A DNA stretch of 63,784 nucleotides, taken from the IMG/VR virus record IMGVR_UViG_3300045284_000147, positions 1-63,784 of that record, one strand, 5' to 3'. This document shows, piece by piece, positions 1 through 63,784 of this stretch (within the stretch, counting starts at the first letter, position 1; every line of letters starts with the position of its first letter). The translations under genes were made by a program, and so were the position numbers. This DNA comes from a virus. The notes under the pieces were generated by a model, which had not been told where the DNA came from, searched no databases, and saw only the letters and a list, made by a program, of their open reading frames with translations.

Positions 1-1236
1 TGGTGCGAACTCTTCTACTCGATGAAGGTGATCGAGGACGAGAACGTGCCGACGTTGTGCACGGACGGGCACCGCATGTGGGTGAATCCGACGTTCTTCA
101 ACGGACTCGCGCTCGACTACAAGATCACGGCGGTGGCGCACGAGTCGTGCCACAAGATGCTGCACCACTGCACGCGGGGGCTGGACTTCGATCCGCGCAT
201 CGGTGGCATTGCCGCCGACATCGTGGTCAACACGCTGCTCGCCGACAACGGGTTCAAGATTCACCCGAACTGGGTGCAGCCCGAGCCGAAGTACAAGGGG
301 TGGACGTTCGAGGCTGTCTACAGAGACCTTATGAAGAACGCCAAGACGCCCCAGCCGGGGCAGGGTGGCTGTGGTGGTATGCCCGGCCAGCCGAAACCGC
401 CCCAAAAAGGCGGGAAACCCGGCCAGCCGGGCAAGGATGACCAGCCTAGTGGGGGTGTGGGCATGCCCACACCCGGCGACCAGCCCGGCGAGGGGAAGGG
501 CAAGACCCCCGCCGAGGAGGTGCTGGAGGGGATGCCGCAGCAGTGGAAGGATGCGTGGCAGGACATCAAGAAGTTCAAGGGCACAGCCGCCGAGGTTGAG
601 AACTTCGAGCAGAAGATCGAGCAGCAGGTGGCCAAGGCAATCGCGACAGCGAAGGCGATGGGCCACGCCCCGGTAGGTGTCGAGATGGCGATGGACAACA
701 TTCGCGTGGTGATCACCGAGAAGTGGTACGACCACCTCGCGCGCTACATGCAGGCGTTGTCGATCAGCGAGTACAACTGGGCGCGCAACAACAAGCGGTA
801 CGCTGCCCTGTACGACATCGTTGCGCCCGACAACTACATGGAAGCGTTGGGCACGGTGATCTTCCTCGTTGACGCGTCAGGTTCCTGCTACACAGCGATA
901 GAGCAGGCGCGCTTCGCCGAGCACGTCAACGCGATACTTGGTGAGTGCAAACCGAGGAGGGTAATCGTCGCCTACTTCGACACCAAGGTGCATGCCGAGT
1001 ACGAGATGGACCCCGGCGAAGTTGAATTCGTACCCCACCCCAAGGGTGGCGGGGGTACGAGCTTTGTCGAGCCGCTGGAGTGGGTGGAGGAGCAGGATGT
1101 TCAGCCTGCGGTGGTGATCGTGCTGACCGACATGATGGGCACGTTCCCGATGCAGGAGCCGGGCTTCCCGGTGGTGTGGGCATCAACGATGAAGGGTATC
1201 AAGGCTCCGTTCGGAGAGCTGGTGGAAATTAACTAA
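1..1236 (+). CDS. VWA-like metallopeptidase (DUF2201-type), 5' end outside window
   Basis: The frame is open from base 1 and ends at TAA 1236, so the N-terminus is missing; the ATG at 22 is probably internal. Two landmarks are visible. A zinc-metallopeptidase-like HExxH box (HESCH, bases 139-153) follows a segment typical of DUF2201 N-terminal domains (CTDGHRMWVNPTF). A MIDAS-type DASGS motif (from base 871) starts a C-terminal von Willebrand factor A-like domain with a later TDMMGT. A Pro/Gly/Lys-rich linker (about bases 340-520) separates them and contains a perfect 22-base palindrome. Relatives usually work next to a MoxR-type AAA+ ATPase; none is visible here. The role in the phage is unknown. 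If the contig is circular, the 91 codons at 63512-63784 would be the missing start. Confidence 0.8.
   Translation, partial: WCELFYSMKVIEDENVPTLCTDGHRMWVNPTFFNGLALDYKITAVAHESCHKMLHHCTRGLDFDPRIGGIAADIVVNTLLADNGFKIHPNWVQPEPKYKGWTFEAVYRDLMKNAKTPQPGQGGCGGMPGQPKPPQKGGKPGQPGKDDQPSGGVGMPTPGDQPGEGKGKTPAEEVLEGMPQQWKDAWQDIKKFKGTAAEVENFEQKIEQQVAKAIATAKAMGHAPVGVEMAMDNIRVVITEKWYDHLARYMQALSISEYNWARNNKRYAALYDIVAPDNYMEALGTVIFLVDASGSCYTAIEQARFAEHVNAILGECKPRRVIVAYFDTKVHAEYEMDPGEVEFVPHPKGGGGTSFVEPLEWVEEQDVQPAVVIVLTDMMGTFPMQEPGFPVVWASTMKGIKAPFGELVEIN
453..474. repeat. 22-base perfect palindrome, copy 1 of the GCATGC-centred family
   Basis: GGGTGTGGGC joined to its exact reverse complement across a central AT. 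It lies inside the metallopeptidase linker, where it is read as VGMPTP. The core GTGTG-N-GCATGC-N-CACAC recurs at 3428, 60402, 61304, 61385, 62754 and 63487. Confidence 0.9.
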
Positions 1237-1254
1237 CAAGGGAAAGGCACATCG

Positions 1255-1482
1255 ATGGCAGAGGTAACGAATTGGGTGAAGAATCTTGGGCGCGGCAAGC
1301 CCCACGCATGCGAGTTGAGTTCGTGGGGCATGGCGTTCAAGCAGATCGGCGGCAAGCCCGAGACTGTAGGGCTGACGTTCAAGGCTACGAACGGGACGTG
1401 GTTGTATGTGGAATTGTTTCCCGAAGAGGTGGAGAGGGTGGCCACCACAATGAAAGACTTTACCGATAGGAGAAAGGCATGA
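1255..1482 (+). CDS. hypothetical protein, 75 aa
   Basis: Begins at ATG 1255 after AAGGGAAAGG (1240-1249). A small soluble protein with no recognised motif: a basic N-terminal stretch and an acidic helix near the end (PEEVERVATTMKDF). It is 18 bases downstream of the metallopeptidase gene, and its stop overlaps the next start (ATGA at 1479), so it sits in the same operon. Function not recognised. Confidence 0.75.
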   Translation: MAEVTNWVKNLGRGKPHACELSSWGMAFKQIGGKPETVGLTFKATNGTWLYVELFPEEVERVATTMKDFTDRRKA

Positions 1483-2075
1483 CCGAAGCAACCGTAGCAA
1501 AGAAGGAGAAGAAGCCCAAGGTCGAACGCTTCAAGGATGTCGCGGGCACCGTTGGTGAGTTCGTATCCGATGGCTGGTCCGAGATCAGCAGTCTCGGCGA
1601 GGAGTTCAGGGAAATCTGCGACAACACGTCGGACAACCTGCAGAACACCGACCTGTATTCCCGCCGGGATGAGACGGCGAGCGCGGTGGAAGGGCTGAAC
1701 GAGCCGAGCATCAGCTCAACCATTCTGGAGGAGCTGGACTGCAGCACGCGCATCGATCTCGGCAAGACATACCGTGGGCGGCAGACGCAGAGTCGTGCGT
1801 GCCGTGCATCGAACGCTGCTGCGTACATCCGTGCGGCGAGCGAGGCGGTGCAGGAGTGGCTCGATGAGCACGACGAGCTGCCCGATGCGGACTCGTCCGA
1901 TCCGGCATCGCTCAAGGCGCGGGCCGAGAAGATCGAGGAGCTGCAGACCGAGAACGAGAACTTCAACGTCGATGACTACGAGCAGGCGCGCAGCGAAGCG
2001 GATAGCCTCGCGGGCGAACTCTCGGAGCTGGCCGACGAAATCGATGGGATGGACTGGCCGGGAATGTTCGGCTGA
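1479..2075 (+). CDS. hypothetical acidic coiled-coil protein, 198 aa
   Basis: Start ATG 1479 overlaps the previous stop (ATGA) and follows AGGAGAAAGG. After a lysine-rich first 20 residues the protein is strongly acidic and helical. Heptad-like stretches lie near residues 120-165 (AEKIEELQTENENF) and 170-190 (LAGELSELADEIDGM). No membrane segment or catalytic motif is visible. It may be a partner of the upstream VWA/metallopeptidase by position only; function unknown. Confidence 0.75.
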   Translation: MTEATVAKKEKKPKVERFKDVAGTVGEFVSDGWSEISSLGEEFREICDNTSDNLQNTDLYSRRDETASAVEGLNEPSISSTILEELDCSTRIDLGKTYRGRQTQSRACRASNAAAYIRAASEAVQEWLDEHDELPDADSSDPASLKARAEKIEELQTENENFNVDDYEQARSEADSLAGELSELADEIDGMDWPGMFG

Positions 2076-2179
2076 TGCTCCCCACTGTATGCAAGTGCGG
2101 TATGCGCGCAGTTCCCGGCATGTCGGTATGTCGCCGCTGTTGGCTGCGTATCGTCATGGCCGTGCTGCGTAGGACTTAA
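2075..2179 (+). CDS. 34-aa Cys-rich microprotein
   Basis: ATG 2075 overlaps the preceding stop as TGATG, a coupling used repeatedly in this genome. The 34-residue product contains CKCGM, then CRRC about nine residues later, a minimal zinc-ribbon-like spacing, and a basic hydrophobic tail (WLRIVMAVLRR). It fills an otherwise empty 117-base gap. No function is assigned; the coupling and the paired cysteines are the support. Confidence 0.5.
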   Translation: MLPTVCKCGMRAVPGMSVCRRCWLRIVMAVLRRT

Positions 2180-2192
2180 CCAAGGAGACTGA

Positions 2193-2498
2193 ATGACGAA
2201 GAGCAAGGCACCAACAGAGAAGGAAATCATCGCTGAGATGAAGAAGCTGGACAAGATGAAGCCGAAGGTGCGCCGTCGTTCGATGTTCGGCGACGACAAC
2301 CACGAGGCCATCGATGCCCAGCTCCACGTGCTGTCCAACAAACTGACGGAAGCGGACATCTACTCGAACTACGACACCGGCGACGACAACAACGGCGAAG
2401 TCAGCACGCACGTGCTCGACTCCGCGCTCGATGCGTATCGCTGGATGCAGGGCGAGGAAGTCGCGCCGTCCGAATCATGGGAAGGACTGACCAAGTGA
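2193..2498 (+). CDS. hypothetical protein, 101 aa
   Basis: Starts at ATG 2193 behind a strong Shine-Dalgarno (CCAAGGAGACTGA). The N-terminus is lysine-rich (KEIIAEMKKLDKMKPKVRRR) and the C-terminus acidic (YDTGDDNNGEV). No recognised domain. The stop overlaps the GTG of the next gene. Probably an early operon accessory protein. Confidence 0.75.
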   Translation: MTKSKAPTEKEIIAEMKKLDKMKPKVRRRSMFGDDNHEAIDAQLHVLSNKLTEADIYSNYDTGDDNNGEVSTHVLDSALDAYRWMQGEEVAPSESWEGLTK

Positions 2499-2689
2499 AA
2501 GACGCATGGCTGGCCGTAGTATCGAACTCCGATCTGAAGACCATCGCAGTCGGACCGTTCAGCAGTGAGCAACGGGCACAGGCATTCAAGGTCACGGTGG
2601 AAGAAAGGAAGCCGCTATGGACCGTGCTGCCGATGCAGTTGACGAGCGTCACCGACTTCGTTAACACGATGCGGTGGATGAAGGTATGA
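2495..2689 (+). CDS. hypothetical protein, 64 aa
   Basis: The GTG at 2495 overlaps the upstream stop as GTGA and is preferred over an in-frame ATG at 2477 that would overlap by 22 bases. The 64-residue product (KDAWLAVVSNSDLKTIAVGP...) resembles a small alpha/beta protein but matches no family I recognise. Its stop overlaps the next ATG (2686). Confidence 0.65.
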   Translation: MKDAWLAVVSNSDLKTIAVGPFSSEQRAQAFKVTVEERKPLWTVLPMQLTSVTDFVNTMRWMKV

Positions 2690-2841
2690 AGCTCACGCTC
2701 ACAACCAACGAGGGTGAGGTCATCGAGCAGTGGGACCTTGACGAGTACGATCTAACCAAGCAGCTCGCCCGCTCTTTCCTCGTGGGTGAGATCAGCAATC
2801 AGGTGGAGCTGCAAAAGAGGAAAGAACAACCGAAGGAATAG
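2686..2841 (+). CDS. hypothetical acidic protein, 51 aa
   Basis: ATG 2686 overlaps the previous stop (ATGA); TAG ends at 2841. The product begins MKLTLTTNEGEVIEQWDL and ends in a charged KRKEQPKE tail. It is small and soluble with no recognisable motif. Retained because of the unbroken coupling with both neighbours. Confidence 0.6.
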   Translation: MKLTLTTNEGEVIEQWDLDEYDLTKQLARSFLVGEISNQVELQKRKEQPKE

Positions 2842-2842
2842 C

Positions 2843-3091
2843 ATGGCACAACTAACTAGCAGAAAGTCGGACTGCCCGACGCGTCCGTTCCACTTGTGGA
2901 ATGCGACGACGAACAGGCGCTTGGCCAGCAAGTTCTACTCCGATGTCAAGAGAGCGCATTGGGGTGCCCTTAAAGAGATGCGCTGGGCCAAGGTAGGTAC
3001 CACGTACGAGGTGCTGGACGTGGTGAAGGGAAAGGAGCTGGGGCAGTATACCCGGCGGGTTAACTCGATCGATTTCACCAACGGGAAATAA
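2843..3091 (+). CDS. hypothetical basic protein, 82 aa
   Basis: ATG 2843 follows GAAGGAATAGC, whose AAGGAA can serve as ribosome binding site; the frame is open further upstream but would then overlap the 51-aa gene. The protein is basic with several Trp and Tyr residues (FHLWNATTNRR, AHWGALKEMRW) and ends in a short beta-rich region (TTYEVLDVVKGKELGQYTRRV). Function unknown. Confidence 0.7.
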   Translation: MAQLTSRKSDCPTRPFHLWNATTNRRLASKFYSDVKRAHWGALKEMRWAKVGTTYEVLDVVKGKELGQYTRRVNSIDFTNGK

Positions 3092-3094
3092 CCA

Positions 3095-3412
3095 ATGAGC
3101 ACACCGTGGACCAAGGAACGAACCGAGAAATTTCGGGCGACGATGGCGGCAAAGAAAGCGGATCGTCAGGCCAGCAATGGCGAAGACAACGATCCGAGCA
3201 CAGCGGCATTGACCAAGCTCGTGAAGGAGACGAAAGCGAAGAAGCGCAGGAAGAAGAAGGTGCAGTCGATCCCGCTCGACGCCATCCCCGACGTGCCGAA
3301 GAAACCGCCGCGCAAGCCCAGCTACGCGAAGGGTCATCCCAACGTGATAACCAAGGAATGGGCGGCGATGGAGATCGTGCGGCTCACCATGTGGTTGGCT
3401 GGCCAGAAATAA
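3095..3412 (+). CDS. hypothetical highly basic protein, 105 aa
   Basis: Starts three bases after the previous stop. Very rich in Lys and Arg, notably KETKAKKRRKKKVQ near residues 44-57, with a proline-rich stretch (PDVPKKPPRKPSY) and an amphipathic C-terminus (AAMEIVRLTMWLAGQK). The charge suggests nucleic-acid binding, but there is no recognised domain. It is followed by a non-coding 57-base gap carrying a large palindrome. Confidence 0.7.
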   Translation: MSTPWTKERTEKFRATMAAKKADRQASNGEDNDPSTAALTKLVKETKAKKRRKKKVQSIPLDAIPDVPKKPPRKPSYAKGHPNVITKEWAAMEIVRLTMWLAGQK

Positions 3413-3427
3413 CCGGTACTGTAGTCC

Positions 3428-3453
3428 GCGCGTGTGTGCATGCACACACGCGC
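3428..3453. repeat. 26-base perfect palindrome, copy 2 of the family
   Basis: Intergenic. The 18-base core GTGTGTGCATGCACACAC is extended by GCGC on each side. It lies just after CGGTACTGTAGT (3414-3425), a 12-mer that also precedes copies at 61.3 kb, and 16 bases upstream of the ATG at 3470. In RNA it would form a strong hairpin; no U tract follows, so it is not a classical terminator. Confidence 0.9.
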
Positions 3454-3469
3454 ACAACTAGGAGAAATC

Positions 3470-4252
3470 ATGAAGTGGACGTTTCGGAGATGTGCAGAGC
3501 ATTGGGACGGACGGCGGCAGAGCAACAACTATCGCAGCATCGCCAGTTGCGGTTGGAACCGCTCGCGCGAGTACATGGAGTGGAACAAGATCGACAAGTG
3601 CTTCGATCTTACGTTGCATAACACCGTCGTGGTTCGGGTGTTCCAAAACAAGTTCCAGATCAACTGCGGAGGTTGGTGGACGCAGCTCACGCGCAAGAAA
3701 ATCCACGAGTGGTGCGGGGTGCATCTCAGCTCGTGCTACCCGAGGAAGAAATACGTCGAGAACGAGTTCGTCTGGAGCGGCGGCAAGATGGTCTCGGTGT
3801 ATTACAACCACATGGAGTTCAACAACGACGGGGAACCGCTCAAGCCGCTCAACCCGACAGGGTACAAACTCATCAAGGGCAGCACGAAAGAGTTCAACGA
3901 TCTGGCGAAGCGTGTGCGCAACAAGATCATGCCGCGCGTGCTGATCGGCGAGTTCGAGGAGATGACCGGGCGCAAGCTGGAGGAAAGCGAGGTATACGAC
4001 CTACTGGAGTACGTGGACGAGCACCGGGACGAGTACCTCTCAACCGATGAGCTTGAGCCATTGTTCCGGTGTCGGCCGAAGATGTCGTTCGGCAGGCAGC
4101 GGCAACCGTGGCACCGGCACTCCGATGCCAACGAGCGCACGGCATTGCAATGCCTGCACGCGAACATCGCTGCGGCAAGACGGTACTGGATGAGCGACAC
4201 CCGGCACAAGCACTTCTACACAACCGTGCCAAAGGAGTTCGATGCAAACTGA
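3470..4252 (+). CDS. hypothetical protein, 260 aa
   Basis: ATG 3470 is chosen because CTAGGAGAAATC precedes it; the upstream GTG at 3434 lies inside the palindrome. The protein is rich in Trp, Arg and Cys at the N-terminus (RRCAEHWDGRR, INCGGWWTQL), with a central helical acidic part (EFEEMTGRKLEESEVYDLLEY) and a His/Arg-rich end. No family recognised. The start of a new transcription segment is plausible because the gap upstream is the only sizeable non-coding space between 2.2 and 4.6 kb. Confidence 0.75.
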   Translation: MKWTFRRCAEHWDGRRQSNNYRSIASCGWNRSREYMEWNKIDKCFDLTLHNTVVVRVFQNKFQINCGGWWTQLTRKKIHEWCGVHLSSCYPRKKYVENEFVWSGGKMVSVYYNHMEFNNDGEPLKPLNPTGYKLIKGSTKEFNDLAKRVRNKIMPRVLIGEFEEMTGRKLEESEVYDLLEYVDEHRDEYLSTDELEPLFRCRPKMSFGRQRQPWHRHSDANERTALQCLHANIAAARRYWMSDTRHKHFYTTVPKEFDAN

Positions 4253-4508
4253 GAAAGAAATCATGGAAGAAGTGCGGCAGCGGGTGATCCGTCTGGAAAC
4301 GCGACTCATGATTCTCGGCACCAAGATGGGGTTCGATCTGAAGGACGACGACTACATCGAAGTTGACCGTGAAATGAAACTTGTGGTGCTGCAGACGCTC
4401 GACGTGCCGTACACCAGCGTGATCCGAGCGTGCCGTCGCGCCGGGCTGCACAAACAGAAGGTACGCGTGTATCACAACAACGAACTGATCGCGGAGATGC
4501 CGGTATGA
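4242..4508 (+). CDS. hypothetical protein, 88 aa
   Basis: ATG 4242 overlaps the previous gene by 11 bases and has AAAGGAG five bases upstream. The N-terminal half is helical and charged (TEKEIMEEVRQRVIRLETRL). The C-terminal half has the look of a small DNA-binding fold (YTSVIRACRRAGLHKQKVRVYHNNEL), but this is not a confident HTH assignment. Function unknown. Confidence 0.7.
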   Translation: MQTEKEIMEEVRQRVIRLETRLMILGTKMGFDLKDDDYIEVDREMKLVVLQTLDVPYTSVIRACRRAGLHKQKVRVYHNNELIAEMPV

Positions 4509-4633
4509 GGGACTTGAAGAATCGCGGGTTGTGGCGTTATCGCCAGCTCTTGCTGGTGCTGGCGAGCACGTTGATATTCGTCAGCGGGTTCGCGGTGGGG
4601 GTGGGCTGCGCATACGTGCAGCTCACCCACTGA
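4505..4633 (+). CDS. 42-aa single-pass membrane protein
   Basis: ATG 4505 overlaps the preceding stop (ATGA). After a basic N-terminus (MRDLKNRGLWRYRQ) one hydrophobic segment (LLLVLASTLIFVSGFAVGVG) spans about residues 15-34, so the predicted topology is N-in. Too short for a domain call. Early small membrane proteins in phages can modify the host envelope or cause superinfection effects, but nothing here shows that. Confidence 0.65.
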   Translation: MRDLKNRGLWRYRQLLLVLASTLIFVSGFAVGVGCAYVQLTH

Positions 4634-4661
4634 GGTGGGGATACCGCAGGGAGGGTTGATC

Positions 4662-4955
4662 GTGACGGAGCGCACCGAGGTATTCACAGTGTACGCAGCA
4701 AAGAACGGCTACTACGCCGAGGTGCGCGGGGCAGGGATCGTCATTGGTACAACCCTATCAGAGTGCTGTACGGCAGCGCAGGCCGCAGCCGCCGAGGTTG
4801 TGCTGGCTGGCGAGCAGGAGCCGGACACGCTGGCGCAGGCGGCGAAGCAGATGGCAGACGCAGCCCGGCAAACGCGGGACAACATGGCGTTCTCAACCCT
4901 CCTTGGAGGGTTTAGCGGGGGCGGTGGTGGAGGTGGTAGTAACCAAAAGGGTTGA
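4662..4955 (+). CDS. hypothetical Ala-rich protein with glycine tail, 97 aa
   Basis: GTG 4662 is chosen because GGGAGGG lies nine bases upstream. The protein has a short beta-rich start (TEVFTVYAAKNGYYAEV), an alanine-rich helix (CTAAQAAAAEVVLAGE), then a helical stretch and a poly-glycine tail (GGFSGGGGGGGSN). No family recognised. The stop codon overlaps the -35 box of the promoter that follows. Confidence 0.6.
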   Translation: MTERTEVFTVYAAKNGYYAEVRGAGIVIGTTLSECCTAAQAAAAEVVLAGEQEPDTLAQAAKQMADAARQTRDNMAFSTLLGGFSGGGGGGGSNQKG

Positions 4956-4980
4956 CTTACAGGACTAACAGGTGTATTTT
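4952..4980 (+). promoter_or_regulatory. candidate sigma70 promoter for the HTH gene
   Basis: TTGACT (4952-4957), a 17-base spacer, then TATTTT (4975-4980), in the only sizeable gap before the Cro-like gene at 5033. The predicted start, near 4987, would give a leader of about 45 bases containing a hairpin. Confidence 0.55.
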
Positions 4981-4991
4981 GGTGTTTCGCT

Positions 4992-5009
4992 CCCCGGCGA
5001 TTTCCGGGG
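4992..5009 (+). other. 5'-leader hairpin upstream of the HTH gene
   Basis: CCCCGG, six-base loop, CCGGGG. It lies between the candidate promoter at 4952 and the ATG at 5033. No U tract follows, so it is more likely an mRNA 5' structure than a terminator. Confidence 0.45.
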
Positions 5010-5032
5010 TTAACTTGAAAGGGAAATACGAA

Positions 5033-5275
5033 ATGGCTGCACCAACAATCAGGAAAACGACCGACATCAATCTGGTCCGCAAGACCATCGCCAAGGCAAT
5101 CGAGGCGAAGTACGGAACGATGACCGCGTACGCCAAGAGTGTGAATGGCGGCGAGGGAGTGTCGTTGCAATACATCAGCAACGTGATGGCGGGCAACAAG
5201 CCGATCCCCGACTGGATGCTCAAGCGATTCAAGATCAAGCACGTCGTGAACGAGCACTGGGAAGTGACGGTGTGA
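5033..5275 (+). CDS. Cro/CI-like helix-turn-helix regulator, 80 aa
   Basis: ATG 5033 follows AAAGGGAAATACGAA. The middle of the protein fits an HTH of the XRE/Cro type: AYAKSVNGGEGVSLQYIS, followed by NVMAGNKPIPDWMLKRF, where the small-residue turn and the YISNVMAGN recognition-helix pattern are typical. It would bind operator DNA and control early phage transcription. It has its own promoter candidate and leads a run of small genes into the DNA polymerase. Which operator it binds is not visible; the inverted repeats at 60423 and 62665 are candidates. Confidence 0.65.
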   Translation: MAAPTIRKTTDINLVRKTIAKAIEAKYGTMTAYAKSVNGGEGVSLQYISNVMAGNKPIPDWMLKRFKIKHVVNEHWEVTV

Positions 5276-5472
5276 CCAAGGCTGACGCCGTAATCGTACT
5301 GATGCGGGATGCGCGTTCGGAACGTACCAGCAAAACATCGCTGGCGCGTGTCCGGCGCGCGTGCCGCGCCTTGGACCTGTCGCTTGACGACATGGATCGG
5401 GTGTTCTCGTATCTGGATTACGCGAACCCCACAACCCACGAGCTTTACAACCAGTACAAGGAGAAGACGTGA
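5272..5472 (+). CDS. hypothetical protein, 66 aa
   Basis: GTG 5272 overlaps the HTH gene's stop (GTGA). A small helical, basic protein (RSERTSKTSLARVRRACRAL) followed by an acidic-aromatic tail (LDDMDRVFSYLDY). No recognised domain. Coupled to the regulator upstream, so possibly expressed in fixed ratio with it. Confidence 0.65.
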   Translation: MTKADAVIVLMRDARSERTSKTSLARVRRACRALDLSLDDMDRVFSYLDYANPTTHELYNQYKEKT

Positions 5473-5648
5473 GCTGGTACGTCCAAATCAAAGAGATCGA
5501 AACCGGGAACGTGATCAAGGAGATCGAGTCGGGCAGCGAGAGCCGCGCCGAGCGCGTCGAACGTGGCGTGCAGATCAACCTGAACCACGAACGCTTCTAT
5601 ACCTCAGTGGTAGAGAAGCAGGAGGGACCCGATGCAATGGCCGGTTGA
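5469..5648 (+). CDS. hypothetical protein, 59 aa
   Basis: GTG 5469 overlaps the preceding stop (GTGA). The product starts MSWYVQIKEIETGNVIKEIE and continues as a mixed alpha/beta sequence (SRAERVERGVQINLNHERFYTSVV). This looks like a compact small fold repeated in phage accessory genes but is not assignable. Its last 17 bases overlap the next gene. Confidence 0.6.
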   Translation: MSWYVQIKEIETGNVIKEIESGSESRAERVERGVQINLNHERFYTSVVEKQEGPDAMAG

Positions 5649-6123
5649 AGTACCGGCGCTGACGGAAGAAGAAGCAAAGCGGGCGGTGCGCAAGTTGCAC
5701 CGCTTCGCTTTGGGCGAGACGTGGAGGGGACCAGTTGTCATCACGAGTGGCAATCGTCACACGTGGATCGACGGTGGAACCTTTCGCGTCAACCCCAGCA
5801 GTTGGCGGGAGATGATCAGAGAGTTGTCATGGTTGTTCTTCACTCTCGCCAACCCCGGCATGCGCCGCAACCCGAAGGACATCGAACGTCTCGAAGACAA
5901 ACTCATCAAGGAGGTAATCAAGCGAGGTTGGCTCGCGAACGGACTGAAGACGCAGGAGGAACCCGAGCTGCTGCGTGAGGTACGTGAGCACAAGGAACTG
6001 ATCAAGCGGCTCGACGCAGCAGTGGTACGCTGGGAGGGCAAGCTCGTGAAGGCACAGCGCGACATCATCCGTGCCAAGAAGGGCGTGATCAAGGCACGAC
6101 GAGAAAGGAAGAAACATCCATGA
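5632..6123 (+). CDS. hypothetical basic coiled-coil protein, 163 aa
   Basis: ATG 5632 lies behind GCAGGAGGGACCCG, a strong ribosome binding site. The N-terminal 80 residues look globular (GNRHTWIDGGTFRVNPSSW, then a hydrophobic ELSWLFFTLANPG). The C-terminal half is a long charged helix ending in a cluster of Lys/Arg (KKGVIKARRERKKHP). Nucleic-acid binding is possible; no family recognised. Confidence 0.7.
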   Translation: MQWPVEVPALTEEEAKRAVRKLHRFALGETWRGPVVITSGNRHTWIDGGTFRVNPSSWREMIRELSWLFFTLANPGMRRNPKDIERLEDKLIKEVIKRGWLANGLKTQEEPELLREVREHKELIKRLDAAVVRWEGKLVKAQRDIIRAKKGVIKARRERKKHP

Positions 6124-6311
6124 CCAAGATCGAGATAGCACAGAAGATCAACACGATTCTCAGCGAGTGTGCCACCAGCACTCCGGTGGAAGACATACGC
6201 GCGATGGGGACAGCCATGGTGAAGATCGCGGACGCCTTGGAGGGACGATCAGCCGAAGAGGCTAAGCGCATCATGCAGATGGCTGCTCTATCGTTGGAGG
6301 GCGAACCATGA
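6120..6311 (+). CDS. hypothetical small helical protein, 63 aa
   Basis: ATG 6120 overlaps the previous stop and its own stop overlaps the next start (ATGA both sides). All-helical composition (KIEIAQKINTILSEC, AMVKIADALEGRSAEEAKRI). No motif recognised. Confidence 0.65.
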   Translation: MTKIEIAQKINTILSECATSTPVEDIRAMGTAMVKIADALEGRSAEEAKRIMQMAALSLEGEP

Positions 6312-6541
6312 GCGGTGGTGTGGTCTGCCAGTGTCTCACCGGCACGCTGAAGCAACGCAAGGCACGGCGCAAGACGGCGTGGGAGGTAACGCAGCGCAAC
6401 TGCAACCACTCAACCTTCAATGGTAACCGTCGAGCGGCATCGTCCTACTCAGCGGTTCACTGCCTACTATGCCACGCAAGCTGGCGCACCAAGGCACAGT
6501 ATGTCGATGAGCTGCCGGACATGCAGGGAGGGGCGAGATGA
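6308..6541 (+). CDS. small zinc-ribbon-like protein, 77 aa
   Basis: ATG 6308 overlaps the previous stop. Basic protein with an N-terminal CQC pair, a CNH triplet near residue 38 and a later CLLC pair (residues about 55-58). The paired cysteines and histidine suggest one zinc site. It lies immediately before the DNA polymerase gene and its stop overlaps the polymerase start, so it may be a replication accessory protein. Function unproven. Confidence 0.65.
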   Translation: MSGGVVCQCLTGTLKQRKARRKTAWEVTQRNCNHSTFNGNRRAASSYSAVHCLLCHASWRTKAQYVDELPDMQGGAR

Positions 6542-8358
6542 AATCCTGCGTGGTTGACTTCGAGACCTACTGGTCCGACGAATACTCCGTGTCGAAGATG
6601 ACGACCGAGGCGTACGTACGTGACCCGCGCTTCGAGACCATCCTGTGCGGGTTCAAGACGGGCAACAACCTGCCGCACTGGGTGCCCGGTCCCGAGGTAG
6701 GCGAGCACATCCAGAGGCTCAAGCTCGATGGGTACGCAGTGATCGCGCACCACGCTCACTTCGACGGGTTGATCCTGTCGCACCACTATGGTGTGACACC
6801 TGCGTACTGGATCGACACGCTGTCGATGTCGCGCGTGGTGCACGGGGCCAAGGGTGGCAACTCGCTGGCCGTGCTGGCCGAGAGGCACGGGCTGGGTACC
6901 AAGGGCGACGAGGTGAACGTGGCGAAGGGCATGCGCTACAAGGACTTCAGCAAGAACGCGCTGCTCAACTACGGCATGTACTGCTGCAACGACTGCGACA
7001 TCGAGTACAAGCTCGCCAAGCTGCTGGGCACACGCTTCCAGCGGCAGGAGCTGGACCTGATCGACAAGACCATCCGCATGTTCACCGAGCCGGTGCTGGA
7101 GCTGAACGCACCCAAGCTGGTTAAGTACAAGGAACAGTTGCGCGTGCAGAAGGTGTCGCTGCTGATGCAGGCAGGCGTGCAGCTCGCCGACATCATGAGC
7201 AACCAGAAATTCGCCGAGGTGCTCACCTTCTTGGGTGTGGACATACCAATGAAGGTGAGCAAGACCACCGGCAAGTGGACGTACGCGTTCGCCAAGACCG
7301 ATCCCGGCATGCAGTTGCTTGCCGAGCACCCTGACGATCTTGTGCAGGCAGTGATCGCAGCAAGACTGAATGCAAAATCCACGATCAACGAGACACGGGC
7401 GCAGCGGCTGATCGAGATGGGCGGGCGTGGCACTGCCTGCGTATACATCAACCACGCAGGTGCAGGACAGACGATGCGTGCGTCCGGCGGCGACAAGATG
7501 AACTGGCAGAACTTCCAGCGTGGCGGCGTGCTGCGCGAGTCGGTCGAAGCACCGGACGGATACGAGCTGGTCGTTGGCGACTCCAGTACCATCGAGTCGC
7601 GCATCCTCGACTGGTTAGCCGGGCAGGATGATCAGGTCGAGGCATACCGTGCGTACGATGCAGGCGTGGGGCCGGACATCTACTGTCTGATGGCCGAGAA
7701 AATCTACGGCCGGGTGATCGAGAAGGAGAGAGACCCCGACGAGCGATTCCTTGGCAAGACCACCAAGCTGGGGCTGGGCTTCGGCATGGGGCACGAGAAG
7801 TTCGGGCTGTCGGTCAAGTCTCAATCCAAGGGGAAGATAGTGCTCGCCCCGTTGCAGGCGCTCAACGTCGTCACGATCTATCGGCTGTCGCATAAGCAGG
7901 TAATGAAGCTGCACAAACGGTGCGAGGAAGCCTTGGAGATGATCTCCAGCGGGATCGTGGGCGCGAAGGTGGACTACCGGGGTATCGTGACCACCACCGA
8001 GGACGGACTGCTGCTGCCGAACGGACTGGTGATTAAGTACCGAGACTTGGAGCACGGCGAGGACGGCTGGTCGTACTACGACGGCAAGTCACGGCAGAAG
8101 ATTTACGGAGGGAAGGTAGTAGAGAACATCGTGCAGGCGCTTGCCAGAATAGTCGTGATGTATCAGACTCTGCTGGTGCCGCGCAGGCTGGTGCTGTCGG
8201 TGCATGACGAGGGTGTCTGGTGCGTTCGCATCAAGGACGTGATCGAGACAGAGTTTGAAGTCAGTCGGGCGCTGCGTACCCCACCAGCATGGGCGTCCGA
8301 CTTGCCGTTGAACTGCGAGGTGGGATCACACAAGTCGTATGGAAAGGCTAAACCATGA
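6538..8358 (+). CDS. family A DNA polymerase with 3'-5' exonuclease domain, 606 aa
   Basis: ATG 6538 overlaps the previous stop. The N-terminus carries a DEDD exonuclease motif (VVDFETY, residues 5-11). The C-terminal half has polymerase motifs: motif A with the catalytic Asp at residue 348 (GDSSTIESRILDWLAG), motif B (GKTTKLGLGFGMG, about 405-420) and motif C HDE at residues 556-558 (LSVHDEGVW). The enzyme replicates the phage genome. The length suits the compact phage polA group. Motif A reads DSSTIESR rather than the commoner D-S-Q-I-E-x-R form, but the aspartate and glutamate are kept. It is followed by tightly coupled small genes. Confidence 0.93.
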   Translation: MKSCVVDFETYWSDEYSVSKMTTEAYVRDPRFETILCGFKTGNNLPHWVPGPEVGEHIQRLKLDGYAVIAHHAHFDGLILSHHYGVTPAYWIDTLSMSRVVHGAKGGNSLAVLAERHGLGTKGDEVNVAKGMRYKDFSKNALLNYGMYCCNDCDIEYKLAKLLGTRFQRQELDLIDKTIRMFTEPVLELNAPKLVKYKEQLRVQKVSLLMQAGVQLADIMSNQKFAEVLTFLGVDIPMKVSKTTGKWTYAFAKTDPGMQLLAEHPDDLVQAVIAARLNAKSTINETRAQRLIEMGGRGTACVYINHAGAGQTMRASGGDKMNWQNFQRGGVLRESVEAPDGYELVVGDSSTIESRILDWLAGQDDQVEAYRAYDAGVGPDIYCLMAEKIYGRVIEKERDPDERFLGKTTKLGLGFGMGHEKFGLSVKSQSKGKIVLAPLQALNVVTIYRLSHKQVMKLHKRCEEALEMISSGIVGAKVDYRGIVTTTEDGLLLPNGLVIKYRDLEHGEDGWSYYDGKSRQKIYGGKVVENIVQALARIVVMYQTLLVPRRLVLSVHDEGVWCVRIKDVIETEFEVSRALRTPPAWASDLPLNCEVGSHKSYGKAKP

Positions 8359-8558
8359 AGGGCAACCAACGGAAGTCGGAACTACAACAAGAAACCGAAG
8401 AGCTGCTGCACAAGATGTCACCCGAGCAGGTTCTCATGTTCGCGAAGTTGATACGCAAAGCGTACGTGAGTCAGGTGGCGAAGACCGAGCGCAAGCTCGA
8501 CCCGGCACTGCTGCGCGACATCGACAAGGGCATCGCGCTGCTAACCAACAGGAGTTAA
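8355..8558 (+). CDS. hypothetical protein, 67 aa
   Basis: ATG 8355 overlaps the polymerase stop (ATGA). Helical, charged (SELQQETEELLHKMSPEQVL) and C-terminally basic. No recognised motif. The coupling suggests a small replication accessory protein, by position only. Confidence 0.65.
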   Translation: MKGNQRKSELQQETEELLHKMSPEQVLMFAKLIRKAYVSQVAKTERKLDPALLRDIDKGIALLTNRS

Positions 8559-8560
8559 CC

Positions 8561-8800
8561 GTGTTCGTTTACATCGAGAGCATCAAGAACCCGGCCGTGC
8601 GGTTCGAGGTGCTGGAGTACGACAAGGAAACCAAGATCGGCAAGCTGCGTGGTGGCTTCGGCACGGTGATCACGCGCGACATCAGCAAGGATGAGCTGGT
8701 GAAGCGTGGCTACAAGATCATCAAGTCGGAGACGCCGCTGTCGCTAACCCCGCCCCCGGTCAAGGGGGAAGCCAAGCCCAAAGTTGAAGTGGAGGAGTGA
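8561..8800 (+). CDS. hypothetical protein, 79 aa
   Basis: GTG 8561 has AGGAGTTAACC upstream. The first 60 residues look like a small beta barrel (FVYIESIKNPAVRFEVLEY, then IGKLRGGFGTVITRD). The C-terminus is a Pro/Lys/Glu tail (PPPVKGEAKPKVEVEE). No family assigned; possibly a nucleic-acid-binding accessory. Confidence 0.65.
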   Translation: MFVYIESIKNPAVRFEVLEYDKETKIGKLRGGFGTVITRDISKDELVKRGYKIIKSETPLSLTPPPVKGEAKPKVEVEE

Positions 8801-8876
8801 ACTTCTGACGGGCGCTGCATGGCTGGCCGTATGGTTCGCTCTGTGGCTGCTCGTGCTTTGGGTAATCATGACGTAG
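8784..8876 (+). CDS. possible 30-aa membrane microprotein
   Basis: The gap 8801-8898 holds a short frame ending at TAG 8876 with a strikingly hydrophobic stretch (AAWLAVWFALWLLVLWVIM), enough for one membrane span. No ATG precedes it. The start given is an in-frame TTG inside the upstream gene; a CTG at 8805 six bases after GGAGGAG is an alternative. The start is speculative; the hydrophobic run is what is seen. Confidence 0.25.
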   Translation: MKWRSELLTGAAWLAVWFALWLLVLWVIMT

Positions 8877-8898
8877 TTAACCTAGAAAGGATACACCG

Positions 8899-9453
8899 AT
8901 GCGTAATTTTCTGGCATCAATCCACCCGGTAGGCAGTCACGGCCTGTACATGGTCACGCCGCTGTCGCCTACCGATCCCGGCTACGGTCAACCGGGCTGG
9001 GAGGGTCGTCCCGATCAAGGACTGCCCGGTCACGGTCATCCCGATCAGGGACTGCCCGGCTACGGTCACCCCGATGCCGGTCTGCCGGGCTACGGTCATC
9101 CCGATCAGGGACTGCCCGGCTACGGACACCCCGGCAATCGCCCGCCCGGTAGCTGGGAGGGACGCCCCGAGCAAGGTCTGCCGGGTGGACCGCAGCGTCC
9201 GTCGCAACCCATCGTGATCCCGCCCCCGCCGGGCGTGCCCACGCCACCGATCACGCTGCCGCCAGCTCAACCCGGTCAGGTGTTGCCGCATGGATCGGGC
9301 ATCGTGGTGCCGCTGCCGCAAGGTGTGAACGTGCCGACGCCACAGGAGAACACGCCGCCCGGCCACAAGCCGTACGTGCTGTGGTACGGACCGGGAACGC
9401 AGTCGCAGGTTGTGTTCCTGCCGCCGGGTGGACCCGACGCGCAGCCGAAGTAA
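8899..9453 (+). CDS. Pro/Gly-rich protein with decapeptide repeats, 184 aa
   Basis: ATG 8899 follows AGAAAGGATACACCG. Residues 39-78 are four tandem decapeptides of the form D-(Q/A)-G-L-P-G-(H/Y)-G-H-P. A degenerate unit follows, then a proline-rich segment (VIPPPPGVPTPP) and a GTQSQVVFLPPGG end. No signal peptide or membrane span is clear. Such low-complexity sequence suggests an unstructured or polyproline-type protein. It is odd for an early replication region. Function unknown. Confidence 0.7.
   Translation: MRNFLASIHPVGSHGLYMVTPLSPTDPGYGQPGWEGRPDQGLPGHGHPDQGLPGYGHPDAGLPGYGHPDQGLPGYGHPGNRPPGSWEGRPEQGLPGGPQRPSQPIVIPPPPGVPTPPITLPPAQPGQVLPHGSGIVVPLPQGVNVPTPQENTPPGHKPYVLWYGPGTQSQVVFLPPGGPDAQPK
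9013..9132 (+). repeat. four tandem 30-base coding repeats
   Basis: Near-identical 30-base units encoding D(Q/A)GLPG(H/Y)GHP inside the gene at 8899. Unit to unit differences are mostly third-position changes plus H/Y and Q/A switches, consistent with expansion by slippage or unequal recombination followed by drift. Confidence 0.85.
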
Positions 9454-9468
9454 TCCGAGGAGGATGAC

Positions 9469-9759
9469 ATGCCCAGCTCACCGAACTACGTACGTGACAT
9501 TGCACAGGAAACGCGCACTGCCAAACGGCGTGGCGAGGTGGGCGGGCACAACGCTCCGCATGCGATACGCATGCGTGCGCGTCGGCTGCTGATGAAGAAG
9601 GGGCTGGTGAAGCCGAACGATCACAAGGACGTGGACCACAAGGTCCCGCTGTCGAAGGGTGGCAGTGGCACGGCGGCGTCTAACCTGCGCGTGGTTACCG
9701 ACAACAACAATCGTTCGTTCCCGCGCACCAAGAAGGGCGCGTTGAAAAGGAACACGTGA
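9469..9759 (+). CDS. HNH endonuclease, 96 aa
   Basis: ATG 9469 follows CGAGGAGGATGAC. The C-terminal half carries a compact HNH core: VDHKVPLSKGG, SNLRVVTDNNNRSF, with the Asp-His pair, the central Asn and the final Asn/Arg in the expected order. The N-terminus is basic (RTAKRRGEVGG). HNH proteins nick or cut DNA using one metal ion. In phages they act in packaging, recombination or as homing nucleases. Here it sits between early genes and not beside the terminase, which argues against a packaging role. Confidence 0.8.
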   Translation: MPSSPNYVRDIAQETRTAKRRGEVGGHNAPHAIRMRARRLLMKKGLVKPNDHKDVDHKVPLSKGGSGTAASNLRVVTDNNNRSFPRTKKGALKRNT

Positions 9760-9914
9760 TGCCGAAGGTTCTGGAGAAGCTGAAGGACAAGCTCGTGGCA
9801 CGAGGGATGCCGAAGTCCAATGCGTACGCAGTGGCAACGTCGGCGCTGCAGAAGCAGGGCAAGATGAAGCGCGACTCGCAGGAGTTAACCAAGAAGGGTA
9901 AGGGGGCGAAGTGA
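9759..9914 (+). CDS. hypothetical basic protein, 51 aa
   Basis: ATG 9759 overlaps the HNH stop (TGATG). The product (MPKVLEKLKDKLVARGMPKS...) is short, Lys-rich and helical and ends KKGKGAK. It resembles small phage proteins often seen beside HNH or DNA-metabolism genes, but no family is assigned. Its stop overlaps the next GTG. Confidence 0.6.
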   Translation: MPKVLEKLKDKLVARGMPKSNAYAVATSALQKQGKMKRDSQELTKKGKGAK

Positions 9915-10234
9915 ACGGATATGGGTTTACCGAGAAACAGGCAGTAAAATTCAATAGCTGCAATGCTGTCATCTGTCCTGCATGCGGTGCTGCAGAAACT
10001 CACCAGAGCAGGGTTACTGTTTACGACCGGGGTGAGGATGGACAGGTGGTGACCATGACGATAGTGGGTTCTGGTTTGCAATCCACCAGAGTTCCCAACA
10101 GCGTTGTAGACAACCCCAGTCCCCGCCGTCATGGATTGCGAATCGCGATGACTTGCGAACAATGCGACGACTGTCCTCCCTTGGTTGTGTATCAACACAA
10201 AGGGTTTACCGTAGTAGAGTGGGATGTTAGATGA
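9911..10234 (+). CDS. hypothetical zinc-ribbon protein, 107 aa
   Basis: GTG 9911 overlaps the previous stop (GTGA). Two cysteine pairs, CPAC (about residues 23-26) and CEQCDDC (about 82-88), flank a beta-rich core (VTVYDRGEDGQVVTMTIV), a typical single zinc-ribbon arrangement. Its stop overlaps the start of the nuclease gene that follows. Function unknown. Confidence 0.65.
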   Translation: MNGYGFTEKQAVKFNSCNAVICPACGAAETHQSRVTVYDRGEDGQVVTMTIVGSGLQSTRVPNSVVDNPSPRRHGLRIAMTCEQCDDCPPLVVYQHKGFTVVEWDVR

Positions 10235-10926
10235 GACCGTTGCCTTGGTCGCACTCTGCACTATCGGACTTCAACAACTGCCCTAAAGCGTTCTACGAGA
10301 AGCGCGTTGCGAAGTCGGTAGTCGATCCCCCCAACCTAGCGGGGCAATGGGGAGACTACGTGCACAAGGCGTTCGAGAGTTACCTGCGCAGGTGTACACC
10401 ACGCGAACTCTGCAAGGACATCCCGCTGCCGCCCGACCTTGAGGAGTATCGGGGGTATCTGGAGTCGATCAACCGACTGCCCGGCAACATGCTGGCCGAG
10501 CAGAAGTATGCAATCAACACGCAGATGCAGCCGTGCGCGTTCATGGCTCCCGACGTGTGGTGCCGCAGCATCCTCGACGTGCTGATCATCGACGGTCAAT
10601 CCGCGAGGGTGATAGATCACAAGACCGGGCGGCGTAAGTTCGACACCCGGCAGCTCAAGCTCAATGCGCTGATGGTGTTCATCCACCACCCCGACGTGAT
10701 GGTGGTGCGCACCGGGTTCATGTGGCTGAAGGACAAGCTGTTCGATACCGAAGACTACGTACGCGCGAACGAGGCAACCCTGTGGGGTGAGTTCATGCCC
10801 GACTTGGTTCGCTACAAGACGGCGTTCAAGCAGGAGATGTTCGTGCCCCGGCAGAGCGGCTTGTGCAATGGTTGGTGCCCGGTCACGTCGTGCGAATTCT
10901 GGAAGCCGAAGAAGGCTGGTAGGTAA
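10231..10926 (+). CDS. RecB/Cas4-like PD-(D/E)xK nuclease, 231 aa
   Basis: ATG 10231 overlaps the previous stop. Motifs of the RecB-type nuclease fold appear in order: SALSDFNNCPKAFYEKR (first Cys, 17), VHKAFES, AEQKY, then ILDVL with Asp 116 and VIDHKTG (127-133), which supply the catalytic Asp and Lys. A C-terminal CNGWCPVTSC gives three more cysteines, as in Cas4/AddB nucleases that bind an Fe-S cluster. It probably processes DNA ends in replication or recombination. Expected cofactors are a divalent metal and a 4Fe-4S cluster. Confidence 0.8.
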   Translation: MRPLPWSHSALSDFNNCPKAFYEKRVAKSVVDPPNLAGQWGDYVHKAFESYLRRCTPRELCKDIPLPPDLEEYRGYLESINRLPGNMLAEQKYAINTQMQPCAFMAPDVWCRSILDVLIIDGQSARVIDHKTGRRKFDTRQLKLNALMVFIHHPDVMVVRTGFMWLKDKLFDTEDYVRANEATLWGEFMPDLVRYKTAFKQEMFVPRQSGLCNGWCPVTSCEFWKPKKAGR

Positions 10927-10990
10927 GCAGTAAGTAGTTGATGTTCAAGTTGGACACCCGATAAGGGTGAGCCGCTGCATGGGAGAGACG

Positions 10991-11275
10991 ATGAGTGTCT
11001 GGACAATATGGGGAATGAACGGAGGACCGATGAGCGTACCTGAAGGTGAAGCAGCAGCAGCTTGCGCGATGCTGCGTAGCAAGGAGAAGATCAACCGCGA
11101 CTACCTCGCCGTGCTGATCGAAGCCCAGCAGGGTGAGATCAGTCGGCTGCGGCAAGTCATCCGCTGCGCCGACTACTTCGTCACTGCCGGGCAAGACTCG
11201 CGTTACGACGAGGCACGCAAGGCACTGGTGAATTTCGACAAGGAGAATTCATGTCAACCCCCGAAGGTAAAGTGA
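10991..11275 (+). CDS. hypothetical protein, 94 aa
   Basis: Two starts are plausible: ATG 10991 behind GGGAGAGACG, and ATG 11030 behind GGAGGACCG; the longer is given. The body is a charged helix (SKEKINRDYLAVLIEAQQGEISRL) with a short C-terminal part. No family recognised. The 3' end overlaps the VRR-NUC gene by 25 bases. Confidence 0.6.
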   Translation: MSVWTIWGMNGGPMSVPEGEAAAACAMLRSKEKINRDYLAVLIEAQQGEISRLRQVIRCADYFVTAGQDSRYDEARKALVNFDKENSCQPPKVK

Positions 11276-11589
11276 AGGAGCAGGTGAAGCGGGTGCTCGA
11301 CCAGTTCCGTCCGTACGTGTACGGTCACTGGATTGTGCAGAACGGGATGGGTACACCGACGCTCGACTATATCGGCTGCTGCTGTGGCCTGTACTTCACC
11401 ATCGAGACCAAGGCCGAGGGTCAACACCTGACGCCACGGCAGGAGCACACCGCGCTGTCAACCACAGAGGCTGACGGCACGGTGTTCGCCATCATTGGAA
11501 AGGAAGACTTCGAGCTGCTGGAGCTGGAAGCATGGCTGTACCAGCAGCTCGCGGATCGCGGCTACGTGGAGATCGAACGTGCACATTGA
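11251..11589 (+). CDS. VRR-NUC domain nuclease, 112 aa
   Basis: ATG 11251 follows AAGGAGAATTC. The whole protein is one VRR-NUC domain of the PD-(D/E)xK superfamily. The motifs are EGKVKEQVKRVL at the start, the acidic residue in TLDYIG (Asp 39), the IETKAEG core with Glu-x-Lys at 52-54, and LTPRQ just after. Stand-alone phage VRR-NUC proteins are structure-selective nucleases usually found beside an SNF2-type helicase, exactly as here: the next gene starts inside this one. Confidence 0.85.
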   Translation: MSTPEGKVKEQVKRVLDQFRPYVYGHWIVQNGMGTPTLDYIGCCCGLYFTIETKAEGQHLTPRQEHTALSTTEADGTVFAIIGKEDFELLELEAWLYQQLADRGYVEIERAH

Positions 11590-13132
11590 CAGTACGCACG
11601 GCCGGGTGTTCCTGAAGGCACGGAACCCGGCCATCATCCAGAAGTGCTTACCCGGCGTGGTTGAGACGGTGAACTGGCGGGGTCACAACCTTGCCATCGA
11701 CCACACGCTGGAGAGCACCAAGGTGCTGCGCAATCTCGGCATCAGTGTGCCTTCGCCCATTCGCTACAAGTACAACTGGCCGGGTAGATACGTACCGTTC
11801 AACCACCAGATCGACACGTCGGAGTTCCTGACGCTGCACCGCAAGTGCTTCGTGCTGAGCGAGATGGGCACGGCCAAGTCGGCGAGCGCGCTGTGGGCTG
11901 CGGACTACCTGATGCTTGAGCAGCAGGTGCACAAGGTGATCGTCGTCGCGCCGTTGTCCACGTTGGAGCGTGTATGGCTGGAGGAAATCTTCAACGTGAT
12001 CATGCACCGCACGGCGGTGATCCTGCACGGCACGGCCGAGCGCAGGCTGGAGCTGCTCGATACCGATGCCACGTTCTACATTATCAACTACGAAGGCTTA
12101 GACATCATCCGCCCGGCGCTGGCCAAGCGCGACGACATCGACCTGATGATCATCGATGAGGCAGCGGCATATCGCAACGGCAGCAACCAACGCTACAAGG
12201 TACTGGAGCAGTGCATCCAGCCGAAGCAACGCCTGTGGTTGATGACCGGCACGCCGTGCCCGAACGCGCCGACCGATGCGTGGGCGCTCGCCCGGCTGAT
12301 CGACAAGACCAAGGTGCCGATGTACTTCACATCGTGGAAGCGGCAGACGATGCAGCAGGTATCGACGTACAAGTGGCGCACGCGCCCCGGCTCCAACGAC
12401 ATGGTGTACAACGTGCTGCAACCCGCGATCCGCTTCGCCAAGAAAGATTGCCTCGATCTGCCGCCGGTCACCTACGAATCCCGGCAGGTTGAGATCACAC
12501 CGGAGCAGATGAAGGCGTTCCGGCGCATGCAGCAGTTCATGGTGGCCGAGGCGTCGGGTCACCAGATCGATGCGGTGAACGCGGCCGACAAGATCAACAA
12601 GCTGCGGCAGATTCTGCTGGGCGTGGTGAAGGACCCCGAGACCGGCGAGTACGTGCCGCTGCCCTACAAGCCACGGCTCAACGTACTGCTGGAGTGCATC
12701 GAGCAGGCCAGTGCCAAGGTGATCGTGGTGGTGCCGTTCAAGGGCATCATCCAATCACTCTATGAGAACGTATCAAAGAAGTACACGACGGAGATCGTGA
12801 ACGGCGACGTACCCCCGGCCCGGCGCAACAAAATCTTCACCCGGTTCAAGACGGAGACCCATCCGCACACGCTTCTGTGCCACCCGCAAGTGATGGCGCA
12901 CGGCCTGAACTTGACCGAGGCCGACACGCTGATCTTCTACGGCCCGATCTACAGCAACGACCAGAGTCAGCAGGTGATGGAGCGCATCAACCGGCCGGGC
13001 CAGACGCGGCCGATGACCATCATCCGCATGGGGGGCAACGCACTGGAGTGGGACATCTATCATCTCGTGGAGGATCGAAAACTATCGCAGCAGACAATCT
13101 TGGATTTGTACCTGAAGGTATTGCAATCCTGA
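11579..13132 (+). CDS. SNF2-type DNA helicase/translocase, 517 aa
   Basis: GTG 11579 is chosen because it overlaps the VRR-NUC stop by 11 bases and the sequence from there (HIDSTHGRVFLKA) matches the family. Walker A is SEMGTAKSAS (Lys 100), an unusual GTAKS form of GxGKT/S. Walker B DEAA is at 193-196 and motif III MTGTP near 222. The C-terminal lobe contains QVMAHGLNLTEAD and the ERINRPGQTRPM motif VI. It should be an ATP-driven DNA translocase acting in replication or recombination with the nuclease. Confidence 0.88.
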   Translation: MHIDSTHGRVFLKARNPAIIQKCLPGVVETVNWRGHNLAIDHTLESTKVLRNLGISVPSPIRYKYNWPGRYVPFNHQIDTSEFLTLHRKCFVLSEMGTAKSASALWAADYLMLEQQVHKVIVVAPLSTLERVWLEEIFNVIMHRTAVILHGTAERRLELLDTDATFYIINYEGLDIIRPALAKRDDIDLMIIDEAAAYRNGSNQRYKVLEQCIQPKQRLWLMTGTPCPNAPTDAWALARLIDKTKVPMYFTSWKRQTMQQVSTYKWRTRPGSNDMVYNVLQPAIRFAKKDCLDLPPVTYESRQVEITPEQMKAFRRMQQFMVAEASGHQIDAVNAADKINKLRQILLGVVKDPETGEYVPLPYKPRLNVLLECIEQASAKVIVVVPFKGIIQSLYENVSKKYTTEIVNGDVPPARRNKIFTRFKTETHPHTLLCHPQVMAHGLNLTEADTLIFYGPIYSNDQSQQVMERINRPGQTRPMTIIRMGGNALEWDIYHLVEDRKLSQQTILDLYLKVLQS

Positions 13133-13172
13133 AATAGAACGAGTACGCTTTCGTACACAATAGGAGAACCAG

Positions 13173-13601
13173 ATGGGCACACCCGAAGGACCCGACACGG
13201 ACAAGCTCGTTCGCATCTTCCTCAAGATGCGCAACGCACGAGCCGTGCTAAGCAAGACGTATACCGAGCAGGATGAGGAACTCAAGACCAACATGAAGAC
13301 CGTCGAGATCGAGCTGCTGCGCCGTGCGCAGGAGCAAGGTGTCGAAGGGTTCAAGACGAAGGACGGCACGACGTACATCGCCGAGGAGGTGCACGCATCC
13401 ATCGAGGATTACGACACGTTCACCACGTTCTTGGAAGAACCCGAGTGCGAGGACCCGTACGCATTCTACGAGCAACGTCCCTCGCTCAAGCGCATCAAGG
13501 AATACCAAGCGGATCACGACGGCGCTGCGCCGCCGGGCATCCGCTTGTTCCGCGAGAACCGCATGCGTGTGCGTGCATCCAAGAATGGGGAGGACAAGTG
13601 A
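13173..13601 (+). CDS. hypothetical protein, 142 aa
   Basis: ATG 13173 lies behind AATAGGAGAACCAG. Mostly helical and charged. The first 60 residues may form a coiled coil (VRIFLKMRNARAVLSKTYTEQ); after that comes an acidic central part (EEPECEDPYAF) and a basic C-terminus. Conserved-looking but unrecognised. The stop overlaps the exonuclease start. Confidence 0.7.
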   Translation: MGTPEGPDTDKLVRIFLKMRNARAVLSKTYTEQDEELKTNMKTVEIELLRRAQEQGVEGFKTKDGTTYIAEEVHASIEDYDTFTTFLEEPECEDPYAFYEQRPSLKRIKEYQADHDGAAPPGIRLFRENRMRVRASKNGEDK

Positions 13602-14155
13602 GTATCGAAGTGATGGTTGATCTGGAGACGATGAGCACGAACAGCCATGCATCCATCGTCTCAATCGGTGCGGTTAAGTTCGATCCGCACGGCAAGGTGG
13701 GCGTGCTGGGTGACCCCAGCAATTCCGAGTACAAGCCGTTCTTCTGCACCGTCGATCTGGTGAGCTGTATCGACGCCGGGATGCACGTGTCGGGGCAGAC
13801 GGTCATGTGGTGGCTGGAACAGGAGAAGGCCGCACAGACATCCTTGAAGGGTGAGCCGCACTGGCCCATCGAGAAAGCTCTCGGTGAGTTCTGGATTTGG
13901 TTCGGTGGTACGTCGGTACCGACGTGGGGAAACGGTGCTGACTTCGATTGCGTGGTGCTGAACAATGCGTACGAGAGACTGCACGGCGCAGCACCATTCA
14001 CCTACCACCACCGTCGTTGCTTTCGTACCATGAAGGCGTTGTTCCCTGATGTGACCTACGTGAAGCCGGTGCTGGCACACCACGCACTGAGCGATGCGGA
14101 AGCGCAGGCAGTGCATTTGCAGAAGCTGTTCAATTTCATCAACCAGAAGGGGTAA
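13598..14155 (+). CDS. 3'-5' exonuclease, RNase T/DnaQ-like, 185 aa
   Basis: GTG 13598 overlaps the previous stop (GTGA). The DEDD exonuclease motifs are visible: VDLETMSTN (Asp and Glu of motif I) followed by SIVSIGAV, then GNGADFDCVVL (motif II Asp) and HHALSDAEAQA (motif III His and Asp). This arrangement matches the Rv2179c/RNase T-like group common in phages. It would trim single-stranded 3' ends of DNA or RNA. Confidence 0.85.
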   Translation: MSIEVMVDLETMSTNSHASIVSIGAVKFDPHGKVGVLGDPSNSEYKPFFCTVDLVSCIDAGMHVSGQTVMWWLEQEKAAQTSLKGEPHWPIEKALGEFWIWFGGTSVPTWGNGADFDCVVLNNAYERLHGAAPFTYHHRRCFRTMKALFPDVTYVKPVLAHHALSDAEAQAVHLQKLFNFINQKG

Positions 14156-14159
14156 CAAA

Positions 14160-15266
14160 ATGGCAGGCAGTCAGGTCGTACCATTCAACGCAACCAAGGA
14201 ACTCCCGGCGCACATCGCGAAGTTCGTGGAGACGGAATCGAACATCGATCCGCGCAACACGATCCCGCAGTTGTCGTTTCGGGGCAAGGTCTGGCGCACC
14301 GTGATCGACGGTGAAGAGAAGCCGCTGCTCAACAAGGACGACGAGCCGGTGTCCACCGTGCACGTGGTCATCCTCGATCACAACAAGGCGCGCTCCCGTG
14401 CGTTCTACGAGGGTGCGTACGAGGAAGGCAAGTCGCAACCGCCTGCGTGCTGGTCGAGCGACGGCGACACGCCGGACGAAACCGTGCCGCACCCGGTGGC
14501 CGAGACGTGCGCGAAGTGTCCCAACTCCGTGAAGGGCAGCAAGATCACCCCGAACGGGAAAGAGACGACGGCGTGCTCGACGTTCAAGCGTCTGGCCATC
14601 ATCCCCTTATCCGACTTGGGTGAGGAGCAAGTGCCGCCGCTGCTGCTGCGTCTCGCGCAGACCTCGATGTGGGACAAGAACAACGAGGAGAACGAGGCCA
14701 AGGGCTACTACGCGTGGGACCAGTACCTCGACATGCTGCGCAAGCGTGGGGCCACCCACACCGGCATCGTGGCGACGAAGATCAGGTTCGACTCGCGCGT
14801 GGCGTATCCGAAGCTGTTGTTCGCTGCGTCCCGGTTCCTCGCCGACGAGGAGCTGGAGATCGTCAAGCCGCTGTTCAAGGACGAGCGCATCGGTGCGTTG
14901 CTGCGTGCACCGGAGGTTGCGGTGGCGGCGCGCAACACGGGCAAGTCAACCGAAGCGGATGACGAGACACCGGCACCCGCGACGGCACCGACCGGGGACT
15001 ACGACGACGAGACACCGGCACCGGCACCGAAGGGCAAGGCGAAGGCCGCGCCCCCACCGGCCGACGATGACGAGGAAGCGCCGCCGCCCCCGGCAGTAGC
15101 GAAGGGCAAGGGCAAGGCGAAGGCTGCGCCCGCACCCGCCGCAGCCGCACCGGCCGAAGATGAGCCGCCCCCGGTCGCAGCGAAGGGCAAGGGCAAGCCT
15201 GCAGCCAAGGGCAACGGCAAGGGTGCGGGTCTCGGCGATCTCGTGGACGAGTGGGACGAAGTGTAA
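14160..15266 (+). CDS. putative single-stranded-DNA-binding protein, 368 aa
   Basis: ATG 14160 is used (AAGGGGTAACAAA upstream). Residues 1-260 form one domain containing ETCAKCPNS and a later Cys (ACSTF), suggesting a small zinc site. The rest is a long low-complexity linker of Ala, Pro, Lys and acidic repeats (KGKGKAKAAPAP). The protein ends in GDLVDEWDEV, an acidic, Trp-containing tail like those on ssDNA-binding proteins that recruit replication partners. The location between exonuclease and primase-helicase fits. The call is inferred from layout, not from a recognised OB fold. Confidence 0.55.
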   Translation: MAGSQVVPFNATKELPAHIAKFVETESNIDPRNTIPQLSFRGKVWRTVIDGEEKPLLNKDDEPVSTVHVVILDHNKARSRAFYEGAYEEGKSQPPACWSSDGDTPDETVPHPVAETCAKCPNSVKGSKITPNGKETTACSTFKRLAIIPLSDLGEEQVPPLLLRLAQTSMWDKNNEENEAKGYYAWDQYLDMLRKRGATHTGIVATKIRFDSRVAYPKLLFAASRFLADEELEIVKPLFKDERIGALLRAPEVAVAARNTGKSTEADDETPAPATAPTGDYDDETPAPAPKGKAKAAPPPADDDEEAPPPPAVAKGKGKAKAAPAPAAAAPAEDEPPPVAAKGKGKPAAKGNGKGAGLGDLVDEWDEV

Positions 15267-15290
15267 CGGCACGACGCTACATGACTCAAC

Positions 15291-15318
15291 GCGGGGGGTT
15301 GATCCCCCCCGCTTTTTT
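15291..15318 (+). terminator. rho-independent terminator
   Basis: Stem GCGGGGGG (15291-15298) with CCCCCCGC (15305-15312), then TTTTTTCTTTTT. It ends the unit containing the ssDNA-binding candidate. The following HTH gene starts 17 bases downstream, so read-through must supply it or a promoter lies inside the terminator region. Confidence 0.85.
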
Positions 15319-15334
15319 CTTTTTGGGAGATAGC

Positions 15335-15655
15335 GTGCCACGAGCAATGTCGTTACGAATGCGCAACCACATCAAGTCGCGATCCAGTGCTGACCCACAA
15401 CACCTTGGGGCTAGACTTGGCGCGGCGATGTTGAAGTACAATGTGCCTGCACCGGCACTAGCGGAACACCTACAGGTCTCGCCGGACACGATCTATCGGT
15501 GGTCGTACGAGGACGACGTTCCAGAAGGGCGTCGATACGACGTACGCCTGCTGCTCACGGGGCTGCGGCAAAGACTGCGGGACACATCGTTGGCAGGGAC
15601 GGTGGATGCGCGCACACAGTTATTTCATGAGCTGTTCTCAAACGCGGGGCGTTGA
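15335..15655 (+). CDS. helix-turn-helix DNA-binding protein, 106 aa
   Basis: GTG 15335 follows GGGAGATAGC just after the terminator; starts further upstream would run through the terminator stem. Residues about 25-75 carry an HTH-like pattern (LGARLGAAMLKYNVPAPALAEHLQVSPDTIYRW) of a phage repressor or excisionase-like regulator. Its last bases overlap the primase-helicase start (TGATG). It may control the replication block or its own region. Confidence 0.6.
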   Translation: MPRAMSLRMRNHIKSRSSADPQHLGARLGAAMLKYNVPAPALAEHLQVSPDTIYRWSYEDDVPEGRRYDVRLLLTGLRQRLRDTSLAGTVDARTQLFHELFSNAGR

Positions 15656-18540
15656 TGATTGCGCGAGACTTTCTTTTGTCGGTCTTACCCGACGAAGGAT
15701 TCCTGATCGTCGCCACACCACGACCAACAGCAGACGGAAAAAGAACGTGGTGGGAAAATTCAGTAGTCAGTACCGTGGACGAAATGCTGGCACAGGCCAC
15801 GGCGTGGGTGTACGACGGGCGCGACGTGTACTACGCGCTTGCCTCGTACGAAAAAGACAAGGTGTGGAATGCGGAGAAGGTCAACCGGCGCACCGGGCAG
15901 AAGGGTGGGTGGGAGCGGCGCACGCAGGCTAACGTCAAGCTGATCCGTTCGCTGTTCATCGATCTCGATGTCAAGCCCGGCAAGGAAGGCAACTACCAGT
16001 CGCAAGCCGAGGCACTCATCGCGCTCCGCACGTTCCGGCGCGAAGTCAATCTGCCTAAACCTGCACTGGTTAGTTCCGGCTTCGGCATTCATGCCTACTG
16101 GAAGTTCGCTACTGCGGTGTCACGTGACACGTGGCAGGCGGTAGCCGAAAAGCTCAAGTCCTGCGCCATCCACTGCGGGCTGCTCGCCGACTTCGGTGTC
16201 ACCACCGACGCTGCGCGCGTGCTGCGCCCGCCGGGCGCGTTCAACTTCAAGCACCCCCCGGCCCGGCCGGTGGAGCTGAAGACCGACGCCGGGCCGTACG
16301 CGCTGGCCGATCTGGACATCGCACTCTCCCAGTACGTCTCTCATAACAACGTACCAACAACGCCAGCGAGGGCGTACAAAGCGCCCGGTGCTCCGCAGGT
16401 AGCTCTCGATGGGATCGAGGGCAACATTGGAGCCAGCAACAACCCGCTCGTGCCTGATGTGCTGCTCTACGAGTGCAACTTCTTCGCCGGGCAGGTGGCC
16501 CGCCGGGGAGCCGGGGCCAAGGAACCGCAGTGGTACCACGCCATCGGGCTGGCCAAGTTCTGCGAGCCGCAGCGTGACGCGCTGCTCGCGGTAAGCGACG
16601 GGCACGCTGGTTTCAGCGAAGCCGGGCTGACCGAGAAGGTATCGAACTGGACGCACGGTCCTCCCACGTGCGCCAAAATTCAGAAGGAAGACCCCGCCGC
16701 CTGCGCGGGTTGCCCACACTGGTTGAACATCCTCTCTCCTGCCACGGTTGGGCGCAAACTGAACGAGCCGCCACCGTTCACAGTCGGTACGATCTCACCA
16801 GAAGAACAGCAAGAAATCCCCCAGCCCCCTTCTCCATTCGAGCGTACTCCTTACGGTAACGAAACCAAGATCACAATATTCGATGGCGACAACAAGCGAC
16901 AGATTATCTGTCCGTACGATCTGTATCCGATGAATGTACTGCAATCATGCAACGCCGAAAACGAAATTGAAGATGCGAGTATGTGGTCAGTGGTCTTACC
17001 TCGCAAGGATAAGGACTCCGAGGTACGTGTGTTTCGTGTCGAACCAGAGCTGCTGGCTGATCCACGCAAACTGCACGCCAAGCTGATGACGCACGGGCTA
17101 CACGGCTTGCTCGCACGAAACATGAAGATACTGTCCAATTATATGTCCGCATACACTGACAAGTTAGCCAGACAAGTTGAGAATAACCAAACCTACAATC
17201 GCATGGGATGGCACAACGACCACAAGGTGTTCGTGCTGCCCAAGCTGGTGTTCAGCCGCACTGGAGCCGTGCAGAAGCACATCGCGAATTCCCACCTCTA
17301 CATCGTCACACGCAACGCGATCCACTCATCCGGCTCACTTCAGGAGTGGATAGCTCATCAGCACTTCTATAGCGGTGAGCGCAAGGCATTCTTCCGTGCG
17401 TTCGTATTCGCAGCCATCGGCGCTCCGTTGTTCCACATGACCGGGCACAAAGGCATCCTGCTCTCCGCATCCGGCGACACCGGGCGTGGCAAAACGACGC
17501 TGCTTGAAGCATGCGCATCCGTATGGGGTAACCCCGATCTGATGCTGGTAAGCGGCGGTAAGAATGGCACCACGATCAATGCCATGTACTCGATGCTGGG
17601 CAGCACGCACTCACTGCCATTCTTGTGGGATGACACCACCGAACGCGATCCTGCGGAGATGCGTGACTTCATGCTGCAGATATCACAGGGCCGTGGCAAG
17701 GAACGGCTGCGTGGTAATGAACATGATGGGAACGTGGTGACATGGGAAACGATGGTGCTCTCATCAACCAATGCGGATGATGTACATCGACTACTGGCAT
17801 CAGGTAAGGACAGCGATCCACACTTGATGCGAATGATGTCAATTGAGTTCGGTGTCATCGATCAGTCAAGCAAGGCTAAGATCGAAGCGGATAAATTCCG
17901 GCGCGGTATTCGCCAGCACTACGGACATGCTGGGCCGATACTGGCTGACTATTACGTTAAGAATTACGAAGCGATCAAAGCGCGGGTCATTGCCACGATG
18001 GAACGACTGGATCGTGAAGTAAATTTCAAGAGCGAGGAACGCTACGTCTCTGCTGCGATCTCCTGCATGATGGTAGGCGGGCGTATTGCGCACCGGCTTG
18101 GCGTGTATCCGTTCGATCCAGTTGCCGATCTCGACTGGTTCAAGGCGCATGTGTCGAGATCACGCACGATACACAAGCAGGCAGTATCAACCCCAGCGGC
18201 TGTGCTTGATAGTTACCTCAACACATTCATTGGCAACACGTTGATCGTGAATGCCAAGCTCGCACCGAACATCCGAGATGCAGCAGGTGAACCGCGCATC
18301 AGTCTGTTCATTCGTCATGAAGTTGACAATGGCAAAATCTTTATTTCGCGCGATCATTTTCGTATCTACTGCACTGAAGTGAAAGCGAACTACGGAAGCA
18401 TTGAGATTGATCTACGCGGACGCGGTGTCATCACTCGTGCCGACTGCAACAAGGTTCTCGGTGCCGGGACGAAGTGGGCGATGGGACAGACGCGCTGCTG
18501 GGAGATCGACCGCGCCGAGCTGGAGAAGGCGACGGCGTAA
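15655..18540 (+). CDS. primase-helicase fusion (archaeo-eukaryotic primase + SF3/DUF927-like ATPase), 961 aa
   Basis: ATG 15655 overlaps the previous stop; a TTG one codon earlier is possible. The N-terminal primase domain has the DLD metal motif at 103-105 (FIDLDVKPGK), SGFGIHAYW with His 146, and DAARVLRPPG. The C-terminal ATPase has Walker A SGDTGRGKTTLLEA with Lys 613, then FLWDDTTERD and SSTNADD, a sensor-like stretch. A cysteine cluster (CAKI, ACAGC) near 340-360 may bind zinc. The protein primes and unwinds DNA at the phage fork. It is the last rightward gene. Confidence 0.85.
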   Translation: MIARDFLLSVLPDEGFLIVATPRPTADGKRTWWENSVVSTVDEMLAQATAWVYDGRDVYYALASYEKDKVWNAEKVNRRTGQKGGWERRTQANVKLIRSLFIDLDVKPGKEGNYQSQAEALIALRTFRREVNLPKPALVSSGFGIHAYWKFATAVSRDTWQAVAEKLKSCAIHCGLLADFGVTTDAARVLRPPGAFNFKHPPARPVELKTDAGPYALADLDIALSQYVSHNNVPTTPARAYKAPGAPQVALDGIEGNIGASNNPLVPDVLLYECNFFAGQVARRGAGAKEPQWYHAIGLAKFCEPQRDALLAVSDGHAGFSEAGLTEKVSNWTHGPPTCAKIQKEDPAACAGCPHWLNILSPATVGRKLNEPPPFTVGTISPEEQQEIPQPPSPFERTPYGNETKITIFDGDNKRQIICPYDLYPMNVLQSCNAENEIEDASMWSVVLPRKDKDSEVRVFRVEPELLADPRKLHAKLMTHGLHGLLARNMKILSNYMSAYTDKLARQVENNQTYNRMGWHNDHKVFVLPKLVFSRTGAVQKHIANSHLYIVTRNAIHSSGSLQEWIAHQHFYSGERKAFFRAFVFAAIGAPLFHMTGHKGILLSASGDTGRGKTTLLEACASVWGNPDLMLVSGGKNGTTINAMYSMLGSTHSLPFLWDDTTERDPAEMRDFMLQISQGRGKERLRGNEHDGNVVTWETMVLSSTNADDVHRLLASGKDSDPHLMRMMSIEFGVIDQSSKAKIEADKFRRGIRQHYGHAGPILADYYVKNYEAIKARVIATMERLDREVNFKSEERYVSAAISCMMVGGRIAHRLGVYPFDPVADLDWFKAHVSRSRTIHKQAVSTPAAVLDSYLNTFIGNTLIVNAKLAPNIRDAAGEPRISLFIRHEVDNGKIFISRDHFRIYCTEVKANYGSIEIDLRGRGVITRADCNKVLGAGTKWAMGQTRCWEIDRAELEKATA

Positions 18541-18571
18541 AAAACCCCCGCGCTCGCGGGGAACGCGGGGG
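18541..18571 (-). terminator. terminator for the leftward late operon
   Basis: CCCCCGCG (18545-18552) pairs with CGCGGGGG (18564-18571). Read leftward, the hairpin is followed by a U tract (plus-strand TAAAAAA before it), so it terminates minus-strand transcripts coming from 18604. Rightward there is no U tract. It sits between convergent genes and may insulate both. Confidence 0.8.
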
Positions 18572-18603
18572 TGAAAGGCACACCAACGACAGACAGGGTA
18601 CGC

Positions 18604-20535
18604 CTACTGCTCCGCAGTGACAAGCGATCCGGCGAACGTCCCGAGGCCGGTCATCGCGCCCGAGGCCAAGCTGCCTGCCACGTTCGCTGCATGCGCGAGA
18701 CCGTTCGCTGCGTTGATCGCAGCTTCCATCTGGCCACGGAACAAATTCATTTGCTCACGTGCGTACTCGAAAGTCTGGTTGAGCGATGCGTTGTATTCCT
18801 GAAAGATCAGGTTGGCATGCGTGCGCCAGTATTCGACTTCGATCTCCCCGATCTTCACCGCCGCATTAGCCTGCGCGGTATAGGATGCGATCAGCGAGTC
18901 GAACGTCTTTACCTGCATCTCGGCTTCCACACTGTACGCACGTAGCGCGGAGTCGTTGGTCATGCCGATGGCCTTGTTCGTCTCCCCGGTTGCATTCACC
19001 TGCGCGCTGTACGCGTCCACCTGTCCACGGTACCCCGCAACCTGCGCGGTATAGGCTTGGGCCTGCGCCGTGTAGGCTTGGAACTTCCCCAGCTCTCCTT
19101 CCACCTGCGCCTTGTACGCATTCCACAACGACTCGTACGCATTAACCTGCGCGGCATAGGCCCGCACCTGTGACTCGAAGATCGCCACTTGCAACTTCGC
19201 GATCTCCAGCGGGGCCATCGCTGCCTCGATCTGGTACTTGTAAGCCTGCGCGATTGCCATGTTGGTCTGCGCGATTGCCTGCAGCACCTCCACGTACGCC
19301 TTGTTCATCTCGACCTTGGCCATCTCGGCCTTGATCTCTGCCTCATACAGACGCACCTGTGCATCGAGCGCGTCGATCTTGGCCTTGAATACCTGCACGT
19401 CGGCGAGATAGCCATCCATCATCGCCTTGTAGACCATCACCTGAATGTTGTAAGCACCGAGGTAGGTGGCGACGATCTCCTTAGCCGACTGGATTGATAG
19501 CTCATCGATCTTGAGCGCGAGCGTCAGGTACTGCGTGATGATGTCGAGACACTTCTCTTCAAGCTGCTCGCCCAGCTTCAGCATGAACTGGAAGTTCTGC
19601 TGCTCCAGCTCAAGGTTTTTGATCGCCACGTCAGTGGACGCCTTCACCTGCGCGTCACCCATCGTCATGCGCGACTGCTGCAGCGCAGCCAGCATCGCCC
19701 CCGGCGGGATAGTGAAGCCGCGTTTGCCTATGGTGTCGATGGCGGTGTCGATGGCACGGGTGAACTCAAGCCCGCTACGTGCTGACTCCCGTGCGAGGAT
19801 TGCGTTTTCAATGTTAACGGGAATGCCGACACCGCCACCATTAACTTTGTCCGTGTAGGCGATGATGGCTCCGTTGATCTGCGACCGTATCGCTGGGTAT
19901 TCGGGGATGTACGCGGCGATGAGGGCATCGGTATTTCCTTTCATGAACACCGGCAGCATGTTGCGGTGATCGTTCTGCTCCTTGAGGTACTTGCCGACGA
20001 TCATGTCGGGATCGACCGGGTTCAACGGAGGAGGTTTAGTCCCGTCGAATATCGGCATCGTCAGCATGGGCGGATCGGGAAGGTCCAGCTCCGTGTACGG
20101 CAGCGTGAGCGCGGGCAACGTCAGGTACGTCGGTGCCGGTGGCATCGGCGGCGTTGGCGGCATCGGCGGTGGAGTCGCATTGAACGGCGGTGGCGACTCG
20201 CTGGGCTTGGGTGGCGGCACGTACACCGGCACGCCGCCGAGCGTGTTGTTCGGCGGCGATCCGAAGTTGGGGTTGGGCACTTCCCGCATGTCCATCAATT
20301 CCGGCTTGTCGGGCATGTTGGGCGCAGGCGGGATGCCGGGCAGCGGGATGTTCCTGTTCGGCGCACCGATGTCGGGCCACGATATCTGAATCTGCGCGGG
20401 CGAGTAGTCGAAGATGCCGCTGCTCGACAGCGCCGCGAATGCAGCCGTCAGGCCGGACTGCGCGAGTTGCGCGAACTCGTCGGCGTACTGCTTGTGCAGA
20501 TCGAGTATGTCTTGCGGGTCGAGAAGCTGGGCCAT
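18604..20535 (-). CDS. structural protein: proline-rich head, long alpha-helical repeat tail, 643 aa
   Basis: Last gene of the late operon, ending at 18604; its ATG overlaps the previous stop (TGATG). Residues about 55-165 are proline-rich (PPPMPPTPPMPPAPT). The remaining two thirds are helical with repeated Ala/Tyr/Gln patterns such as AQVNAYESLWNAYKAQV and AYTAQAQAYTAQVAGY, indicating long coiled coils of about 11-residue periodicity. The C-terminus turns glycine-rich. It resembles an elongated virion fibre or needle component. No recognised family. Confidence 0.6.
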   Translation of the reverse strand: MAQLLDPQDILDLHKQYADEFAQLAQSGLTAAFAALSSSGIFDYSPAQIQISWPDIGAPNRNIPLPGIPPAPNMPDKPELMDMREVPNPNFGSPPNNTLGGVPVYVPPPKPSESPPPFNATPPPMPPTPPMPPAPTYLTLPALTLPYTELDLPDPPMLTMPIFDGTKPPPLNPVDPDMIVGKYLKEQNDHRNMLPVFMKGNTDALIAAYIPEYPAIRSQINGAIIAYTDKVNGGGVGIPVNIENAILARESARSGLEFTRAIDTAIDTIGKRGFTIPPGAMLAALQQSRMTMGDAQVKASTDVAIKNLELEQQNFQFMLKLGEQLEEKCLDIITQYLTLALKIDELSIQSAKEIVATYLGAYNIQVMVYKAMMDGYLADVQVFKAKIDALDAQVRLYEAEIKAEMAKVEMNKAYVEVLQAIAQTNMAIAQAYKYQIEAAMAPLEIAKLQVAIFESQVRAYAAQVNAYESLWNAYKAQVEGELGKFQAYTAQAQAYTAQVAGYRGQVDAYSAQVNATGETNKAIGMTNDSALRAYSVEAEMQVKTFDSLIASYTAQANAAVKIGEIEVEYWRTHANLIFQEYNASLNQTFEYAREQMNLFRGQMEAAINAANGLAHAANVAGSLASGAMTGLGTFAGSLVTAEQ

Positions 20536-21665
20536 CAGATGCTCCTTTGCGTGACGCTGATCTGCGGTTCGAGCGAGTCCAGCTCGATGTACGCGCCAGT
20601 GTCGCTGCTGATACGGAACGCCATGCTGCGCGTGCGGATACCGTTGCCCAGCTTACGCCGATGCGGCAGGTGCACTGCGCCGCGCTGCTTGGTGTTGTAC
20701 TGGTAACCGAACTCCCGGTTGCGATCATCGATCAGCACGATCTGGATCACCCCGTCGATTATACCGTCGAGGTAGAGGTACGGGATGTGCTTGGTGCCCG
20801 GCTTGCCAAGATCGTCCAGCCCGGTCTCGAACTGCCACTTGATCGGCTCGCCGTTATCCTCCTCTCCACCCAGCAGGTAAAGGCCGTTCGGCCCGATGGC
20901 GTAGGTCTTGTTGCCCACCGTCGCGAATTGGGTGAAGGGGAAGTTGGTAATGCGGGTGAGGCCACCGTTGCGCACGTTGAGCAGCCACCCCTCGAAGTCG
21001 CCCGCCAGCTCTGGCACGCCCGCGAAAAACTGCGCGCCCAGTCCTTGGAGCATGGGCAGCGTGATGTGGGCGCTGCCGTACGGCCCGGCGATGAGCGCGG
21101 GCAGGATCGCCGCCCCGGCTCCCCCGAAACTGAATACAGAGATCGTACCAGTGGTGGCTAGGAGGGGCAGGACGGCCGCGCCGCTACCCTGACCCACCGT
21201 GGTGACCGCGCCCGCCGTGACGAGGCGGGGAAGCAGGGCCGCGCCACGCCCTCCGACCCTCATCTCCATCGTCAACTGGGGCAGGATCGCCGCCCCGGCC
21301 ATCTGCGCCCCGGCTACCCCAGCCCCGGCCCCGGTGAGCGCGGGCAGGCTGAACGCGGCGCTCCAAATCACCGGGAACGTCATGCTCCCGGCGAAGGTGA
21401 GCATCGGCAGCGTGGCCTCGCCGACCATACCGAACTGGCCAGCCGACGCGAGTCGCGGCAGCGAGACGTTGGACGTGAACTCGACGCCCATGTCCATGGT
21501 GAAGAACGAGGTGAGCATCGGCAGCGTGATCGCTGCGTTGCTGTGCTCGTAGGTCGAGCCGTTCGCACTGAGGTACGGCAGCAGCACGTCGCCTTCGCCG
21601 TACTTCTTCCCACCCACGCCGAGTGCGTCGAGTGGTCGTAGCTGGATGTCGGCGTTGCCGGGCAT
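20535..21665 (-). CDS. tail-region virion protein with LP-x-L repeats, 376 aa
   Basis: ATG 21665 lies just beyond the previous stop. The first 210 residues contain at least seven imperfect repeats of the form A-x-(I/L)-x-LP-x-L...G, for example AITLPMLTS, NVSLPRLAS, AVLPLLAT, AAILPALIA, probably beta-rich. The last 160 residues form a distinct beta-rich domain (LYLLGGEED, WQFETGLDDLGKPGTKH, FRISSDTGAY). The position in the tail gene block suggests a virion or fibre-associated protein. Function unknown. Confidence 0.6.
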   Translation of the reverse strand: MPGNADIQLRPLDALGVGGKKYGEGDVLLPYLSANGSTYEHSNAAITLPMLTSFFTMDMGVEFTSNVSLPRLASAGQFGMVGEATLPMLTFAGSMTFPVIWSAAFSLPALTGAGAGVAGAQMAGAAILPQLTMEMRVGGRGAALLPRLVTAGAVTTVGQGSGAAVLPLLATTGTISVFSFGGAGAAILPALIAGPYGSAHITLPMLQGLGAQFFAGVPELAGDFEGWLLNVRNGGLTRITNFPFTQFATVGNKTYAIGPNGLYLLGGEEDNGEPIKWQFETGLDDLGKPGTKHIPYLYLDGIIDGVIQIVLIDDRNREFGYQYNTKQRGAVHLPHRRKLGNGIRTRSMAFRISSDTGAYIELDSLEPQISVTQRSI

Positions 21666-21667
21666 GG

Positions 21668-24532
21668 CTATCTCAGGTTGGTTAACACGATTGGATCAGC
21701 GACACGGAACTGCTTGTGCGTTATTCCTCTTTGATGTGGGAACTCATCATCTCCGTTGGCGTTCTTCCAGCTTCCATAGCCGAAGTTCATGCCGATCAAC
21801 ATACCCTGTTGACCGATGAGCGCACCGCCGTTGTAAGCACCGCCCTGAATCTCGGTGCACTGGTGTCGCCATGTTCCCTCACCCCACTTGGCTGTGAGGA
21901 TCATGATCTGCATACCGCCGGACGACGGCAGCGTGTACACCTCCTTGCCGAACGTCGCGTGATAGTCCTTGTACTCGATGGTGGCGAACGCAGCCTTGTC
22001 GAGCTTCTGTGCCTTGAGTCCGTTGGCCACTGCCTTGTTGTAGAGCTTCACGAATGTGCTGTTGCTCTTGCCTGTGGCTTTACCCCACTGGTTGCGGAAC
22101 TCGAAGTGCACCGTGTCGAATACCACGTGCTCCATGATGTCCTTCGGTTCGTACGACGGCAGCACGTTCGCGGTCTGCGCAAGGAACGCACCGTTCACAA
22201 CCCCGTAGGTGTTGTAGATGTGCGTGTCGCAGTAGAACGCGTAGGTCCCGTTCGGGTGCGCCATGAACGTCGTATTGGCGCTGGTCCACATGTACGCTGC
22301 GATCATGCTGGAGTAGCAACTGAACCCCCAGCGTGGATCGGTGGAGTAGAAGAGGTGATTGTTGAACCCGATGTCCTCTCCCCACGCGCCGAATATTTTC
22401 CCAATCGTACCGGTATAGTCCGCAGGCAGGATCGGTGGAATGGTCTTGTGTCCCTGCAGGTACGCCCAGTAGTGACGCGTGCGGTTGATCTCGGTGTCAA
22501 CCCAGCCGTCGAGCGGGTTCTTCAGCGGTGTGTACGAAAATCCCTTGGCTGCGAGATCGGTAACGAGCTGGCGTCCGCTCTGCTGCCCGAGCTGCATCAG
22601 CATCTTGCGCGTGTCGTTCGTCATGCGGTCAGGGAACAGGAACTCCTTGACCACACCACTGTGCATGATCATCGCGCAGAACTCGTGCTTGTACAGGTAC
22701 ACGTTGAAGTTGCCCGGCGGGCTGTATCCCGGCTTGGTTGGGTACGAGACCGGACCCTTGTGCGCGTAGAGTTTCTGCGGCATCAGCACGAAGGAGAGCG
22801 TGGTGAAGTCGTAGGCGAGCACCGGCATCGCCACGCACGACATGATCTCCAGACCCGTGTTCACGTTGCGGAACGACATGATGTTCTGGATGTGGAGATT
22901 TGCGTAAGCCTCGCCCTCATCGATTGATGGGGACGGTGGGAACGGGGCGCTGTCGCCCCAGCGTTCCAGCTCAAGCGCGATCAGGTCACCGGCCGCAACG
23001 GACTTGACCCTCTTCTTATCCTTGTCGGTTGTCCACAGGTCGTACCAGACATAACCGGCAAGCATCGTGCACGGCGTGTTGAGCACGGACGGTTGCCGCT
23101 TGGTGACGAGAGAGACGCCAGCCGTGAAGTCTTGCGGGTTGGGTCCGGTCAAGGTTATCGTGATCGTCGCTTCGATAAGGCCGGGCGCAGTGAAGTACCG
23201 CTGATCGTTGTAGCCGATGGCGACACCGGTCCACGTGCGCAGACCCACACCCATGTACAGCCTGTAATCGCTGTTGAACAAACTCAACGTCATGGGATTA
23301 CCGCCAACGTTGGCGGCATAGTACGAAGCATCGAAGTCAAACGGCACGCGCTCGTACGCGACAGTGACTGCCTTGGTGCCGAGATGATTGAACTTCCAGT
23401 CGAGTTCGGGGAAGTCGGTCAGCCCCGCCTGCATCTGATCGATGCCGATGGGATCGTGGTAGTAATCCATCTGCCGCTGCGCTGGCTTGTAAACCCACGA
23501 GGGAAAGGTAAGCGTGCCGCGCCATACCATCGCATCGTTCACGTTCTGCGAGTACGGTGGATTGACCAGCGGTCCAATCGCCGAGGTTGGGAAGATCATG
23601 AACTGGTTGAATGCGTCCACGTAGATCGCGAACTCGCGCGTGCCGTACTGCTGGTCCTTCACCACCTGCATGCCGCACGCACGCGGCCAGTCGGCCGTGC
23701 CACGAACGTACGCCATCTTCACCGGATCGGTGGCGACATTGCTGGCGAACGGCATGTCGAACTTGATGTCGCGCACGCAGAACTGCTCCAGTGGGCCGGG
23801 GACCGGCATGGGAGCCTCGTCCTGCACCGCATAGAACGAGCTGCGCGAGAGCACACCCGTATGCGGATTGCCCGGTGCCCATGACTCGAACAGGTTGACC
23901 GGTGTGCGCAACCGATTGAACTCGATGCGCCACTCAGGGTTCGACACCGGCTCGTTCGTCAGCTCCACCTGATAGTATCTACCTATCGAGGATACATCGT
24001 GGCCGTTGACCGTGCGCTTGTAGCCGAGAATCTTCGTTCGTGTCGAGATCGCGTTGCGCTGCAGTGATGCCCTGACGCTGACCATCGCTCCCACGTACGT
24101 AGGAAACTCTGAAGCAGAGTCGGACTTCACTGGCCACGCGCTGGTGGCGAACTCGAAGTCGAAGTTGTCGTTCGGCGTTATGCTGGTGTGTACGTTGCGG
24201 CCGAAGAGCGTCGTCTGGATGTTGGCCAGATCGACGTTGTGACCGTGATGCCACGCACGGAAGCCCATGCCGTGCATGGCGATGCTTCTTGCTGCCGCCT
24301 GCGGCTGGTAGATGCCCAGCGTCGGATCGGTGATGATGTAGTAGTGCCGCAGCTTGCGCTGGCTGCTGTTGGTCTCAGGACCCAGCGGGAAGGTATCGAC
24401 GCGATCCTTCTGGTTCCAATACTCTTCCTTCTGCCGCTCGTGCAGTTGGTTGTAATCCTCGCGGTTGAGCTGTGCCTTCTCGCGGCCATCCATCTGCCTG
24501 CGTACACGCTCCAGCTCGTCTTTTTCGCTCAT
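21668..24532 (-). CDS. large virion-region protein, 954 aa
   Basis: ATG 24532 begins a charged N-terminal helix (SEKDELERVRRQMDGREKAQL). A large, probably beta-rich aromatic body follows, with segments such as RHYYIITDPTLGIY, WHHGHNVDLAN, GMNFGYGSWKNANGDD. No catalytic motif, signal peptide or clear repeats seen. It lies between small paired tail proteins and the repeat protein at 20535. Probably a tail or receptor-binding structural protein by context only. Confidence 0.6.
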   Translation of the reverse strand: MSEKDELERVRRQMDGREKAQLNREDYNQLHERQKEEYWNQKDRVDTFPLGPETNSSQRKLRHYYIITDPTLGIYQPQAAARSIAMHGMGFRAWHHGHNVDLANIQTTLFGRNVHTSITPNDNFDFEFATSAWPVKSDSASEFPTYVGAMVSVRASLQRNAISTRTKILGYKRTVNGHDVSSIGRYYQVELTNEPVSNPEWRIEFNRLRTPVNLFESWAPGNPHTGVLSRSSFYAVQDEAPMPVPGPLEQFCVRDIKFDMPFASNVATDPVKMAYVRGTADWPRACGMQVVKDQQYGTREFAIYVDAFNQFMIFPTSAIGPLVNPPYSQNVNDAMVWRGTLTFPSWVYKPAQRQMDYYHDPIGIDQMQAGLTDFPELDWKFNHLGTKAVTVAYERVPFDFDASYYAANVGGNPMTLSLFNSDYRLYMGVGLRTWTGVAIGYNDQRYFTAPGLIEATITITLTGPNPQDFTAGVSLVTKRQPSVLNTPCTMLAGYVWYDLWTTDKDKKRVKSVAAGDLIALELERWGDSAPFPPSPSIDEGEAYANLHIQNIMSFRNVNTGLEIMSCVAMPVLAYDFTTLSFVLMPQKLYAHKGPVSYPTKPGYSPPGNFNVYLYKHEFCAMIMHSGVVKEFLFPDRMTNDTRKMLMQLGQQSGRQLVTDLAAKGFSYTPLKNPLDGWVDTEINRTRHYWAYLQGHKTIPPILPADYTGTIGKIFGAWGEDIGFNNHLFYSTDPRWGFSCYSSMIAAYMWTSANTTFMAHPNGTYAFYCDTHIYNTYGVVNGAFLAQTANVLPSYEPKDIMEHVVFDTVHFEFRNQWGKATGKSNSTFVKLYNKAVANGLKAQKLDKAAFATIEYKDYHATFGKEVYTLPSSGGMQIMILTAKWGEGTWRHQCTEIQGGAYNGGALIGQQGMLIGMNFGYGSWKNANGDDEFPHQRGITHKQFRVADPIVLTNLR

Positions 24533-24535
24533 GCA

Positions 24536-24970
24536 TCAGAACGTAGGCAGCGTCACCGAGAAGGAATCAACCGGGTAAGTTGTGCCGCTCTGCAACGCTA
24601 TCGTCGTGAGGTTCAGGTCCGCCCCCGACTGCGCCACCGATCCCTGCAATCGCGGTTGCGTCTGCGATGCGGTATTGTCGTCGCCCGGTGCCACCAGCCG
24701 GAAGTAGGTGGCGGTGAGTGTCGCGCTCGCCACTCCATTCCACGTCTCGGTGCTCTTCTTCGGCAACGCACCGTTCACTGCCGCTGCCTCGAAGGTGAGG
24801 CCGGTGGCTCCGTTCTTGACGATGAGAATCGGCGAGCTGCCCGTCGCATCATCCCCCGAGGCTGGGACTGCCCCGGCATAGATGTTGATCTGGCCGAGAT
24901 TGAATACCGTGCGCAGCGGAGCTGTGTCGAGCAGCTTGTTGCGCAGCGCCGTACTGGCCTTGATGGTCAT
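24536..24970 (-). CDS. tail-region protein A of a paralogous pair, 144 aa
   Basis: Begins MTIKASTALRNKLLDTAPLR. It aligns along its length with the neighbour at 24981 (MTIRLSTMARNKLLDGGAAG; both have INIYAG/MNIYSG, a GATG element and SGADLNLT). A small beta-rich domain, likely repeated in the virion. The pair probably arose by tandem duplication. Function unknown. Confidence 0.65.
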   Translation of the reverse strand: MTIKASTALRNKLLDTAPLRTVFNLGQINIYAGAVPASGDDATGSSPILIVKNGATGLTFEAAAVNGALPKKSTETWNGVASATLTATYFRLVAPGDDNTASQTQPRLQGSVAQSGADLNLTTIALQSGTTYPVDSFSVTLPTF

Positions 24971-24980
24971 GGCTCTCGCC

Positions 24981-25430
24981 TTACTGTGCGGGCATCGTTA
25001 TCGTGAACGCATCGCAGGTGTTCACCTGACCGGGTTGAATCTGCAGGTTGGTCAGGTTCAGGTCCGCGCCGCTGGAGCCGATGGCCCCGTCTACTCGCGC
25101 CTTCGTTGCCTGCGTGTTGGCCGGTGTGTCGGTGGCTTCGTACAACCGGTACCACCCGGCGATGCCTGCGGCCAGCCCGGTGAAGCGCCACAGCTCCGCT
25201 GCCGCCTTGGCGATGACACCGGCCACCGAGGGATCGAACGAGATACCTCCACCCGCGCCGTTGACCGAGACCGTGCCCAGCAGCGTGCCGGTCGCGCCCG
25301 TGTCGGCGTTCGACGGCTGCGATCCCGAGTAGATGTTCATGAAGCCGAGATTGAACGCGCCCTTGATGCCACCCGCTGCACCGCCGTCGAGCAGCTTGTT
25401 GCGCGCCATGGTGGAAAGCCTGATCGTCAT
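24981..25430 (-). CDS. tail-region protein B of a paralogous pair, 149 aa
   Basis: ATG 25430, behind ACGAAAGGAACGGAC, overlaps the previous stop (ATGA). Clear paralogue of the 144-aa protein at 24536: same start, same IYSG and SGADLNLT blocks. Longer upstream starts in this frame fall inside the neighbouring gene and are rejected. Probably a small structural or decoration protein. Confidence 0.65.
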   Translation of the reverse strand: MTIRLSTMARNKLLDGGAAGGIKGAFNLGFMNIYSGSQPSNADTGATGTLLGTVSVNGAGGGISFDPSVAGVIAKAAAELWRFTGLAAGIAGWYRLYEATDTPANTQATKARVDGAIGSSGADLNLTNLQIQPGQVNTCDAFTITMPAQ

Positions 25431-26677
25431 GTCCGTTCCTTTCGTGCGTTGAAAGCCTCGCCACCACCTTGGGTGACCGTGATGAACTGCTGCTTGCCGT
25501 TCATGTAAACCATGCGGGATGCGACGTGCAGGCCGGGCGGCATGCTCATCATCTCTTCGGTCAGGTTCTTGAACGGCATCGCCTGACATATGCCGCGCTC
25601 CGTCCAGAACCACGCCATGGCCTGCGGACCAGTGTCGCACGGCGTGCCGGGGATCACACCGTAGCTCGCGAGCTTGTTCAGCTTGCCGTCTTCGGCGTAC
25701 TGGTAGATGTGCTGCGTCGTGCCGCAGAGGACGCCCTCGTTGCACGCTGCCAGCATGCCGATCTTGCCCGGCACCACGATGAAGTCTTCGGCTTGATTGA
25801 ACAGGTGGAAGCCCAGCGGCTCGCTCATCCAGACCACGGAGATATCAACCTGCGGGATATACTCCGCAGCGTAGCAGCGGCCTTGAAAGAAGTCGATCAT
25901 ATACACCCCGGTGGGCAAGCTCATCCTGCCCCACGTGGTCAGCTCGCGGCTGGCGAGCGCGGGATTGAAGGTGATCGTTGCCGCACGAACGCTGGCAACC
26001 AGTCTGAATATCGCACCATCAGGCTCAGTAACGTAGACGTTGGTGTGTTCGTAGGCAGTGGGGACGGTGACGCGGAAGAGCTTGGTTGCAGGCGAGGCGA
26101 CGATGGACCGTGCGTCCGATGGCGCGGTCTCGCGGCCATCGGCGGTGACGTAGGTCGCGCACACGCGCCACGTGGCCTGATCGTAGGTCTGTCCGACGTT
26201 AAACACGGTGGGTTGAAGGGTCGCCGGGTCAACGACATCGAATGCCGATACTTGGGGGACGAGCAACCTCCATGGTAGAGGTGTGCTGCCGCGCACGATC
26301 CCCGCTTCGACACCATTGACATAGTAGGCGTCTCCGTTGATCTCGGCCCAGCCGTACTCCGTCCCGGTCAACCCCAAGACGAGCGGGCGCGCGTCGTTGG
26401 CCGCAGCAAGGTGCTGCAGCACACCGGAGTCAACCACGTAGAGATAGTTGCCGAGGCCGTACGCTGTCTGGATGTTGCCAGCGCGGTAGAGGGAGTACCC
26501 GTCGCGACGGGTGAGTTTCTTGCTGTCCGAGATGAAGACGTTATCGGCTCCATACAGCGCGTGCAGACCGATGTCCTTGCGCGACTGCGTGTTCACCAAT
26601 CCGGCGAACTGCGAAAACTTTCCGGTATTGCCTTCATCATCGGGAGTGATCCTTGGCACGCGCCATGGTCTACTCAC
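25427..26677 (-). CDS. tail/collar protein, beta-propeller-like, 416 aa
   Basis: GTG 26677 lies behind AGAGGACCCATC. The sequence is rich in short beta segments ending in aromatic or Gly residues (GNYLYVVDSGVLQHL, FFQGRCYAAEYIP, TEYGWAEINGDAYYV). It contains turn-like NG/DG pairs and ends in a charged tail. This is typical of the beta-propeller stabilisation or tubular B-type proteins at the portal-tail junction of short-tailed phages, but no defining motif is present. Its stop overlaps the next gene. Confidence 0.5.
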   Translation of the reverse strand: MSRPWRVPRITPDDEGNTGKFSQFAGLVNTQSRKDIGLHALYGADNVFISDSKKLTRRDGYSLYRAGNIQTAYGLGNYLYVVDSGVLQHLAAANDARPLVLGLTGTEYGWAEINGDAYYVNGVEAGIVRGSTPLPWRLLVPQVSAFDVVDPATLQPTVFNVGQTYDQATWRVCATYVTADGRETAPSDARSIVASPATKLFRVTVPTAYEHTNVYVTEPDGAIFRLVASVRAATITFNPALASRELTTWGRMSLPTGVYMIDFFQGRCYAAEYIPQVDISVVWMSEPLGFHLFNQAEDFIVVPGKIGMLAACNEGVLCGTTQHIYQYAEDGKLNKLASYGVIPGTPCDTGPQAMAWFWTERGICQAMPFKNLTEEMMSMPPGLHVASRMVYMNGKQQFITVTQGGGEAFNARKERT

Positions 26678-26716
26678 GATGGGTCCTCTTGGGTTATGCG
26701 CGGCACTGTACCCTAT

Positions 26717-29641
26717 CTACTTCTTGGGTTCAATGTCGTTGTAGAGATCGTCCGGTATGTCCCCGGCGAAGAGCTTCTCCACTTCGTACTTGGCCCACAT
26801 CCACGTATCCCTCTTGGGCTTGGGCGCGTTGGTCTCCATCGGCTCGACGCCCGCGAAGCCCACGGCCTGTACACCCGTCAGGAAGACATTGCAGTCGTAT
26901 AAGTAATCGTGATGGCCGTACGTGATCGTGGCCCGCAAGCCGGTCAGCGGTACTGCGAGTGCGATCCGCAGCGCGTCCCCGTGCGTCACCAAGCTCAATC
27001 CCGACAGGGTGAGGCTGAGCTGTGGAGCGAACGCGCCGCTTCTCGCCTGCAGACTAGCGCCGACCGGCCGCAGGTCCAACGCTGGTACGAACGCACCAGA
27101 TACGGCTGAGAGCGTTTGGCCGACAAGGGTGGGGGAGATGCGCACCCCCAACACGCCCGGCAGCACAGCGCACTGGGAACCGCCTAGCGCGAGCACCAGA
27201 TCGACCCCCAGTGTACCCCCTCTCGCGCTCGCCGCCAGCCCGGTCAGCTCGACGCTGATCCGTGGCGTGAGATCGCCCTGCACGACGTTCGCCACCAGCC
27301 CGGCCAGCCCGGTGTTGTACCCGGCGGAAACCGAGAACGCGCCCTGCTGCGTGGCGAGCTGCAACCCGGTGAGCGCAGCGGTGGCATCCTGCGAGATGTG
27401 GCCATCGAGGACCCCCTGCTGCACCGTCAGCTCCAGCCCGGTCGCCGCACTGATGACTCCGGTGGTAACGGTCACGTTGCCAACCGCCCCGGTTGCGGAC
27501 ACTCCCGTTATGCTGAACGTATTCGATGTACGCAGTGCGCCCTGCCGCACCGTCGCTTCTAAACCATCGAGGAATACAGTGATGTCGGCCCCGGCTTGGA
27601 TACCGGAGAAGTGCCCGCGCTGCACCGTCGCCTGCACTCCCTCCACGTGCCAGAGGGGCGTCCCCCACACGAGGAGCTTCTGACCGGTCAGGTAGACGAC
27701 GCGATCAACCGGATCGGCTTCCTCCCATGGTGCAAACCCGGCAGGTGGAGCGAAGTTAAACGACGCCGCGCTGAAGTGCCCTATGTCTGATGGGTTGGGC
27801 GGGTCTCCATATTTATAGTCGGGCCAGTGAATCGGATATTCAGGGAAGGCAGTCGTGGTGATGACCGTCTTTATGTTGGTGTACTGCGGCAGCACACCTG
27901 TTGCTGGATCGGCTCCATTGCTGCTGTTGAACCACTTGCCGTTGTAACCGAACCAAATCTTTCCTGCGTTGAAATCCACGGCAAGCTGCAGCACACGGCC
28001 GGGGACGAACACGTCGAGCCAATCACCAACTTTGCCGTAGCCGTAGATCGGATCGGGGTCGCCATAAGTTGGATCGGCATGAAGGTTGAACCAGCTCTCC
28101 CGTGGCCGGTAACCACCAACGTCGGAGTTCCACGCATTTCTGATGATGCCGCTCCACAACGTGTACTCGGCGAACTCCAACGAGCCGTACTGCCTCGATA
28201 TGCCGATCCCCGGCCCCCGCGAGTAGCCACCCTCGTAAGCTGAGAGGAAAGCGAGAACGACTTCAAAGTAGTATTTGCCGCTGTTGATCGCCCGCCCCAG
28301 CGTTGCCCGAACCGAATAGGTCTGCTGGTTGGGCGGATCGTTCATGGTCACGCCCATGTTGGCGTCGGTCAGCGTAACGTACGGACTCTTGTCGTTCGGG
28401 TTCCACGTGACCTTCTGCCGGTTGCGGTCTATCCCCATCAGGTTGAACCGCGCCTGCGCCGATATGCCGAGCAGCATGATCGACACGTCGGGATCGGCGA
28501 AGATGACCACCCCGAACCCGCCCTTCTGCGCCGTCATCGCCTGCCCGGTCAACCCGACAGATATACTCGCGCCTTCTATGTCCTCCCACGGTATGAAGCC
28601 CGCCGGACAGTAGAGCTGGTTGTTGACCGTGGCGTGCAGCACCGCCACCTGCGAGAACGAGTTGGGGATGGCGCTGCCCATCGATCCCAGTATCAGCACC
28701 GGATGCGGGAAGCCGCTGACTCCGCTGTACGTCGGGTTAACCCCGGTGGTTGGGTCGCCGCCACCCACCCACGTGCCGTTATAGCCGAACCAGATCAGCC
28801 CGGCGGTGAAGTCGAGCGCGCACATGATCGGCGCGTCGGTGACGAACGTGTACGTGCCCTGCGCTATCGCCGTTCCATTGTGCTGCACCTGCAGCGTGCC
28901 GTTGAACAGAACGTTCAACGCCCACGAGTACAAGTCCTCGCCACCGGCCGCTGCCATCCCCAGCGACTTGCTCGACAGGAACATGCTGTGCCAGCCGTTG
29001 CTGATGCCGAACGCCTGATTAGGCTTGGATAGCGCAACCTCGAAGTACCGCTTGCCACCGTACGCGTCCTCTCCACCTGTGGAGTAGACATACGGATTGG
29101 GATCGGAGAACGCGGTGGCCGTGAGCTTCGGCGTACCGGAGAGCGTGATGTTGGAGTGGGCGAAGTCCCACTGGATGACTCCGGTGGATACCTTGCCGGT
29201 CATGCTCCCGCGTTGCGCGGCTAGTGCCAACCCGGTCAACGACACCGTTGTCTGTGTTGGCGTCGATGCAGCAAGCCCACCACGCTGCGTAGTTGTTGCT
29301 TGGCCAACCAGCGGAACCAAGTACGTGACTGCCGCAGCAGGCGTACTTTGCTGTACCGTCAGGTCTAAACCTGACAGAGTAACTGAGTACGAGCTGCCGG
29401 GGGACGTTGCGACAAGTACGTTCTGCTGTGTTGCTACCTGCTGTCCGCTGAGCGCAACAACGACATTGCCACCGGCGACGGATGCGGTGAGCACACCCTG
29501 CTGCACGCTCGCCTGCTGCCCGACAAGCTGGGCACCGGTTGCTCCACCATCGAAGTTGATCGCGTTACCGGGCGGCGGCGTGTACGGCGCACCCGTGCCG
29601 TCGAAGTTGATCGCATTGCCGAGAGGCGGGGTGTAGGCCAT
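26717..29641 (-). CDS. tail protein with two SPRY-like domains and beta repeats, 974 aa
   Basis: ATG 29641 overlaps the previous stop (TAATG). The start carries a duplicated YTPPxGNAINFDG segment (residues 3-32). Residues 38-150 and about 650-900 hold imperfect repeats of the form L-x-G-x-x-x-x-x-Q-x-G-x-L (VGQQASVQQGVL, TGLALAAQRGSM). Two SPRY/B30.2-like domains lie between them: one near 158-345 (KRYFEVALS, LDFTAGLIWFGYNGTW) and one near 415-635 (GKYYFEVVLA, VDFNAGKIWFGYNGKW). SPRY domains bind protein or glycan surfaces, so a receptor-binding fibre is likely. The same repeat fills the protein at 31189. Confidence 0.7.
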   Translation of the reverse strand: MAYTPPLGNAINFDGTGAPYTPPPGNAINFDGGATGAQLVGQQASVQQGVLTASVAGGNVVVALSGQQVATQQNVLVATSPGSSYSVTLSGLDLTVQQSTPAAAVTYLVPLVGQATTTQRGGLAASTPTQTTVSLTGLALAAQRGSMTGKVSTGVIQWDFAHSNITLSGTPKLTATAFSDPNPYVYSTGGEDAYGGKRYFEVALSKPNQAFGISNGWHSMFLSSKSLGMAAAGGEDLYSWALNVLFNGTLQVQHNGTAIAQGTYTFVTDAPIMCALDFTAGLIWFGYNGTWVGGGDPTTGVNPTYSGVSGFPHPVLILGSMGSAIPNSFSQVAVLHATVNNQLYCPAGFIPWEDIEGASISVGLTGQAMTAQKGGFGVVIFADPDVSIMLLGISAQARFNLMGIDRNRQKVTWNPNDKSPYVTLTDANMGVTMNDPPNQQTYSVRATLGRAINSGKYYFEVVLAFLSAYEGGYSRGPGIGISRQYGSLEFAEYTLWSGIIRNAWNSDVGGYRPRESWFNLHADPTYGDPDPIYGYGKVGDWLDVFVPGRVLQLAVDFNAGKIWFGYNGKWFNSSNGADPATGVLPQYTNIKTVITTTAFPEYPIHWPDYKYGDPPNPSDIGHFSAASFNFAPPAGFAPWEEADPVDRVVYLTGQKLLVWGTPLWHVEGVQATVQRGHFSGIQAGADITVFLDGLEATVRQGALRTSNTFSITGVSATGAVGNVTVTTGVISAATGLELTVQQGVLDGHISQDATAALTGLQLATQQGAFSVSAGYNTGLAGLVANVVQGDLTPRISVELTGLAASARGGTLGVDLVLALGGSQCAVLPGVLGVRISPTLVGQTLSAVSGAFVPALDLRPVGASLQARSGAFAPQLSLTLSGLSLVTHGDALRIALAVPLTGLRATITYGHHDYLYDCNVFLTGVQAVGFAGVEPMETNAPKPKRDTWMWAKYEVEKLFAGDIPDDLYNDIEPKK

Positions 29642-29985
29642 TACAGCGGAGCGATCCAATCGTAGACGAGCGCCTGCTCCGAACCGTCAACCGTGCAATC
29701 GAGCACAAGGTACTTCCCCGGCGCGAGCTTGGGAAAAACGAAGATGGCTCCCGGTAGCAGCGTGCCTGTTTCGTAGATCACCTTCGCGTGCGGAGGCTGC
29801 GTCATGATAGTAACCCGACGTGGTTTAGGACTCCCGCCCACATACGTCCTGCCACTCGCCGTCTTGTCGCCACCGGCCGCGATCACGGAACCAGTGAAAC
29901 GTGCACCGGGACCCATCGCCGCAGGCTGAGTGCGTATCGGACTGGCGGAAATCGAACCAAACTTGCAGGTAGTAAGAGTCGCCAT
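29641..29985 (-). CDS. small virion-region protein, 114 aa
   Basis: ATG 29985 overlaps the previous stop (TGATG); a GTG two codons upstream is less likely. Short beta-rich protein with a basic central loop (GGSPKPRRVTIMTQPPH) and a sheet-like end (YLVLDCTVDGSEQALVYDW). No family recognised. It sits between the 403-aa and SPRY tail proteins. Confidence 0.6.
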   Translation of the reverse strand: MATLTTCKFGSISASPIRTQPAAMGPGARFTGSVIAAGGDKTASGRTYVGGSPKPRRVTIMTQPPHAKVIYETGTLLPGAIFVFPKLAPGKYLVLDCTVDGSEQALVYDWIAPL

Positions 29986-31196
29986 CACCACGGTCCGTAA
30001 CGGTCGAACTGCACTGAACCTTGAGCACCACCAGCGGCATGCCAGACATTAAGCAATGTCACACCGGGAAGAGCGGGGATGTTGATGGCGGTGTCGAATT
30101 CGCTCGCGAACGGAATCGCGTTGTGGTTGTGCACGTACAATCCGCGCGGCCTGCCACGAACGACACTGTTGAAACCCTCGTTCATGTTGGGAGCATCGAA
30201 CCAGTACGCGGCATCCACGGGGTTCGGCACTCCCACAGCGCCATTAGCCCCACCAAGAACACTGCTCGAATACGAAGCGGCATTCATCCATTTCCAAATT
30301 TGGCACTGCTGAACACCACCGACTACCGACTGTCCGTACGCACGCGCTACATACAGTCCGGTCTGCGCGGTATAGGCACCCATGTAATACGAGAAACCCA
30401 AACCATTCGCAGCGCCACTCGCGGACGCAGCATTGAAGGTTGACCAGCCACTAATCATGCAGTTGTACGCATCCCCCGGCTTGTTCGAGTTGAATCCACC
30501 GAAGCCGTAGAGTCCACGTCCGCTCGTGAACGAATTGTCGCTGTTCGGAATGAAGTAGAACGTCGCTCCATCACCAATGAGAAACCATGGTCGTGCTGTC
30601 GCATCCGCCGTCAGACTCTTGCGCCAGCACAGTCCGTTAACCTGCTGGGCTGCGGTGGGGAATCCGTTCGTGCCGGGATTGATGTCGGCCATCACCTCCC
30701 AGCCACGCACCGCAGCTTCTTTCGCACCACCCGTTGTCGGGATCGTGTTGCTGTCGTCCACACGAAAGTAGAACTGCGGCATGTTCGGAATGCCGGATTG
30801 CGACAGGTACGCACCTATACCCGTCGCATTGAACGGCTTCGTCCATCCAAGGGGTGAACGCTTGTAAGTGATCGTTCCAGTGATCACACCCAGCCCACCC
30901 GGTCCCTGAAACGAGAAGTGCGTACTGTCGATGAACGCGATGATCTGATCAGTATTGAGCACCGCTCCCGCACCGGTTATACCGGCAAGGGTGAGGTGAT
31001 CGAGATTCTCCAGTGATACGTCGGTAGGGATCGTCGCCGTGTACGTCGTGCCCGCTTCCACGATGCTCGTCACATTCTGCGCCGTCCCGCCATTCACCAG
31101 CACCGCATCGAGCACGGCGGTCAATGCGCTCTGCACACCGTTCAACACCGGCATCCCCACATCCGTGGAGCGATATTCCTGCGTGAAGTTAGGCAT
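29985..31196 (-). CDS. tail-region protein, 403 aa
   Basis: ATG 31196; its first 8 bases overlap the end of the previous gene. The N-terminal 100 residues are an Ala/Thr-rich beta domain (AGTTYTATIPTDVSLENLDH, HFSFQGPGG). The rest is rich in Gly, Asn and aromatics (FYFIPNSDNSFTSGRGLYGFGGF, YYMGAYTAQTGLYVARAYG). Probable structural or receptor-binding protein by context. No motif identifies it further. Confidence 0.55.
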   Translation of the reverse strand: MPNFTQEYRSTDVGMPVLNGVQSALTAVLDAVLVNGGTAQNVTSIVEAGTTYTATIPTDVSLENLDHLTLAGITGAGAVLNTDQIIAFIDSTHFSFQGPGGLGVITGTITYKRSPLGWTKPFNATGIGAYLSQSGIPNMPQFYFRVDDSNTIPTTGGAKEAAVRGWEVMADINPGTNGFPTAAQQVNGLCWRKSLTADATARPWFLIGDGATFYFIPNSDNSFTSGRGLYGFGGFNSNKPGDAYNCMISGWSTFNAASASGAANGLGFSYYMGAYTAQTGLYVARAYGQSVVGGVQQCQIWKWMNAASYSSSVLGGANGAVGVPNPVDAAYWFDAPNMNEGFNSVVRGRPRGLYVHNHNAIPFASEFDTAINIPALPGVTLLNVWHAAGGAQGSVQFDRYGPW

Positions 31197-33225
31197 ACTC
31201 TTCTTCCTCTTCTGCGATCACGAACAACGGATCGTCGTCTGTGCGCACGGTTAACTCTTCGGGTTGGGTCATAACCGTCAGCTCGATGCTCTCCATGCGC
31301 ACGAACCAGTCCTCGTACTTCGGCTTTGTGCTCAGCGCATCCTCACCCGTCTTGGCGGTGACCTTCCTGTCTTCCTTCGTTGTGCTCAACACGGCATCAT
31401 CCACCCTGACGGTCAACCCCTCAACCGGCACGGTGGCGTAAAGCAGCTCCACTTCGGAGCGCGCCCACAACTCCTCGACCTTCAGCAGCGTCCACACATC
31501 GAAGTCGCTCGACGCACTGGGCACACTGAAGTCACCCTGCTGCGTCTCCAGCTCCAACCCGGTGAGCAGTGCCGAGAAGTCCCTGATCTGGATCGCACCA
31601 GAGAGCACCGTCAGCTCCAGCCCCGTCGCCCCCACCTCAATGGCTGGTATGAACATACCAGTAATGGCTGGGAGCGATTGGCCGATCAGAGCTAAGGACA
31701 GGACAGGTACGAGCACGCCGCCCACCACGGCCAGCTCCTGCCCCACCAGCGGAGCTGATTTCTCGGTGAACAGGACATCCCCAAGCTGGACCGTCAGCGG
31801 CCCCATGGCGAGCGTCACCGCGATCCCCGGCACCAGCCCACCCCGCTGCACCGCCACCGCCAGCCCGGCGAACGCCACCGCGATCCCCGGCACCAGCTCG
31901 CCCGGCTGCACCACCAACTCCAGCCCGGTGAGCATCACGCTGCGATCCGGCGTGCCCAGCGCACCCTGCTCCACGACGAGCTGTTGACCGGTGAGGATCA
32001 CGCCGAATGTCCCTGCCACCAGCGTCAGCCCCGCCTGCACCGACACCTGTTGCCCAGTCAGGATGACATCGATCGCTGGTACGAACGCACCACGCTGCGT
32101 GCCTGCCTGCACCCCGGCGAACGCGGCGTCATTCGCAGTTCCCAGCCCACCCTGCCGCACCTGCAGCTCTGAACCCGACAAGGCGACATCGATGGTGACG
32201 AGCAAGGCACCCGATGCCATCGTCGCCTGTAAACCGGTAAGGGTGGCACCACCGGCACCAACTGCGGCCAGCACGCCCTGTTGCGTTACCACTTGCTGAC
32301 CAGACAGCACGGCACCGGCGGTAGCCATGGGAGCGAGCGCGCCCTGCTGCATGCTCACCTGCAAGCCAGCGAAGCCGGTGGCGATAGCTGGAGTCAATTT
32401 GCCATACACCATCAACGCCTGCAGACCAGTGAGCGCAACGACGTTGCCGACATCCGAGACCAGCACGCCCTGCTGCACGTTCGCTTGTGAACCTGCAAGG
32501 CTGATAACGAGGGATGGGACCAGCGTACTCTGCTGTACGCTGAGCTGCTGACCAACAAGGGCTACAGCCGTTACCCCCGAAGGTTGCGTCAGGCCATACT
32601 GCACGGTCACCTGCAACCCGCTGAGCACGACGCTGCGATCTGGCGTACCCATCACGTCCTGCTGCACGACGAGCTGCTGACCGGTGAGCGCGACGATGCT
32701 GGTGATGACGGGAGTGAGCACACCGCCGTCGATGTTCACTCGCCTGCCAGTCAGCGCGATGAACGAGGAGATGACGGGAGTCAGCACATCCTGCAGCACC
32801 GTCGCTTGCAATCCGACGAGCGCCGCAGCGTTACTTGCAGTCAGGACGAACACACCCTCTTGCGCGTTCAACTGCTGACCCACCAGCATCACCGCAACCT
32901 GCGAGGCTAACGTGCCTGTCTGCAAGTTCGCTTGCTGACCGACGAGCGCAGTGAGAATGCCGGGGATGAGCGTGCCGCTCTGCACACTCACCTGCTGGCC
33001 CAGCACCGTGTTGGCGTTCGTAACGGCAGGGAACAGCGTGCCACGCTGCGTGCTCACCTGCTGACCCACGAGCACGACGGTGATCGCCGTGCCCGGCACC
33101 AGCGCGCCCTGCTGCGTCTGCAGCAGGATATCGACGGGTATTACGTCGAACGACTCTACTTGGAACGATTCAAACTGAAACGCACCAATGTAGAAAGAAC
33201 GCAGCGGTGCGCTGGCATCGGCCAC
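31189..33225 (-). CDS. tail protein built of L-x-G-Q repeats, 678 aa
   Basis: GTG 33225 directly follows the previous stop, with AGGTG upstream. Nearly the whole protein is about 18 imperfect repeats of roughly 25-35 residues with the core (L/F)-(V/T/A)-G-(Q/L)-(Q/E)-x-x-x-Q-x-G-x-(L/F), for example LVGQQVSTQRGTL, LTGLQATMASGALL, FAGLAVAVQRGGL. Some repeats are nearly identical in sequence. The C-terminus is an acidic segment (EEEEEYA). The pattern predicts a long beta-solenoid or stacked beta fibre. The repeat family is shared with the 974-aa SPRY protein two genes downstream. Confidence 0.65.
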   Translation of the reverse strand: MADASAPLRSFYIGAFQFESFQVESFDVIPVDILLQTQQGALVPGTAITVVLVGQQVSTQRGTLFPAVTNANTVLGQQVSVQSGTLIPGILTALVGQQANLQTGTLASQVAVMLVGQQLNAQEGVFVLTASNAAALVGLQATVLQDVLTPVISSFIALTGRRVNIDGGVLTPVITSIVALTGQQLVVQQDVMGTPDRSVVLSGLQVTVQYGLTQPSGVTAVALVGQQLSVQQSTLVPSLVISLAGSQANVQQGVLVSDVGNVVALTGLQALMVYGKLTPAIATGFAGLQVSMQQGALAPMATAGAVLSGQQVVTQQGVLAAVGAGGATLTGLQATMASGALLVTIDVALSGSELQVRQGGLGTANDAAFAGVQAGTQRGAFVPAIDVILTGQQVSVQAGLTLVAGTFGVILTGQQLVVEQGALGTPDRSVMLTGLELVVQPGELVPGIAVAFAGLAVAVQRGGLVPGIAVTLAMGPLTVQLGDVLFTEKSAPLVGQELAVVGGVLVPVLSLALIGQSLPAITGMFIPAIEVGATGLELTVLSGAIQIRDFSALLTGLELETQQGDFSVPSASSDFDVWTLLKVEELWARSEVELLYATVPVEGLTVRVDDAVLSTTKEDRKVTAKTGEDALSTKPKYEDWFVRMESIELTVMTQPEELTVRTDDDPLFVIAEEEEEYA

Positions 33226-34476
33226 TTACACCTCGCACACTCCCGCTTGGCGCTGTCCCTTGAGCGCAACCAAGTCGGCATACACGTAGAGCAGGTTGTG
33301 CTCCTTGTGCCAGTCACTGGGGAACTCCTGCCACACACGCGTGCCCTGAAAGCGCGCGACGATGCCGGGCACGTACTGCCGTTGCTGCGCACGCGTGTAG
33401 TACCAGAACGAGTTCGTGTTCCAGAACGAACAATGGGTCGGGTCTTGGAACGCACCTCGGCCGTCAGTTGAAGGAGTGGCTGAAAGCAACCAGCCACCGG
33501 GAACCAAGACCCGGTAGATTTCGTTCATCACGCCAACCGTGCAGTACGGCGGCTCATGCTTGCAGGATGAGTCACGACAGTGAGGAATGTGTTCGAGGAA
33601 GTCGTACGCCCTAACTACACCAATCGATGAGTCGGCGAACGGCCACTTCTTACGAAGGTCGTAACCGCTCTTCAGGTCCACCGCGATGAACCCTTCGGGG
33701 CAACCTGTCGCCCCACCGAGATCGAGCTTGGGCAGCTCCATGCGTCGGCACCACTCGTGCACCAGCGCGTGGGTGTACTTGTTCGACAACTCATGCTGCT
33801 TGGTCTGAATTTCCGCGTTGCGCTTCAGCCACGTGTTGCTGCCGTCATCCTTGATTCGGTACAGGTACAGGCACTCCTCAATGTGATGGAAGCTAACCCC
33901 AGCTAGGTAAGTACGAATCAGCAAATCGAAGTCGTCGCATACGCCAAGGTTCGGATCGTGCCCGGCAACCTTGTGGTACGCGTCCTTGCTCCACACTCGC
34001 ACGTGATCCGGCGCGAAGAAAATCTGACGCATCGATGAGGCGTTGACATCGAAGCTGCGGTTCACCTTGTACGAATCCTGCTGGTAATGCTCCCAACCGA
34101 ACTCCTTGCCGAACAACAGACACGTGCCATTACTGCGAAACTGCGCCGCATCGGAGTAGATAAAGTCGGCATCCACCGCCGCGATCTTATCCAGCGCGGT
34201 TGGCAGCAGGATGTCGTCGTGATCCAGCTCGACCAGATACTCCCCTTCGCACTGGTGACACGCGTACCGCTTGACCGCACCCACGCCAGACGCGGACATC
34301 CATGCCGGTGCGGTCAGCACACGCACGCGTGTATCATCCAGTTCGGATGATAGCTTCGCGCCGTTGTTGAGCACGACCACCCATTCCCAGTCCTTGTACG
34401 TCTGCGCCAGCAGCGAGTCGTACGTCTCCTTCAGAAACTTCGTGTCGTGCGTTGGTGTGAAAACACTGAACTTCAA
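33226..34476 (-). CDS. glycosyltransferase family 2 fused to SAM methyltransferase, 416 aa
   Basis: TTG 34476 overlaps the previous stop (TTGA) and gives the expected GT2 start MKFSVFTPTH; the next in-frame Met is at residue 60. The GT-A domain shows DWEWVVVLNNG and the metal-binding DHDD at 85-88. The C-terminal half is a class I methyltransferase: LDLGGATG at 251-258, DFLEHIPH about 292-299, and YRVLVPGGWL at 321-330. The protein could transfer sugars and methylate a sugar or other acceptor, perhaps on the fibre proteins encoded on both sides. It lies inside a run of tail genes, an unusual place for an enzyme of this type. Confidence 0.85.
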   Translation of the reverse strand: MKFSVFTPTHDTKFLKETYDSLLAQTYKDWEWVVVLNNGAKLSSELDDTRVRVLTAPAWMSASGVGAVKRYACHQCEGEYLVELDHDDILLPTALDKIAAVDADFIYSDAAQFRSNGTCLLFGKEFGWEHYQQDSYKVNRSFDVNASSMRQIFFAPDHVRVWSKDAYHKVAGHDPNLGVCDDFDLLIRTYLAGVSFHHIEECLYLYRIKDDGSNTWLKRNAEIQTKQHELSNKYTHALVHEWCRRMELPKLDLGGATGCPEGFIAVDLKSGYDLRKKWPFADSSIGVVRAYDFLEHIPHCRDSSCKHEPPYCTVGVMNEIYRVLVPGGWLLSATPSTDGRGAFQDPTHCSFWNTNSFWYYTRAQQRQYVPGIVARFQGTRVWQEFPSDWHKEHNLLYVYADLVALKGQRQAGVCEV

Positions 34477-35174
34477 ATGATTGGCCCTTTCACGTTGCTA
34501 CTTGTCTTGCCGATCCAAGTAATCGCGTTGCCGCGTGTGTTGACGGTCCACGCCGTCCCCGATGTACCAAATCCCTGATCTGCCCAAACTGAGCCGCCAT
34601 AACCAAGATCGCCGGGAACATCACCACCGGGCATGCCGCCCTGACCGGGAGCGTTATACGTGCCAGCCGTCGCACCTGTGCCGTCACCAGCACCGTTACC
34701 ACCCACGTAACCCTGCCCACCACCGCCACCTCCACCCCACGAAGTTGGGAACGGGCCGAACTCCGCAGTTGACCCCGCACCACCATGCCCACCACCACCA
34801 CCACACGAAAGAAAGCCAGACGGACCCATCTCAATCGTAATGGGATAGCGAAGATCAAGCACATTACCTGCCCTCAAACCAGCCTGTCCGCCGCTGTTAA
34901 GACCACCACCAGCACCCCCCGCACCTCCAGCCGATACCAATGATCCTTGAATGATGAGCTTGACCGTTGAACCAGCAACCCAACCGGTACCCATGTCGAG
35001 CGTAACGCCACTGGTCCCGGCACGACCCATGATGACACCGGGATCGATTACAACTATAAAGTCGCCGCGATAATTTGGTGAACCACACTTCGAGAATATA
35101 TTCTGCGAACTGGTGCTCGAAGCAGAGTAGTGAAAAACATTCTGAGCACCAAACATCGAGCCGTGCGCAGGCAT
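34473..35174 (-). CDS. glycine-rich fibre tip-like protein, 233 aa
   Basis: ATG 35174 overlaps the preceding stop. Residues about 70-190 are glycine-rich (SAGGAGGAGGGL, SCGGGGGHGGAG, GGGGGGGQGYVGG, GNGAGDGTGATAG), with a long beta-friendly Gly pattern like the polyglycine sandwiches of adhesin tips. The start and end are less repetitive. It follows the collagen-like fibre genes in transcription order, so it is probably a fibre tip or receptor-binding module. Confidence 0.55.
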   Translation of the reverse strand: MPAHGSMFGAQNVFHYSASSTSSQNIFSKCGSPNYRGDFIVVIDPGVIMGRAGTSGVTLDMGTGWVAGSTVKLIIQGSLVSAGGAGGAGGGLNSGGQAGLRAGNVLDLRYPITIEMGPSGFLSCGGGGGHGGAGSTAEFGPFPTSWGGGGGGGQGYVGGNGAGDGTGATAGTYNAPGQGGMPGGDVPGDLGYGGSVWADQGFGTSGTAWTVNTRGNAITWIGKTSSNVKGPII

Positions 35175-36271
35175 CAGGCCATCCCTTTGGCGAAGCCCAC
35201 CACATCAACTGTCGCACCGTCGTGGCAACGCAGCGTGATCTCGTCGCGACCTGAAGCCGTAAGAGAGTAAACTCCCGCACCACCCGGCCACTTCACGCCG
35301 GGGAAGAGCGAAGCAATCGAAGTCGCCACACCCCCATTGGTTAAGGACACCACCAAGTAACCAACAACACCACTTGGCAAATTGCTGTGAGAGAACACCG
35401 CACCAGCAGCAGTGATCGTCGCTGTAATCAGGCCATTCGCCCAATTAAGAGCCGTAGTTCCGGCTGCAACACTGCCGAGCGCGAGCTTGGCTTCTCGCTC
35501 ATAAAGTGTCCATACCGAATTGATGTTGAGGAGTGCTCTACCTCCCGCGTTGAGATTGCCGTTGACATCGATGACGAACGCATTGCCTTCGTGCAGCAGC
35601 CGGTACGACACCGCACCCATCGACCAACCGCCGACTCTCCATTGATTGTCGGTGTCGAGACCAAATCCTGATGCCCAGTAACCGACACGGTGAAACGACA
35701 TGAACGCTGCATCGCCCGCGCCACCATTGCTGCGCACTTCCAACCTATGCTGACCGCCGGTATCTGCAGCAACCGCACCGGTTGAACCGATAACGTAGCT
35801 CATCCCGGTAACTTGAAGCGAGCCGCCGCCATCGATGATGTTATCGGAATAGCGATAAAGATAACCTGCCAGACTCGGTGTCGTACCGGCCGGTCCCTGT
35901 GGCCCCGCACCACCTGCTGCACCGGCCGCACCCTGCGGACCCTGCGGACCCGTGCCCCCAACCGTACCGGTTGATCCCTGCGGTCCCTGCACACCGGGTG
36001 ATCCCTGCGCACCTGTCCCCGGTGGACCCTGCACACCGGCCGGTCCCTGTGGCCCTGTAGCAGCGCCCGGTCCCTGCGGTCCCTGTGCGCCTGTCACACC
36101 CTGCGCACCCTGCACACCCTGCGGCCCGCCCGGCGTACCCGGTACCCCCTGCGGTCCCTGCGAACCGACCGCGCTGCCACCCAGCCACGCACCTGCTGCA
36201 CTGTTCCACGTCCACAACGCGCCGCCTGCAGCGAACTGCTGGCCATCAACCGGTGAGGTAGGGAAGTCCAT
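35174..36271 (-). CDS. collagen-like tail fibre protein, 365 aa
   Basis: ATG 36271 overlaps the previous stop (TGATG). After a 30-residue head, residues about 37-130 are Gly-x-y repeats dominated by GPQ, GVQ and GAQ triplets, predicted to form a collagen-like triple helix. The following domain ([10 protein letters not shown]-like, [15 protein letters not shown]) closely matches the C-terminal part of the larger fibre at 36948, so the two are paralogues sharing a fibre domain. Likely a side-tail fibre or its subunit. Confidence 0.75.
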
Positions 36272-36948
36272 CAGGCTTCACAAAACAGAAGAGGTTGAGC
36301 ATCAGGATACGCATCAGGAAAAGTAATCATCGACACGCCACTTCTGAAATTCTGCGAACTTCCTGAAGTCCCGTGATACCACGGTTGCGGAGTAACCACT
36401 GCGCTTGTGTACACGTCAGCGCAAAGTGCAATCTGCGCAGTCGTGCCAGCGGAGCCAGTGTTATTGCGCTGACGAGCACCGTTGGGATATCCACTTGGTG
36501 GATTGATGTTTGCTCCAACGGCAACAGCCGGACGTGCTGCAATCCATAGCATGACCTGATTTGCAGCAACCGGATCAATTGGAATGCCATCAACACTAAG
36601 CGATGCCGTTCCATTCTGCGCGAGCGACTCCACATCGATGGGCAATCGCGCACCCTGAACAGCAATCATGATGCCTGCACATGGTCCTCCTCCGCTGCTT
36701 ATTGTCCACGTATAGCTTGCCGGTTCGCTTAACGCCTGCTTGTAGAAGACACGATAATAAGTACCAGCACCAATGCTGTAATCGTGCAATAACGTCCAAC
36801 CTGCAAGAGTATTGAACCCGACAGAACTCGCCACCACCGTGCCGAAGACAAGAATGTCGCCATTGACGGTATTCGCAGGCGCGGTGACTACGACGCTGGA
36901 TGAGTTCGTATTCCCGAATCCCGATGCGAAGCCGACTGCCTGTGCCAT
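36271..36948 (-). CDS. tail-region beta-rich protein, 225 aa
   Basis: ATG 36948 overlaps the collagen fibre's stop (TGATG). Typical single-domain fibre-associated protein: repeated beta strands rich in Ser, Ala and Gly ([32 protein letters not shown]) and a helix-poor C-terminus. No recognised domain. Position between two collagen-like fibres suggests a chaperone or adaptor for the fibres. Confidence 0.55.
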
Positions 36949-39533
36949 CAATAGGTCGCCATGTTGCCGAAAAGCGAACCGCCGTCGAGATTTTCAAACA
37001 CGACGATGCACCACTTGATCGCGCCCGCATTCGCATTCGGTATAACGCCATTCGGCCAGTAGATCGTCAGCCCACCCCCCGACCAAGTGATCGCATAGTT
37101 TTGCACAGACATGATGATGCGCAGAATGCTGCCGATTGGAATATTGGAAACGGTGATCGTCGCTGTACCCGCAATCGAGACTTTCTGCGACTGCCCGTTG
37201 TTGAAATCAACGGCGATTGCACCGGACGTTGCAGCGACGTTGAACATCCCCGGCGCGAACGACTTGCCGGTGAAGGTGGTACCGACAACCGAAGTAGCGT
37301 TAATCGTACCTGTGCTCATTCCGCCGGGTGTAAAGGCATGCGCGCCACCACCAGCAACGAGATTCAGCGTACCGCCCGTGATGCTGAATCCGTAGGAACC
37401 GCCATACAGGTTGATGTGCTTGGAAAGATCAGTCGGCGAAGCAGCTACAGTCGAACCAAAAAGAGCACCAGCCGACGTTACGGTGCCAGAGAAACTGGCA
37501 TTGGTCCCGTAATAGGTACTGACGTTGTAGAGCGCACGAGCATTCGCATTCAGATTGCCCGCGCCGTCTATGATGAACGAGTTGCCCTCGTGCAATATCG
37601 AATAAGACAGTCCACTCGCACTCCACCCACCGACTTTCCATTTGTTGTCAGTGTCAATCCCGAAGAGCGATGCCCATTCGCCGGGACGATGGAACGCTAT
37701 GTAAGCAGCATGTCCACTGCCACCACCACGTTGCTCCAGATAAGTGCCCGATGGACCGTTTGCAATTGTTCCGTAGGAAGGCGTAACTAGCGTAGACACG
37801 CCACCGGCTGCGCCCTGCGTACCTTGCGCACCGGCTGCACCTTGCGGCCCCGTACTACCGGCTGCACCCTGTGGCCCAGTCCCACCCGCACTCCCTGCCG
37901 CACCTTGCGGACCTTGCGAACCTGTACCACCTGCTGCTCCTTGCGCACCCGCACCTCCCTGTGGTCCTTGCGAACCGATGAACTCAACCCACTGCTTCGA
38001 GTTGCCGTCGTCGTAAAGAAGGAACGTACGGCCGTTGTCAGCATCCCACCACGCGGTCCCAACCGGTGTGGTTGATGTCGATGGTGCCGTCGCGGCGATG
38101 ATGAACAATGACGGTCCCTGCGGACCTTGTGCACCTTGCGGTCCCGTTCCACCCGAACCCTGCGGACCCTGCGGACCGGGTACACCTTGCGCGCCCGCGC
38201 CAACCGCACCCTGCACCCCCTGAGTGCCCTGCGGACCCTGCGGACCTACACTCCCAGCCCCGCCGGTTGAACCTTGCACACCGGCCACGCCTTGTGGTCC
38301 TTGCGCTCCAACCACGCCTTGTGGCCCTTGCGCACCAGTCTGACCCTGCGGACCCGCTACACCCTGCGGACCCGTCGTACCAATACCCGGCACACCCTGC
38401 GGACCAACCGCACCGGTTGATCCTTGCGGACCGGGATTACCCGCCGAACCCTGCGGACCGGGATCGCCGATATCACCCGGTTCACCCTGCGGTCCCTGAA
38501 AACCTTCACTACCCGGTAAGCCCTGCGGTCCCTGCGGACCAGCATTACCTGCTGGTCCCTGCACGCCCTGCGTACCCGCACCGGTTAATCCCTGCGGTCC
38601 CTGCGGACCTACACCACCAACCCCACCGGTTGAGCCTTGTGCGCCGACCGGACCCTGCGCACCAGCCGGACCCTGCGCTCCAACCGCACCAACAACACCC
38701 TGTGCACCCTGCACACCCTGCGGCCCGGTCGCTCCACCTGACTTAATGAGTACGGCGAGACGTGTGTTGTGCGTGAACGTACCTGTGCCAGCGGACGATA
38801 CGAACGCCACAGGCACATAGAAGAAATCCGGCCCTTCGATGCCATCTCCAGTCTTATTCCACGTCTGCGAGTTGTACGAAAAATCGGCATCCTGAATGAT
38901 GAAGTCGTCGTTGATCTCAGTGTTGCGGAAGTAGACCAACGCGTCGAAGTTATCATCGGTCAGTCGATCAAAGACGAGGTATGTCGCAAGCTGTTGATTG
39001 GCATTGTTCCATCTCATCTTCCCCGCGCCGGGATCGGCAAGGCTCGTACCTGTCGCATCAGCCCGGTAGAAAAAGACATTCGCCGATGCACCCGTGTTGC
39101 CCTGCGGTCCCTGCACACCGAGCTGACCCTGCGGACCAATCGGCCCCTGCGGGCCGACAACACCCTGCGGACCGACTATGCCGATGATGCCTTGCGGACC
39201 TTGCGGACCTTGCGGACCAGCACCGAGCGGCACCAGTTGACTGCGTGCAGTGCCTACCGTGAACCAGAGCTTGGTACCGTCGTACTCGAATGCGCCGTCA
39301 GCAGTGGCACCAAGAGACGCGGGCGCGAGGAGCGCACGCGGTACCTTCAGATCGCCGTTCTTGAATGTGAACGACGCACTAAGACCTACTAAACCTCCGC
39401 TGTTGAATAGAACAGCGTCTTGCGGACCGACAAGAACGTGCTCCTCATTCCACCCGGTGGATACGACTTTCCCTGCGGCGATTGCCGCAGGGTTGTCGGG
39501 TATGACGAGAGAGAACTTATGACTGAGACCCAT
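36948..39533 (-). CDS. large collagen-like tail fibre protein, 861 aa
   Basis: ATG 39533; the gene ends at 36948. The N-terminal 100 residues look like a virion attachment domain ([11 protein letters not shown]). Two Gly-x-y blocks follow (encoded near 39094-39232 and 37800-38745), mostly GPQ and GAQ triplets. A non-collagen domain separates them ([18 protein letters not shown]). The C-terminal region includes [13 protein letters not shown] and [15 protein letters not shown], also found in the 365-aa fibre, then a beta-rich end. Bacteriophage collagen-like fibres form trimers that bind receptors. The DNA repeats are long and GC-rich. Confidence 0.8.
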
Positions 39534-39983
39534 CTACGCGATGCGCAACAACCCGTTCGTGCCGTCGTTCGACGGCATGGTAAGCGTGAAGTTGCCCACC
39601 GTGACCGTCTGCGAGGAGAACGTGTACACCGCCACCGCCTTGTTACCCTGCGAGGTGTTGTAGATGAACGCGCAGTCTGTCTGAAACGACACACCACTCC
39701 ATGTTACGTTGGCACTTGGTGTGGTGTACGCCACCGTGCCCGCACCGGCCGTTGGCGCTTGCCACGAGATCACGTTGCCGCCCGCCGTGTAACCAGCCGA
39801 CGAAACCTCACCGGATGCGTTGTACGCGGTCGTCGCCGCACCGAGAGTCGCGGATGGCGCATACAGTGCGATCTTGAAGCCGTCCGCGCCCGTGCCACCA
39901 CGCGCTACCGTTGTTCCAAAAGCGTGAATGCCGTTCAGCAGCTCGACCTTGAACGACGTGCAGATTGCAGCCGTATTCGCCAT
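39534..39983 (-). CDS. fibre-associated protein, paralogue of the 141-aa protein at 40237, 149 aa
   Basis: ATG 39983 behind AGGAGAACGAA. Starts MANTAAICTSFKVELLNG and shares with 40237 the CTSFK start, a GE-VVS/GEVSS block, a T-W-x-GV-x-F block and an Asn-Ala/Thr-SQG block. Probably a small beta-rich module near the tail fibre. The pair is separated by a 76-aa gene. Confidence 0.65.
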   Translation of the reverse strand: MANTAAICTSFKVELLNGIHAFGTTVARGGTGADGFKIALYAPSATLGAATTAYNASGEVSSAGYTAGGNVISWQAPTAGAGTVAYTTPSANVTWSGVSFQTDCAFIYNTSQGNKAVAVYTFSSQTVTVGNFTLTMPSNDGTNGLLRIA

Positions 39984-39992
39984 TTCGTTCTC

Positions 39993-40223
39993 CTATATCT
40001 TCGCCTGCTCGCCTGCCATCGCATGGCCGCGCTTGATCGTTGCCCACACATCCCGACGCACGATCTCGCCAACCTTGTCGGCGAACTTCGGATCGGACCC
40101 CTTGTATCGGCACTCACGCGCCGTTACCCATACTTGTTCATCGCCCTGCTGCTCGATCATCTTGATGTCGAGATCGGATTCGGGCAAATCACCCAACGTG
40201 GTTGTTACTAGTGCGCCTTCCAT
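39993..40223 (-). CDS. hypothetical protein, 76 aa
   Basis: ATG 40223 behind CAGGAGATAATAA. Mixed alpha/beta with a charged middle (DIKMIEQQGDEQVWVTAREC) and a basic helical end (RRDVWATIKRGHAMAGEQ). No motif recognised. Lies between two homologous fibre-associated genes, so probably inserted or co-evolved with them. Confidence 0.6.
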   Translation of the reverse strand: MEGALVTTTLGDLPESDLDIKMIEQQGDEQVWVTARECRYKGSDPKFADKVGEIVRRDVWATIKRGHAMAGEQAKI

Positions 40224-40236
40224 TTATTATCTCCTG

Positions 40237-40662
40237 TCAGACCAGTCGCAAAAGCGCCGTCGTTGGTGTAACCGGCGGCAGGTTGATGGTGAAGGTTCCG
40301 CCCACGACAGATTGGCCCCCACCAAAATCGAACACCGCAATGGCAAGCCCGCCCTGCGATGCATTGTGAAGAAGCGCCTGACTCGCGATGAACGTCACCC
40401 CCGTCCATGTCGGGTTGGTGGCAAACGTCTGCATCGCAGTCGTACCAGATACGCTGGGATTCACATTCGTCAGAACAAACCCACCAGCGTTGTACCCCAC
40501 GCTTACAACCTCTCCGGTTGGGCTGTACATCGTGGTGGAAGCATCCAGCACGACCGCCCCCGTGTACAGCGCGAGCATGAACATATGCCCGCCGCCCGCA
40601 CTGAAATTGTGTGCGGCCTGAAACAACTGCGCCTTGAAGCTGGTGCATAATGCCTGCGTCAC
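40237..40662 (-). CDS. fibre-associated protein, paralogue of 39534, 141 aa
   Basis: GTG 40662 overlaps the previous stop (GTGA). The sequence MTQALCTSFKAQLFQAAHNF aligns with the 149-aa protein at 39534, including a T-W-x-GVTF block and an N-A-SQGG-LAIAVF block. Probably a small structural module of the virion. Confidence 0.65.
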   Translation of the reverse strand: MTQALCTSFKAQLFQAAHNFSAGGGHMFMLALYTGAVVLDASTTMYSPTGEVVSVGYNAGGFVLTNVNPSVSGTTAMQTFATNPTWTGVTFIASQALLHNASQGGLAIAVFDFGGGQSVVGGTFTINLPPVTPTTALLRLV

Positions 40663-41282
40663 GTCGTGACTTCCTTCGACACCGCGACGTTGCCGGTGAA
40701 CACGCGCGTAACCGCCCCGGTTGGGCTGGTCATCTCCAGATCATAGACGCCACGCGTCCACATCAACACATCCGACTCCGTGTCCTCCGCTTCAATGCGC
40801 AGCGAGATCGTGTTGTTGATCATGTCGAGAACGATGCGCTGCTTGGGATCGATCAGAACGTCCGATCCCAACGTGAGCAGAACCGTGCCGCCGACACGAT
40901 CCTTGATGTCCATCTGCGCGGAATACCCGGTGAGATCGACTGGCGTGAAGAACTGCAGATAGCCACCACTGATGTATGGCGAGAAGTCCGCGCTGTTCAC
41001 CTCGTTGAGCGTGATCACATCGGGGCTGGTGCGCGTTACTGCTTTGAACTCCGACTCGCGCGGCGGCGAGTGCTTGGCGTTGATCTCGCTCATTCCCTTG
41101 ACGCTCACCACCGCCACGCGCCAGCCGCTGACCAGTCCGTGCCCAACCGACGTGATTGAGACCGGAGCCGAATTGGTGATCGCGGAAATCGGCTTGTAGA
41201 TGTACGGCTGCGTTTCCCAGCGGATGATGCGCTGGAACGTCTCACCCTGCAGGATTGTGAAGTTCTGTTTCTTCGCGGCCAC
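40659..41282 (-). CDS. virion protein with BppU-like N-terminal domain, 207 aa
   Basis: GTG 41282 has AGGAG seven bases upstream. It begins with an N-terminal Q-G-E-T-F-x-R-I-x-R-W-E segment, passes a beta-rich middle and then shows PVDLTGYSAQMDIKD, GTVLLTLGS and GVYDLEMTS, the pattern of small Ig-like domains that anchor receptor-binding fibres (BppU N-terminal-like). It is adjacent to fibre-associated genes and probably helps attach them to the virion. Confidence 0.55.
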   Translation of the reverse strand: MAAKKQNFTILQGETFQRIIRWETQPYIYKPISAITNSAPVSITSVGHGLVSGWRVAVVSVKGMSEINAKHSPPRESEFKAVTRTSPDVITLNEVNSADFSPYISGGYLQFFTPVDLTGYSAQMDIKDRVGGTVLLTLGSDVLIDPKQRIVLDMINNTISLRIEAEDTESDVLMWTRGVYDLEMTSPTGAVTRVFTGNVAVSKEVTT

Positions 41283-41291
41283 GCCCGTCTC

Positions 41292-44200
41292 CTAATGCGT
41301 GTATTCTTCAAGAAGCGGAAGATAGCGTGGCAACGTCGCAACACCCGTCCCGCTCGCTTCAGCAACAACTCGTGCCTTCGCTCGCGACTTCAACCCCGCA
41401 ACCAGATCGATCTTGAACTGCGGATTCTTCTGACTGAACTCCATCACGTCCTTCAACGCCTCTGTCGTATCCTCGCCCTTCTCCCGTGCCCGGTAAAACC
41501 GATTCGACAGCACGGTGCTGCGCTGCTTCATTAGTCCTTGGTATTGTTGTATCGCGAAGTTCGTTTCGGACTGCTTGGCCTTCTCCGAAGGGGTAAACCC
41601 TACCGCTTGCACGAAGAAGTCCCACGGCGTCACTTCCATGGGCAGCTTGTTGCCTGTGGAGGTTGTGTAGCCCTGATCCTCGGCCATCTTTACCGCCTTG
41701 ATCGGACCGCGCAGCGCGAGCGGCGACATCTGCACCAGACCGTCCATCACCATGCCGTCGCTGATCTTCCCGGCCCCGGCAAGAATGTCCTGCCCGGCGC
41801 TGATGGCCGGACCCAACGCATCGAGCGCGCCGCTCTCCAGCCGGTCCTTGATCTTGCGCCGGTCTGTAAAGAACGACGTGCCCGGCAGCACGTCGCCTAG
41901 ACCGAGACGTGCACTGGTATCGAACCCAAGCACAGCGCGCGGTATGCCCTTGGCAATGGCCGTTCCTACCTCTACCCCGAAGGTTTCCGAAAGCCAGTGC
42001 TGGAACGCCATCTTAATGTCGGACGGATCGTCATCATCCCCAAGGATTGCATCGGCGAATGCAGCGAAGATCGGAGCAAGCGGCAGACCTAACGTACCGC
42101 CAAGTACACTGGTCGTCGCCATCATCGCGCCGAACTGCTTCTGCGCAACGCGCCGAATCTCGGGTGTCTCACCCTTGATGGAATCGAACGCAAGACGCCG
42201 CAGCATCTCCAGCGTCATGAATGAATACTTCTTGAACGACACGAGCAGCGGCGTCACCCCTCGGGCGAAACCGTGCTTGCCGAACGCGCTTGCCGTGTTG
42301 GCTTCGGAGTAGTCGTACTGCGTCTCCACAACCGACTTGATTGCGTTCTTCGTCGCCTTCTCCTGCTGCTCAGCAGTCAGCGGTGTCCTACGTTCCTCTA
42401 TCACGCGCCCACCACGCGTCACTCGCTGACGCGTGCTGCTCCTGTCCGCTTCCAGATTGTACGAAGCAAGCGCCATGGTGAGCCGGTTGATCATCTCGGA
42501 GTAATGACCGAACGCGCTCAGCACCTTCATCACCGTGGCACGCGTGTGCGTTTCACCTGCAGCGAAGCGCCCCAGCTCGTAACTCTGTGTCGTGTCGAGC
42601 TGGCCTGATGCGAGCAGCTCGCGAATCATCCCTTGCTCGCCGGGACTCAACCCCGACTGATCAAGATGCAGCGAGAGGTCGATCACACCGCGCACCCCAC
42701 CCCACACGCCGCCAGCCGCGAAGCCCGTCTTCGCCCCGGCCGAGATCGCCTGCGACAACAACCCGAACGCCTTCTTCGCCGAATGCCCCATCTCCTTCGC
42801 ACTCGCTACAAAACCGAAGCGTGCACCAAGGTAGGGTAAACCTAGATGGTAGGGTTGCGACAGATTACCGATCACGAACGCCGGGCTGGCGGCAAGGAAC
42901 CAGTGATAGCCGAACGACTTCATCGTGTCGATAACCGACGTATCCACCTGCTTCAGACCGTTAGCGAATCGCTTCGCGAACTCATTGACCACCTCCTGCA
43001 CCTGATCCTGCTGCCGTGGATCGCCAGTCTTCAGCGCGTCGGCCGCACCCTTCATGTTCTCGAACGCATTGTCGAACATCGGCATCGCGTACGCATTCGA
43101 GAGCATTGTCGCCATGCCGATTGAACGCTTGGAGAAGTTGCGCCGGAAGTCCGCGTCGTAGCCCGCGACACCGCCACCCCTGCGTCGTGCCATCGCTGCT
43201 GACGGCGAAGTATCCGACTGCAGGTTGAGCAGCTCCTTGATAAGAAAGTCGCGCACCTGCGCAGCCTCGGCGGCTGAGAACGAATTCGACACGCTGCGGA
43301 TCAGCTTCTGCGCAACCTGCGGCAAACCCCGCACCAAGTTGTACAGATCGGTATTGTCGGCAAGCGTGCCCGCACGCAACGATCCCGGCTCAATATGCTG
43401 CCCCAGTCCCGACATCACCCGATGCACCTCACTCCGCTGGGCTGGGGTGTCGAAGCGCATGAACACACGCCCCTCGTTCGGCGTACCGATCACCTTGCCG
43501 GAATCGGCAAGCGCCTGCTGCACCGCGCCCCAGTTCGCCGCTCCCGGCTTGACGGTGAACTCCGTGAAGTAATCGCCTGACCGGCCGAGATGGTGGTACG
43601 GGTTAGCCACCGAAAGTGAATAGAACTTCTTCAGCTCCGCAACCTGATCGGATAAGGCGGATACTTCCGCGCCGGAATGCGCTTCCAGCTCATCGAACGC
43701 ATCGCGCAGCCGCCGGTCGAGATTGAACGAGTACGCATCGAAGTAGTAGCGTGTGTTCGGGTTCGTGCCTTGGTGCAGCGTAGGATCAAGAATGTCCAGC
43801 TTGGCGATGATCGGCGCGACTGCGTTACGCACCCGCTCGTCCCCGCGCAGCACGGCGAGCAGCATCTGCGTGGACTGCTGGATATAATTCTTGCGGAACG
43901 CTCTCACCGAATCATCCAGCGTCTTGCGCAGCGCCGGATCGAGCCGCCGGTATTCGGAGTGAAGCGCGTTGACGTGATCACGCAACGCAGGGTCGAGTAT
44001 CGCACCACTGCGTACATTGTCATCAAAGCTCTTATTGAGATCGATCTTGAGAATGCTCTGCTCGCCAGCGAGGTGTTCCATACGCTGGTTAACCTTGGCG
44101 GCTTGCGAGCGCGACATCCGTCCCAGCGACATATCGAACGGCGTGATGATGCCGGACAGTTCCTGCTGCTTGCTCGTGCGCAACATCTGCCGCGTGGCAT

Positions 44201-47200
44201 CCGCATTACGATACGCAGCCGCACCATCCTTCAACGGTCGCAGCACCGGTTGCCGCTCGATCATCTGCTCCATATGGTAGGTCGAGGAGACCGCCAACTT
44301 GGCCTCGCGCACCCGTGGCCCCAGCATCGAGAGCGGCTTGTTATTCTTCGCCAGCTCGTCGTACTTCTTCACCAGCCCAGTGATAGTGAGATCAACCTGC
44401 GAGAATGCGCCGGTTACCGAATGATCGTAAGTGAGTGCGCTATTGGCCGAGAAACGCGAGTTGCCAAGGTACGGAATGCTCAGTCGAGTTGCATGCTCAA
44501 GAGCGGACTCAGCCTTGACAACGGACATGCCGAAGAGCCTGCGCAGCCAGCTCACGAACCGCTGTCCCCATGTCTGCCCTTCCACCACCTGCGTATCGAG
44601 CCAGTTCCTGAAGTTGTCGTTCGACAGCACCTCGGCGACGAACTCCTCCTCACTCTTGAACGCGTATTGACTCGGCGGGTTGAGCGCCTGAATCTTGCTC
44701 TTCATATCCTGCAACTCTTTGAGCGCGGCCACCGCCGCCTGCTCCTCGCTGCTGCGCGCCGACTCAGCCTTCTTCTCGGCTTCCTTGGCGAACAGAATGC
44801 GCCCAACCGTCCCGGCATGCGTCAGCTCGTGCACGACGGTATGTGGATTCTCCCCACCCTCGTAGATTGAAACCGATCCGTCACCGTGGTGGTACTGCCC
44901 GTACACACGCTCGCCGTGCTCGTTGTACGCCATCGAGTTGACGACGTTGATCTTCGACTTCAACCCCAGCCTGCGCAGCACCGTCGCCATGTGCCGAATC
45001 CAGTCGGACGGCCCGTTGGCTTCAAGCGCGTAGAGCACGCTGTCGAGCGTCCCGTTCTTCAGCTCGTTCGCGAGTGTCTCCGACACGGTATAGTTCGGCA
45101 GCTCCGCATGCAGCACGTCAATCTCGGGGTCCATGCTCATGCGCCGCTGCACTTCGGTATTGATCCTGCGTTCGTACGCGGCCTTCTGCGCATCCGTCAT
45201 TTTCGAGGTGTCGCGCCACAGCCCCTTCTTTCGCAACTCGGTCTCGTACGCGTACCTGTGCTCCGCGAGCTGCGCCTTGCGCGCCTTCGCCACCACCTCC
45301 TGCACATGAGCGTCACGTCCCAAGATCGCCTGCACGCGCCGCACGCGCTCCATCCCCTGCGCGTAGCTTTCGGGGTCGTGCTGCTTCAGCCACTCCAGTG
45401 CAGCAACTGCGTTTTCCTTGCTCTTGTCCTGCGTGACGAGCGCGTTGCCATAGGTCTTATCGCCCACGTTTTCTGCGCGCTTCATCGCGTTGGCGAAGTC
45501 GAGTGTCCACAGCAGGTTGAGCGGATTGTCGTACACCGCCACACTGGGGTCGTAGTTGAACTGCTCGAAGACGTACCGGCTTTCCGGCTTGGTGTTCTCG
45601 CGCCCGGCTTTCTCTTGAAGAAACTCCGGTACCTCACGCCCGAACACCAGCTTCTTCCACTCCTTCGTATATTTCACCCGCTGATACTGTTGCCCCTTAA
45701 CCTTGGGGGGTGGGGTGTCGTACGAGATCGTGCCGTCAGCAGCTATGTTCGGAGTGAACTCGCCCCAACCGATCGTTCGCCCAACGGAGTCAACCTTGAC
45801 GGTAGTAGCCGCTTCCCCCGTGGGAGCCGGTTTCTCCTCCACATGCAGTCCACGCACGACCGGCCCCTTGGGCTGCGACGTGGCCGCGCCTGCACCTGCC
45901 GTGCCCATCGTCGCGCTGTTCGCCGCAGGCGGTACTTCACGTGTCGTCGCAAGCGTCGTTGACGTTACCGTTGCGCTCGGTGCTTGCGTCGTGGCCGGTG
46001 TTGTGACCGGCGCTCCTGCTACCGGCGCTTCGACTTGCTGACCACTAGGCTGGGCTTGGGCAATCCCTTGCCCTTGACCGCTAGGGTTGATTGGGTCTTG
46101 GAAGAGGGACCCAAGGTTTTCTTGAGGAATTTTGGCGGCAGGGGCATTTTGCTTCTCCTTGACAACGGGTTCAACCGGGATGGTTGGGGTTCCCTTCTCC
46201 AGATGATCGACCACTGCGTTCATCGCATCGCGTGAAGCAGTACCCTCCTTCAGCGCATCGCGCGCCTTGCGCAATGCCGCGATCTGTCCCGCCCACAGCT
46301 TGTGACCTTCCGCAGTGGCGAGCGCCTGCTCGACCTTCTTGCGAACCTGACCCTTCATCGACATGCCAGCGTTCGCCGTCGCCACATTGGCGACGTTCAT
46401 CAACCCGGTCTGTGTGATCGGCGTGTTCCCGGTGATCGCGAGCTGGCGCTCCGCTTCAGCTTTCGCCGCCGGGTTGCTGACGATGGGCAGCTCCAGCGCA
46501 GCCATGTTGGGCGCGGGCTGCTTGGCCATCTTGGCGAGATCGCGCTCCTTCTGCTTCTCTGCCTGCTGCGTACTTATGGAGAGTTCCTCGGCGCGTTTGG
46601 CACGAGCTGCGGCTTCCCCACCCCCAGCCACCACCGCCGCCCGCCCCATAGCTGCTTGGCGCTCGGCCTGCGTCTCCATTCCACGCTTGGCCTTGGCTGC
46701 TTCCAGTGCCAGCTCCATAGCCGTACGCGGTGCGGCCGGGGGCGCGGCCGGGGGCGCGGCCGGGGGCGCGGCCGGGGCGGCACGATCCCACAGCGGCGAG
46801 GGACGCTCCCCGGCCGGGCGGTTCATGATCGGCGCGAGATCAAGCTCACCCTGCCCGGCAATACGCTGCGGGAACGGCAACGCCTCTACTTCGCTAACCC
46901 TGCCTTCCTCACGTGGAGCACGAACACCCGGCCCCTCCAGCCCAAACAGGGCTTTGTCTAAACCCATGAGGTCAACATCAGAAGCTGTCGGCTCCAACCT
47001 GAAGGGTTGTTCCGGCTGAACTGGAGGAACTCCAGTGCCCGGTCCGAAGTCGAGCGCCTGCTGACGAGGATCGACTGTGTGCCCTGCTGCCGTTGCTTCC
47101 GCGTGCGCCTGTGCCTGTGAACGCAGATAGTTGACATACGCGTTCTTACGCACATCCCTGCCCTGTTCAAGATCAGGCAGCGTGCCTTGCTTGGCCTGCT

Positions 47201-48461
47201 CCTTGATGAAGTCCCGATACGACATCGCCCCTTCGGGTGGATTCGCAACAAGCGCCGTGTCGTCAGCGAATTTCTGCGCTGCCTCATTGGCAGCAACCAT
47301 CTCCTCACCCTGCTGCACCTGCGGTTGCCGTTCGATATCCTGTGCACGCTGCTTCGACTGTTCCTCGAACCACTGCGCGCCGCGCATGCGATCCAGACGC
47401 CACAACGCGTATTCTTCCTTACCTACCAGCGGCTCCACTGTGGGCGCGAGCTGCTTCGCCGCAGCATTGGTCTCGCGCACTCCGGTATCCGGTGCCTCGA
47501 TAGCGGCGAGCGCCTTACGGTTCTGACTCTGCTGTCTATGCATCGCGAGACCGGCGAACGGTCCCAAGAACGCGACCATCGACATCGCCGGAATGACGGA
47601 CGACGTTGCCGCCTTCCATGGATCGGTGTCATCCACACCGGCACGCTTCTCCGCAGCCGCTTCGAGATAGCTCTGGCCCATCTCGGTGCCGGTCTCAACC
47701 GCAGAGGTTTCGGCCATCGTCTTCGCGAACTCGGGCAGGAAGTTGGGCTTGCGCACCGTAGAGAGCGCCTGCTCCATGTTCATCTTGCCACCACGCAGCA
47801 GCGCACGCCGTGCACCCGTAAGCGCACCAGTCAGCACCCTGCCGCCGACAAACTCACCAAGCCCTTCGTACGCACCAGTCTCCAGACCGAGAGCACGCGC
47901 CTCTTCCGGCGTCTTCCCGGCCTTGATCGCTTTCTCGTACGAGTCCTGCGCCTGTGATGCGAAAAACGCACCAGCACCAAGCGCACTCGATGCCGTCACT
48001 GCTGCGGCTGCAGGCACACCCCCGGCCGCGAGCAACGGCAGCGCCGCCAGCGACGTTATGCCGGGACCCACCGACTCCAACCCGCTGGCAATGCCTTGAA
48101 CCAGCTCGCCATGCGCCTCGGGATTCAAGTCAGCCGCATACTTCGCGTTCTGCATGTCCGCGAAGTCGCGGAGTCCTTGCCCCGGCAGGTTGAGCCATTG
48201 CAGTGCCTTCCCCGTTGTCTCGGGGATGCCGGATGCGAAGCCACGCACGAGACCAGTGCCGATCTCGCCAAGCGCACTGCGGGGTTTATCCTCAAGCTCG
48301 ATCTGCTTGCGGATCAGCGCCTGCTGCGCAGGCTTCAGCTTGCTGAACTTGTCTTCTTCGGGTTCCGGTGGTGCAGGTGCCTTGTATGGAACGTAACCGC
48401 CGGTCAAATAGCCCGGCGGTAGGTACTGGTCCAGTGAAGGCAGAGACAGTGGTGTTGCCAT
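41292..48461 (-). CDS. giant internal virion/polyvalent protein with metallopeptidase motif, 2389 aa
   Basis: ATG 48461 is chosen; a TTG one codon upstream is possible. The N-terminal 250 residues include a Gly/Ala-rich hydrophobic region (LAALPLLAAGGVPAAAAVTA). The middle is charged and proline-rich (PAAPPAAPPAAPPAAP), the DNA of which is repeat-like. An HELTH zinc-peptidase motif occurs at residues 1211-1215 in VVHELTHAG. The C-terminal 500 residues (LVSFKKYSFMTLEMLR, RRVAQKQFGAMMATT, PWDFFVQAVGFTPSEKAK) resemble the PLxRFG-type internal virion proteins. Such proteins are ejected with the DNA and open a path through the cell envelope. Confidence 0.75.
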   Translation of the reverse strand: MATPLSLPSLDQYLPPGYLTGGYVPYKAPAPPEPEEDKFSKLKPAQQALIRKQIELEDKPRSALGEIGTGLVRGFASGIPETTGKALQWLNLPGQGLRDFADMQNAKYAADLNPEAHGELVQGIASGLESVGPGITSLAALPLLAAGGVPAAAAVTASSALGAGAFFASQAQDSYEKAIKAGKTPEEARALGLETGAYEGLGEFVGGRVLTGALTGARRALLRGGKMNMEQALSTVRKPNFLPEFAKTMAETSAVETGTEMGQSYLEAAAEKRAGVDDTDPWKAATSSVIPAMSMVAFLGPFAGLAMHRQQSQNRKALAAIEAPDTGVRETNAAAKQLAPTVEPLVGKEEYALWRLDRMRGAQWFEEQSKQRAQDIERQPQVQQGEEMVAANEAAQKFADDTALVANPPEGAMSYRDFIKEQAKQGTLPDLEQGRDVRKNAYVNYLRSQAQAHAEATAAGHTVDPRQQALDFGPGTGVPPVQPEQPFRLEPTASDVDLMGLDKALFGLEGPGVRAPREEGRVSEVEALPFPQRIAGQGELDLAPIMNRPAGERPSPLWDRAAPAAPPAAPPAAPPAAPRTAMELALEAAKAKRGMETQAERQAAMGRAAVVAGGGEAAARAKRAEELSISTQQAEKQKERDLAKMAKQPAPNMAALELPIVSNPAAKAEAERQLAITGNTPITQTGLMNVANVATANAGMSMKGQVRKKVEQALATAEGHKLWAGQIAALRKARDALKEGTASRDAMNAVVDHLEKGTPTIPVEPVVKEKQNAPAAKIPQENLGSLFQDPINPSGQGQGIAQAQPSGQQVEAPVAGAPVTTPATTQAPSATVTSTTLATTREVPPAANSATMGTAGAGAATSQPKGPVVRGLHVEEKPAPTGEAATTVKVDSVGRTIGWGEFTPNIAADGTISYDTPPPKVKGQQYQRVKYTKEWKKLVFGREVPEFLQEKAGRENTKPESRYVFEQFNYDPSVAVYDNPLNLLWTLDFANAMKRAENVGDKTYGNALVTQDKSKENAVAALEWLKQHDPESYAQGMERVRRVQAILGRDAHVQEVVAKARKAQLAEHRYAYETELRKKGLWRDTSKMTDAQKAAYERRINTEVQRRMSMDPEIDVLHAELPNYTVSETLANELKNGTLDSVLYALEANGPSDWIRHMATVLRRLGLKSKINVVNSMAYNEHGERVYGQYHHGDGSVSIYEGGENPHTVVHELTHAGTVGRILFAKEAEKKAESARSSEEQAAVAALKELQDMKSKIQALNPPSQYAFKSEEEFVAEVLSNDNFRNWLDTQVVEGQTWGQRFVSWLRRLFGMSVVKAESALEHATRLSIPYLGNSRFSANSALTYDHSVTGAFSQVDLTITGLVKKYDELAKNNKPLSMLGPRVREAKLAVSSTYHMEQMIERQPVLRPLKDGAAAYRNADATRQMLRTSKQQELSGIITPFDMSLGRMSRSQAAKVNQRMEHLAGEQSILKIDLNKSFDDNVRSGAILDPALRDHVNALHSEYRRLDPALRKTLDDSVRAFRKNYIQQSTQMLLAVLRGDERVRNAVAPIIAKLDILDPTLHQGTNPNTRYYFDAYSFNLDRRLRDAFDELEAHSGAEVSALSDQVAELKKFYSLSVANPYHHLGRSGDYFTEFTVKPGAANWGAVQQALADSGKVIGTPNEGRVFMRFDTPAQRSEVHRVMSGLGQHIEPGSLRAGTLADNTDLYNLVRGLPQVAQKLIRSVSNSFSAAEAAQVRDFLIKELLNLQSDTSPSAAMARRRGGGVAGYDADFRRNFSKRSIGMATMLSNAYAMPMFDNAFENMKGAADALKTGDPRQQDQVQEVVNEFAKRFANGLKQVDTSVIDTMKSFGYHWFLAASPAFVIGNLSQPYHLGLPYLGARFGFVASAKEMGHSAKKAFGLLSQAISAGAKTGFAAGGVWGGVRGVIDLSLHLDQSGLSPGEQGMIRELLASGQLDTTQSYELGRFAAGETHTRATVMKVLSAFGHYSEMINRLTMALASYNLEADRSSTRQRVTRGGRVIEERRTPLTAEQQEKATKNAIKSVVETQYDYSEANTASAFGKHGFARGVTPLLVSFKKYSFMTLEMLRRLAFDSIKGETPEIRRVAQKQFGAMMATTSVLGGTLGLPLAPIFAAFADAILGDDDDPSDIKMAFQHWLSETFGVEVGTAIAKGIPRAVLGFDTSARLGLGDVLPGTSFFTDRRKIKDRLESGALDALGPAISAGQDILAGAGKISDGMVMDGLVQMSPLALRGPIKAVKMAEDQGYTTSTGNKLPMEVTPWDFFVQAVGFTPSEKAKQSETNFAIQQYQGLMKQRSTVLSNRFYRAREKGEDTTEALKDVMEFSQKNPQFKIDLVAGLKSRAKARVVAEASGTGVATLPRYLPLLEEYTH

Positions 48462-48464
48462 CAA

Positions 48465-49646
48465 CTACTCAATGCCAAGTTCTTTCCTCTTTTTCTCCAG
48501 CCTCGCCGGGTCTTCTGTACCGGGCCTCTGGTAGTACGGCTTCTTGCCCGGCTCCACAACCCATACACCACCGTACGCATCGGGCGAACTCACCTTGGCT
48601 TCGGTTGCTCGCGGCGGATACTTGCCTCGCGCCTCGGTCAGCGCCCGCACCGACTCGAAATCACCCTTACGGATTGCTTCCGCTTCGTACTGTCCAGCCG
48701 CAGCTTCGCCGATATGTGGAAGAAGACCGACATCCTGCGCACGTGTCTGCACTTCAGCTCCAACGTCGGTGTGATACCGGCTCGTCTCGGCCTGCAACCG
48801 CGCTGCATCCCATCCTTTATCCTGCCCACGCTGCATAGTGTAGTCGTGCATCTGCGCAATCGGCACTTCGTTTGCCGCGCGCAGTGCCGACGCCTGCGAT
48901 CCCAACAGATGCGCTCCTGCCGTTACCTGACCTGATCGTGCATTGGCCATCGCCGATTCACTGAGCATCATCCGGTCGCGCATCTTGGCGAGCTGACGAC
49001 CACGCCAGTTATCAACCATCGAGCGTGAGGAGAGCAGCGTATTGGCGCGATCCGTCAACTGGCTGAGCTGCGACGAGATGCCGGGCGAGAAAAGCCCCAC
49101 ATCGCCTTGGTACGCGTTGCCCCCACCGCCACGCGGAGCAACCTGCACCGTGTTGAAGTTATCGAACGAAGCAAACTGTGGATTCGGATTCTGCGCACGC
49201 GCGTTCCCCGCCATCGGCTGCGGCGCACCGGGATATGCCGAATCCTGCGTCACCACCTGAATGCTGCCATTCGGCATATTGGCATCATACGTAGCAGCAT
49301 TTACACCGGGTACCTTAACTGCTGGGGATGATACAGCTTCTCCGGCGTACGGTCCGAAATCAGGACGCGCTGGATTGGCTTCCAGATCACGCCTAGCAGG
49401 CACGGAAGGTGGCGCACCCGTCGCAGTTGCGACAGCATTCTTCGTTTCCGGCGAATATCCTGCTGGTGGTTCCCGTGTCGCCCACGGATTGTTAATAACT
49501 TGCGCCGCCGTAAGAGGTGCCTTTTGACCAAACCCAAGCGATGGAAATCTTGGCAACACGAACGGGGTATGACTCATCCCCTGCGGTGCCACACTTGTTG
49601 GTGTGTAATCGCGCAACTGTTTCCGAAGATCATCAACAGCAGGCAT
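48465..49646 (-). CDS. virion-region protein, 393 aa
   Basis: ATG 49646 overlaps the adaptor stop (TGATG); a longer upstream frame is not used. The protein is rich in Asn, Gln, Ala and Ser in its first half, followed by a helical second half (AKMRDRMMLSESAMANARSG, LQAETSRYHTDVGAEVQTR) and a charged end. No recognised domain. It precedes the giant protein in the late operon, so a role in the internal core or tail is likely. Confidence 0.6.
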   Translation of the reverse strand: MPAVDDLRKQLRDYTPTSVAPQGMSHTPFVLPRFPSLGFGQKAPLTAAQVINNPWATREPPAGYSPETKNAVATATGAPPSVPARRDLEANPARPDFGPYAGEAVSSPAVKVPGVNAATYDANMPNGSIQVVTQDSAYPGAPQPMAGNARAQNPNPQFASFDNFNTVQVAPRGGGGNAYQGDVGLFSPGISSQLSQLTDRANTLLSSRSMVDNWRGRQLAKMRDRMMLSESAMANARSGQVTAGAHLLGSQASALRAANEVPIAQMHDYTMQRGQDKGWDAARLQAETSRYHTDVGAEVQTRAQDVGLLPHIGEAAAGQYEAEAIRKGDFESVRALTEARGKYPPRATEAKVSSPDAYGGVWVVEPGKKPYYQRPGTEDPARLEKKRKELGIE

Positions 49647-50404
49647 CAGACAGTCCCCCACGAGAAGCCGTGATCGCCAAAGCGCCACGTCAGTGGTGCA
49701 AACATCTTGCGGCGCATGTCACGCAAAACCTCCGAGATTGATGCCTCGAAGCGCGCCTCATGATCCTTGGCCGCTTGATCATGCCCGTCGATATCGGAAT
49801 TACGCAACGCCCGGTACGCCGCCCACTCCAGCATGTCAAGCTGATACTCGATGGGCAACTCGCATTCGAGCGCGAGCTTGTCGATGTTGAACAGCTCCAG
49901 CGGCTTGCGCGCCACGCGCAGGTAGATGGTCTTACCTTCCTCGGTTAAGGTAGGCGCGGGCCATATCTTGAGGTGCACTGCACCGGCCGTGTCCACGCTG
50001 ATCGTCTCGTCGGTGTTGATCGCACGCGGCGGGCCGGGCGTCAACGTACTTACCGTGGACGCATCGAACCACGGCGGATCGTTGTACGGCACCATGTTGA
50101 GCAACGAACGGCCGATCCGCTCCAGATCAACCTGATCGGTATCGTAGCGTGCCGTGATGACCGACAGCACGGACTCGTGGAGATCGTACGTGGAAACGCC
50201 AGCAGCCAAGAGGACTTCAACCACCTCTGGCGTGCTGGCGTCCCGCAGCACGAGCGTACGACGCGCAAAGCGCAAATACGCGTCGTTGATGTAGTTGACT
50301 AGCGTCTCATCGGACCAGAGCTGATCGTTGGGACCGGAAGCCAGAACCGCATCGTCGCGCAGTACGTTCCCCCGAAGCTCGCCAAGCAAGCCTTCGAGGT
50401 TCAT
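49646..50404 (-). CDS. head-tail adaptor-like protein (DUF6682-type), 252 aa
   Basis: ATG 50404. Starts NLEGLLGELRGNVLRDDA, with features of phage adaptor proteins that bind under the portal: a helical first domain with NYINDAYLRFARRTL, a beta segment LLAAGVSTYDLHESV, then VHLKIWPAPT and a C-terminal helix (MLEWAAYRALRNSDIDGH). Located after the capsid cluster, in the expected place. No recognised catalytic site. Confidence 0.65.
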   Translation of the reverse strand: MNLEGLLGELRGNVLRDDAVLASGPNDQLWSDETLVNYINDAYLRFARRTLVLRDASTPEVVEVLLAAGVSTYDLHESVLSVITARYDTDQVDLERIGRSLLNMVPYNDPPWFDASTVSTLTPGPPRAINTDETISVDTAGAVHLKIWPAPTLTEEGKTIYLRVARKPLELFNIDKLALECELPIEYQLDMLEWAAYRALRNSDIDGHDQAAKDHEARFEASISEVLRDMRRKMFAPLTWRFGDHGFSWGTV

Positions 50405-50407
50405 TTC

Positions 50408-50734
50408 TCACACCGTCGCCAGATTCACGAGCCGAAACGGAAAGCGCAGCTTCTTGCGATAGCCCACGATCTGCCGCGTGACCGGATCGACATTCGGCAC
50501 TTCCATCACCGCATCGTTCAGGATGTTCACGAGGCCCATCGGTACTTCCGCCGGTTCGCCGGGACGCAGCATCCACGTCCTGCCGTTGAGCGAGAAGAAC
50601 TGCCCGGTCGGAGGAATGTTGTCGTTCTCCTCCAGTGCGATAGTCAGCATCTTCTCGCCCTGCGGCGGTGGTGGCGGCAGCGGTTCGACATTCTCGTCAG
50701 TGGCGAGGATGTCGCCAAGATTTCTCTTCGTCAT
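50408..50734 (-). CDS. hypothetical virion-region protein, 108 aa
   Basis: ATG 50734. Proline run PLPPPPPQG near residue 18, then a beta-rich core (TGQFFSLNGRTWMLRPGEP, VNILNDAVMEVPNVD). Probably a small head or connector protein; no family recognised. Its start region sits in a short inverted repeat (AACC...GGTT). Confidence 0.6.
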   Translation of the reverse strand: MTKRNLGDILATDENVEPLPPPPPQGEKMLTIALEENDNIPPTGQFFSLNGRTWMLRPGEPAEVPMGLVNILNDAVMEVPNVDPVTRQIVGYRKKLRFPFRLVNLATV

Positions 50735-50753
50735 GTAAACCTCGGTGGTTGAA

Positions 50754-51224
50754 CTACGCGCTCGTCGTCGTCCCGCTCAACGAACCCGACTTTTCCTGCT
50801 GCTGTGCCCTGATCTTGGCTTCGGTCTCGGGGTCACCTTCCTTCGGACCCGGCCGCTTGGATGCTTCCGCACCCTGCTTGGCCTTGGCGTCAGCTTCCTT
50901 CGCCTTGGCGTCCGCATCCTGCTTCGCCTTCGCTGCATCGTCGGCAGCTTTGGCTGCGGCCTTCGCATCCTCCTCGGCCAGCTTCTTGTCGCGCTCCGCT
51001 TCCTTCTGCGCGATCTCGGCCTCGCGTGCCGCCTTGGCGCTCGCTGCGGCCTTCACCGACGCTTCGCGTGCGGCAAGGTCGGCATCCCGTGCCTTCTCCT
51101 CCGCTTCGGTTAACGGGGGCGGCAGCTTCGCCGCCGCGTCCTTGAGCGCCCTGATAATGTTGTCCTTCTCGTCCGGCACCAGCGGCAGCATCCGAACGAA
51201 GTTGATTACGGACTGGATGTTCAT
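50754..51224 (-). CDS. Lys/Ala/Glu-rich coiled-coil protein, 156 aa
   Basis: ATG 51224 with AAAGGAATGC upstream is chosen over a longer frame. After a 40-residue head the protein is a continuous charged alpha helix with A-K-A-K-E-A-D repeats. No catalytic motif. Possibly a long single helix or coiled coil in the head or connector. Its DNA is repetitive for the same reason. Confidence 0.6.
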   Translation of the reverse strand: MNIQSVINFVRMLPLVPDEKDNIIRALKDAAAKLPPPLTEAEEKARDADLAAREASVKAAASAKAAREAEIAQKEAERDKKLAEEDAKAAAKAADDAAKAKQDADAKAKEADAKAKQGAEASKRPGPKEGDPETEAKIRAQQQEKSGSLSGTTTSA

Positions 51225-51253
51225 TGCATTCCTTTCGTTGTCAACCGCGTGGA

Positions 51254-51601
51254 TTAACCCTCGGTAGCCCAGTAGTACGTCTTGTTCGGCAGAACCTCTG
51301 CCACCGGGATCATGAACGTGCCGCCCGCGCTTTGCGCCGGGGGACCGACGCTGATGCCACTCGCGACATCGAGCGTGCGCGTGCCCGCCGCCACGGTACG
51401 AATCGCGCTGTTCTGCGCCATGCCGTCGAACCACTCCAGCATGATGCGGTCGGTAGCGTTCTCCCAGCGCACGTAGCGCGGGACGAAGCCGCAGTTGAAC
51501 GGCACCGGGGCCGTGGGAGCAACGCCGTCTACGACGACGATGCCCTGCCCCCGGTTGGAAATGCCGTTGACGTTCGATTGCGTGTTAGTCGAGAAACCCA
51601 T
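51254..51601 (-). CDS. putative head decoration protein, 115 aa
   Basis: ATG 51601 behind AAAGGAATAGCC. Small beta-rich protein (GIVVVDGVAPTAPVPFNCGF, PRYVRWENATDRIML, VAEVLPNKTYYW). It sits two genes downstream of the capsid gene and has the size and composition of a capsid stabilising or decoration protein, but no family was recognised. Confidence 0.5.
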   Translation of the reverse strand: MGFSTNTQSNVNGISNRGQGIVVVDGVAPTAPVPFNCGFVPRYVRWENATDRIMLEWFDGMAQNSAIRTVAAGTRTLDVASGISVGPPAQSAGGTFMIPVAEVLPNKTYYWATEG

Positions 51602-51617
51602 GGCTATTCCTTTGTGG

Positions 51618-52028
51618 TTAAGCAGCAGTGATCGGGGGCGGATTGCAGGTGACGGCGAACGTGGTGGTGGCCACCCCGGCGTCGGCATCGAGCGATGCGT
51701 TGATCAGCATGATCTTGTCGCGCAACGAATTGAGATCGTTGACGACCGCTGCCTTGAACGCATCGAAGTCGGCCTGTGTGACACCGCCTGTGCCCGGTTC
51801 ACCATTGCCCGGTGTGCCGGACCCCATCTGCCGCCTGATCTCCACGATCAACAACTCGAAGACCTTCTTGGTCTCGGGGTCCATCAGCGCCGACTGAACC
51901 TCCCCGGTTGATGCCGGGTCCGGCGCGTCCACAGCGAGTGGCGACAGGTCGATCTTCGGCACCCGCTTCACCGGCGGCGGTCCGTCCCGCACGCCCTTGC
52001 CCTTCTCATCCTTGTCGGTTTTCCTCAT
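51618..52028 (-). CDS. virion-region protein, 136 aa
   Basis: ATG 52028 behind GTAAGGAGCGGCC. Charged basic N-terminus (RKTDKDEKGKGVRDG), an acidic middle, a helix (KKVFELLIVEIRRQM) and a Gly/Pro loop before a second helix (NDLNSLRDKIMLINASL). No domain recognised. It lies between the capsid gene and the decoration candidate, so probably a minor head protein. Confidence 0.55.
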   Translation of the reverse strand: MRKTDKDEKGKGVRDGPPPVKRVPKIDLSPLAVDAPDPASTGEVQSALMDPETKKVFELLIVEIRRQMGSGTPGNGEPGTGGVTQADFDAFKAAVVNDLNSLRDKIMLINASLDADAGVATTTFAVTCNPPPITAA

Positions 52029-52037
52029 GGCCGCTCC

Positions 52038-53102
52038 TTACGCCGTCGCCGCAACTTCGGCACGTACGAGGTATGCGTCCTGCAGAATGACCGCTGCTTG
52101 CCACGCCTTCCAACCCACCGTGCCACGTTGCGCCAGTGGATCGCCGGGCGCGGGCCTCGGATTGACGACCATGGGAGTCAACGAATCCCGGCCCTTGAGC
52201 GGCACGATGCCGTACGCATCGCGAGCGATGTACAGGATCGGGTACACGTCGGCGAACGTGCCCGACGTGGAACGCATCAGACCCTTCGCACCACCGGCAT
52301 CCGGCCACGGTCCGAAGATCGTGCTGGTGAGGTAGCGCACGCGCTCCACCGAACCGATTTCGTTCTCGTACGGCGTCGTCGTGCCGTACTGCTTCGGATT
52401 GATGTAGCCCGCCATCTTGCGAATGTCCGTTTCGAGATCGGGATGCGCGAGACCGATAAACGCCGCTTCGACCGGCTCCGTCCGATAGTCCGGCGTGCTC
52501 TTCACGACCGACGTGATCATCTTGCCGTTCTGGCGCAGGATGCTCGTCGTGATCGACCGCTGCAGGTCAAGCGTGATGGTTGATACCACCGCGTTGCGCG
52601 TGGTCACCGCAGGCGCACCCGCGTAGAACACGTTGGTACCCGCCTTGAGCACGTTCCAGCGGATCGTCTCGATGGTCATGGCGGCTTGTTCCGCCAAGAT
52701 CGTCGTCGCCTCGGAGAGAATCGGGTCCTCGTGCGTGTCCATCACCACGTCGGTGATCGTGATGAAGTCACCGTACTGGTTGAGCGGCACGGTGTAATCG
52801 ACGTTCGCCAGCCGATTGCCGGACGGCGTGACGCCTTCGAGCAGCGGCGTCGTCGCGAGCGGAATGTAGAACGGATTCTGCTGACCGTTGACACCAGCAA
52901 CTGCGCTGGCACCAGCCGCGCCGGTTGATCCGGCAAGGAAGTAGCGGCGGAACTTCGCGGTCTTGGTGTTGTGCTGCGGGATCGCGTAGACCTGACCGAA
53001 CTTCTCCAGCACCATGTAGGGCATCGCCCGCTTCAGCAGCTCCTTGATGACATACGCGGCTGTGCGGGGGGAGATATCCCCGTAATTGACCATGTTGGCC
53101 AT
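52038..53102 (-). CDS. major capsid protein, N4-gp56-like HK97 fold, 354 aa
   Basis: ATG 53102 behind GAGGATACATC. The pattern fits N4-gp56 family capsid proteins: IPQHNTKTAKFRRYF, LLEGVTPSGNRL, YTVPLNQYGDFITITDVV, EDPILSEATTILAEQAAMT, then LRQNGKMITSVVKST and GRDSLTPMVVNP. The length is in the usual range. It builds the head lattice, and gene order scaffold, capsid, small head proteins supports this. No N-terminal scaffold fusion is seen; the scaffold candidate is the next gene upstream in transcription. Confidence 0.85.
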   Translation of the reverse strand: MANMVNYGDISPRTAAYVIKELLKRAMPYMVLEKFGQVYAIPQHNTKTAKFRRYFLAGSTGAAGASAVAGVNGQQNPFYIPLATTPLLEGVTPSGNRLANVDYTVPLNQYGDFITITDVVMDTHEDPILSEATTILAEQAAMTIETIRWNVLKAGTNVFYAGAPAVTTRNAVVSTITLDLQRSITTSILRQNGKMITSVVKSTPDYRTEPVEAAFIGLAHPDLETDIRKMAGYINPKQYGTTTPYENEIGSVERVRYLTSTIFGPWPDAGGAKGLMRSTSGTFADVYPILYIARDAYGIVPLKGRDSLTPMVVNPRPAPGDPLAQRGTVGWKAWQAAVILQDAYLVRAEVAATA

Positions 53103-53127
53103 GATGTATCCTCGCTAGGTTGAGTCG

Positions 53128-54099
53128 TTACTTGCTGACAGCTTCGTCCCATGCCGCGTCGAAATCATTCGGATCGACACCGGGAGTCACTGCAGATCGC
53201 TTGGAATCGACCACACCGAGCGCCTTGGCCGCTTTCTTGGCTGTCGCTGAGAGTTCGGTCACTGCTGGTGCTGCTGGGGCCGCTGCGGGAGCCGCAGTGA
53301 CCACCTTGGGTTTGTTCAGCCCCTTGGCTGATTTGTACTCGCTGATCAGATCGACCACATCCTGCGGCTCGCCATCGGCGATCACCGCTTTCGCGAACTT
53401 CTGCCGGTAGCCGGTAAGCCCCTCGGCCCAGTTCACGATGTCGTCATACATCGCATCGCTGTAGTCGGCATGCACTTCGCGTATCGCAACCAGCGTGGTT
53501 GTCTCGCCCACCGTTTCGGCAGCTTGCACGCCGCGCTCGACCAGCGGCCCGTACACGCGCGCGATCTCACTGAACACGTGCGAGACGAGCTGCTGATACT
53601 CGGCACGACGCAGGAGTGCTTCGCCCTTGGTGACATCCGGCCATTCCTTCTGGTACCCGGTAAGCCACTCCTTCTCGTCCGGCGTGTAGACCTCACGCGG
53701 CGGCACGGGCGTATCCGGCGGTGGTGTCTCCACCGGGGGTGGAGTCTCAACCGCCGGGGGTGTCTTGGTCTTGGCTTCCAGCGCGTCCAGCCGCGCCTTT
53801 ACCTCGTCTTCCGGCTTCTCTTCGGGCGGCGCTTCTTCCGGCGGTGTCTCTGCCGGTGGTGCCTCTTCAGCGGGTGCCTCGGCTTTCGCTTCTGCCGGTG
53901 GTTCGCCAACCGGGGGCTTATCACCCGGTTCGGCTACCGGTTCGGCTGGCGTCTCACCTTCGGGGGTTGATGGTTCCATTAGCCCGTCGAACACCGACGA
54001 CATCGTGTCGTACGGGTCTTCCGGCGTGACCGGTGCCGCTGGTGCCGGTGCCGCTGGTGCGGCCGGTGCGGGAGATGTCGAGGGGGGTTTGAGCGCCAT
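53128..54099 (-). CDS. putative scaffold protein, 323 aa
   Basis: ATG 54099. Residues 1-120 are proline-, alanine- and glutamate-rich low complexity (PAPAAPVTPEDP, PAEEAPPAETPPEEAPPEEK). The second half is predominantly helical (YQQLVSHVFSEIARVYGPL, TVGETTTLVAIREVHADY) and ends in a charged segment. An acidic, mainly helical gene immediately before the capsid is the classic scaffold signature; no protease is visible nearby. Confidence 0.65.
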   Translation of the reverse strand: MALKPPSTSPAPAAPAAPAPAAPVTPEDPYDTMSSVFDGLMEPSTPEGETPAEPVAEPGDKPPVGEPPAEAKAEAPAEEAPPAETPPEEAPPEEKPEDEVKARLDALEAKTKTPPAVETPPPVETPPPDTPVPPREVYTPDEKEWLTGYQKEWPDVTKGEALLRRAEYQQLVSHVFSEIARVYGPLVERGVQAAETVGETTTLVAIREVHADYSDAMYDDIVNWAEGLTGYRQKFAKAVIADGEPQDVVDLISEYKSAKGLNKPKVVTAAPAAAPAAPAVTELSATAKKAAKALGVVDSKRSAVTPGVDPNDFDAAWDEAVSK

Positions 54100-54108
54100 G
54101 AGAAAGCC

Positions 54109-54363
54109 TTATATGTTAGGAGCTACTTCGTTGTCAAACCTCTGAGGTTGTGGCAGAGGGCGCTCTGTTAGATATTTTAGTATCTTGCGGATCGCACGGC
54201 CCTCGCCCTGCAGGGTTGCTACCTCGTCCGGCAAGGCATCGAGCAACCGCGTCTTCACCCGGTCCAGCTCGACATCGCAAACCGCTTCCAACGCGATGCC
54301 GAACGGCTCGTAGCGCCCCGCACGCAGCGTCTCGCGCAGTGCTGCTTCCTGTTCACGCGCCAT
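54109..54363 (-). CDS. hypothetical protein, 84 aa
   Basis: ATG 54363 starts inside the last 11 bases of the portal gene. Basic and acidic helices (ALRETLRAGRYEPFGIALEA, DVELDRVKTRLLDALPDEV). It lies between portal and scaffold, a position that often holds a small head-assembly protein. No family recognised. Confidence 0.6.
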   Translation of the reverse strand: MAREQEAALRETLRAGRYEPFGIALEAVCDVELDRVKTRLLDALPDEVATLQGEGRAIRKILKYLTERPLPQPQRFDNEVAPNI

Positions 54364-56530
54364 TGGCCTTCTTCCTCTCTGGTGGCTTCGGTGGGTGCTT
54401 CAGCGTATGCACGGCAGGGATGCCTTCCGGCACGCCGCTGCCCATGCGCGCCTGCGCAACCTCGTCGGGTGCGACACCCTTCTCCAGCCCGGCGAGGATC
54501 GAGTTGTAAATCTGCGCCTCTCCCGCCGCCGTGTTCTTGTCGGCCTGCGTGAGCGCCTTGACCGCATCCGCCAAGGTCTTGCGTATCGTGGCGCGGATCA
54601 TCTCTTCGTTCATCGCCTGCTGCTGTTGCTGCGATTGCGCCTGCGCGTCCTCGCGCCGCTTCGCTTCAGAGTCGTTCACCACCACCTGCGGATTCATGTC
54701 GCGCACGTTGACGCGCTCAAGGAGAAGTTTTCTCCAATCCACGTACAACGCCTCACCCGGCGTGACTGAGCGCGCCAGATCATCCGCCGCCATGCCGCGC
54801 ACTTCCTTCGCAATCAGCGAGGTTGAGCCGCGCGAGACGACCTGAAAGTCGCCTTGTATCGACTGCTTCTGGTTGAAGTGCTTGTTGAACGCGACGAGCG
54901 AACCGATTACCGACTCGGTAAAGATGTCGAAGTTGCGCACCACGTCCTTGAACGGCAGCGCCGCCTTACCCTCGATCATCGATGCGCCCGCCGCCGTGCG
55001 AAACGGCTCGCTAGGTCCCTGCTGCATGTCGCCGCCGGTCGCCGGGTTGACGAACGTCTCGGAGTCGGCGAACTGACGGAACAGCTCGTTCACCTTCAGC
55101 AGCTCATCAATGTGGCTGTCCAGCGCCACCGGCCGCACCGCCGGGACGTTAACCGTCTGCGGTGACTCGTCATCACGGTACCAGACCTTGTATGCGTACA
55201 CACCAGTCAAATCCTGATCGGGACGCAGGAGCTGGGTGTTTACCTCCAGATTCGTCCCGCACACCACACCGGAGTTGTCCAAGATCATGCGCGCAGACGC
55301 CGCTACACCCAACGCAGAGTCGCGCATGATGAACGGGAGACCGTTACCCATCAGCCCGGCCTCGTCCTCCTCGAAAATGAAGTGATGGTAGGAACTTATG
55401 GTCTCTTTCTCGCCGACGATAGTCCACGGGTTGAGTGTCGCGCGGATCACGCAGTCATCAATGCACCAGATGATCGCGTCGAGCATATCGGCGAGCCGCG
55501 CCTCGGGCACCTCGACTCCACAACCCTTGAGGTAGTGCCCTGAAAGGGCACCATCCCACACGATGATCTCGTACTTGCGCACGTCGTTGGTCGGCACGTT
55601 GAGGTGCACGCCGAGAGTCTTGATCTCCGACTCGAACGGCTTCTCCTTGTAGTTCCCGGTCTGATGCTCCTTCAGGTAGAGCTTGATCTTGTCGCGCATG
55701 AACTCGGAGTTGTCCGCGAGCTTGCGCACCTGCTGCCGCGACATCACGATCCGCTGAAACTGTCCGTCCATCTGGTGCAGGTACTTCGCGCTCATGTCGG
55801 GGTAGTAATCCCAAATCGGCACGAACTCGAACTGCGGGATCAGGATCGGTTCGGTGACCGCCTCAACCATGCTGGTTTCTTGGTTGAGCTGCCACCGCCG
55901 TTGCTGCCGCGCTCGCGCCATGGGTCCCTTGAGCACCCCCATGCCGTACATCACACCCGACATCAGCACCCGCTTGCAGAGCGCCATGTAGTCGAGCGTC
56001 TTCGCGCCACCGATCTCGGTAAGTTGATCATCGATTTCGATCTCCAGATTCTTCGCGCGCTCACGCGCGAAATCCAGAACTGCATTGGTAATCGCCGCAT
56101 CGTCAAGACCGGGGGTTGGGTTGTTGGGATCACCCTGCAGTTTCTGCAGCACGGTGTTCAAATCTTCTTCGGAGAGGTTCGGCACGGGCGAGCACTCGAT
56201 CCCCCAGTTCTTCTCCGTGGTGGGGAAGAGCAGATTCATGAGCCGCGCCACCATCGACACGCATTTCACCCTCGTGAGTTTAGGGTAAGCGCGTGAACGA
56301 TCCGCAGGTATCCGCTGCTCCGTCTGCGGGTCGTACTTTCCTTGGTATTGACGCAGGTTCTGTGCCCAGCGCAGCTCAGCGATGCGCCGGTCGTTCTCGT
56401 ACGACTTGAAATCAGTCGAAAGTTTCTGCCCAAGGCTGCGAATCACCGCCTCGTTGAGCACAGGCGGCGGCGCGGCCACTGCTGCGGCCTGCGGATCGGC
56501 AGGGACGGGCGAAATCGGCTCAGTGGCCAT
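54353..56530 (-). CDS. portal protein, 725 aa
   Basis: ATG 56530 behind CAAGGGGTTTAC. A long portal of the P22/N4-like size class. Early segments YENDRRIAELRWAQNLRQYQGK and TRVKCVSMVARLMNLLFP fit the helical wing. The stem and crown regions follow, with RIVMSRQQVRKLADNSEF and a helical C-terminus (MNEEMIRATIRKTLADAVKALT). Forms the dodecameric ring at the head vertex through which the terminase packages DNA. Lies next to the large terminase. Confidence 0.88.
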   Translation of the reverse strand: MATEPISPVPADPQAAAVAAPPPVLNEAVIRSLGQKLSTDFKSYENDRRIAELRWAQNLRQYQGKYDPQTEQRIPADRSRAYPKLTRVKCVSMVARLMNLLFPTTEKNWGIECSPVPNLSEEDLNTVLQKLQGDPNNPTPGLDDAAITNAVLDFARERAKNLEIEIDDQLTEIGGAKTLDYMALCKRVLMSGVMYGMGVLKGPMARARQQRRWQLNQETSMVEAVTEPILIPQFEFVPIWDYYPDMSAKYLHQMDGQFQRIVMSRQQVRKLADNSEFMRDKIKLYLKEHQTGNYKEKPFESEIKTLGVHLNVPTNDVRKYEIIVWDGALSGHYLKGCGVEVPEARLADMLDAIIWCIDDCVIRATLNPWTIVGEKETISSYHHFIFEEDEAGLMGNGLPFIMRDSALGVAASARMILDNSGVVCGTNLEVNTQLLRPDQDLTGVYAYKVWYRDDESPQTVNVPAVRPVALDSHIDELLKVNELFRQFADSETFVNPATGGDMQQGPSEPFRTAAGASMIEGKAALPFKDVVRNFDIFTESVIGSLVAFNKHFNQKQSIQGDFQVVSRGSTSLIAKEVRGMAADDLARSVTPGEALYVDWRKLLLERVNVRDMNPQVVVNDSEAKRREDAQAQSQQQQQAMNEEMIRATIRKTLADAVKALTQADKNTAAGEAQIYNSILAGLEKGVAPDEVAQARMGSGVPEGIPAVHTLKHPPKPPERKKANGA

Positions 56531-56544
56531 GTAAACCCCTTGGG

Positions 56545-57972
56545 TTAACGCATTGCGTAGATGTTCGTGCTGCGTGGCGGCACAAAGCCCTGTTCCTTGC
56601 GCCGTGCTTCACGCGATCCGCCCTTCTGGAAGTACCGGCAGAGGTACGAAAAGCCGTCTCCAGTGTGCGAATGCGAGTTTTTCTCCGGTGTGTCGTGCGT
56701 TTTGCCCTTGCGGTCGATCTCGTAGCGCCAGCCGCCCTGCAAAGCACGGATTGTATGCTTGCAATGCGGCGAAATCTGCAGTGCCGCACCCGTAGAGGTT
56801 AACCTAGTGGTGAAATGCTCGATTGCTTCGAGCCTTCCACTCAATTGGTTGTTCAAATCGGGGAATCTGACCGTGAAACCGCCCTTTTTCTTGTCTCTGA
56901 GGGTGTCTACGATGGTCTTTTCGTCATTGTTGGAGCGTGCATCAGCGGCCGGGTCGGGGGCGATTATCAGCTCGAAATCGGCGTATTTGGCCCGAATCAG
57001 GGGCTTCAGACGGTCGGAGATGATCCTTTCGGCCCCCATGTTGGCCTGAACCAGCTCATCCACGACGGTTAAGCGCCCGTTGAGGTCCATTTGGCCAAAA
57101 ATGAGCGCACTTCCGGCGAGACCGGGGTCAAAGCCTGCGACCAGAGGGAGCAGCGTCGATGCCATCAACGGCATTGACGCGATGTGAAGCTGCGGGTTGA
57201 ATGTCACGACCACCGGAGTGCCGGAAAGCGAGTATCCCCACTCAACCTCGATGAATTGCTTGATCCAGTGCGTCGATTTGCCGATTGCAAGCGACGTGTA
57301 GTACGCGCGCTTGCCCGGCAGGTTGTCCACGTTCTCCGCTTCGGCGCTAAACCCGCTGGGTTGCTCGTAGAGGTGCGCATTCGCGGGCAAACCCTCGTAC
57401 AGATAGTCGTACCACCAGTCGTCCTCGTTGCCGGGGTTCGATGACCCCCACATTCCCCAGTTCGTCGCACCCCCATCGGATGAGGACGGGTAGCGGCCGC
57501 AGCGGGCGGCGAGCGCGTCAACGATTTCCTTCGGGAGCTGCACGAACTCATCGATCAGCACGAAGGTCGTGTCCAGCGAGAGCACGCGCGCCACGTCGTC
57601 GGGGGTATCGAGAGCGCGGAACAGCACCTCGCACTCCACGTCGCCGAACTTGAGCACGAACGTCATCGGCATCGGCGCGGTGGCGTGCCACTCACCCGCG
57701 ATGCCGTCCTTGAACCAGTAATTCCACGAGCTGAGAGTCGTATCCCGAAGCTGTGGTGCGGTGTTGCGCACGATCACCGCTCTTGATCGCCGGACTCCAT
57801 CCACCGGGCTGCGCACCTGCTGCGCGGCCATGTACACCAGCTTGAAGAAGATGCCGGTGGTCTTGCCCGATCCCACCGGACCGATCACCCAGTCGAAGAA
57901 GAGTTCACCCGGCGTGAAGCGCCGGATGAACTTCCTTATCGTGGGCGGCGGTGTGTAGCTGATCGACGCCAC
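56545..57972 (-). CDS. terminase large subunit, 475 aa
   Basis: GTG 57972 overlaps the previous stop codon and starts MASISYTPPPTIRKF; a longer frame back to 58053 would overlap the preceding gene. Walker A is GPVGSGKTT at residues 31-39 and Walker B is FVLIDE (137-142), with a C-terminal RNase H-like nuclease domain including GFDPGLAGSALIFG and DPAADARSNNDEKT. The subunit cuts and translocates the genome into the head through the portal. The order terminase small, unknown, terminase large, portal is preserved. Confidence 0.9.
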   Translation of the reverse strand: MASISYTPPPTIRKFIRRFTPGELFFDWVIGPVGSGKTTGIFFKLVYMAAQQVRSPVDGVRRSRAVIVRNTAPQLRDTTLSSWNYWFKDGIAGEWHATAPMPMTFVLKFGDVECEVLFRALDTPDDVARVLSLDTTFVLIDEFVQLPKEIVDALAARCGRYPSSSDGGATNWGMWGSSNPGNEDDWWYDYLYEGLPANAHLYEQPSGFSAEAENVDNLPGKRAYYTSLAIGKSTHWIKQFIEVEWGYSLSGTPVVVTFNPQLHIASMPLMASTLLPLVAGFDPGLAGSALIFGQMDLNGRLTVVDELVQANMGAERIISDRLKPLIRAKYADFELIIAPDPAADARSNNDEKTIVDTLRDKKKGGFTVRFPDLNNQLSGRLEAIEHFTTRLTSTGAALQISPHCKHTIRALQGGWRYEIDRKGKTHDTPEKNSHSHTGDGFSYLCRYFQKGGSREARRKEQGFVPPRSTNIYAMR

Positions 57973-58259
57973 TAGAAGCTCGCCGGTTTCGCAATCGAAC
58001 GGGTTAAGGCCATGAACGCCTGCTGCAGTTGCGTCCGCGCTATCGCTACCCACCGGGGGTCGGCCATGGTGGAGTCTTCGAGCGAGGAGACCATGACGCC
58101 CGCCTGTTCGGCAAGCCTCTTGATTTCGTTGATCAGCTCCACCTCGTTCGGCGAGAGCTGCCGGTAGCCGGTGATTTTGGGTTGGAGAAAATGAGTTTCG
58201 GGATTGTACGTGCGTGTTGCGTTCGGATCGTCCAGCGGCAGATCGAGCTGCTCCTTCAT
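57972..58259 (-). CDS. Acb2/Tad1-like cyclic-nucleotide sponge candidate, 95 aa
   Basis: ATG 58259 follows GGAGGTTAA that also forms a hairpin. The N-terminal 28 residues are variable. Then ITGYRQLSPNEVELINEIK (29-47) and DPRWVAIARTQLQQ joined to AFMALTRSIAKPASF (67-95) match the helical hairpin of the Acb2/Tad1 family: G-Y-R-x-L-S, two long helices and a C-terminal Q-Q-(G/A)-F-M-A-L-x-R motif. Family members form hexamers that sequester the cyclic or glycosylated nucleotides of CBASS and Thoeris immunity. The gene lies between the two terminase genes. Signal-molecule specificity cannot be told from sequence alone. Confidence 0.7.
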   Translation of the reverse strand: MKEQLDLPLDDPNATRTYNPETHFLQPKITGYRQLSPNEVELINEIKRLAEQAGVMVSSLEDSTMADPRWVAIARTQLQQAFMALTRSIAKPASF

Positions 58260-58679
58260 TTAACCTCCAAGGTTAATGTTGATTTGGAACGCATTGCCCG
58301 CGATACCACCGGTATCGCCCTTCGGCTCGTAGCCCGCCCACCGGATCGTGCTCTTGATCAAATCTGCCTTAACGGCTGACGGCGTGTGGTCGGAATGAAT
58401 CAACAACCAAGATTTTTCAAGGAGTTTTTCCGCCTGCAGCTTGGCCTTCAGCTTGAAGCTCATCCCATCCTTCTGCAACGCTTCCTTCGCTGCCGCGTAC
58501 GCCTGCACGAACAACGGGTTCTCGATGAGCACGAGGAACTCGTCCTTGGTAATTCCGTACGAGGTACAGATTTCAGGCACGGATGCAGTATGCATAGCCA
58601 ATTCAACCGGCAGCATGGGCGGGAAGCCCAGCGTGGCCGGATCGTCGGGGTTTACCGTGGTAGTAGCGAGACTGCTCAC
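58260..58679 (-). CDS. putative small terminase subunit, 139 aa
   Basis: GTG 58679 overlaps the preceding stop (GTGA); longer frames are rejected. An LPVELAMHTASVPEICTSYG segment resembles an HTH-like start, then helical LVLIENPLFVQAYAAAKEAL and AKLQAEKLLEKSW. The C-terminal third, with AVKADLIKSTIRWAGYEPKG, matches small-terminase-like proteins of related podoviruses. Its place one gene before the large terminase supports a DNA-recognition role in packaging; the fold is not proven. Confidence 0.6.
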   Translation of the reverse strand: MSSLATTTVNPDDPATLGFPPMLPVELAMHTASVPEICTSYGITKDEFLVLIENPLFVQAYAAAKEALQKDGMSFKLKAKLQAEKLLEKSWLLIHSDHTPSAVKADLIKSTIRWAGYEPKGDTGGIAGNAFQININLGG

Positions 58680-58834
58680 AGCCTGCCCATGAGCAGCATA
58701 ACGATCAGCACCACGACGACCAGACCGGCGATGCCGGACGGGCCATAACCCCACGAGGATGAGTAGCCCCATGTGGGCAGCGCGCCGATGAGGATCAGGA
58801 TGAGGACGATCAGCAGTACGGTGCCAAGACTCAT
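58676..58834 (-). CDS. small membrane protein of DUF3309 type, 52 aa
   Basis: ATG 58834 overlaps the previous stop (ATGA). Two hydrophobic segments flank a conserved loop: VLLIVLILILIGALPTWGYS, SWGYGPSGIAGL, then VVVVLIVMLLM. The GALPTWxYSxxWGYGPSG core is the signature of the bacterial DUF3309 family, whose function is not known. Its place in a cassette of tiny membrane genes makes a lysis or envelope role possible. Confidence 0.75.
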   Translation of the reverse strand: MSLGTVLLIVLILILIGALPTWGYSSSWGYGPSGIAGLVVVVLIVMLLMGRL

Positions 58835-58950
58835 CGCGACCTCGCGTCTCTGTGGTGCTTGCGTGCATAGATGCAGATGTGCTGGTCGGCCCAGCGCGAC
58901 CACCAGCTCCCGCGCCGCTGGCGCACGTTGCGGTTGTTGCGTACGGTCAT
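58831..58950 (-). CDS. 39-aa basic protein
   Basis: ATG 58950 behind AGGAGGTGTTCTTCAA, a very strong ribosome binding site, and coupled on both sides by ATGA overlaps. The product (MTVRNNRNVRQRRGSWW...) is rich in Arg, His and Trp and has no clear membrane segment. No function assigned. Confidence 0.6.
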   Translation of the reverse strand: MTVRNNRNVRQRRGSWWSRWADQHICIYARKHHRDARSR

Positions 58951-59114
58951 TTGAAGAACACCTCCTGACCACGGAACAGAATCTGCACGAGGATGAGAAG
59001 GGCGATGGCCAGCCACCCGAACTCGGTCGGCCGGATCGAAGACGATCCCTTGTACGCCGCGAAGCACGCGAACGCGAATGCAAACACGAGAACGATGAGC
59101 GCGACAGGTGCCAT
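58947..59114 (-). CDS. 55-aa membrane protein, holin-like by position
   Basis: ATG 59114 behind AAGGAGGTTGAC. Two hydrophobic segments, residues about 3-20 (PVALIVLVFAFAFACFAA) and 32-47 (FGWLAIALLILVQILF), are joined by a short polar loop with Lys and Arg. This is a common small-holin architecture, and the neighbours are also small membrane proteins, but no endolysin is adjacent. Holin is an inference from layout. Confidence 0.6.
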   Translation of the reverse strand: MAPVALIVLVFAFAFACFAAYKGSSSIRPTEFGWLAIALLILVQILFRGQEVFFK

Positions 59115-59128
59115 GTCAACCTCCTTGG

Positions 59129-59839
59129 TTACGGTCCGGTGACGACCGGGACGATGGGTACGACCGGCGGCACTACAACGACGGGTGTGTTGAACACCGG
59201 GGGAACGACTGCTATCGGCCGCACAGAGTTGTCCTGCGTACCGTTCACAGGAGCCTGACCACCAACCTGCACGAAACCATCCCGGTTGGTCACGTTGTTG
59301 CGTGTGTCGGTGGTCGTAGTGGTCGTGATGATGTTGTGGCTGTCGGTTGTTGCCGGGAGCTTGCTGAAGTCGATGGGGACGGCGAACTTGCCGAACGCGT
59401 TGTAGCTCGCCTGCGTCGTCGCGGCTTGGTTGTTCGATTGCGTCTGCCCCAGCTTGTAGCCGAAGTAGCCCATGGTGACAGCGGTGACGGGACCGGCGAA
59501 CACCGCCGCCCACTTCAGTGCCCGGTCTTCCTGAGTTTCAGGTATACGCGGCAGCGCCACCTCGACAGCGCGAGCCACCGCCTCGCTGCTGCGAGACAGG
59601 GCGAGCGCGAGGATCGCCATACTCTTTGTGTTCGGATCGGCGCGCTCCGCGATTGCGGCCATGGCGTTATAGCGCGCCTCTTCTGCACGAGCTTTCGCCA
59701 TCTCGACTTGCTGTTGACTCGTGATGGTGAGCCGGTAACTTTCGAGTTGGATTGCATAATTAGGGTCTAAGGTGGTCTGGCAACCTGCAAGGTTAAGTGC
59801 AACGAGGGCAGCAAGGATGGCGGTAGCGGTGCGTCTCAT
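59129..59839 (-). CDS. lipoprotein with internal transmembrane segment, 236 aa
   Basis: ATG 59839 behind ACAGGACAACC. An N-terminal signal ends in the lipobox LAGC at 17-20, predicting lipidation of Cys20. A helical, Ala-rich part (QQQVEMAKARAEEARYN) and a hydrophobic stretch near 110-131 (WAAVFAGPVTAVTMGYFGYK) follow. The remainder is Thr/Asn-rich, with a Pro/Val-rich tail (PPVFNTPVVVVPPVV). It could act in the envelope, for example in a spanin-like or lysis-control role; no spanin partner was recognised. Confidence 0.7.
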   Translation of the reverse strand: MRRTATAILAALVALNLAGCQTTLDPNYAIQLESYRLTITSQQQVEMAKARAEEARYNAMAAIAERADPNTKSMAILALALSRSSEAVARAVEVALPRIPETQEDRALKWAAVFAGPVTAVTMGYFGYKLGQTQSNNQAATTQASYNAFGKFAVPIDFSKLPATTDSHNIITTTTTTDTRNNVTNRDGFVQVGGQAPVNGTQDNSVRPIAVVPPVFNTPVVVVPPVVPIVPVVTGP

Positions 59840-59849
59840 GGTTGTCCTG

Positions 59850-60002
59850 TCAATGACTGTATCCGAAGAAGTAGGCGATCAGCGACGTGGCGATCACGGC
59901 GACGAAACCCTTCATGATGATCGACATCAACCGCACTTTCGCTTCGAGGAGCGTGATGCGGGTGAGCATCGGTAGTTCGTTGGGCTTGGGTTCATCAGTC
60001 AT
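59850..60002 (-). CDS. 50-aa single-pass membrane protein
   Basis: ATG 60002 overlaps the previous gene's stop by 8 bases. The product begins MTDEPKPNELPMLTRITLLE, followed by a basic-hydrophobic part and a hydrophobic segment (GFVAVIATSLIAYFFGY). A longer reading upstream overlaps the zinc-ribbon gene and lacks support. Topology N-in. Part of the membrane-protein cassette with the lipoprotein. Confidence 0.65.
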   Translation of the reverse strand: MTDEPKPNELPMLTRITLLEAKVRLMSIIMKGFVAVIATSLIAYFFGYSH

Positions 60003-60222
60003 TGGCGTAGGGATCGCGCCCCTCATTGAGCTTGTGCATTCGTGCCACGTACACGCGGCGCATGATACGTACTTTCTCGGGATGCGCGGACGACCACTCC
60101 CGTTGCCTCGCTGCGGCGCACTCCTTGCAGTAGTAGTGCAGCCCGTCGAGGGATTGCCGGTTCCTCCCGAATTCGGCAACGGGTTTCGCCTTCTTGCAGG
60201 TCGGACATTTCTTGGTTCTCAC
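59995..60222 (-). CDS. zinc-ribbon protein, 75 aa
   Basis: GTG 60222 is the likely start; no strong ribosome binding site is visible. Two cysteine pairs, CPTC (residues 6-9) and CKEC about 23 residues later, flank a LDGLHYYC segment, a pattern usually found at the N-terminus of phage HNH proteins but here present alone. First gene of the leftward unit. It may bind DNA or act as a nuclease helper. Confidence 0.65.
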   Translation of the reverse strand: MRTKKCPTCKKAKPVAEFGRNRQSLDGLHYYCKECAAARQREWSSAHPEKVRIMRRVYVARMHKLNEGRDPYAND

Positions 60223-60282
60223 GCGCGGAGGGTACGCGCAGCAAGTTCTATTAGCAACCCCCCACCTATTTCAGGATAGATA

Positions 60283-60299
60283 ATCAACCTAGGAGGTTG
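60283..60299 (+). promoter_or_regulatory. hairpin TCAACCT-AGG-AGGTTGA with embedded ribosome binding site
   Basis: Seven-base perfect arms around AGG give a hairpin whose loop and right arm contain AGGAGG. The same shape (TTAACCT, TGG, AGGTTAA on the minus strand) precedes the Acb2-like gene at 58276. Here no convincing reading frame follows, so its role is unclear. Confidence 0.4.
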
Positions 60300-60401
60300 A
60301 ATTGGAAAAGTTGGGAATTCTATGCGTGGGATGGAGGTACGAGTCCACCCGCGCCCGCGCTTTCCCCCCTGCGGGTCGGTTTGCGAAAAAGAATTCTTTG
60401 T

Positions 60402-60421
60402 CGTGTGTGCATGCACACACG
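60402..60421. repeat. 20-base palindrome, copy 3 of the family
   Basis: CGTGTGTGCATGCACACACG, intergenic. The next inverted repeat (60423-60446) and a promoter start immediately downstream, so this copy is part of the control region of the 60535 gene. Confidence 0.9.
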
Positions 60422-60422
60422 C

Positions 60423-60446
60423 GTCAACTATCCCGGAATAGTTGAC
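60423..60446. promoter_or_regulatory. inverted repeat overlapping the -35 box (operator candidate)
   Basis: GTCAACTAT, six bases, ATAGTTGAC: nine-base perfect arms. The right arm contains the first bases of the TTGACA of the promoter at 60442, so a bound protein would block RNA polymerase. Confidence 0.6.
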
Positions 60447-60469
60447 ACGCTGCCGAATATCAGGACAAT
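60442..60469 (+). promoter_or_regulatory. candidate sigma70 promoter of the 60535 gene
   Basis: TTGACA (60442-60447), 16-base spacer, GACAAT (60464-60469). The start near 60476 would give a leader of about 60 bases before the ATG at 60535. The -35 box is consensus and the -10 box matches at four of six positions. Confidence 0.6.
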
Positions 60470-60534
60470 GGGAACTGTCGAAGCGAGTCTGATCCCGTTC
60501 GGGTTACCGGTCGCGGCGATAGGAGAATCGCACC

Positions 60535-61170
60535 ATGGCTAAATCAGCCAGCAAGGCGAAGAAAACGGCCGTAGCATCGGCCGTGCAAGCGGCGCATTCC
60601 GCGCTGATCACGATCCTGTGCACATATCAGGATCAAACGGCCGCGAATGTCGCGGCGACCGAATCGCGCAGCAAGCAAGAATGCGCGATCCTGATCACGC
60701 TCTGGACTGCGAGCGTGGATCGTGCGGCCGACTGTATCGCGCTGTTGGGCGACGGTCAGAAATCGACCAAAAAGGTCGATGGCGTCAAGGGGAGCGTGGT
60801 CGATGCGCTCGTGAAACAGTACGCTGACAAGCTCCACGTCAATGTGCGCTCGGAAGTGCACAAGATGCGGACCGTGTTTCACGGTTTGCATCTGCCTGCG
60901 GTCCGCGAAGCTGCGGAAAAGCGCGGGCTGCGCGCAGCGTACGAAGCTGCGAAGCCGAAAGCTGCGGCCGAGGTCGAGGTCGCGGTCGCGGCTAAGCCCG
61001 CAGGTAGCGCGGTGGATCGTGTTGCTGCGATCCTGTTGGAAGAGGGAGGATTCGACGCGGCGCTGACCGCGCTGCGGTCCTACTTCGTACGTGCGGCCGA
61101 TAGCATCGGTCTTGCGAAGCTGAGCGAGGTGGAAGTGCACCTCAGCTCGAAGACGAAGAAGACGGCGTAA
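60535..61170 (+). CDS. hypothetical basic Ala-rich protein, 211 aa, single-gene transcription unit
   Basis: ATG 60535 behind GGAGAATCGCACC. Lys/Ala-rich start (AKSASKAKKTAVASAV) and mainly helical body (QECAILITLWTASVDRAADC, DALVKQYADKLHVNVRSEV), an Ala/Val/Lys-rich linker (AKPKAAAEVEVAVAAKPAG) and a final helix ending in SSKTKKTA. The shape and charge suggest a DNA-binding or chromatin-like protein, but no family was recognised. Its own operator, promoter and strong terminator isolate it from other genes, which suggests high expression or separate control. Confidence 0.75.
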   Translation: MAKSASKAKKTAVASAVQAAHSALITILCTYQDQTAANVAATESRSKQECAILITLWTASVDRAADCIALLGDGQKSTKKVDGVKGSVVDALVKQYADKLHVNVRSEVHKMRTVFHGLHLPAVREAAEKRGLRAAYEAAKPKAAAEVEVAVAAKPAGSAVDRVAAILLEEGGFDAALTALRSYFVRAADSIGLAKLSEVEVHLSSKTKKTA

Positions 61171-61190
61171 GCCGGGCAGGTTGATGTACC

Positions 61191-61223
61191 GGGCGGGACG
61201 CGAAAGCGTCCCGCCCTTTTTTT
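61191..61223 (+). terminator. strong rho-independent terminator after the 60535 gene
   Basis: Eleven-base perfect stem GGGCGGGACGC / GCGTCCCGCCC with GAAA loop, followed by seven T residues (61217-61223). Confidence 0.95.
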
Positions 61224-61250
61224 GCGCTCATTTTTCGCGCCGTACCTTAG

Positions 61251-61278
61251 CGGTACTGTAGTAATGCTGGTCGGGTGA
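61251..61278 (+). repeat. direct repeat, first copy (CGGTACTGTAGT... element)
   Basis: CGGTACTGTAGTAATGCTGG continuing to TCGGGTG. It recurs at 61357-61383 with two changes, and its first 12 bases also occur at 3414. Each copy lies shortly upstream of a GCATGC palindrome. Confidence 0.7.
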
Positions 61279-61303
61279 GCGCGTCCTTGGTGTGTAAGTA
61301 CGA

Positions 61304-61321
61304 GTGTGTGCATGCCCACAC
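61304..61321. repeat. imperfect palindrome, copy 4 of the family
   Basis: GTGTGTGCATGCCCACAC: one mismatch (61309 versus 61316) between arms that are otherwise those of the family. A hybrid between the T-type and G-type cores. Confidence 0.75.
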
Positions 61322-61356
61322 GGCGCTCCAATCCTCTGGTACGTACGCTACTTAAG

Positions 61357-61384
61357 CGGTACTGTAGTAATACTGGTCGAGTGC
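61357..61384 (+). repeat. direct repeat, second copy (CGGTACTGTAGT... element)
   Basis: CGGTACTGTAGTAATACTGG continuing to TCGAGTG, directly before the 61385 palindrome. It differs from the first copy at two bases. Together they look like a duplicated control element. Confidence 0.7.
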
Positions 61385-61406
61385 GGGTGTGTGCATGCAC
61401 ACACCC
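61385..61406. repeat. 22-base perfect palindrome, copy 5 of the family
   Basis: GGGTGTGTGC joined to its reverse complement across AT. It ends the second CGGTACTGTAGT unit. Intergenic, followed by an AT-rich stretch. Confidence 0.9.
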
Positions 61407-61734
61407 CTATTCTTTTGCAGTTTTGGTACCTGATTCATACTATACCGGAAAAAGCCGGTTTGGCATGCACAAAATAGGACACTGGCATGGCGTATGCATT
61501 GCGAGAGGCAGGTATAACCCCTTATTTTTCTTCTTCTTCTTCTAATACTATACATACTAATAACAAAAGCAGCCTTTAAATGACACACACACGGTCATAG
61601 CGCGCGAGAGATTGCCGAAAAGGGTAAACCGTGCAAGTTAACTCTATCCCCACTAACGACTGGTCCTTATGAGGGTGTGTGATTGGGATCGCCCGTGCTT
61701 TTTTTAAACGATAACATAGTATCAGGAATTGTTC
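61407..61734. other. AT-rich non-coding stretch
   Basis: About 330 bases with no convincing gene, notably less GC-rich than the rest of the window. It includes a CTTCTTCTTCTTCT run with neighbouring TAATACTATACATACTAATA, and GCTTTTTTTAAACG near 61700. Short frames here lack ribosome binding sites. It could hold an origin or promoters; nothing decisive is visible. Confidence 0.5.
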
Positions 61735-61764
61735 TTGACATACAACGGCAACCACGAACATCAT
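61735..61764 (+). promoter_or_regulatory. weak promoter candidate for the 271-aa gene
   Basis: TTGACA (61735-61740), 18-base spacer, CATCAT (61759-61764). The -35 is consensus but the -10 matches at only four of six positions. A 12-residue frame with AAGGA upstream (ATG 61800) lies in the leader. Confidence 0.3.
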
Positions 61765-61848
61765 GCCGGGCAGACCCCCACTTATTTAAGGATTTACGCA
61801 TGCGCTGGCTGGACCTCCCCGAATTTTTCGTACTATAGGTAAACAAAA

Positions 61849-62664
61849 ATGGCCTTTTTCGATCCCTACATTTACGGCTACATGCGCTCCTTCGGCACAC
61901 CCCCAAGCCACTACCCGGCCTACCTTGCATCCCTCACCCCGCCGCAAATGCGGCGGTTCCGTCCCCGCGCCATCCCTGCCCAAACCTCCGACCCCAATAC
62001 CCACCCAGCTCAATTGAGCTGGGTCACCCCCGACATCCTCGTGCTCTCCAAAATCTACCTCGAAACCAGCACCCCCATCGAACAGGCCCGAACCCATGCC
62101 CACGCCACCAAGCAACGGCTGCTGGACGCCGCGCCGGGGCGTGCACGGGCCGGTGCGGCCCGTGCCCACCTGCATGCCCTGTCCCAGCTACTTGCTGCGT
62201 TAGTTCGTGAGTGGGATGCACACCAGAGAGTGCAGGCAGTCCGTCTGCCCGCTGTCACCAGCCCGGCCCACGACGCCGAACGCGCCGCCAAGCGCAAGCT
62301 CGCCCGCGAGCGCGAGCAACGCAAGCGTCTGCGTCACGAGCGTGCAATCGTGGAGGTTGAGTGGCTGCAGGCGAGGCTGGACTATGCCGACGCTCGACGC
62401 GAGTGTGCACGTACCCGTGGCCGCTTTCAGGGCATGCTTGGCGATCTCAGGACCACGCGTGCGCGGCTGCACTATCTTTACCCCACCGAAGCCGGGCGCA
62501 GGCACGTTGCCGGGGACATTCTGTTCGATGTCCGGCTGACACGCTCCGAATACCGCAAGGCACTCCTCATACGCAAAGCTGTGTACGCACGCTATAGGGA
62601 ATGCAAGGCCGCGATACGCAAACTGAGAACCAAGCACGCGTCAAAACAACAACCCACATCTTGA
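61849..62664 (+). CDS. hypothetical protein, 271 aa
   Basis: ATG 61849 with only a weak AGGT upstream. A hydrophobic/aromatic start (FFDPYIYGYMRSFG), a Pro/Ala-rich stretch, a helical part (EQARTHAHATKQRLLDAAPG, HALSQLLAALVREW) and a strongly basic Arg-rich second half (AKRKLAREREQRKRLRHERA). Residues about 52-58 are encoded by a 22-base perfect palindrome. High Arg and Ala suggest RNA or DNA binding, but the family is unknown. A frame of 816 bases in GC-rich DNA could arise by chance, though codon usage is consistent throughout. Confidence 0.55.
   Translation: MAFFDPYIYGYMRSFGTPPSHYPAYLASLTPPQMRRFRPRAIPAQTSDPNTHPAQLSWVTPDILVLSKIYLETSTPIEQARTHAHATKQRLLDAAPGRARAGAARAHLHALSQLLAALVREWDAHQRVQAVRLPAVTSPAHDAERAAKRKLAREREQRKRLRHERAIVEVEWLQARLDYADARRECARTRGRFQGMLGDLRTTRARLHYLYPTEAGRRHVAGDILFDVRLTRSEYRKALLIRKAVYARYRECKAAIRKLRTKHASKQQPTS
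62003..62024. repeat. 22-base perfect palindrome inside a coding region
   Basis: ACCCAGCTCAA joined to its reverse complement (centre AATT), inside the gene at 61849. Unrelated in sequence to the GCATGC family. Confidence 0.85.
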
Positions 62665-62690
62665 CTCATCCTGAGAGGATGAGATATAAT
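62661..62690 (+). promoter_or_regulatory. near-consensus sigma70 promoter (early promoter candidate)
   Basis: TTGACT (62661-62666), 18-base spacer, perfect TATAAT (62685-62690). It begins at the stop region of the 271-aa gene and points toward the small genes at 63324 onward. It is the best promoter seen in the window. The predicted start is near 62697. Confidence 0.75.
62665..62683. promoter_or_regulatory. inverted repeat between -35 and -10 (operator candidate)
   Basis: CTCATCCT, GAG, AGGATGAG: eight-base perfect arms occupying the promoter spacer. A protein bound here would exclude RNA polymerase. The HTH proteins at 5033 and 15335 are possible binders. Confidence 0.6.
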
Positions 62691-62753
62691 AGGTGTATGG
62701 TGGATGACATGGCGGCAGCAGGCTACGGCCCGGCCCCATGTCTACCTCCACGG

Positions 62754-62771
62754 GTGTGTGCATGCACACAC
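62754..62771. repeat. 18-base palindrome, copy 6 of the family
   Basis: GTGTGTGCATGCACACAC, inside the leader downstream of the 62661 promoter. It would fold as an RNA hairpin early in the transcript. Confidence 0.9.
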
Positions 62772-63089
62772 TCACAATTCGGCAGATACGAAGCCGGGTT
62801 GTACGTAGCAAGCAGAGACCACCGGACGTACGGGTGTGCAAGGCTTAGTGGATGGGATAGCACCGCAGGCTCCTAAAGGGCCGGTATCGGGCGAAGAAGC
62901 ACCACGGGAACGCAGGGACAGCAGCGAAGCGGGCACATGACCCCCCGCCTAGCAGCAGACCCTAATCCGACTGGTGTGGGATTCCATAACACGCTGCACC
63001 GTTCGTGGTAGTGCCTACGTATCAACCCAGCGGGTGGTAGTGGATGGGAGGGGCTGATGATCATTGGCCGTGATGCTCCCTAATCTACC

Positions 63090-63123
63090 GGCATGGATGA
63101 CGATGAGGCCCGTCATCCATGCC
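63090..63123 (+). terminator. 13-base-pair hairpin (weak terminator or RNA element)
   Basis: GGCATGGATGACG, eight-base loop, CGTCATCCATGCC, all arm bases paired. It is followed by TTCCTATAT and not a clean U tract, so termination is uncertain; an RNA-stability or protein-binding element is equally possible. Confidence 0.5.
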
Positions 63124-63319
63124 TTCCTATATGATCCATGCGCTCGCATGGAACACGCACGACAACAGGTCATGGCGCTACTGCGCTAAACCAACATGCT
63201 CACCTGAGTGCCGACTTCCATGCGACACATGCCCCTTTGGGGACGTAGCCCGATTGGGCTGCGTACTGCGATCTCACCACGAGATGGCAGTCTTTAGTCC
63301 AATCAATCAAGAGAGGTAA
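63119..63319 (+). CDS. possible Cys-rich protein, 66 aa
   Basis: A frame ending at TAA 63319, four bases before the next gene. It encodes several cysteines in order: CAKPTCSPEC, PCDTC, GCVL. The starts available (ATG 63119 or 63131) lack a ribosome binding site and sit in or near the 63090 hairpin, so this could be a structured RNA instead of a gene. Reported because of the cysteine pattern and neat spacing to the next gene. Confidence 0.3.
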   Translation: MPSYMIHALAWNTHDNRSWRYCAKPTCSPECRLPCDTCPFGDVARLGCVLRSHHEMAVFSPINQER

Positions 63320-63323
63320 TACC

Positions 63324-63515
63324 ATGCAATTGATGCAGAAACTCTTCGCCAACGCCGCCCTGCCCACCGACTTCTACCGCATGCGTGAACGCGCAGCGGA
63401 TGCGTGGTGGCAGGCCGAGATGGCGTTCATCGCCGACCGCGCGCACTACGCCGCGTGGTTCGGCCCGCTCGACAACGACGAGGCGGGTGTGGGCATGCCC
63501 ACACTGCAGTCATGA
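63324..63515 (+). CDS. hypothetical protein, 63 aa
   Basis: ATG 63324 behind AAGAGAGGTAATACC. Helical and aromatic (TDFYRMRERAADAWWQAEMAF). The C-terminal VGMPTLQS is encoded by a copy of the palindrome. Its stop overlaps the next start (ATGA). Function unknown. Confidence 0.65.
   Translation: MQLMQKLFANAALPTDFYRMRERAADAWWQAEMAFIADRAHYAAWFGPLDNDEAGVGMPTLQS
63487..63504. repeat. 18-base palindrome, copy 7 of the family
   Basis: GTGTGGGCATGCCCACAC, read in frame as VGMPT near the end of the 63-aa gene, as the copy at 453 is read VGMPTP. Confidence 0.9.
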
Positions 63516-63784
63516 ACACACCCCGCTGGGTTGTCGAAGCACGCAGGAACAAGTTCCTGCCCATTCTGATGCTGCACGCCGAAGCCGCAATCGCGGCTGA
63601 TCCTGATCTCTGGAATCACCTGCTGATGCTCATGGCGGCGATCCGCACCATCGAGTACGAGATCATGCGTACCTGCGACACATGCGGGCACGTCGAACCG
63701 TGCCTGCGCGAGCTGGTGACCACGGACCCCGAGTTCCACAAGTTCGTGTGTCGCAAGGACGTGTATGAGATGTGCGTCAAGCAC
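63512..63784 (+). CDS. open frame at window end, at least 91 aa, possibly the N-terminus of the metallopeptidase
   Basis: ATG 63512 overlaps the preceding stop (ATGA). The frame stays open to base 63784. It starts with a helix (RNKFLPILMLHAEAAIAADP) and has a CDTCGHVEPC cysteine cluster near residues 55-64 and a later Cys pair in CRKDVYEMC. The length is exactly 91 codons, so if the contig is circular it runs in frame into base 1 and would supply the missing start of the VWA/metallopeptidase. Otherwise it is a separate, truncated zinc-binding protein. Confidence 0.6.
   Translation, partial: MNTPRWVVEARRNKFLPILMLHAEAAIAADPDLWNHLLMLMAAIRTIEYEIMRTCDTCGHVEPCLRELVTTDPEFHKFVCRKDVYEMCVKH

Follow-up and report, generated by a model that had tools for sequence, protein, structure and literature searches.

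An Acb2-family gene between the terminase genes of an environmental phage very probably encodes a nucleotide sponge carried as accessory cargo

What does a small gene lodged between the two terminase genes of a phage do, and does its position imply a part in packaging? The window analyzed here is the whole of IMG/VR virus record IMGVR_UViG_3300045284_000147 (63,784 nt, 63.8 kb), whose morphogenesis block lies on the minus strand. The gene in question, an acb2-family ORF of 95 codons (57972..58259, minus strand) with an ATG start and a TAG stop, was found at exactly the coordinates given in the original prediction, and both GYRQLS and DPRW...QQAFMALTR are present in its translation. Its location between two terminase genes also proved correct, as it directly abuts both terL and the ORF in the terS position. 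We consider it very probable that this gene encodes an Acb2-type nucleotide sponge acting against CBASS, with the terS-terL interval carrying it as accessory cargo.

To define the genetic context, the neighboring genes were assigned by family matches and synteny. The terminase large subunit gene (56545..57972, minus strand; phrog_2, E 7.5e-23) begins with GTG; relatives align from residue 1 of the protein so begun, and an alternative, longer ORF from 58053 would share bases with acb2 in a different frame. The terminase small subunit was assigned by position to the ORF at 58260..58868 (minus strand), which has a syntenic counterpart preceding terL in relatives. The only family that it matches, phrog_36773, has no known function, and the true TerS start probably lies inside this ORF. 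In order of transcription, the TerS-position ORF is followed by acb2, terL, the portal or head-tail adaptor gene (54353..56530, minus strand; phrog_332, E 2.5e-26), additional ORFs, and, still within this block, the gene for the major head protein (52038..53102, minus strand; phrog_1357, E 7.3e-54). The structural block also includes a very large ORF (41292-48464; 2,390 aa), a length in keeping with a virion-injected or tail protein. The acb2 junctions are tight: its ATG starts at the base right after the TAA of the TerS ORF, and its TAG stop overlaps the TerL GTG by one base (TAGTG). Because acb2 abuts terS and overlaps terL, it would most likely share a transcript with the packaging genes and be coupled to them in translation. 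The minus strand from ~59.75 kb to 57.5 kb showed neither promoter-like nor terminator-like sites, which fits, without proving, a single transcript over terS-acb2-terL, and no Rfam match to a structured RNA was obtained in the window.

Other features were noted elsewhere in the record. An 18-bp palindrome, GTGTG(T/G)GCATGC(A/C)CACAC, is present in seven copies found only at the two record ends, away from the structural block (455-472, 3432-3449, 60403-60420, 61304-61321, 61387-61404, 62754-62771, and 63487-63504), and these copies are possible operator or replication sites. Glycine-rich, collagen-like repeats (DNA repeats of the CCCTGCGGACC type) occur in minus-strand ORFs at 35900-39200, whose products are probably tail fibre or surface proteins. 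The early region opens (22-1236) with a gene whose product combines a DUF2201 metallopeptidase-like domain and a VWA-like domain (PF13203 and PF09967).

The assignment to the Acb2/Tad1 hairpin family was upheld by a profile search, in which PF24729 matched the 95-residue protein with 59.6 bits against a curated cut-off of 27 bits (E 3.4e-16, profile positions 1-58 of 58). In addition, phmmer matched it to Acb2 (p26) with an E of 3.5e-9, and the family profile A1 matched PDB Acb2 8h2j at 3e-26 and T4 Vs.4 7uq2 at 1.9e-10. Between the window and its sister phage L001, 28 nucleotide differences fall in synonymous codons over the whole gene and only four amino acid changes in residues 22-95, which indicates purifying selection on the hairpin. 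Given the PF24729 and phmmer matches and this purifying selection, the ORF is a real gene rather than a chance one. In alignment A3, residues G31, D67, R69, W70, M83, R87, P92, and F95 are invariant, and Y32, K47, and T76 are kept in at least 90% of the sequences. The same alignment confirms the predicted departure in QQAFM, where A81 replaces a glycine that occurs in at least 90% of the sequences. Loss of function through Ala81 was considered and rejected, since T4 Vs.4, a proven binder, also carries Ala at this QxG position (same column in the profile A1 alignment).

We then examined an AlphaFold (AF2) monomer model of the protein built from a 30-row alignment. The model consists of helices at 37-61 and 68-90 (hairpin pLDDT 94-97), within a hairpin domain spanning residues 31-91, preceded by an N-terminal tail (residues 1-28); pLDDT drops to about 45-56 in residues 1-30. 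The best eight Foldseek matches in the PDB were all Acb2 and Vs.4 chains (8h2x, E 7e-4, prob 1.0), after which came a gap to E values above 3. The anticipated two-helix hairpin is thus present in the predicted fold, and the monomer superposes on solved Acb2 at 1.7-1.9 A over 68-70 residues by VIA-align, the alignment with 8h2j_B giving 1.9 A over 70 residues at 40% identity and a Z of 8.3, although a Z of 8 is by itself weak for a helical hairpin according to the tool's own warning. The case consequently rests on sequence and fold jointly, and together they support a predicted protomer of two long antiparallel helices, as in solved Acb2.

Comparison with characterized members brought out the conserved and the divergent parts. 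The Acb2 of Pseudomonas phages PaMx33/PaP2 (p26; PDB 8h2j, 8h2x, and 8ixz) has the hairpin fold in common with the window protein, with about 40% identity over 70 residues, and both carry the K(I)xGYRxLS start and the RW...T...Q..(G/A).M...R.IA.P.SF end. It differs in having an 8-residue N terminus and a longer inter-helix region. The founding acb2 also lies in the replication region, downstream of the DNA polymerase, whereas the window gene lies between terminase genes. Y32 and K47, which we take, with the help of the alignment, to be the equivalents of the key ligand-site Tyr and Lys of PaMx33 Acb2, are conserved. T4 Vs.4 (the Acb2 of T4; PDB 7uq2) is more distant, with 24% identity and no N-terminal tail, but has the same fold (Z 8.4 by VIA-align). 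Its Y8A mutant is binding-deficient and T68M lowers affinity (PMC12657230); these residues share columns with Y32 and T76 in the profile A1 alignment, so that the Tyr and Thr that matter for binding in T4 are conserved in both proteins. As far as sequence can tell, Y32, K47, and T76 are aligned and conserved ligand-site residues. The protein therefore retains the fold and as much of the ligand site as can be seen, and we infer the hexamer and the ligands from the studied members.

The family model leaves room for a Tad1-like sponge that blocks Thoeris, with gcADPR as its main or an additional ligand, since the Pfam hairpin model spans both Acb2 and Tad1 and the C-terminal hairpin is common to Tad1 and the window protein. 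The modelled tail also has a tiny low-confidence pair of 3-residue strands (17-19 and 24-26), which could be read the same way. However, Tad1 has a four-stranded N-terminal sheet ahead of its two helices (PMC12043709), and it is this sheet that forms the gcADPR site, whereas only about 30 residues, modelled at a pLDDT of about 45-56, precede the hairpin here and form no confident sheet. The PDB matches by sequence and by fold were Acb2 and Vs.4; no Tad1 chain was among the fold matches listed by Foldseek and VIA-align, which by itself excludes nothing. We therefore rejected the Tad1 and Thoeris reading, which is extremely unlikely, and the model predicts a protein that is Acb2-like rather than Tad1-like. 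Of the sequestered signals originally proposed, cyclic nucleotides stand as probable on the strength of the family, while the gcADPR and Thoeris part is unsupported because of the short region before the hairpin without a confident sheet.

The tail itself is unusual. Most relatives in alignment A3 begin with M(E/D)NQHxKI... and reach GYR after about 9 residues, compared with 30 in the window protein, which thus has about 20 extra residues. Although TerL and portal are 99.8% and 99.3% identical to those of L001, the acb2 products share only 87%, and 8 of the 12 changes (one affecting only the start codon) and all indels fall in the first 21 residues, leaving 4 of 12 for the remaining 74. This concentration suggests a fast-changing or loosely constrained tail and a conserved hairpin. 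While the rest changes fast, Q, L, L, and L are kept between the window tail (58173-58259), which carries QLDLPL, and the L001 tail (L001:3198-3290), which carries QLELDL, both fitting QLxLxL. These motifs resemble sliding-clamp binding motifs of the Hda type. The chance of QLxLxL in a shuffled tail was 0.002-0.003 for a motif chosen after looking. Since its two carriers are sister phages, the choice was post hoc, and the motif does not recur in L002, L103, and L136, which are more distant, the idea of a clamp-binding tail was demoted to a lead.

To place the gene in an evolutionary context, we collected 80 related IMG/VR loci by a TerL scan. Of these, 57 have a TerS-like ORF upstream of TerL and most others end close to TerL; the terS-terL gap ranges from -2 to 3,437 nt. 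The terS and terL genes lie within about 35 nt of each other, with no acb2 between them, in about 21 loci, and other loci hold one to several small unrelated ORFs in the interval. An Acb2-family gene was found just upstream of TerL in 6 of the 80 loci (L103, L104, L105, L119, L136, and L099, whose contig is that of L001), a lower bound because loci ending close to TerL cannot show it. L002, from a separate search, also carries one, though there acb2 is separated from TerL by two other genes. In L002, L103, L104, L105, L119, and L136, acb2 lies downstream of TerS where TerS is present, and the N-terminal tails are unlike that of the window protein in length and sequence. Across L100-L178, the interval contains 0 to 3.4 kb of variable cargo encoding small proteins of unknown function, including DUF3310 and DUF7178, and the L002 slot encodes a crAss001_48-like protein. 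A Pfam scan of ten other slot genes detected no known anti-defence family: some matched crAss001_48, DUF3310, or DUF7178, none of which has a known function, and the rest matched nothing. A scan of sequenced cellular genomes for the host gave only distant TerL relatives, with at most 38% identity.

These loci bear directly on whether the hairpin has instead become a packaging or terminase accessory factor that lost nucleotide binding. The tight junctions with terS and terL, the retention of acb2 upstream of TerL in the relatives carrying it, and the unusual tail would all suit such a factor. The roughly 21 relatives where terS abuts terL without it indicate, however, that packaging does not need the gene, the ligand-site residues are conserved, and the family also occurs in replication or lysis regions of other phages. 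We rejected this very unlikely alternative on the basis of the relatives lacking acb2. Being present in some TerL relatives and absent from those others, acb2 is optional cargo between terS and terL and not part of the packaging machine.

We also inspected 16 annotated phage records, picked by eye for variety and thus a description rather than a rate. In eight, acb2 lies among head, packaging, or tail genes (Ab9, Lsp-JY19, 1.087.A, MD04, RcWaterboi, PS6, PB119, with the order acb2-terS-terL, and Mwe-JY05), and in a ninth, 1.204.O, it is a few genes past TerL. The remainder carry it in replication regions (MQM1, B8b, Strzyga, and PaP2), beside the endolysin (5400), or elsewhere (two records). 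For 91 genes adjoining Acb2-family genes in IMG/VR, the commonest family matches included portal, head protease, and minor head families. In many unrelated phages, an Acb2-family gene thus has a portal, capsid, scaffold, or terminase gene as its neighbor, and a position among head and packaging genes is common. With about half of the inspected phages arranged in this way, late placement is not rare and a packaging role is unneeded. The suggestion that the location is exceptional or implies such a role did not hold, given these phages and the optional nature of the gene in TerL relatives.

As an Acb2-type sponge, the protein would, by analogy with studied members, form a hexamer from its hairpins, with pockets that take up cyclic dinucleotides and cyclic trinucleotides. 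With these signals soaked up, neither CBASS effectors nor other systems that respond to them would be triggered; such sequestration against CBASS is very likely. The gene would have come to the terS-terL site as accessory cargo, and its late timing we infer from gene layout only. In a staphylococcal system, terS-terL RNA activates the CBASS cyclase (PMC10686824), and capsid mutations allow phage escape from CBASS (PMC10419184). Making the sponge alongside the trigger would be sensible and could be a reason for its placement. A fuller scheme, in which terS-terL is a cargo slot, the sponge is timed with late CBASS-triggering transcripts and proteins, and the fast-changing QLxLxL-bearing tail directs its cellular place, is unlikely.

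The protein is an ordinary further member of the Acb2 family, whose mechanism is already known, and adds a divergent environmental branch to it. Related loci with and without acb2 at a single site, the terS-terL interval, would offer a test of whether the timing and place of a sponge matter against CBASS, and this interval could be a place to seek new counter-defence genes.
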